Shown here: positions 1 to 21,409 of the stretch, piece by piece
How the letters are laid out: every line of letters begins with the position of its first letter
Numbering within the stretch: the first letter of the stretch is position 1
Source of the DNA: a virus
DNA: 21,409 bases
Direction: 5' to 3' (one strand)
IMG/VR virus record: IMGVR_UViG_3300036944_000665
Coordinates: 1-21,409 of that record
Program-made: the position numbers and the translations under genes
The notes under the pieces: model-generated
The model's database searches: none
Told to the model about the DNA's origin: nothing
The model's input: only the letters and a program-made list of their open reading frames with translations

Positions 1-29
1 ATACGCAACTCAAAGTTGCCTAAACGCTT

Positions 30-35
30 TACAAT
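30..35 (+). promoter_or_regulatory. Candidate -10 hexamer of a leaderless promoter
   Basis: TACAAT lies 6 nt before the GTG codon at 42, so a transcript starting about 7 nt after the hexamer would begin at the start codon itself. The same geometry recurs at several other genes here. No convincing -35 is visible in the few bases available upstream. Promoter function is inferred from position and sequence only. Confidence 0.45.
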
Positions 36-41
36 ATAAGG

Positions 42-284
42 GTGAGCACAGACCACGAGCATGAGCAGAGGATTCGTTCTCAGCTAAGGCAAGTCCGGTT
101 GTGCACACTAGTTCTTGAAGACATCAACAGTGATGTCGCCGACCCAAGCACTGCCGACTCAAGAGCCGACTTGCTAATCGCAACAGAGAACCTTGTCATC
201 GAAGCAATCAAACTCGTTGAGCAGGCAAGAGCTCTCGCCTGGAACCAAGAACCAATGCAGATACCACCGAACACAGTCATCTAG
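42..284 (+). CDS. Small helical protein, function unknown
   Basis: An 80-aa protein with GTG start, beginning MSTDHEHEQR. It is mostly charged and amphipathic helix (about residues 5-30 and 40-70), without membrane segment, signal peptide or cysteine motif. There is no good Shine-Dalgarno sequence; the GTG sits 6 nt after a TACAAT hexamer, which supports leaderless translation and this start. It ends 10 nt before the large structural gene and is probably the first gene of the rightward run ending with the endolysin at 5147. A small tail-assembly or late protein is possible by position, but I do not recognise the family. Confidence 0.7.
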   Translation: MSTDHEHEQRIRSQLRQVRLCTLVLEDINSDVADPSTADSRADLLIATENLVIEAIKLVEQARALAWNQEPMQIPPNTVI

Positions 285-294
285 AAAGTAAGCG

Positions 295-3200
295 ATGCTA
301 CGTCCTGAAAAGGGCGAGGGAGAGCGTCCAGCTAAGTTTCACAATTCAATAAAAAAAGCACCGCTGATTTTCACAACGGCGCTTCTTGTAGGTTTCCCGC
401 TCTGTCTAGGACAGGCGGCGATAGCCTCTACTTCTTCTTTCGGACTAGACCGACTACAATACCAATCGCAAACAGCACGAGGTATGCTGACACAAAGCCT
501 ACCCAAAAGCTATCAAGGTTCACGGTTACTGTCATCTACATCACTTCCTTCCGAGTCTGAGATTTCTTCTCTTGAGTCTACTCTATCAGGCTATAAGGCA
601 AAACTAACATCACTAAAAGCTAAAGTCGAAAGCGATTATCCAGACCTAGCCGGCTTAGTCGCTTCACTTGAGCAAGAGATTTCTCTTCTAGCTCAGGACA
701 TCGCTACCGCTAAATCTGCTCGAGCCGCTCTAGCCACCAACATTTCAGCCGTAACAAAGGCAACTGAGAAGTATAACTCTATTCTTGAAACCAAGTCCAC
801 GACCAAAGCAGCTCTCGAGGCAGCAACCTCAGCTCTAACCACAGCCAAGTCAAATCACGAGACAGCAAAGTCTGCCACCACTACAGCAGCAGCAAACCTC
901 ACAAAGGCAACAACAGACTTAGCCACTGCTAAGACTACCAACACCACAGCCAAAGCAGACTTAGCCAAAGCCAGCACCGAATACACTACTGCGCTACAAG
1001 CTCGTGATGCAGCTCAAGCCATTCTGACTCAGGTTACTGCGCAGCGTAACTCAACCTCTGCGACAGTCACTCAGGCAACTGCAAATCTTGCAGCAGCAAC
1101 CTCAACACTTACTCAAGCAAGACTAGACCTTACCGCTGCTCGTGACGCTAGAACTGCTGCGCAGTCTCAGTACTCGGCAGCATTAGCCAACTACAGCTCA
1201 GCATCAGCAACCACACAGCAAGCGCAAGCAGCTTACGACTCTATCTATCAACAACTGCAAACTGCTAACCAGGCGCTTGCTCAAGCTCAGTCTAACTACG
1301 ATACCAATCTGATACCAGACCCAAACTGGACAGCACCAACTTACCAACAAGAGCGTACTCGTCAAGTAGAACGAACCAGGACTGTTCAAGTTACTACTCT
1401 TGTTCCGACTACAACCGTAGTTGCAACTGGCGGAGTCCTCGCAGAAGTCTTCAACCGAAACGGGTATAACAACGCACCGCCAATGCCATACGCAGGCGAG
1501 ACTCCTATGTATAGCACCATCGTCTCAAACATCGACTTCAACTGGGGTTCCGGTCAGGTCCTGCAGTCTGGACGCAGCGAAGACGTTATCGTTCGCTTTA
1601 CTGGCAACCTGCTTGTTCCAGAAGACGGCTACTATCAGTTCTACACCCCAGCCGATGACGGCACTAAACTCAACATTGCCGGCATGGAACTCATCGACGA
1701 CTGGTATGACAAGGGCGGCGGCGGTTCTATCTCCGACCCTGTATGGATTAGAGCAGGCATCTTCTACCCGTTCACACTTCACTATTATGAAAACGGTGGT
1801 GGAGCATCAGTATCTTTCTACAGCTACAATCCACAAACCGGTTTCTCAATTGTCCCTGCAACCTGGATCGGCAGTGGCTCTCAGCAGATAACTACTTACG
1901 AAGAAGTAACCACGTCACAGATTGAGACCTATTACGAGACTGAGACCTACTACACCACCGAGCCAGTTCTCACACAGGGGACAATAAACGTGGACATCGG
2001 TGAAGGCGGTCAGGCCACATTTACAGCGCCAGCCGGTGCAGTATTTATTTCTGCTAATCTACGTTATGAGTCATACAACGACCCGACTTGCGGAGCCGAC
2101 GTCTCACAGACTCTGCAGCCAGGTGTAACTTCAACATTGTCCCAAATAACCCTCTCAGCCGACAACTCAATTTGGGGCGACCCTTGCGGTGGACAAGTCA
2201 AGCACCTCGTTGGAACTCTTACTTATCTAGGCCAGCCGACCGCCAATCTAATCAACGACCCGGCACTTCTTCCAGCAGTCGAAGCAGCTCAGCAAACAGT
2301 CAATACACTGAGTGAGCAACTTGCTACAGCAGCAGCCAACGTAGCCTCGACAGTACCGGCAACAGACGAGACTCAAGCCTCACTAACACAAGCATCGACT
2401 ACACTACAAAACGCTAACACTGTAGTAGCCGCTGCAGAGCTAGTAGAAGCCCAAGCTCAAACGTCAAAGGATGCAGCAGAGTCGAGCCTAACACTAGGTG
2501 AGTCAGCACTAACCACCGCAGACGCAGACGTGGTCACTGCCACAGCGGCTTTAGACGAGGCTTCTACAAAACTGACTAGTGCTACAACAGCAAGAGACGA
2601 AGCTCAGTCAGACAGCGATGCCGCCGTGCTAGCCGAGTCAGCAGCAGCTATAGCACTCACCACAGCAGAGTCAGAAGTCACCACAGCAGAGTCAGCCGAG
2701 GCTACCGCCTTAACAGCCGTTTCCAATGCCGAATCTCTAGTCACTGAAAAAGAGTCGCTAGACTCAACAGTTGACGGGCAGCTCGATGCAGCTCTTGAAG
2801 AGAAGAACTCAGCTGAGTCCGACGCGCAGTCTACCCAAGCACAATACGCTTCTGCAATCGCAGCAGCATCAGCTTCTAAGCCAGACTTCTCCACACTAGA
2901 GACTGAACTTGCTAAGCCTAAGCCAGACCCAGAAGAAACAGGCAGCGAGGAGATTCCAGAAGAACTTTCTGCTGAGAACCTTCTAGAGGTAGACCTTGAA
3001 AAAGTCGACCCGACTGAGCTTACACCTGCACAGGCAGAGCAACTAGTCGAAGCCGCTCTCGAAACCTTTGAGACAGCAGAGCAAGGCTCGCCAGAGTATG
3101 AGCAGGCTCTTGATGCTCTATACCTTGCAGCTGAGCAAGACGACATCGAGCTTTCACCTGAACTTGCTGCGGTGCCAGGTCTTGCTGCAGCCGTTGAAGT

Positions 3201-3384
3201 TTTGAACTTCCTTGGCAACGCTGGCGCTGACATGTCGCCTGAAGTTCGTGAGCAATCAGAAAAAGTAGTGGTCACTGCAGTTGTTGCCGCAGGTGTCGCA
3301 GTTCAAAGTGCCGCGGCGGCTGCAACCACTGCCGCTGCATCAGCTTCCGCTCCATCAGGCGGTTCAAGAAGAGTAGGAAAGTAA
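295..3384 (+). CDS. Large coiled-coil structural protein with PA14-like domain (candidate tail fibre/minor tail protein)
   Basis: A 1029-aa protein. Residues about 1-45 form a signal-peptide-like N-terminus: basic start, hydrophobic stretch at about 22-38, then AIAS. Residues about 85-345 are a long Ala/Thr/Ser/Gln-rich coiled coil. At about 380-525 lies a PA14-like beta domain, recognisable from FTGNLLVPEDGYYQF, PADDGTKL and the WIRAG...Y.F.L.YYENGG pattern. PA14 domains bind carbohydrates in many surface proteins. The domain is bracketed by Thr/Tyr/Val-rich linkers. A second beta-rich segment with two cysteines (about 560-665) precedes another Ala-rich coiled coil (660-880), an acidic Pro/Glu stretch (880-930) and an Ala-rich tail ending in GGSRRVGK. 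Placement just upstream of the lysis genes fits a host-recognition fibre or adhesin. Whether it is in the virion or exported to the cell surface is unresolved because of the signal-like N-terminus. Confidence 0.8.
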   Translation: MLRPEKGEGERPAKFHNSIKKAPLIFTTALLVGFPLCLGQAAIASTSSFGLDRLQYQSQTARGMLTQSLPKSYQGSRLLSSTSLPSESEISSLESTLSGYKAKLTSLKAKVESDYPDLAGLVASLEQEISLLAQDIATAKSARAALATNISAVTKATEKYNSILETKSTTKAALEAATSALTTAKSNHETAKSATTTAAANLTKATTDLATAKTTNTTAKADLAKASTEYTTALQARDAAQAILTQVTAQRNSTSATVTQATANLAAATSTLTQARLDLTAARDARTAAQSQYSAALANYSSASATTQQAQAAYDSIYQQLQTANQALAQAQSNYDTNLIPDPNWTAPTYQQERTRQVERTRTVQVTTLVPTTTVVATGGVLAEVFNRNGYNNAPPMPYAGETPMYSTIVSNIDFNWGSGQVLQSGRSEDVIVRFTGNLLVPEDGYYQFYTPADDGTKLNIAGMELIDDWYDKGGGGSISDPVWIRAGIFYPFTLHYYENGGGASVSFYSYNPQTGFSIVPATWIGSGSQQITTYEEVTTSQIETYYETETYYTTEPVLTQGTINVDIGEGGQATFTAPAGAVFISANLRYESYNDPTCGADVSQTLQPGVTSTLSQITLSADNSIWGDPCGGQVKHLVGTLTYLGQPTANLINDPALLPAVEAAQQTVNTLSEQLATAAANVASTVPATDETQASLTQASTTLQNANTVVAAAELVEAQAQTSKDAAESSLTLGESALTTADADVVTATAALDEASTKLTSATTARDEAQSDSDAAVLAESAAAIALTTAESEVTTAESAEATALTAVSNAESLVTEKESLDSTVDGQLDAALEEKNSAESDAQSTQAQYASAIAAASASKPDFSTLETELAKPKPDPEETGSEEIPEELSAENLLEVDLEKVDPTELTPAQAEQLVEAALETFETAEQGSPEYEQALDALYLAAEQDDIELSPELAAVPGLAAAVEVLNFLGNAGADMSPEVREQSEKVVVTAVVAAGVAVQSAAAAATTAAASASAPSGGSRRVGK

Positions 3385-3385
3385 C

Positions 3386-3802
3386 ATGTACGAATACAGA
3401 GTCAAGAGTGTCTTAGCCGTAGTCGACGGAGATACCATCGATGTAGACATCGACTTAGGCTTTGACATCTCAATAACCAAGCGAGTTCGTCTTGCTGGTA
3501 TTGACACACCAGAGTCTCGCACCGCAGATAAGGCAGAAAAGGCGCTAGGTCTAGAAGTCAAAGAGCTTCTCAAGAAGAAACTAAAAGCCGCGACTAACAT
3601 CGTTATTAGAACAGAGAAGCCAGACTCATCAGAGAAGTACGGTCGTGTTCTCGGCTGGCTCTACCTTGACGGAGACGGCGAGTCAGTCAACCACGCACTT
3701 ATCGCAGGCGGATACGCATGGGGTTACACTGGTGACGCAAAGGTAAAAGACTTTGAAGAACTAAAAGCTAAACGAGCACTAGCTCAGAAAGAAGAAAACT
3801 AA
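3386..3802 (+). CDS. Staphylococcal nuclease (thermonuclease) homologue
   Basis: A 138-aa SNase-like OB-fold nuclease, expected to be a Ca2+-dependent phosphodiesterase on DNA or RNA. The family signature is complete: VVDGDT (metal ligand D14), RLAGIDTPE (R35, D40, E43) and YGRVLGWLYLDG (R87), which match the catalytic Arg/Asp/Glu/Arg set of the family. No signal peptide or membrane segment is seen, so it should act inside the infected cell or be packaged. It starts one base after the stop of the large structural gene, and its stop overlaps the next start (TAATG), so it is translated within the late/lysis operon. Roles in host DNA breakdown or clearing DNA at lysis are guesses. Confidence 0.9.
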   Translation: MYEYRVKSVLAVVDGDTIDVDIDLGFDISITKRVRLAGIDTPESRTADKAEKALGLEVKELLKKKLKAATNIVIRTEKPDSSEKYGRVLGWLYLDGDGESVNHALIAGGYAWGYTGDAKVKDFEELKAKRALAQKEEN

Positions 3803-4053
3803 TGAAGAACTTCCTAAAAGGTCTGTTCAAAGACATCATTGACCAAGCGTGGACATTGCTAGGTATGGCAGTGGCGTGGTTAGTTCTTGAAGGTTCTGCA
3901 AAGGACCTAACTGGAAACCTAATCATCATCACTCTTTGCGTCTGGATTATCACCTTCCCTCTACGCTACGAAAAGCCAGAGGAAGAAGAGAAGCCGGCTC
4001 CTAAGAAGCCAGTCGCTCGTAAGAAGCCTGCTGCCAAAAAAGACGCTAAGTAA
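3802..4053 (+). CDS. Small two-helix membrane protein, candidate holin
   Basis: An 83-aa protein with a short amphipathic N-terminus, two predicted membrane helices (about residues 16-31 and 36-54) separated by a short charged turn, and a hydrophilic C-terminal tail of about 28 residues rich in Lys, Pro and Ala. Two helices, small size, a strongly basic tail and a position two genes before the endolysin are the usual features of a class II holin. The start overlaps the stop of the nuclease gene by one base. The tail resembles the Lys/Pro/Ala linker of the endolysin. Holin function is inferred from topology and context; no family signature is recognised. Confidence 0.75.
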   Translation: MKNFLKGLFKDIIDQAWTLLGMAVAWLVLEGSAKDLTGNLIIITLCVWIITFPLRYEKPEEEEKPAPKKPVARKKPAAKKDAK

Positions 4054-4054
4054 C

Positions 4055-4261
4055 TTGCCAGAGCCGACACCTATTGAGCATCACGCCATCTGGCTTGAGG
4101 CGCACTACGCAATGGGAAAGATCGAAGTCCAGCAAGGTTTTATTTTTGACTGGCGCGAGCGCTCTAGTTTCATAAAGAATTACATCGCTGATAGAACTCG
4201 TTCGTTCGGCCAAGTCGAGCAGTCTGCTGACGAAATAGAATCAGATAAAGCCAACAACTAA
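4055..4261 (+). CDS. Short unknown protein in the lysis operon
   Basis: A 68-aa protein that appears to use TTG, one base after the stop of the membrane protein (TAACTTG), beginning MPEPTPIEHH. It is charged and helical (IWLEAHYAMGKIEVQQGF, then RERSSFIKNYIADRTR), without membrane segments or cysteines. Tight spacing on both sides and uninterrupted coding support a real gene. No downstream ATG would give a better start. Its place between candidate holin and endolysin suggests a lysis accessory or late protein, but the family is unknown. Confidence 0.6.
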   Translation: MPEPTPIEHHAIWLEAHYAMGKIEVQQGFIFDWRERSSFIKNYIADRTRSFGQVEQSADEIESDKANN

Positions 4262-4283
4262 CACAACCAATAGAGGAGAGAAC

Positions 4284-5147
4284 ATGGCCAAGGCACAGTT
4301 CCCAATCGACGGAAAGCTAGGTAAGGACTTCAAAGCCACCTCGCTGATGGGTATGCGTATCCACCCCGTCACAAAGCAGAAGAAACACCACAACGGCACA
4401 GACATCTGGTCGCCACACGAGCCATGTAACATCGAGGCTCCTTATGACGGCAAGGTGCTAGAAGCCAAGAAGTCTACCGCTCCAGGCGGAGGCTTTGGTA
4501 ACTACGTAATCCTTCTTCACAAAATCAACGGCAAGAGCTACACAACTCTTTATGCTCACATGAAGGACGACTCAATCAAGGTCAAGAAGGGTCAGAAGGT
4601 TCTTGCAGGCCAGATGCTTGGCAAGATGGGCACAACTGGTATGTCTACCGGTAAGCACCTACACTGGGAGCTTCGCCTCGGCAGCTCACACATCTGGGAC
4701 GCAAACGGCAAGAACTACATTGAGCCAATCGGTTTCTTCAAGGCGCTCATCGCTCAGGAGAAGGCAATCGCCTCTGCTGCAGTAGTCGCTAAAGAAGACG
4801 ACCCAGTTGCACCAGCTCCAACACACGATGCAGCACAGGCAGCAAAGGTAGACGCACAGCTAAAGGCAGCAAAGGTAGAAGCACCAAAGCCAGCAGCTAA
4901 GCCAGCGGCTAAGCCAGTCGCAGCAAAGCCTGCGGTCACTAAGATTGCAAACCCAGGCTACCCTGGCGCGTACATCAAAATCGGCTCTAAGGGAGACGCA
5001 GTGAAGTTTATCCAGCAGCAGCTAAAGCTTGTTGTGACTGGTAACTTTGAGGCAGGCACCGACAAGGCAGTCAAGGCACTGCAGAAGAAGCACGGTCTAC
5101 TGGTTGACGGTATCGTCGGTCCAAAGACCTGGGCTTTCCTAGACTAA
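4284..5147 (+). CDS. Endolysin: M23 metallopeptidase plus peptidoglycan-binding domain
   Basis: A 287-aa lytic enzyme. Residues about 20-155 form an M23 (lysostaphin/LytM-type) zinc endopeptidase domain with HNGTD (H36, D40), YAHM (H92) and GKHLHWE (H125, H127), so the zinc ligands and catalytic His are present. It should cut peptide cross-bridges of peptidoglycan. An Ala/Lys/Pro repeat linker (about 165-215) leads to a C-terminal PG_binding_1 domain (about 220-287) with IGSKGDAVKFIQQQL and DGIVGPKTW motifs. There is no signal peptide, so release should depend on a holin, probably the 3802-4053 product. A strong ribosome-binding site, AGGAGAG, ends 4 nt before the ATG. A bidirectional terminator follows directly, making this the last gene of the rightward operon. 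Confidence 0.93.
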   Translation: MAKAQFPIDGKLGKDFKATSLMGMRIHPVTKQKKHHNGTDIWSPHEPCNIEAPYDGKVLEAKKSTAPGGGFGNYVILLHKINGKSYTTLYAHMKDDSIKVKKGQKVLAGQMLGKMGTTGMSTGKHLHWELRLGSSHIWDANGKNYIEPIGFFKALIAQEKAIASAAVVAKEDDPVAPAPTHDAAQAAKVDAQLKAAKVEAPKPAAKPAAKPVAAKPAVTKIANPGYPGAYIKIGSKGDAVKFIQQQLKLVVTGNFEAGTDKAVKALQKKHGLLVDGIVGPKTWAFLD

Positions 5148-5169
5148 TCCCGACAAGGATAGAAAAAAG

Positions 5170-5200
5170 CTCCCTGGCTAAACACCAGGGAGTTTTTCTT
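5170..5200. terminator. Bidirectional intrinsic terminator
   Basis: A perfect 8-bp stem (CTCCCTGG / CCAGGGAG) with a 7-nt loop is followed by TTTTTCTTT on the + strand and preceded by AAAAAA, which gives a U-run in the opposite direction. It sits between the convergent endolysin gene and the thioredoxin-like gene and should stop transcription from both sides. Confidence 0.92.
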
Positions 5201-5207
5201 TATTCAT

Positions 5208-5525
5208 CTACATGTAGAACTGAACGCAGCGTTCCACATTCGATACCGTCTGAATACCTCTGAGCGCGTGAACCTTTGTGCCATTCTTGTAGACAAGAAT
5301 CATTGGTACCTGGTTAGCTTCTGCGTCAATGACAAGCTGCTCTTCAGTGGCGCAGTCTACCTTGAACGCGGTCACGCTTCCAGGAAAACTTTCCACCATC
5401 TTCTGTAGAGAGATTTCAACCACTGTCGAGATGTCTCCATCAAGTACAAATCCAACTAGCACTAGACCAGATGCGTCTAGTACGTCAGCTTGATACGTAG
5501 ATAATGTCGTGTTTGCGATTGTCAT
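5208..5525 (-). CDS. Thioredoxin-fold protein lacking the CxxC active site
   Basis: A 105-aa protein that keeps the thioredoxin pattern: a beta strand at LVLVGFVLDGD, then VTAFKVDC, a helix, and VPMILVYKNGTKVHALRG with the cis-proline loop (Pro before MILVYKNG). The WCGPC motif expected after the LVLVGF strand is absent; that position reads LDGDISTV. Cysteines remain at about 59 and 101 only. It is unlikely to be an ordinary disulfide reductase and may be a binding or structural relative. It is the last gene of the leftward run, before the bidirectional terminator. No Shine-Dalgarno is seen, but a TAGAAT hexamer lies 7 nt before the ATG. Fold assignment is fairly firm; function unknown. Confidence 0.75.
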   Translation of the reverse strand: MTIANTTLSTYQADVLDASGLVLVGFVLDGDISTVVEISLQKMVESFPGSVTAFKVDCATEEQLVIDAEANQVPMILVYKNGTKVHALRGIQTVSNVERCVQFYM

Positions 5526-5532
5526 GATGACT

Positions 5533-5538
5533 ATTCTA
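5533..5538 (-). promoter_or_regulatory. Candidate -10 hexamer (leaderless) for the thioredoxin-like gene
   Basis: On the minus strand TAGAAT lies 7 nt before the ATG at 5525, in the 19-bp gap after the preceding stop codon. Spacing matches other TANNNT-start arrangements in this window. The -35 region is weak. Confidence 0.35.
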
Positions 5539-5544
5539 TTACGG

Positions 5545-5751
5545 CTAGTACAGTACGACTAGCTTTAGAACGTTCCACAAGACCGTGATGCTAGCAGTCA
5601 AGGCAACTATGTATAGACCTCGTTTTACCCAACTACTGTAGTGCAACACCGCCATCACAACGCCGACAATGTAGGCGACTATCAATGCCAACATGCCAGG
5701 CCAGTAGCCAATGTACTCACCAAAGCGAATGAACCAAATGTCTTGTATCAC
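5545..5751 (-). CDS. Small two-helix membrane protein, unknown
   Basis: From GTG at 5751 the product is 68 aa with two hydrophobic segments, about residues 18-38 (PGMLALIVAYIVGVVMAVL) and 46-66 (LYIVALTASITVLWNVLKLV). I chose the GTG because it overlaps the upstream stop codon as GTGA, the coupling seen between many genes here, with AAGG just upstream; an in-frame ATG at 5781 would add 10 residues and lengthen the overlap. No family is recognised. Two helices could suit a holin-like or superinfection-exclusion role, but position in the accessory run gives no direct support. Confidence 0.65.
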   Translation of the reverse strand: MIQDIWFIRFGEYIGYWPGMLALIVAYIVGVVMAVLHYSSWVKRGLYIVALTASITVLWNVLKLVVLY

Positions 5752-6068
5752 TGTTCTACCTTTTCTATTCTCTGTACCCACGTAGTTTTACGCAGAGTAA
5801 AAATGTCAGCCGGTGAGATTCCCTCACAGATTAGCGACATGCCTGGTCCGACCTCACAGAAGATACCTTTGATGGTAAACCATTCACCATCTGCTCTCAT
5901 GTCTTTTGCGTGTAGCCTAGAAGTACTGTGCTCACTATTGCCTAGCCCTTTGCCAGGCTCACGTAGGCCACGCTTGTTGTCTAAGTCAATAGTGTATCGG
6001 CTTGTTTCAGTGTAGACATGCCAAACACCTTCACCAATTCCGTCTAGTGAGCTGACTTCCTGACTCAC
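5748..6068 (-). CDS. Unknown protein, probably beta-rich
   Basis: A 106-aa protein with GTG start one base after the stop of the preceding gene. The segment GVWHVYTETSRYTIDLDNKRGLREPG resembles short beta-hairpin modules of the type W-x-V-x-T-x(S)-x-Y-x-L-D-L-D-x-x-x-x-x-R-x-P-G that I associate with small actinobacterial and actinophage proteins; this is recalled pattern similarity, not a search result. No membrane segment or catalytic motif is seen. Its end overlaps the membrane protein gene by 4 nt (GTGA). Function unknown. Confidence 0.7.
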   Translation of the reverse strand: MSQEVSSLDGIGEGVWHVYTETSRYTIDLDNKRGLREPGKGLGNSEHSTSRLHAKDMRADGEWFTIKGIFCEVGPGMSLICEGISPADIFTLRKTTWVQRIEKVEQ

Positions 6069-6069
6069 T

Positions 6070-6405
6070 TTACTTGGCCTTTACTGACGAACGTTGTGAG
6101 GTACTGGACTGCTTCTTTGACGAAGCGCTTGAGCCTTGGCTTCTTGAACGCGTACCACTGGTTTTTGAAGTAGCTGATTCGCCACTTCCAGTTTGCTGGC
6201 TCTCGCTTGTAGGAGTGCTTTCCCATGTCTTTATCCCTTCGATTCCCTTGATTACTTTTTCAACGTCGATGGTTTTCTTCAACCTGTTTTCTGTGATTTC
6301 AGTGTTTACCCACTTGAGAATCTCAAGCTTTAGGCTGTGTGCGCCGTTGCGGTGTGCCAGCTTCTGCATTTCACTTAGCTGGTCGTAGATTGGTGTGTCA
6401 CTCAT
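6070..6405 (-). CDS. Unknown protein with helical N-terminus and Ser/Lys/Arg-rich tail
   Basis: A 111-aa protein starting MSDTPIYDQL. I chose the ATG at 6405 over an in-frame start at 6465 because it leaves an 8-nt overlap with the upstream gene instead of 68 nt and has AAAGGA upstream. Residues about 8-55 are helical (YDQLSEMQKLAHRNG...LKLEILKWVN); about 60-111 are low complexity with many Ser, Thr, Lys and Arg, ending SSVKAK. The basic disordered tail suggests nucleic-acid or protein contact, but this is only inference. Family not recognised. Confidence 0.65.
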   Translation of the reverse strand: MSDTPIYDQLSEMQKLAHRNGAHSLKLEILKWVNTEITENRLKKTIDVEKVIKGIEGIKTWESTPTSESQQTGSGESATSKTSGTRSRSQGSSASSKKQSSTSQRSSVKAK

Positions 6406-6583
6406 TCTCTGATTCCTTTTCTTTTCCAATGAGCTCCTCAATACGCTTGTACTGAATGAACCCAAGCTTTGTGCGCTGTTGCTCAGCGTCTAGTTTTGCC
6501 CAAACTTTTTTTATAACCTGTGGCTCAGACTTGCAGCAAACGCAATCTGGTCCGGTGTAGTACGGTTCTTTGAACTCTCTCAT
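6398..6583 (-). CDS. Short unknown protein with CVCC motif
   Basis: A 61-aa protein beginning MREFKEPYYTG. A cluster CVCC at residues 15-18 is followed by a charged helix (KKVWAKLDAEQQRTKLGFIQYKRIEELI). With only three nearby cysteines a full zinc site is not evident within one chain. The start overlaps the stop of the preceding 50-aa gene (ATGA), and its stop overlaps the next gene by 8 nt, so it belongs to a translationally coupled string. Function unknown. Confidence 0.65.
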   Translation of the reverse strand: MREFKEPYYTGPDCVCCKSEPQVIKKVWAKLDAEQQRTKLGFIQYKRIEELIGKEKESENE

Positions 6584-6732
6584 TCGTGACCCTCACAAGC
6601 CATGATTGCTTCATGCTCAGTTTGATAATTGTCCCAGCAGTTTGTTGTTGGCTGCTGCACGAAAAACAGTACTCCAATGATTATTAGAGCGTACGCAATC
6701 GTAGTGTAAATAAGCTTAGTGTCGCCAGTCAC
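6580..6732 (-). CDS. 50-aa single-pass membrane protein, unknown
   Basis: A short gene starting GTG at 6732, inside the end of the zinc-finger gene, and ending in TGA that overlaps the next ATG as ATGA. The product begins MTGDTKLIYT, has one strongly hydrophobic segment at about residues 9-26 (YTTIAYALIIIGVLFFVQ), and a polar C-terminus with cysteines at 32 and 46. A stop codon two codons before the GTG makes this the earliest possible start. Without it there would be a gap of about 130 nt in an otherwise overlapping run. Function unknown. Confidence 0.6.
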   Translation of the reverse strand: MTGDTKLIYTTIAYALIIIGVLFFVQQPTTNCWDNYQTEHEAIMACEGHE

Positions 6733-6958
6733 GGTTTAGCCCAGCCTTTACTCCGATAGGGTGTCCGTCGCCATCCCACAACACGTGCTTCTTTACAAAC
6801 AGCCAAAAGTCATTGTAGTCGAAGTCGTAAGCTCTTCTTGAGTTTGGGTCTGAAGCTCTGCGCTCTCTGTAGTAGTGCATTGAGCATGGGCCAGTCTTTG
6901 CGTGCGACACCTTGTCACAGCCAGAGTAGTCACATCGTTGTCTATTTGTGGTTGCCAT
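6716..6958 (-). CDS. Small zinc-binding protein (C-x4-C ... C-x2-H)
   Basis: An 80-aa protein with an N-terminal zinc motif: C9, C14, C25 and H28 in the arrangement CDYSGC-(10)-CSMHYYRERR. Motifs of the form C-x4-C...G-x-C-x2-HY-x-R are common in small phage proteins and next to HNH or replication proteins, and suggest nucleic-acid or protein contact. The C-terminal half (FDYNDFWLFVKKHV...) has no recognised motif; the histidine needed for an HNH nuclease is not seen. The gene overlaps its upstream neighbour by 17 nt and its downstream neighbour by 17 nt. Confidence 0.7.
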   Translation of the reverse strand: MATTNRQRCDYSGCDKVSHAKTGPCSMHYYRERRASDPNSRRAYDFDYNDFWLFVKKHVLWDGDGHPIGVKAGLNRDWRH

Positions 6959-7154
6959 CTCGTCTTACTCCTAGTCTAATCCAGATTCGCTCGTGTACGT
7001 AGTAAAGTCCTGACTCGCCGAGTGTCTGTAGAAGAGCCACAGCTAGCCCGACTTCCCAGCTTCCAGTAAAAAGGTAAGTTATCGTAAACATCATTACGTT
7101 GTGGAAGATGTACCAGCTTATTGTCTTGTATAGACTTCGTTTCTTGCTTTCCAC
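6942..7154 (-). CDS. DUF2061-family membrane protein
   Basis: A 70-aa protein starting at GTG. The pattern KRSLYKTISWYIFHN, then TYLFTGSWEVGLAVALLQT, then YYVHERIWIRLG matches DUF2061 (small predicted membrane proteins with RS-x-x-KT-x-SW and YY-x-HER-x-W signatures), recalled from the family, not searched. Two hydrophobic segments are at about residues 14-30 and 34-50. The start shares one base with the upstream stop (TAGTG). Biochemical function of the family is not known to me. Confidence 0.75.
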   Translation of the reverse strand: MESKKRSLYKTISWYIFHNVMMFTITYLFTGSWEVGLAVALLQTLGESGLYYVHERIWIRLGVRRDGNHK

Positions 7155-7480
7155 TATTTCACCAGTCTGTCTTGTGCTCTTAGCCCAGTGCAGAGATGTA
7201 CAGCTAGCTTGTGATTAGCAGACGCTTCTGCTTCGTCAGTCGACTGCTTCATCCAGCCATCTTCAGGGCCGCCAAAAATCATTGTCTCGAATAGCGGTCT
7301 TTGGTTTATGCCGCCTAGTATCGGCAGCCATACAGTCGAGATACTAATGTCTTCATTACCGTCAATGTGCGGAATGCTAGTCTTAGCAATTCTTCGATAG
7401 TCAGGGTCCGAGGCAAGTATTAGCATTTCAGACTCGGTGATTTTGTTACCGTCTTTGTCAAATCCAAATGGTTCTGTCAT
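7154..7480 (-). CDS. Unknown phage protein of the 'VSTVWLG' type
   Basis: A 108-aa protein starting MTEPFGFDKDG. The ATG at 7480 is preferred over an in-frame GTG six bases earlier because AAAGGA then lies at normal spacing. It contains SISTVWLPILGG, PLFETMIFGG, and a C-terminal segment with STDEAEASANHKLAVHLC. This resembles a widespread small actinophage protein (T-x-V-S-T-V-W-x-G..., F-E-T-x-V-F, then a region of A-x-x-x-H); this is recalled similarity. Function unknown. An extended -10 promoter lies just upstream, so it probably heads the leftward run to 5208. Confidence 0.7.
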   Translation of the reverse strand: MTEPFGFDKDGNKITESEMLILASDPDYRRIAKTSIPHIDGNEDISISTVWLPILGGINQRPLFETMIFGGPEDGWMKQSTDEAEASANHKLAVHLCTGLRAQDRLVK

Positions 7481-7503
7481 GTGCACGTCCTTTCGTCATT
7501 CTT

Positions 7504-7512
7504 ATTATACCA
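7504..7512 (-). promoter_or_regulatory. Extended -10 promoter for the 7480-5208 run
   Basis: On the minus strand TGG-TATAAT, a consensus -10 with an extended TG element, lies between the thyX stop codon and the ATG at 7480. The predicted start of transcription is near 7497, leaving a short leader that carries AAAGGA. No good -35 is seen, which is acceptable for an extended -10 promoter. Confidence 0.6.
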
Positions 7513-7524
7513 CTAATTGTGGTT

Positions 7525-8232
7525 TTACGGTGCAACACGTCCATTTTTGTTGAATGCCTCGTAAGTCATCGGCATCTTCTCAGCAAAGAATGCTTCCATC
7601 TTCTCAGCGCACATTTCAATTTCATGCTGAGGATAGGAAGGGAAGTGGCTTCCCTCTCGCTGTGTGCGCAACGAGAGGAAATTCATGAGAGCACGTGCGT
7701 TCATAGTCACGTACATAGATGAGTAGATGTTTACAGGAAGAACCATGCGAGCAATCTCACGAGCAATTCCGCCTTCTAGCAGAAGCTTGTACCTGTCATA
7801 GGCTTCTTTTGAGATGTCAATAGCTGCATCAATAATCAGGTCTCCCTGCTCTTCGGTACCAGTAGTAAACGTGTAAGCGCCAGGCTTACCAACCTGAACC
7901 AGCTTGCGCGACCCCTTTGGCACGTAGAACGTCGGCTCTAGCTGCTTGTAGCGACCAGATTCTTCGTTGTATGAAGCAATACGGTGGCGCTGAAACTCAC
8001 GGAACACAAAGATCGGCGCCTCTACGTAAAAGGTAAAAGCGTTGTGTTCGAATGGTGAACCGTGACGGTCACGCATTAGGTAGTTGATTAGACCAGCATC
8101 TTTAGCTGCGTCTACTTCCGCTTCGTGGTTTCCACTTATTGTCGACACTCGTGCAGCCATTGCGACTGCCGAGTCAGATGCCATCGAGTTGATTAGCTCT
8201 ACTGTCATGTCTGAGCGAAACTGTGTTTTCAT
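7525..8232 (-). CDS. thyX: Flavin-dependent thymidylate synthase ThyX
   Basis: A 235-aa enzyme that makes dTMP from dUMP using methylene-tetrahydrofolate and FAD/NAD(P)H. The ThyX signature R-H-R-x2-S-x-N-E-x-S-x-R-Y is complete at residues 82-95 (RHRIASYNEESGRY). HGSPFEHNAFTF (residues 57-68) and EFQRHR are also typical, as is the C-terminal REIARMVLPVNIYSSMYVTMNARAL with the helix before the SLRTQ motif. Length is normal for the family. GAAGG lies just before the ATG. It stands 9 bp after the cupin gene and works with the ribonucleotide reductase further along to feed DNA synthesis; ThyX is common in actinobacteria and their phages. Confidence 0.97.
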   Translation of the reverse strand: MKTQFRSDMTVELINSMASDSAVAMAARVSTISGNHEAEVDAAKDAGLINYLMRDRHGSPFEHNAFTFYVEAPIFVFREFQRHRIASYNEESGRYKQLEPTFYVPKGSRKLVQVGKPGAYTFTTGTEEQGDLIIDAAIDISKEAYDRYKLLLEGGIAREIARMVLPVNIYSSMYVTMNARALMNFLSLRTQREGSHFPSYPQHEIEMCAEKMEAFFAEKMPMTYEAFNKNGRVAP

Positions 8233-8241
8233 ACTACCTTC

Positions 8242-8589
8242 TTAGTTAGTGCGACCGTAGTCGTCTTCTAGTCGTTCAATGTCTTCTTCGTCATAGATTC
8301 CAAATAGAACCTCGACAATGTGACCTACTTCAGTAGAGTCATTGATAATACGGTGAACCGTCCCTACAGGGATACGAAACGTGCAGAATGGAGTGAGGTC
8401 AATCGTCACATTTCCAATCTGCGCTTTTAGACCTGGTGAAACTGCAGTCCATTCTTCTGAGCGAAGCTGGTGTGTCTGTAGCGATAGTCTCGACCCAGGA
8501 TTGATGGTCAAAATCTTCACTGCAGCAGGCGCTTCGACACCGGATAGAATTCGGTATCCACCCCAAGGTCTCTCAGTCATGTTCGGCAT
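8242..8589 (-). CDS. Cupin resembling mannose-6-phosphate isomerase type II domain
   Basis: A 115-aa single cupin. TERPWGGYRIL, then VKILTINPGSRLSLQTHQLRSEEW, FRIPVGTVHRIIN, and IVEVLFGIYDEEDIERLEDDYGR follow the isomerase domain of GDP-mannose pyrophosphorylase/mannose-6-phosphate isomerase type II almost step by step, including the closing DI-x-R-x-(E)DDYGR. Candidate metal ligands are H40 and E45/E46 in the first cupin motif and H79 in the second. It probably interconverts fructose-6-P and mannose-6-P or a related sugar phosphate. A HAD enzyme resembling phosphomannomutase lies at 16398-17141, which would be the next step. TAGAGT lies 6 nt before this ATG; a second ATG three codons later is possible. 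Confidence 0.85.
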   Translation of the reverse strand: MPNMTERPWGGYRILSGVEAPAAVKILTINPGSRLSLQTHQLRSEEWTAVSPGLKAQIGNVTIDLTPFCTFRIPVGTVHRIINDSTEVGHIVEVLFGIYDEEDIERLEDDYGRTN

Positions 8590-8595
8590 ACTACA

Positions 8596-8601
8596 ACTCT
8601 A
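8596..8601 (-). promoter_or_regulatory. Candidate -10 hexamer (leaderless) for the cupin gene
   Basis: TAGAGT on the minus strand lies 6 nt before the ATG at 8589, in the 12-bp gap after the methyltransferase stop. No Shine-Dalgarno is seen, in keeping with a leaderless start. The evidence is positional. Confidence 0.35.
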
Positions 8602-9762
8602 TTACGTAGTCGTCTCAGCGGACACTATTCGACCAACAATTATTGGTAAGTATTCTTCAGTCATCTCAATGCCGATGAACTTGCACTGTTCAAGAATCGC
8701 AGCTTTGCCAGTCGAACCTGACCCAGTGAACGGGTCTAAAACTACTCCACCAACAGGTGTAACTAGCTTCACTAGCTGACGCATGAGTGCAGTCGGCTTT
8801 ACTGTCGGGTGCTCATTTTTGAAGTCTAGCCCTTCACTACGGTCTTTTGCATTAGCCTTAGCAACATAGAAGAATCTAGACGCACCGCCTTCATCAGCAG
8901 GTCCTGGCACTGATTCATACTCTGCACCGACGGCGTCTCCCCACGGTTTTGCGCCACCGACAAAGCGATTGATTTTGCCGCCCGACTTTGTAATCCCACT
9001 CTGCTCATCGACAAGCGGAGCAACCGATTCGTCTAGCACCACATTCGCAGGCCATCGTCCAATGGTCTTTAGTTTCTCTAAAGCTTCTTGCTGCTCAGGT
9101 GACTCACTAACTCGTGCTCGCCATTCTTCTTCAGACTCATCGTTACGCCTAGTCGACAGCTTAGTAATCGGGATTCCTTTGACGTTATCAAAGTTCTCTC
9201 CGTCACGAGTAGGAATCCTAGTGCCATCAATGTTCAGCCCACCGACTCCCCACTTAGCAACATTGGCGACAATAGTTCCATCTAAAGGCTTTCGCGCCAG
9301 CACAATCGGCTCAACACACGGCTTTAGCGCCGTTCCCCACCCAGCCCACTTTTCAGAATCGCCTTCTGACTTAGCCATGGCTTTTGCGATGTTGTGTGAT
9401 TTTGGAAACGCCTTGCCATAAATCCACATGATGTTGTCCCGAATCTCAAAGCCTGCATCTTCAATAGCCACTGCCATTCTGTGCCAGGTTCTTGTTCCAC
9501 CAAACGACAGCAAGTGTCCGCCAGGCTTTAGTACTCGAAGGCACTCTTGCCAAACTTCAGGGTTAAACGCTATGCCAGTCGCATCCCAGGCGTTTCCCAT
9601 GAATCCACCCTTCGACCCTTTGCCACTAGTTAGGTCGTACGGAGGGTCGGTAACAATAGAGTCAACGGAGTTGTCTGCTAGTTTCTTCAGAACGTCTAAG
9701 CAGTCTCCGTTGTAGACCACTGCTTTGTCACTAGCGTAGTGTGGTTCGTATGTATCCGTCAT
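8602..9762 (-). CDS. DNA methyltransferase, N4/N6 type, beta-class motif order
   Basis: A 386-aa protein from MTDTYEPHYA. Catalytic motif IV, DPPY, is at residues 39-42 after YNGDCLDVLKKL, and the S-adenosylmethionine-binding motif I, DPFTGSGSTG, is at about 343, so the order IV...I marks the beta class of amino-methyltransferases (N6-adenine or N4-cytosine). The middle region, including GRWPANVVLD and the EQSG segment, is a typical insert with the target-recognition region. No restriction endonuclease is adjacent, so it is an orphan enzyme, possibly masking the phage DNA from host restriction. I use the ATG at 9762 and not the in-frame start at 9831, because the latter would run through the divergent promoter and TATGAT lies 6 nt before 9762. 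Confidence 0.93.
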   Translation of the reverse strand: MTDTYEPHYASDKAVVYNGDCLDVLKKLADNSVDSIVTDPPYDLTSGKGSKGGFMGNAWDATGIAFNPEVWQECLRVLKPGGHLLSFGGTRTWHRMAVAIEDAGFEIRDNIMWIYGKAFPKSHNIAKAMAKSEGDSEKWAGWGTALKPCVEPIVLARKPLDGTIVANVAKWGVGGLNIDGTRIPTRDGENFDNVKGIPITKLSTRRNDESEEEWRARVSESPEQQEALEKLKTIGRWPANVVLDESVAPLVDEQSGITKSGGKINRFVGGAKPWGDAVGAEYESVPGPADEGGASRFFYVAKANAKDRSEGLDFKNEHPTVKPTALMRQLVKLVTPVGGVVLDPFTGSGSTGKAAILEQCKFIGIEMTEEYLPIIVGRIVSAETTT

Positions 9763-9786
9763 GGTCCAATCATATACAATGGACAC
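9763..9786. promoter_or_regulatory. Back-to-back divergent leaderless promoters
   Basis: The 24 bp between the two divergent start codons hold two abutting hexamers: TATGAT on the minus strand (9774-9769) and TACAAT on the plus strand (9775-9780). Each is exactly 6 nt from its ATG (9762 and 9787). A GTCCA/TGGAC inverted repeat (9764-9768 and 9780-9784) flanks them. There is no room for leaders, so both transcripts would start at or next to the start codon. Any -35 elements would lie within the opposite coding region. Confidence 0.6.
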
Positions 9787-10479
9787 ATGATTACTAAAGA
9801 TGAAACGATTCACGTAGCATGGGTTCACCATGGCGTCATTGACAACGGCTTCGCCATCAGTGTTTTAGATTTAGTCACTAAAGCGTCTAGACCACTTACC
9901 TATAACGCCGTGCATGGCTTAGGCTTACTATCAAAGAGTCGCAATATTCTTGTCAAGCACTTCCTTGACAACACCACAGACCCGTGGTTGTTCATGGTCG
10001 ATGGCGATGAGTTTATTACCCTTGCTGCTTTTGAGAAACTAGCAAACGCAGCCGATGCTGAAAAGGCTCCGATTATCTCCGGCCTAGTATTTGGTAATCG
10101 CAGCCCGGTCGACATCGAGCCATCACCTTGCATCTTTGTCTACAATGACAACCAGGCTTTTGTCCCATACTACAAGTATCCTGAAGACAAGGTAGTTCAG
10201 ATTGCTGCAGCAGGCGGAGGCGCTCTGCTAGTTCACCGGTCAGTTCTAGAAGCCATTCGTGAAAAGCAACAAGAGTACACAGGCCCAGACTGGGCGTGGT
10301 TCCAGGACGGTCCTACAGGTACAGGCTCATGGCTGAGTGAAGACCTAATGTTTTCATTGCGTGTTGCTGAAGCAGGGTTCAAGATGCATGCCCACACTGG
10401 CGCTGTGTTCCCACACCACAAAGAACTGTGGCTGACTGACAAGCACTACAAACAGTTTACTGCTGAGCCTGGCGCTTAG
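9787..10479 (+). CDS. GT-A-fold glycosyltransferase
   Basis: A 230-aa protein from MITKDETIHV. The DGD at residues 72-74 (FMVDGDEF), following a region with SRNILVKHFL, is the metal- and nucleotide-sugar-binding DxD of GT-A enzymes. AGGGALLVHRSVLEAI and WLSEDLMFSLRVAEAGF match acceptor-loop features of GT2-like enzymes, where the E-D pair supplies catalytic or structural acids. Donor and acceptor are unknown. The ATG at 9787 is chosen because the earlier in-frame start (9739) lies inside the methyltransferase gene and TACAAT lies 6 nt before 9787. It is the only plus-strand gene between 5147 and 17634, so it looks like an independently expressed insertion. Its last 23 bases overlap the opposite-strand gene ending at 10457. 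Confidence 0.85.
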   Translation: MITKDETIHVAWVHHGVIDNGFAISVLDLVTKASRPLTYNAVHGLGLLSKSRNILVKHFLDNTTDPWLFMVDGDEFITLAAFEKLANAADAEKAPIISGLVFGNRSPVDIEPSPCIFVYNDNQAFVPYYKYPEDKVVQIAAAGGGALLVHRSVLEAIREKQQEYTGPDWAWFQDGPTGTGSWLSEDLMFSLRVAEAGFKMHAHTGAVFPHHKELWLTDKHYKQFTAEPGA

Positions 10480-10582
10480 CTTCTCGCTTTGCCTGCTCAA
10501 ACTGTTTTTTGTGCGCACGCATGTCTTCTAGCTTCTTCGCCTTCATAAGGCGTTCAAACTCTGCGATTTCTTCTCTAGTCAT
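10457..10582 (-). CDS. 41-aa highly charged helical protein, unknown
   Basis: A short gene beginning MTREEIAEFERLMKAKK and ending in KREAKRQAQQ. It is almost wholly Lys/Arg/Glu/Gln and predicted to be a single helix. Its ATG overlaps the stop of the upstream gene by 8 nt (ATGACTAG), the same coupling seen elsewhere in this genome. It ends tail-to-tail inside the last 23 nt of the plus-strand glycosyltransferase. Codon use is like its neighbours. Function unknown. Confidence 0.5.
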   Translation of the reverse strand: MTREEIAEFERLMKAKKLEDMRAHKKQFEQAKREAKRQAQQ

Positions 10583-10793
10583 CAGTAAGTTTTAGAACTG
10601 CGATAGAGCTCCATGGCATGAACACGCTTTCCTTGAATGCGGTGTCATCTACAAAGATGCCCTTGTCGTTTTCAAAGACTACAACGCCAACTACATCGTT
10701 GACCCACTGGTTTACGTTCTCAATTTTCACATTCTTGCCAGTTAGTCGAAACTTCGACAACTTCTCCATGTGTTCTTCGAGTGTACCTCTCAT
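10575..10793 (-). CDS. Unknown small protein
   Basis: A 72-aa protein beginning MRGTLEEHMEKL. A strong purine-rich ribosome site, AGGAAGGAAAG, ends 3-4 nt before the ATG. The middle is beta-rich (GVVVFENDKGIFVDDTAF), with VFMPWSSIAVLKLTDD at the end, which suggests a small beta-barrel such as an Sm- or SH3-like fold; this is only inferred from strand pattern. It directly follows tRNA-Thr. Function unknown. Confidence 0.65.
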   Translation of the reverse strand: MRGTLEEHMEKLSKFRLTGKNVKIENVNQWVNDVVGVVVFENDKGIFVDDTAFKESVFMPWSSIAVLKLTDD

Positions 10794-10812
10794 GTCTTTC
10801 CTTCCTATCAGA

Positions 10813-10883
<71 letters not shown>

Positions 10884-10893
10884 AGTAGTACTA

Positions 10894-10915
10894 TTTTATC
10901 TCTTTTCAGATAAAA
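10894..10915. repeat. AT-rich inverted repeat next to tRNA-Thr
   Basis: TTTTATCT and AGATAAAA form a perfect 8-bp inverted repeat with a 6-nt loop, spanning the stop codon of the nucleotidyltransferase gene and lying 10 bp before the tRNA on the minus strand. It could be a processing signal or weak attenuator, but the stem lacks GC and is not a convincing terminator. Confidence 0.5.
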
Positions 10916-11354
10916 GGCGTTCACGTTCTAAGTAATCTGCAAGAATCCAACTTGAACTGTTTGCCTTGTCATCTCCACCAACAGCAAAGACAAAGTCGAC
11001 ACGCTTAGACTCAATGTCCATTTCTGGTATGTTGTCCTTGCCACGGTCTCCACCGTTAGCAATGATAATCTGTGACGTCGGATACATTTCTAATACCTTG
11101 CGAATCGCGTTCTTTGCAGAGTTGTCGCTGTCTTCAAACTCAATCACCTTGTCGACGCAGCGAAACTCTTTGATGATGGCTGCTCGCTCTTTAGCTGGCA
11201 AGAAGTACGCACCCTTCTTTCGCATCAGCCAATCATCACTATTGATACCGACAACTAAGATGTCTCCTAGTCTAGCTGCAGACTTGAAGTATCTAATGTG
11301 GCCACTATGAACCGGGTCAAACCCGCCAGTAACTAGAACTACTCGATTACTCAT
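10896..11354 (-). CDS. HxGH-family nucleotidyltransferase (cytidylyl/adenylyltransferase-like)
   Basis: A 152-aa protein from MSNRVVLVTG. GGFDPVHSGHIRYF (residues 10-23) carries the HxGH signature (H16-H19) of cytidylyltransferase-like enzymes, and VGINSDDWLMRKKG and ERAAIIKEFRCVDKV are typical of the RfaE/HldE C-terminal domain and GlmU-unrelated small cytidylyltransferases. It probably couples a sugar phosphate or similar phosphate to a nucleotide (NTP + X-P to NDP-X + PPi). The classical C-terminal ISTT motif is absent; the corresponding end reads DKANSSSWILADYL. The ATG at 11354 overlaps the upstream stop by 8 nt (ATGAGTAA). Substrate cannot be told from sequence. Confidence 0.85.
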   Translation of the reverse strand: MSNRVVLVTGGFDPVHSGHIRYFKSAARLGDILVVGINSDDWLMRKKGAYFLPAKERAAIIKEFRCVDKVIEFEDSDNSAKNAIRKVLEMYPTSQIIIANGGDRGKDNIPEMDIESKRVDFVFAVGGDDKANSSSWILADYLERERLLSEKR

Positions 11355-11664
11355 CGCCAAATAGTTCTTTCATTCTTGCTCTTCGGCGTTCTGCAACCTC
11401 AGGCGGCTCAACGTATTTCTCTATCTGCTTATCTAAGTCCGGGTTATCTGCTTTGATTCCATCATAGGCACGTTCTGGGATGTAGTCTCCAGCCTCACGA
11501 TGCTTGTCCATGTGCTCAAGCATCTCTCTAGCCGTGTTCGCGTGAAAGAAACCAAAGACCTCGTCCTCACCGACTTCTACCAACGTGCAACCACAGCATT
11601 CAATCCAACCACCGCTGGATTCAAAGATGTAGGCGTCAGAACTTAGAAAACGGCAGTAGCTCAC
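11347..11664 (-). CDS. Cysteine-containing phage protein of unknown function
   Basis: A 105-aa protein beginning MSYCRFLSSDAYIFESSGG from GTG. It contains C4 and a cluster ECCGC (residues 22-26), then a mid-region FGFFHANTAREMLEHMDKHREAGDYIPERAYDGI and a charged C-terminal helix. Openings of the type MSYCRF/W-S...D-x-Y-x-(Y/F)-E are frequent in small phage proteins (recalled, not searched); the cysteines and histidines suggest a zinc site. The start overlaps the stop of the 37-aa zinc-ribbon gene as GTGA. Function unknown. Confidence 0.75.
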   Translation of the reverse strand: MSYCRFLSSDAYIFESSGGWIECCGCTLVEVGEDEVFGFFHANTAREMLEHMDKHREAGDYIPERAYDGIKADNPDLDKQIEKYVEPPEVAERRRARMKELFGDE

Positions 11665-11774
11665 TTGCTATCCTTTCGTCTTAGTTCTTTGTAGCATTCA
11701 GGGCAAACACTACCACTAAACCAAAGCCTGTGCTTTCTGCACGGATAAGTTCCTGGTCTTCTAGCTTTCTTCAT
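11661..11774 (-). CDS. 37-aa zinc-ribbon-like miniprotein
   Basis: A short gene beginning MKKARRPGTYPCRKHR with GGAGAGAA upstream of the ATG. Two metal-binding pairs are visible, C12-x2-H15 and C24-x2-C27 (CPEC), inside a very basic chain. Its ATG lies 14 nt inside the end of the glycosyltransferase gene, and its TGA overlaps the following GTG as GTGA. The paired ligands and the coupling on both sides argue against chance. A nucleic-acid-binding or anti-host role is conceivable but not shown. Confidence 0.65.
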   Translation of the reverse strand: MKKARRPGTYPCRKHRLWFSGSVCPECYKELRRKDSK

Positions 11775-12507
11775 CTAGTTCTCTCCATGGCAATGGCTTA
11801 TCTCCATACTTCAAGTGGACTTGCCTATTTCCTTCTTCAAACATCTCGGCTTTTACAGAACCATCGTTACCGCCAAGTCTGTAGTGCAGTGTACTCAATC
11901 CGCTGCACGCAAAGTTCTCGTGACCCATAGAGTTCATCACTAGTTCTAGGTAGCGTCGATCTCCACCCCAACCCCAGTTCCAGAAGTGTCCTGTCGCACG
12001 GGCAAAGTCGTTCTTGAAGAAGTACGCACTTGTGTCGATTAGATACCCTAGAGCTTTCTCGCCACCGATTGGCCACCAGCCTAGTGACTCACAATCGTCT
12101 TCACAGATGAACTCGCCGTCTTTGGAGTAAATCTTTCTTAGCGAGTAAGCCCAGTCGTATCCACCGGTCTCAATTACACGAACTAATGAACTCACGTGGT
12201 TAGGCGCAATCATGTTATCTTGGTCTAGAAACATCACGTAATCTTGGTTCACGATGTAGCTCGCGGCTGCCATGACTCTACCGCCATACCATTTGTCCTG
12301 CCCAGTGTTCCAAGGCAGAACTAAGATGTGGACAGGTGCATCAGACTCAAGACGCCATAGCAGCTCTCTGACGGCCTTCTCGTGCTCAATGCCGTCTACG
12401 ACTATCAGATGCTCAACGTTTGGATAGTCTTGGTCTAGAACTGAGCGGACGCACTCTTCAAGCTCAGGTGCACCAGTTGTGGGAGTTATCACTACGACAG
12501 ATTTCAT
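11761..12507 (-). CDS. Family 2-type glycosyltransferase
   Basis: A 248-aa GT-A enzyme. The N-terminus VVVITPTTGAPELEECVRSVLDQDYPNVEHLIVVDG is the classical GT2 nucleotide-binding start, and the DxD is at 95-97 (FLDQDN). GWGGDRRYLELVM near residue 185 resembles the ED/GGDR catalytic region. No membrane helix is seen, so it acts in the cytoplasm, transferring a sugar from an activated donor to an unknown acceptor such as a virion protein, DNA base or host glycan. It lies between the recombinase gene (4-bp gap) and the zinc-ribbon miniprotein. TAGAGT, which spans the recombinase stop codon, is 6 nt before its ATG and may give a separate leaderless transcript. Confidence 0.9.
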   Translation of the reverse strand: MKSVVVITPTTGAPELEECVRSVLDQDYPNVEHLIVVDGIEHEKAVRELLWRLESDAPVHILVLPWNTGQDKWYGGRVMAAASYIVNQDYVMFLDQDNMIAPNHVSSLVRVIETGGYDWAYSLRKIYSKDGEFICEDDCESLGWWPIGGEKALGYLIDTSAYFFKNDFARATGHFWNWGWGGDRRYLELVMNSMGHENFACSGLSTLHYRLGGNDGSVKAEMFEEGNRQVHLKYGDKPLPWRELDEES

Positions 12508-12511
12508 TGTT

Positions 12512-13171
12512 TTACTCTAGCATCTCTAGCAGATTTTTTACAGTGGTCGGATACCACTTACCACCGTTCTGCCCTTTGATTTCGTCATGATTCAAGCCCT
12601 CGGCGATTTTGTTGTAACTGAAACCTAAAGCTCTTTCACGTTTCACGCGTTCACGAATCTCTTCAGGTGTCTTGTTCTTTGGCCCCATGTCAACACCCCA
12701 GACTACACCTCGTTTGCGACGGTCGTCATGGATGTCACGTTGGCGTGCTGCAATGATGTTACGTTCCATCTCAGCTAGCGCACTCATGATGGTGACCACA
12801 AACCTACCTTGGTAAGTCGATGTGTCCAGGTTTAGGTCTAGCAACACTAGTCGCCAACCGTTCTTATTGGCACGGTCTACGATGTCTAGGAAGTCAGTAG
12901 TCGAGCGAGCAAGTCGGTCAATACGAGTCACAAACAACGCTTGTGCGTCTCCGGTCTCAAGACGCTTCAACGCTCCCATGAGAGCAGGCCTTCCTGAGAT
13001 GCTCTTGCCTGAACGACCTTCTTCACGAACAAGCTCAAACCTAGTAAAGCCTGCAAACTCTGCTGCCTGCTTTAGTGAGCGTTCCTGTACGTCTAGCGAC
13101 ATGCCGTCGTTTACCTGCATCTGCGTAGAGACGCGGGCGTACAGCAAGGCAAGGCCTAGGTCACTAGTCAA
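12512..13171 (-). CDS. Serine recombinase (resolvase/invertase type)
   Basis: A 219-aa protein with the serine-recombinase catalytic domain: YARVSTQMQ (nucleophile S15, with R13), then EEGRSGKSISGRPAL and LFVTRIDRLARS (R83, R86, R89), followed by the long helix MSALAEMERNIIAARQRD. The C-terminal part (about residues 165-219) contains a helix-turn-helix (ERALGFSYNKIAEGLN) and a segment typical of resolvase-type DNA binding. It is too short for a large serine integrase (usually 450 aa or more), so resolution, inversion or a small-integrase role is more likely. It begins at TTG, overlapping the upstream stop (TTGACTAG), with GGAGAAAAGG before it. No inversion or att sites were recognised nearby. 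Confidence 0.92.
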   Translation of the reverse strand: MTSDLGLALLYARVSTQMQVNDGMSLDVQERSLKQAAEFAGFTRFELVREEGRSGKSISGRPALMGALKRLETGDAQALFVTRIDRLARSTTDFLDIVDRANKNGWRLVLLDLNLDTSTYQGRFVVTIMSALAEMERNIIAARQRDIHDDRRKRGVVWGVDMGPKNKTPEEIRERVKRERALGFSYNKIAEGLNHDEIKGQNGGKWYPTTVKNLLEMLE

Positions 13172-13364
13172 TCGCCTTTTCTCCTCCGATAAGGTAGATT
13201 GCGCGCTCTAGTCCTTGAATGTACTCAGGCCTGCCCGGCCAGATTTCTCGTAGAACCTCACGCTCCTTGAGCAGCATCTCTACTATTTTCTGCTCTTTTC
13301 TTTTTGCACCGTACTCCTCAATCTCAAGAATGCGCCTCTGGAAATCGTCTAGCCCTGTAGTCAT
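13164..13364 (-). CDS. Unknown short helical protein
   Basis: A 66-aa protein beginning MTTGLDDFQRRILEIEEYG. It is mainly charged helix up to residue 42 (KEQKIVEMLLKEREVLREIW), followed by PGRPEYIQGLERAIYLI. There is no metal site or membrane segment. Its ATG overlaps the stop of the upstream 54-aa gene (ATGA), and its stop overlaps the recombinase TTG start, so the three are coupled. It could be an accessory of the recombinase by position only. Confidence 0.65.
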   Translation of the reverse strand: MTTGLDDFQRRILEIEEYGAKRKEQKIVEMLLKEREVLREIWPGRPEYIQGLERAIYLIGGEKAID

Positions 13365-13525
13365 TTTTCATCTCTTTCTGTTTTTAGCCGTTCACCTTTG
13401 TAAATAACTTCTCGCCAGCGCCCATCTAAGAATACGTACCAGTAGCCTTTTCTTGTCTGGTGCCATTTCCCCTGGTCACGTCTGCGCCTGCTAGTGCGCC
13501 GTTCATTTGGGTTCCACTTAGTCAT
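13361..13525 (-). CDS. 54-aa basic, Trp/Arg-rich protein, unknown
   Basis: A short gene beginning MTKWNPNERRTSRRRRDQGKW. It is very basic in the first 26 residues, then has an aromatic beta-like stretch GYWYVFLDGRWREVIYKGER. Both ends are locked to neighbours by ATGA overlaps (with the nucleotidyltransferase stop at 13522 and the ATG at 13364). The composition suggests nucleic-acid binding. The family is not recognised. Confidence 0.65.
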   Translation of the reverse strand: MTKWNPNERRTSRRRRDQGKWHQTRKGYWYVFLDGRWREVIYKGERLKTERDEK

Positions 13526-13956
13526 AGCTCACTAACTCTTCTCTTCAAGTCCGTTGTGCTGATGCCTGCAGTATAAGTCACATAGATAAGAACTATGCTG
13601 TGCTCATCTAGCCACTCTTCGGTGAATCCCATCTGCTTATTGTAGTCCTTAGAAGCCCAGTCGGAGCCAATTGCGATTACGTCAGGTCTTGGCTCAAGCA
13701 AGATGGTCGGCTTAGAGTCTTCACCACTCTTGTTTATACGTACTTCATCTACGTACCTGCACGCGCTTACCACGTCGTAGCGTTCCTGCTCCGACATGAT
13801 TGGCTTCCTACCCTTGAACTTCTCAATGAACTCATCTGGGTTGATTGCCACAATGACCTTGCCTTCTGGCCCTGCAAGTTGCTTGAGCCTCTTTAGAAGA
13901 CGGACGTGGCCAGCGTGAAACAAGTCAAACGTTCCACCGGTGTAGATAGTTGCCAT
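13522..13956 (-). CDS. Glycerol-3-phosphate cytidylyltransferase (TagD)-like nucleotidyltransferase
   Basis: A 144-aa protein, close to the usual length of TagD. GGTFDLFHAGHVRLLKRLK carries HAGH at residues 14-17; FKGRKPIMSEQERYDVV and CRYVDEVRI follow; the closing motif GISTTDLKRR (131 onwards) corresponds to the RTxGISTT nucleotide-binding motif, though the usual Arg is Tyr here (YTAGISTT). It should make a CDP- (or ADP-) activated polyol or sugar phosphate. In hosts such enzymes feed teichoic acid or capsule synthesis. It overlaps the next gene downstream by 4 nt and follows the large 276-aa gene with a TAATG junction and GAGGAG upstream, so the two are translated together. Confidence 0.88.
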   Translation of the reverse strand: MATIYTGGTFDLFHAGHVRLLKRLKQLAGPEGKVIVAINPDEFIEKFKGRKPIMSEQERYDVVSACRYVDEVRINKSGEDSKPTILLEPRPDVIAIGSDWASKDYNKQMGFTEEWLDEHSIVLIYVTYTAGISTTDLKRRVSEL

Positions 13957-14786
13957 TAGTACTCAAACTCCTCTGCGTTTTGCAGTCTTAGGTAGATAGA
14001 CTCAATTGGATAAGTTTCCAGCTGCTCTCCAAGTCTGTCGAAGATAGTCTGGCACATCTTTCTAACCATCTCGCCATCTCCACCTGTCTTCTTGACAAAA
14101 GAGACGAATCCTCGAATCACAGCTAGGAACTCATTCTTGGCGTTGACGGTACTGTAACTAGTTACCTCACCAGTCGTGACTTCAAACCTGAGGTCCCGAT
14201 AAATCTTCTTGTTATTGTACAAAGCCCACGAACAGTACAGATAGTCTAGTCCGTGTCCAGTGGTCATTGTTTGGAAGTTCATCTTCCCGTTTCCACGTGC
14301 CCATACGTAGAAGTCATAAATCATCTTTGCAAGGTCTCGATGTAGAGCAACCCACAGCCCATTGACATGAATCGTCAACACGAAGTCTTTGTGCTTCTTA
14401 GACTCGGCTAACGCTGTTGCCAGGATAGCACTCTTGTCAGGGCCACACTCATTGGTTATGTTCGGGCTGATAATCCAAATGTCCTCATCAGCACTCATCG
14501 ACTCTTCGACGCTCTTAGTTAGTTCTGCCTGGTTGCTCCCATAGATGTCACCAGCATTGAAGACAAAGATGTCAGCATCTGATGACACGAAGTCCCTGAG
14601 TGAGTTGTAGAAGTGGCCGAAGTATCTGACCTTATCTGCCACCACCCAGCCGTCCCTCTCAACAGGCGAGCTTGTGACGTCAAATACCAAGTAGTCTAAG
14701 TTTGCAGCTTTGAGCTGGTTATCGATGTCCAAGACATTATCCAGGACCTCATCCCATGCGACCGTGTAGGTCTTACTTTTCAGCAC
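13956..14786 (-). CDS. Probable glycosyltransferase-like protein, not firmly assigned
   Basis: A 276-aa protein from GTG. Strand-like segments NLDYLVFDVTSS, DADIFVFNAGDIYGSN and EDIWIISPNITNE alternate with helices as in a GT-A Rossmann-like core; NAGDI around residue 78 sits where a DxD would be expected but lacks the first Asp. FVLTIHVNGLWVALHRDLAKMIYDF and GHGLDYLYCSWALYNNKKIYRD look like acceptor/catalytic-region features. The C-terminal 70 residues are helical. Coupling by TAATG to the TagD-like gene suggests it uses or supplies that product. A sugar- or glycerol-phosphate transferase is my best guess; it could be another GT-A-like protein. Confidence 0.7.
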   Translation of the reverse strand: MLKSKTYTVAWDEVLDNVLDIDNQLKAANLDYLVFDVTSSPVERDGWVVADKVRYFGHFYNSLRDFVSSDADIFVFNAGDIYGSNQAELTKSVEESMSADEDIWIISPNITNECGPDKSAILATALAESKKHKDFVLTIHVNGLWVALHRDLAKMIYDFYVWARGNGKMNFQTMTTGHGLDYLYCSWALYNNKKIYRDLRFEVTTGEVTSYSTVNAKNEFLAVIRGFVSFVKKTGGDGEMVRKMCQTIFDRLGEQLETYPIESIYLRLQNAEEFEY

Positions 14787-14798
14787 TATGGTTTACAC

Positions 14799-15002
14799 CT
14801 AGCCATCGCAACACGACCCACCACGGCCACATGCGCAACCGTCAGGCTGGTCTGAATCGTCCTCATCTGTGAACTCTGCTTCGTAAACTAGAGCGTAGTT
14901 TATAGAGATTCTTGTCAGCCAGGCACTAAGGTCCATCGCCCGGTCAGCTAGCCAGTTGATTACCGGACCGCCGTCTTTTTCCCTTTTTGGGGTGAACTTC
15001 AT
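14799..15002 (-). CDS. Short unknown protein with Cys-rich tail
   Basis: A 67-aa protein beginning MKFTPKREKDGG. A helical middle (NWLADRAMDLSAWLTRISINYALVYEAEF) is followed by an acidic run (DEDDSDQPDG) and a cysteine-rich end, CACGRGGSCC, suitable for metal binding. It is the first gene of the leftward run to 10457. There is no clear Shine-Dalgarno and no TANNNT at leaderless spacing, so the start is the ATG by default. Function unknown. Confidence 0.6.
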   Translation of the reverse strand: MKFTPKREKDGGPVINWLADRAMDLSAWLTRISINYALVYEAEFTDEDDSDQPDGCACGRGGSCCDG

Positions 15003-15230
15003 AGTTATGCTCGGCTTTCTACTAGCTTCTTAGGACCTATTTTAGCAGACAAGCACCGACTTTGCGTCGGCCTAGCGTACTTTTTCTGATGCAGCGCGGA
15101 AATCCACAAGTCTTGATTTTCTAACCTTTTGAGGCTACTTTGTACAATAATTTATAATAAATGGACGCCTCAGTTTTTGCTTATAGAGCTAACTATAAAT
15201 CTATACGAATTCGGCTACCGGTGGCCGTTT
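15003..15230. other. AT-rich intergenic region with promoter-like hexamers and two hairpins
   Basis: 228 bp without a convincing gene. On the plus strand it carries a TTGAGG-N18-TATAAT promoter (15129-15158) and a hairpin followed by T5 (15213-15232). On the minus strand a hairpin, GCCGAC-GCAAA-GTCGGT (15071-15055), lies in what would be the leader of the gene starting at 15002, and several AT-rich hexamers near 15150-15196 could drive it; I cannot choose one. The longest reading frames inside it are about 35 codons or less. Confidence 0.6.
15129..15158 (+). promoter_or_regulatory. Promoter, + strand, TTGAGG-N18-TATAAT
   Basis: A perfect -10 (TATAAT, 15153-15158) with a 4/6 match to TTGACA at 18-bp spacing. 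The predicted start is near 15165. No plus-strand gene follows before an intrinsic terminator at 15213-15232, so the likely product is a short RNA. Confidence 0.5.
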
Positions 15231-15232
15231 TT
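15165..15232 (+). ncRNA. Candidate small RNA of about 68 nt
   Basis: Bounded by the promoter at 15129-15158 and a plus-strand hairpin GGCTA-CCGG-TGGCC (15213-15226; one G-U pair) followed by GTTTTT. The U-run falls at the stop codon of the opposite-strand gene, so the RNA is intergenic with a minimal antisense end. On the minus strand the hairpin has a C-A mismatch and no U-run, so it serves only the plus strand. A 34-codon frame (ATG at 15161) starts before the predicted transcript start and looks non-coding. Transcription is a prediction. Confidence 0.35.
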
Positions 15233-15656
15233 AGTCCTTTTCAGGATCGACTTCGATTACAGTGACTCTGTCCTTTATCGAGTCCCATAACTCAGCGGCA
15301 AACAAGTCTATTTCGGCCAGTTCCTCAGGACTTGGGTTGTACTCCATCGCTTTCGCGTGCCACTCTTTCATCACCGTCAGAGCCTCGTCCACCGTCTCGA
15401 ACCAGTGGTTTCTCTGCCCGAAGCTCGGATAGGAAGGTGTATCGCTCGCAACGACATAAGAATAGATGGCCACACCTATCGACGGCTGAGTCTTCTCTTG
15501 TTCTTTGCGAGTCCATACTGTTCCAAATCCAATCTCTATACTTATACTTCCATCACTACTTTTAGCGTGGCCATCATACTGATGAAGATGCCAAAACGCC
15601 TCGTCATGCAAACGAGCTATCTCGTCTATCTTGTCTAACATCTCGCTAGTTATCAT
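15231..15656 (-). CDS. Unknown protein
   Basis: A 141-aa protein from MITSEMLDKIDEIARLHDE. The ATG at 15656 has GAGG at 6-nt spacing and is preferred to the in-frame ATG two codons earlier, which would abut that site. The pattern is helix, then strands (SDGSISIEIGFGTVWTRKE and PSIGVAIYSYVVA), then RNHWFETVDEALTVMKEWHAKAM, then a helical acidic end. The W-F-E-T-x-D-E-A-L-x-x-x-x-x-W segment resembles small phage proteins of unknown role. It overlaps the upstream gene by 11 nt. Confidence 0.7.
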   Translation of the reverse strand: MITSEMLDKIDEIARLHDEAFWHLHQYDGHAKSSDGSISIEIGFGTVWTRKEQEKTQPSIGVAIYSYVVASDTPSYPSFGQRNHWFETVDEALTVMKEWHAKAMEYNPSPEELAEIDLFAAELWDSIKDRVTVIEVDPEKD

Positions 15657-15912
15657 CTTCATCCTCTACCAGCTTATTAGCCAAATACAAGGCGTCTCGC
15701 TTCCACCTATCTTTAGTGTCCCAGGAGTCGTCGCCAGTCATCTTGAACCAATGAGTGTTTTTAGTTGCACTTTTCATCATTGCGATTAGGTTGTCGATTA
15801 TGTTGATGTACTCTAGCTCGTATCCGACTAGGTCGTCACGATGTAGCTCAAGCGCTAGTCTGCTACGTTCGAGTTTTGCAATGGCTAGTTCAATCTTTTT
15901 ACTTGGTTGCAC
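15646..15912 (-). CDS. Unknown helical protein
   Basis: An 88-aa protein from GTG, beginning MQPSKKIELAIAKLERSR. It has a long amphipathic helix pair (residues 5-50), then HWFKMTGDDSWDTKDRWKRDALYLANKLV and an acidic end. No membrane or metal motif is seen. A TAGAAT hexamer lies 7 nt before the GTG, so it may be leaderless; a GTG start without a proper Shine-Dalgarno agrees. It forms a two-gene unit with the following gene. Function unknown. Confidence 0.65.
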   Translation of the reverse strand: MQPSKKIELAIAKLERSRLALELHRDDLVGYELEYINIIDNLIAMMKSATKNTHWFKMTGDDSWDTKDRWKRDALYLANKLVEDEDDN

Positions 15913-15919
15913 ATTGCCT

Positions 15920-15925
15920 ATTCTA
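15920..15925 (-). promoter_or_regulatory. Candidate -10 hexamer (leaderless) for the 15912-15231 unit
   Basis: TAGAAT on the minus strand lies 7 nt before the GTG at 15912 and 21 bp after the terminator hairpin of the preceding RNA region. No clear -35. Same hexamer and spacing as at 5533-5538. Confidence 0.4.
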
Positions 15926-15940
15926 GTCTAAACACTCGGT

Positions 15941-16163
15941 AAAAGTAAAACACCCCGTATTTCTACGAGGTGTTTTGTGTGAATAGGTGGAATGCTTTTT
16001 ACCACCAGGGCCTAACTACTTCGGTTCCATAAGATCCGCTTTTGAGCCCACCTGACGTTCGTCCGCTAAGACAATCCGCTAAGATTCGCCAGTGCCTTAC
16101 CCGCCCCATGTAGCTTTGCGAGTTATTCAGCCATACTCCGCGCCGACCGTCGCCTTCGCGTTA
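15941..16163 (-). ncRNA. Candidate structured non-coding RNA, about 220 nt, class unknown
   Basis: A gene-free stretch with an extended -10 promoter before it (16170-16178) and a hairpin terminator at its end (15947-15976). Minus-strand folding by eye gives: a 6-bp stem with one bulged G (16118-16123 with 16135-16141, 11-nt loop); a closed multi-branch element (16052-16092) where the stem CTGGCG/CGTCAG encloses two side-by-side hairpins, AATC-TTAGCG-GATT and GTC-TTAGCG-GAC, with identical 6-nt loops; and GGTGG/CCACC (loop 10 nt) near 15985-16004. It does not show the conserved motifs of RNase P RNA, SRP RNA or tmRNA. Existence as a transcript is inferred. Confidence 0.5.
15947..15976. terminator. 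Hairpin terminator after the candidate ncRNA
   Basis: AAAACACCCCGTA and TACGAGGTGTTTT form a 13-bp stem with a single C-A mismatch (plus strand) and a 4-nt loop. On the minus strand the arm ends in TTTT followed by ACTTTT, on the plus strand in TTTTGTGTG, so termination of the minus-strand RNA is the better reading. There is no plus-strand gene upstream. Confidence 0.7.
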
Positions 16164-16169
16164 ATCTCA

Positions 16170-16178
16170 ACTATACCA
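16170..16178 (-). promoter_or_regulatory. Extended -10 promoter before the candidate ncRNA
   Basis: TGG-TATAGT on the minus strand, a near-consensus -10 with TG extension. The predicted start of transcription is near 16163, with no start codon downstream before the terminator at 15976. Confidence 0.45.
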
Positions 16179-16225
16179 AATACGTGTGACATTTTTCGCC
16201 ACATCGCTAAACTAAACTGAAGCGT

Positions 16226-16363
16226 TTAGGCTTTCTTAGTTACTAGGCGACGCTTGATAGCATCAAAGACCTTCGGGTACTTCTTGTTTGCCTTGCCGTT
16301 CTTACGGTCACTGTTGTTTCCCTTGACAGGAGGCTTGCCGCCTCCACCCTTGCCCTTAGCCAT
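16226..16363 (-). CDS. 45-aa very basic Gly/Lys-rich protein
   Basis: A short gene beginning MAKGKGGGGKPPVKGNNSDR and ending FDAIKRRLVTKKA. AGGAGAGAG ends 1-2 nt before the ATG, a strong though close ribosome site. The first half is a flexible Gly/Lys/Pro chain, the second a short basic helix (KKYPKVFDAIKRRL). High positive charge suggests nucleic-acid or ribosome contact. It sits between the HAD gene and the candidate ncRNA. Family not recognised. Confidence 0.65.
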   Translation of the reverse strand: MAKGKGGGGKPPVKGNNSDRKNGKANKKYPKVFDAIKRRLVTKKA

Positions 16364-16397
16364 TCTCTCTCCTCAGTTACTAAGTCTAGTAACCAGT

Positions 16398-17141
16398 TTA
16401 CACTGCCTGGAGAAGGTCGTTTATGATGACTAGTGTGTACTCAGGTCCTGTGGTAGAGATACACTCAACACCGGTCTTTAGCACTGGGTAGTCGTTACCA
16501 TTCTCGTCTAGTCTGTCGCCGATAAAGAGAATCTCATCTTTAGTCAGCCTGGTCAGGTCGAGAAGGCTTTCAATCCCATATGCCTTGTCTGCACCCTTCA
16601 TCGTCACGTCTATACTCGTAGACCCGCCTGAGCGAACCTCTAAGTCAGGCAGCAGCTGAGCTACATAGTTGCGCATAAGATTCTTTTTCTTGCCAGTCGG
16701 GTCCCACGCCTTTTTCAACTCTGCTGGAGCCTTCTGCCCAAGAGCCGAGAACGTAATTTGTGGTCCACGGTTCTCGATGATGTCTCCGTGCGGGTTTTCT
16801 TCCCAGAGACCTAATGACTTCGCCGCTCCTTCAAGAGTCTGGACTACTCGCTTGCTCTCATCTTCTGTAAGCTTCTTGGAGTACAGCGTAGTCCACTCAT
16901 TGTTCATCAGGCGGATGTAGGTGCTTCCACATGTCGGCATTAGGTGAAGTCTCTTGTAGTTCTCAGGCCTAATCTTAGAAACGACTTGCTCCATGACCTG
17001 GCTCTCATTGCCGCCAGTGATTATGCAGACTGAGTACTTTGTAAGCAGTAAGTTCAGGCCGTCAGCCATTTCATCACTAATCTGGCGCTTGCTCTCAGCA
17101 AGGGTGTCATCTAAGTCAAATGCAACTAATCGTAAAGTCAT
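16398..17141 (-). CDS. HAD-superfamily (type IIB) phosphatase/phosphomutase, phosphomannomutase-like
   Basis: A 247-aa protein, the length of eukaryotic-type phosphomannomutases. Motif I is FDLDDTL (nucleophile D9, acid/base D11), followed by IITGGN and, near the end, FIGDRLDENGNDYPV (208-222), the metal-binding motif IV. The middle QITFSALGQKAP, GGSTSIDVTMKGADKAYGIESL order parallels phosphomannomutase (N-x-S-P-x-G...; S-x-D-x-x-x-x-G-x-DK). It may convert mannose-6-P to mannose-1-P or act as a sugar phosphatase, and the cupin at 8242-8589 may supply its substrate. TAAAGT lies 6 nt before the ATG. The gene begins 19 bp after the 3' end of the tmRNA on the same strand. Confidence 0.85.
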   Translation of the reverse strand: MTLRLVAFDLDDTLAESKRQISDEMADGLNLLLTKYSVCIITGGNESQVMEQVVSKIRPENYKRLHLMPTCGSTYIRLMNNEWTTLYSKKLTEDESKRVVQTLEGAAKSLGLWEENPHGDIIENRGPQITFSALGQKAPAELKKAWDPTGKKKNLMRNYVAQLLPDLEVRSGGSTSIDVTMKGADKAYGIESLLDLTRLTKDEILFIGDRLDENGNDYPVLKTGVECISTTGPEYTLVIINDLLQAV

Positions 17142-17160
17142 AAGTCTACTTTACTTTGAG

Positions 17161-17500
17161 TGGACCAGCGGGGAATCGAACCCCGGTCCTAACATCTTGC
17201 TTATATCCTTCTACACGCTTAGGCAGATTGTTTGCGACCAGACGTATGACCTGCCAGACCGTCGGACGTTGCCACGATTTATAGACTCCGTGGGAAAAGT
17301 CTTGTTTGTCCTATTTATTTAAAGCCTGGCTGCCCATCTAGGACTGATGCTTTGCCAGGGGTTCTAACTACTTATCAGGCAGCTAGAGCGAATGCGGAAC
17401 GTGAGTTTGCATTTGTTGCTTTGCCACACTTCAAGAGTGCGTGGCCGTCTCTGCGTGCTTCTCTATAAGACATAGACGCTAGTCGAAACCTGTCTAGCCC
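17161..17500 (-). ncRNA. ssrA: Transfer-messenger RNA (tmRNA)
   Basis: About 340 nt on the minus strand. The 5' end GGGCTAG-ACAG-GTTTCGAC has the conserved tmRNA start with the 7+4+8 spacing of actinobacterial tmRNAs. The 3' end has a T arm, CGGGG-TTCGATT-CCCCG, and acceptor strand CTGGTCC that pairs with GGGCTAG (two G-U), then discriminator A; CCA is not encoded. The tag frame at about 17419-17375 reads ATNANSRSAFALAA and then TGA TAA; two preceding codons (GGC AAA) could belong to it. The ALAA end is the proteolysis signal. It rescues stalled ribosomes with host SmpB. A promoter lies just upstream; the leader would be removed by RNase P. Phage tmRNAs are known in some large mycobacteriophages. 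Confidence 0.96.
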
Positions 17501-17520
17501 TAGTACTTGCGTACAATACG

Positions 17521-17550
17521 ATTATACCCTGCTCCAGTTTAGTTTGTAAA
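17521..17550 (-). promoter_or_regulatory. Promoter of the tmRNA
   Basis: TTTACA (17550-17545) and TATAAT (17526-17521) separated by 18 bp, 5/6 and 6/6 matches to consensus. The predicted start lies about 14 nt before the mature 5' end of tmRNA. The -35 overlaps the inverted repeat AGTTT-GT-AAACT at 17541-17552. Confidence 0.75.
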
Positions 17551-17578
17551 CTAGTAACCTAATAGTTATACCACAGAC

Positions 17579-17584
17579 TATAAT
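17579..17584 (+). promoter_or_regulatory. -10 hexamer of a promoter for the HTH gene
   Basis: A perfect TATAAT, 49 bp before the ATG at 17634. The -35 region (about 17555-17561) is poor. An inverted repeat TAAC-CTAATA-GTTA (17555-17568) lies where a repressor or activator could bind. The leader includes AAAGGA next to the start. Confidence 0.5.
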
Positions 17585-17633
17585 GGTAAATGTCACTGGT
17601 ATGTGATAAAGGGACAAAATCAACGAAAGGAAA

Positions 17634-18107
17634 ATGACAGTGAGTGAAGCAATGTTAGAAAGCTACGCGCCTAAGCTAGAAAAACTCCTGCCACTGGCGC
17701 AGAAGGCATACGGACTACGAACTACCGATTCTCCAGCACACGTGGCTAGCAGGGAATACACAAATCTTCTAAAGGAGTACTACGACCAAGGCGGAAGCCT
17801 AGTGGCAATGGCCAAGGAACTGGACGTTGCGTATGCAGGTCTCAGACGTCGTGTCTTTATGATTGACGCACCAATGCGTGATTCACGCACCCATAGCAAG
17901 ATAGAGCCAGCCGACTTTGAAAAAGCCGTCGAGCGAGTCAAGCAGGCTAAAAAGACTAGTGCTGAAAAGTACCATGAGCAGCTACTCGCAGAGTACACGT
18001 CTGGTATTTCTCTAGGAAAACTAGCTCAGGCATTAGGACTTAGCAGTTCTTACCCTCTGTACTACGGTGTGCAGCGTGCTCGCCGTAGACTAACCGAACA
18101 GGCATAG
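17634..18107 (+). CDS. Helix-turn-helix DNA-binding protein (candidate regulator)
   Basis: A 157-aa protein beginning MTVSEAMLESYAPKL. Two helix-turn-helix-like segments are visible: YYDQGGSLVAMAKELDVAYAGLRRRVF (about residues 49-75) and LLAEYTSGISLGKLAQALGLSSS...YYGVQRARRRL (about 117-153). Both have the pattern x-G-x-S-L-x-x-(L/M)-A-x-x-L-x-(V/L), so the protein may have arisen by duplication of one DNA-binding unit. AAAGGA precedes the ATG; an in-frame GTG two codons later is also possible. It is alone on the plus strand, divergent from tmRNA and bounded by a bidirectional terminator, as expected for a separately controlled regulator. Target unknown. Confidence 0.75.
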   Translation: MTVSEAMLESYAPKLEKLLPLAQKAYGLRTTDSPAHVASREYTNLLKEYYDQGGSLVAMAKELDVAYAGLRRRVFMIDAPMRDSRTHSKIEPADFEKAVERVKQAKKTSAEKYHEQLLAEYTSGISLGKLAQALGLSSSYPLYYGVQRARRRLTEQA

Positions 18108-18124
18108 TCTAAGCAGAGTAAAAC

Positions 18125-18163
18125 AAAACCCCCTTGCCTAATCAGCTTGGGGGTTTTATTTTT
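18125..18163. terminator. Bidirectional intrinsic terminator
   Basis: AAAACCCCC (18125-18133) pairs with GGGGGTTTT (18149-18157) over a 15-nt loop, followed by ATTTTT. On the minus strand the stem is followed by TTTTGTTTTA. It separates the convergent HTH gene and the membrane-protein gene. Confidence 0.88.
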
Positions 18164-18171
18164 ATCAGGTA

Positions 18172-18453
18172 CTAGAGGCCAGTGTCTTCGCTGCTGGCAG
18201 TCTTCTTGCCATCGGCTAGTTTAGCCTCAGCAGAAGATGCGAATGCAGTGTTGATTTCGTCTAGGTCTAGAACACCGTCAACAACGTATGCACGGGCTAG
18301 AGATTCAGCGACTTCCATCATTCCGACGAATGCTGCGATTAGAGCAGACTGCCAGAGTTCGACGCCACCAATTGAGCCAGCAGCAAGAACTGCGCTGACC
18401 TTGAGGATTACAAGCGCAATCGTGCGCTTGAAGATTACTTTTGCGATTTCCAT
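18172..18453 (-). CDS. Small membrane protein, holin-like
   Basis: A 93-aa protein from MEIAKVIFKRTIALV. I take the ATG at 18453, with GGGAGAAC upstream, over the in-frame start at 18513, which lies in the leader between promoter and this ATG. Two hydrophobic segments, about residues 10-28 (TIALVILKVSAVLAAGSIG) and 31-50 (VELWQSALIAAFVGMMEVAE), are followed by GVLDLDEINTAF and a polar tail. The layout (two helices, then a 'D-G-x-L-D-x-x-E-I-N' segment) resembles small actinophage membrane proteins sometimes annotated as holins; recalled, not searched. It is far from the endolysin, so the holin role is doubtful. Confidence 0.7.
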   Translation of the reverse strand: MEIAKVIFKRTIALVILKVSAVLAAGSIGGVELWQSALIAAFVGMMEVAESLARAYVVDGVLDLDEINTAFASSAEAKLADGKKTASSEDTGL

Positions 18454-18460
18454 TTGTTCT

Positions 18461-18500
18461 CCCGGGAGTGAGTAGAGGTTTAGACTGCCTCTCTCCCAGG
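18461..18500 (-). promoter_or_regulatory. Leader hairpin close to the ribosome-binding site
   Basis: In the minus-strand leader, CCTGGGAG (18500-18493) can pair with CTCCCGGG (18468-18461; one U-G), and inside it AGAGG with CCTCT, closing a 9-nt loop. The last GGG of the stem belongs to the Shine-Dalgarno sequence GGGAGAAC of the gene at 18453, so folding could limit its translation. Pairing is seen in the sequence; the regulatory effect is inferred. Confidence 0.5.
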
Positions 18501-18508
18501 CATTATTA

Positions 18509-18514
18509 ATCATA
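18509..18514 (-). promoter_or_regulatory. Candidate -10 hexamer for the 18453 gene
   Basis: TATGAT on the minus strand, in the gap after the whiB stop codon. Predicted start near 18502, so the leader would begin just before the hairpin at 18500-18461. The -35 is weak. Confidence 0.45.
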
Positions 18515-18521
18515 CCTTAGT

Positions 18522-18848
18522 CTAACGGTTGCGACTTGGTGGAACCCGTAGCGAGACTGGAATACCCCTACGTATCTTGGATCGGTCCTTCTCAGTTGAC
18601 CCTCCCCAAATGCCTATAAGCTCAGGTCTCTCGAGCGCGTAGAGGAAGCAGGACTGACGATACTCACATCCGGAACAAATCTGCTTAGCCTCACGCTCAT
18701 GGCTGTATACTAAACGACGTGGCAGCATTGACCCTTCCATCGGGTCATCTGGGAAGAATGCGTCAGGAAAAGTTTCAGCACAGACAGGAGATTCATCTTT
18801 ATCAAGGAAGTCTGGATAATCAAAACCGTTGATGTGCTCTTTTGTCAT
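18522..18848 (-). CDS. WhiB-family iron-sulfur transcription regulator
   Basis: A 108-aa protein from MTKEHINGFD. Four cysteines, C23, C58, C61 and C67, form the C-Xn-C-X2-C-X5-C set that binds a [4Fe-4S] cluster, and GIWGGSTEKDRSKIRR (79 onwards) is the WhiB G-(I/V)-W-G-G turn with the basic DNA-binding tail. AFFPDD near residue 30 is also typical. WhiB-like proteins bind sigma factor region 4 and alter promoter choice; phage versions such as gp49 of TM4 interfere with host septation and superinfection. The ATG at 18848 has AGAGGA upstream and lies downstream of an extended -10 promoter, whereas the earlier in-frame start at 18887 would precede it. Confidence 0.95.
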   Translation of the reverse strand: MTKEHINGFDYPDFLDKDESPVCAETFPDAFFPDDPMEGSMLPRRLVYSHEREAKQICSGCEYRQSCFLYALERPELIGIWGGSTEKDRSKIRRGIPVSLRVPPSRNR

Positions 18849-18877
18849 TGTGCCTATTCCTCTAATGCGTTTGTTTG

Positions 18878-18886
18878 ATACTACCA
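18878..18886 (-). promoter_or_regulatory. Extended -10 promoter for whiB
   Basis: TGG-TAGTAT on the minus strand between the FmdB-type gene and whiB. Predicted start near 18871, giving a leader of about 20 nt that contains AGAGGA. No good -35 is seen. Confidence 0.5.
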
Positions 18887-18890
18887 CATT

Positions 18891-19078
18891 TTACACGTTA
18901 GTTTTACTAGTCGCAAATCCAGCACCATTGAAGGTAATAGGCGGCGCAGAAAATATGCGAATCAGAGGCGATCCGCATTTTTCTTCCGGACAAACTCCAA
19001 CCCGCTGGTCTTCAGTTATGCTGCGAATTTCAGAATACTTATGGCCGTGTTCTTCACACTTGTACTCATAGGTAGGCA

Positions 19079-19079
<1 letters not shown>
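18891..19079 (-). CDS. FmdB-type zinc-ribbon protein
   Basis: A 62-aa protein beginning MPTYEYKCEEHGHKYSEIRS. It follows the FmdB/CxxC_CxxC_SSSS family: MPTYEY-x-C, a middle CPEEKCGSPLIRIFS, and a tail PPITFNGAGFATSK equal to the usual x-F-x-G-x-G-F. The zinc ligands are altered: C8 pairs with H11 where the family has a second Cys, and the second pair is C30 and C35 with an enlarged spacing. Metal binding is still plausible. The start overlaps the stop of nrdF (TAATG), so it is coupled to the ribonucleotide reductase genes. Function of the family is poorly known. Confidence 0.85.

Positions 19080-21409
<2,330 letters not shown>

Follow-up and report, generated by a model that had tools for sequence, protein, structure and literature searches.

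Locus and anatomy of the RNA

The window, i.e., the whole 21,409-nt stretch of DNA that was analysed (IMG/VR virus record IMGVR_UViG_3300036944_000665, positions 1 to 21,409), carries an RNA element on its minus strand, in a 313-nt gap between two short ORFs. From upstream to downstream on that strand, the features of the locus are:

17158..17500, minus strand: tmRNA (RF00023, 117 bits; ARAGORN tag ANSRSAFALAA), about 1 kb upstream of the RNA and on the same strand
16363-16226: 45-aa ORF, upstream border of the gap
16170..16178, minus strand: extended -10 sequence TGG-TATAGT, about 10 nt before the first hairpin (direct reading)
15976..16160, minus strand: the whole conserved RNA, assigned to the twin-loop sub-type of the manA family (RF01745 match, model R1, covariation)
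16139..16160, minus strand: 5' hairpin P0 with a GACG tetraloop (loop 16151-16148; sequence, and covarying stem pairs in helices 1 and 2)
16134..16138, minus strand: 5' strand of the closing stem P1, GAGTA, which pairs with 15986-15982
16095..16131, minus strand: P2 hairpin, with the conserved blocks CTGAATAA and TAAGG as its internal loop
16052..16092, minus strand: stem P3 (CTGGCG/CGTCAG) around hairpins P4 and P5 (direct reading and covariation)
16077..16082, minus strand: loop A, TTAGCG
16064..16069, minus strand: loop C, TTAGCG
15982..16049, minus strand: P6/P7 arm, P8 hairpin (GGTGG-TAAAAAGCATT-CCACC) and 3' strand of P1
15947..15976, minus strand: terminator-like hairpin AAAACACCTCGTA-GAAA-TACGGGGTGTTTT with a T-rich tail (direct reading and folded structure)
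15920..15949, minus strand: promoter-like site TTTACT-18-TAGAAT, after the terminator and before the 88-aa gene
15912-15646: 88-aa ORF, downstream border of the gap and next gene after the RNA

The two strands of P3 (CTGGCG, 16092-16087; CGTCAG, 16057-16052) enclose P4 (AATC-TTAGCG-GATT, 16086-16073) and P5 (GTC-TTAGCG-GAC, 16072-16061); an earlier note on this DNA had read this twin-loop anatomy exactly. The plus-strand reading of the feature was rejected, as its fold was weaker and its family match not significant. The P6/P7 arm holds an extra AGCGGATC (16040-16033, minus strand), which duplicates a portion of the twin-loop hairpin sequence and is also seen in many relatives.

The note had also given the RNA a promoter and a terminator of its own. 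Both are readable in the sequence and have counterparts in relatives: -10-like hexamers lie at a similar distance in L049, L061, L237 and L242, and hairpin terminators of unrelated sequence occupy the same place in L006, L049, L061, L236, L237, L238, L242 and L244. However, a consensus promoter and terminator scan of the window did not rise above chance and listed neither the extended -10 nor the hairpin. The hairpin (15976-15947) has 13 bp and could serve as a terminator on both strands. Among RNAs with the same two loops (hereafter referred to as twin-type RNAs), terminator-like hairpins followed 10 of 39, against 1.3 expected, and in relatives of the window the terminator is often followed by a new promoter-like sequence or a tRNA.

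Further upstream, these relatives have nrdF, a whiB-like gene and other genes in common, and their immediate flanking genes differ. In the window, an actinobacterial host is indicated by a WhiB-like regulator (18522-18887, minus strand) and by NrdF (19079-20035, minus strand; 86% identity to its relatives in L037 and L071). A HAD-type hydrolase (16398-17141, minus strand) also matches the phosphomannomutase family of Pfam (PF03332, 40 bits). Its position is upstream rather than downstream of the RNA, so the link to mannose may be a coincidence.

Relationship to the manA family

A permissive Rfam search matched the window at 16160-15976 (minus strand) to the manA family, RF01745, over the full length of the model (positions 1-192; 53.2 bits, E 7e-13). 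This is 2 bits below the curated gathering score of 55.2 bits, and a search at the default threshold misses the match. The nearest relatives lie above the cut-off, namely L006, a close relative of the window from IMG/VR (55.5 bits), L049 (66.8 bits) and Rhodococcus phage Francesca (72.9 bits), and other records of the same type reach 68.4 bits. Altogether, 41 of the 45 records tested matched RF01745, 28 of them above the curated cut-off. In blast, the Francesca homologue, the sole annotated phage found, was distant (70% over 158 nt, E 3e-6). A covariance model built from twin-type RNAs only (R1) scored the window RNA at 179 bits, the window being part of its alignment, and reciprocally recognised canonical cyanophage manA RNAs (E about 1e-12). 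In the window RNA, the conserved manA elements CUGAAUAA, UAAGG and GGUA...UCC hairpin all occur in their proper order. We conclude that the window RNA is almost certainly a member of the manA family. The earlier note, which had matched it to no standard RNA class, had a divergent manA RNA before it, and its word "new" holds only at the level of a sub-type, whose loop pair and genomic setting are unlike those of textbook manA.

Single-sequence folding of the window RNA was unremarkable (z -1.47; 15 of 200 shuffles folded equally well), and it is the comparative evidence that sets this RNA apart from chance. Covariation was assessed on 25 twin-type sequences, with shuffles (500) and slid alignments as controls. 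Double-sided compensatory changes were found in 38 of 45 pairs, with 83.7% of cells paired, and the covariation score (0.513) was reached by none of the 500 shuffles (0.214 +/- 0.011) and compares with at most 0.185 in the slid controls. Compensatory changes were seen in all stems. All pairs of P4 (4/4) and P5 (3/3) were doubly compensated, with 97-98% of cells paired; P3 had double changes in 5 of 6 pairs (78-92% of cells paired); and in P2, helices 4 and 5 covary with 98-100% of cells paired around two invariant or near-invariant blocks. The consensus secondary structure of manA is thus supported by covariation in the twin-type RNAs. Covariation within 16052-16092, which the earlier note had named as evidence that would favour its proposal, is present (7/7 pairs of P4 and P5), and together with the family match it bears out the proposal of a phage structured RNA.

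Searches with other models and in other genomes delimited this assignment. The tRNA and tmRNA models did not match the feature; the only calls by ARAGORN and Rfam are a tRNA-Thr and the tmRNA, both at other positions of the window. The ROOL and GOLLD models of Rfam matched neither the window nor the loci scanned. No manA match was found in T4, KVP40, Jay2Jay, Mildred21 or Bacteroides phage DAC15, and the pattern hit in the last of these (L010) was discarded as chance. Of 30 pattern hits in bacterial genomes, the covariance model recognised none as a manA RNA, i.e., no chromosomal copies at that sensitivity. Blast of other twin-type RNAs against phages and plasmids gave nothing useful.

Twin UUAGCG loops as a sub-type

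The twin UUAGCG hairpins are conserved in about 50 distinct viral RNAs, including those of Rhodococcus phage Francesca and Streptomyces phage Wakanda. The scans aimed at twin loops returned 15 and 50 contigs, which together with Francesca and the window amount to 50 distinct sequences; for most sequences the loops were fixed by the scan pattern, and loop constancy was judged from unconstrained scans only. When CTGAATAA, TAAGG and the 3' hairpin were the only elements fixed in a scan, it gave ten plausible members, comprising eight twin TTAGCG contigs, one canonical and one divergent RNA. With only GGAGTATGGCTGAATAA fixed, 21 true members were recovered: 13 had exact twin UUAGCG loops, three had a UAGC core in both loops, one had UAGC in the first loop only and four had other loops. 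The Wakanda RNA, which was found by the Rfam model regardless of its loops, likewise has two UUAGCG loops. The twin loops described in the earlier note are therefore real and conserved.

Canonical manA RNAs collected without loop constraints (n = 97) have GUGGU[G/A] as loop A (97/97) and ACCA in loop C (94/97), and TTAGCG in none (0/97). The loop pair typical of marine manA, GUGGUG and NNACCA, is complementary, and we infer that GUGGUG and ACCA can pair with each other; the manA pseudoknot is marked with a question mark in the original figure (PMC2864571). This pair is absent from the window RNA, in which both loops are UUAGCG. Since relatives of the same type pass the family model, we treat the mismatch as a difference of sub-type and not as one that defines the family. 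The twin-loop manA RNAs form a distinct sub-type. Kissing between two UUAGCG loops was considered and rejected, as they are not Watson-Crick complementary and could at most form a 2-bp GC core with A.G on its flanks.

Several records depart from the two main loop types. Close relatives of the window RNA in L237, L238, L242 and L244 carry other loop pairs, with a GUAACG-like first loop and a GGUGNAACC-like second hairpin. L244 joins a UAGC first loop to the other second hairpin, suggesting that the loops may be swapped as modules. L027 has two weak manA-like matches in tandem (3276-3453 and 3474-3672), 20 nt apart and with different loops. L246 encodes a Type II hammerhead ribozyme above the gathering score (5296-5358, minus strand), in a contig that also has a divergent manA-like RNA.

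tRNA/tmRNA arrays and the proposed role

We further examined the genomic setting of the twin-type RNAs. An ARAGORN tRNA or tmRNA lies within 500 nt of 33 of the 44 distinct twin-type RNAs, always on the same strand, against 11.2 expected and a maximum of 19 for random positions in the same stretches (500 trials); the safer count is 32 of 44, as the window enters only through a spurious tmRNA call. That second ARAGORN call (16554-17251) was rejected, because Rfam does not match it and its span runs into both the true tmRNA and a coding gene. In our own tally, 17 of 27 representatives at <95% identity have a tRNA or tmRNA neighbour; about one third of the twin-type contigs have no tRNA nearby. 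Among canonical marine copies, such a neighbour was found in 11 of 103 within the available sequence. Where RNA and tRNA genes adjoin, the gaps are mostly 0-8 nt. The Francesca RNA lies between tRNA-Met (3 nt) and tRNA-Lys (1 nt), and that of Wakanda between tRNA-Gln (4 nt) and tRNA-Trp (0 nt). The canonical RNA of cyanophage S-SSM7 abuts tRNA-Gly (0 nt), ending one base before it, and in the marine L005 group the RNA starts 11 nt after a permuted tmRNA of alphaproteobacterial type. The proximity to tmRNA that the earlier note had pointed out thus rests on a real tmRNA and holds as a tRNA/tmRNA association across relatives, but the window copy itself has no adjacent tRNA and its own tmRNA is about 1 kb off.

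The association is not wholly unreported. A study of the Bifidobacterium megaplasmid pMP7017 (PMC10832533) described tmRNA, tRNAs and manA on it, noted the two ncRNAs among these from the transcriptome and mentioned in passing that manA may adjoin tRNAs. As in the twin-type loci, the pMP7017 manA (R1, E 1e-13) stands in one same-strand array with tmRNA and tRNAs, followed by a terminator-like hairpin, although it is carried by a plasmid and its loops are not UUAGCG twins (loop C is UUGCG).

Such a place in tRNA/tmRNA arrays suggests a free-standing RNA and not a switch for the next gene. The current assignment is the opposite one: manA was proposed as a probable riboswitch, often found before metabolic genes (Weinberg 2010; PMC2864571), and Rfam lists it as type Cis-reg. 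A cis-regulatory element in the 5' leader of the next gene would fit the terminator-like hairpin directly after the RNA in the window clade, as well as L244, a counter-example with an attenuator-like layout, where a ribosome-binding-like site and ATG come immediately after the terminator. It would also fit the canonical loci with a downstream ORF, where that ORF is on the same strand in 106 of 114. Against it stand the promoter-like site between terminator and next gene in the window and several relatives, the many copies with a tRNA within a few nucleotides downstream, and a next gene that runs the other way in cyanophage P-TIM68 and in 6 of the 31 twin-type loci. Moreover, the constant class of downstream gene expected of a riboswitch was not found in the twin-type RNAs, whose first downstream ORFs fall into 21 families among 25 and are no more similar than the upstream ORFs. 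At canonical loci the downstream ORFs form 36 families among 106, and family sharing is slightly higher downstream than upstream (0.065 vs 0.042), which counts against a free-standing RNA. Among annotated cyanophages, the gene before the RNA may be the major head gene, regA, ferredoxin, pstS or another, and there is no constant downstream gene. Taken together, we regard a riboswitch as an unlikely account of the twin-type RNAs.

The flush position between tRNAs, always on the same strand, would also suit a targetless structured insulator, i.e., a spacer or processing aid that assists the maturation of the tRNAs. Yet L006, L028, L030 and L041, which have no nearby tRNA, keep the structure, the twin loops and the conserved blocks, and the window copy lies about 1 kb from the nearest array member; such a spacer role thus appears improbable. 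Least credible of all, to the point that we give it hardly any weight, is the reading in which the locus is not expressed as RNA and its inverted repeats are due to chance or act at the DNA level. The folding energy of the single sequence (z -1.47) would be compatible with it, but strong compensatory covariation, conserved unpaired blocks and the match to an RNA family all argue otherwise.

On the evidence of sequence and genomic position, the twin-loop lineage is therefore probably free-standing and not cis-regulatory, which would be a probable correction of the role assigned to manA. Transcription of the window RNA would start at a promoter and end at a terminator of its own, yielding a product of about 220 nt, and array members may be released when the neighbouring tRNAs are processed, since an RNA flush with tRNA ends would be freed by tRNA processing. 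As with other phage RNAs of tRNA islands, the product would most likely be a stable structured RNA that acts in trans in the infected cell. More speculatively, its exposed loops (GACG and the twin UUAGCG) could dock with an RNA, a protein or a second copy; the earlier note's idea that the twin loops would suit a dimeric protein, or one target RNA bound twice, is likewise conjectural. Though no scan required it, the GACG tetraloop motif occurs in most upstream stretches (twin-type, 35 of 38; canonical, 120 of 154), and in 27 and 94 of these, respectively, it is the loop of the strongest hairpin. As GACG tetraloops take part in the dimerisation of retroviral RNAs (PMC516450) and ROOL and GOLLD form RNA cages (PMC12286853), one may speculate by analogy that manA RNAs homo-oligomerise through their loops. 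A match between UAAGG and the 3' end of 16S rRNA is also speculative. A Rhodococcus WC1 transcriptome paper (PMC10986025) held no manA RNA data.

A wider proposal, which we put forward only tentatively and would not bet on, is that all manA RNAs are trans-acting phage or plasmid RNAs of tRNA/tmRNA arrays rather than riboswitches. They might be freed by tRNA processing and act in the takeover of translation. The discrete loop types would then tell apart their partners, or point to a dimer or oligomer made of RNA alone in which the GACG and UUAGCG loops form the contacts.

Comparison with known systems places the twin-type RNAs close to manA as published (PMC2864571), with which they share the 5' GACG hairpin, the closing stem, the CUGAAUAA/UAAGG internal loop, a multi-hairpin domain, the P6/P7 arm and the 3' hairpin GGUA...UCC. 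They differ in their loops (UUAGCG/UUAGCG vs GUGGUG/NNACCA), in having one inner hairpin fewer, and in their setting in tRNA/tmRNA arrays of actinophage-type and other phages rather than in mannose- or photosynthesis-gene leaders. ROOL and GOLLD (PMC12286853), two other structured RNAs of phages without an assigned function, are also often found near tRNA islands, but are much larger and unrelated in sequence to manA. RNA C and RNA D of T4 (species 1 and 2 RNAs) are likewise small and stable and immediately adjoin tRNA genes in the array of that phage, although they are shorter (139 and 119 nt), and T4 has no manA match anywhere. If the free-standing reading is true, manA would join these RNAs as a phage RNA of tRNA islands whose role is open to genetic testing. 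It has been an unsolved riboswitch candidate since 2010, and for a free-standing array RNA, searches for a ligand would target the wrong mechanism. The twin-loop type is present in two cultivated phages, Francesca on Rhodococcus and Wakanda on Streptomyces, and is thus testable now.

In the deposited genomes of these two actinophages, the manA-type RNAs (Francesca, L001, 7980-8162; Wakanda, L262, 1735-1969) are unannotated. In four cyanophages (L249, L251, L253 and L254), manA comes right behind a head gene, gp23 or gp24, a position that suggests it may ride on a highly expressed late transcript.
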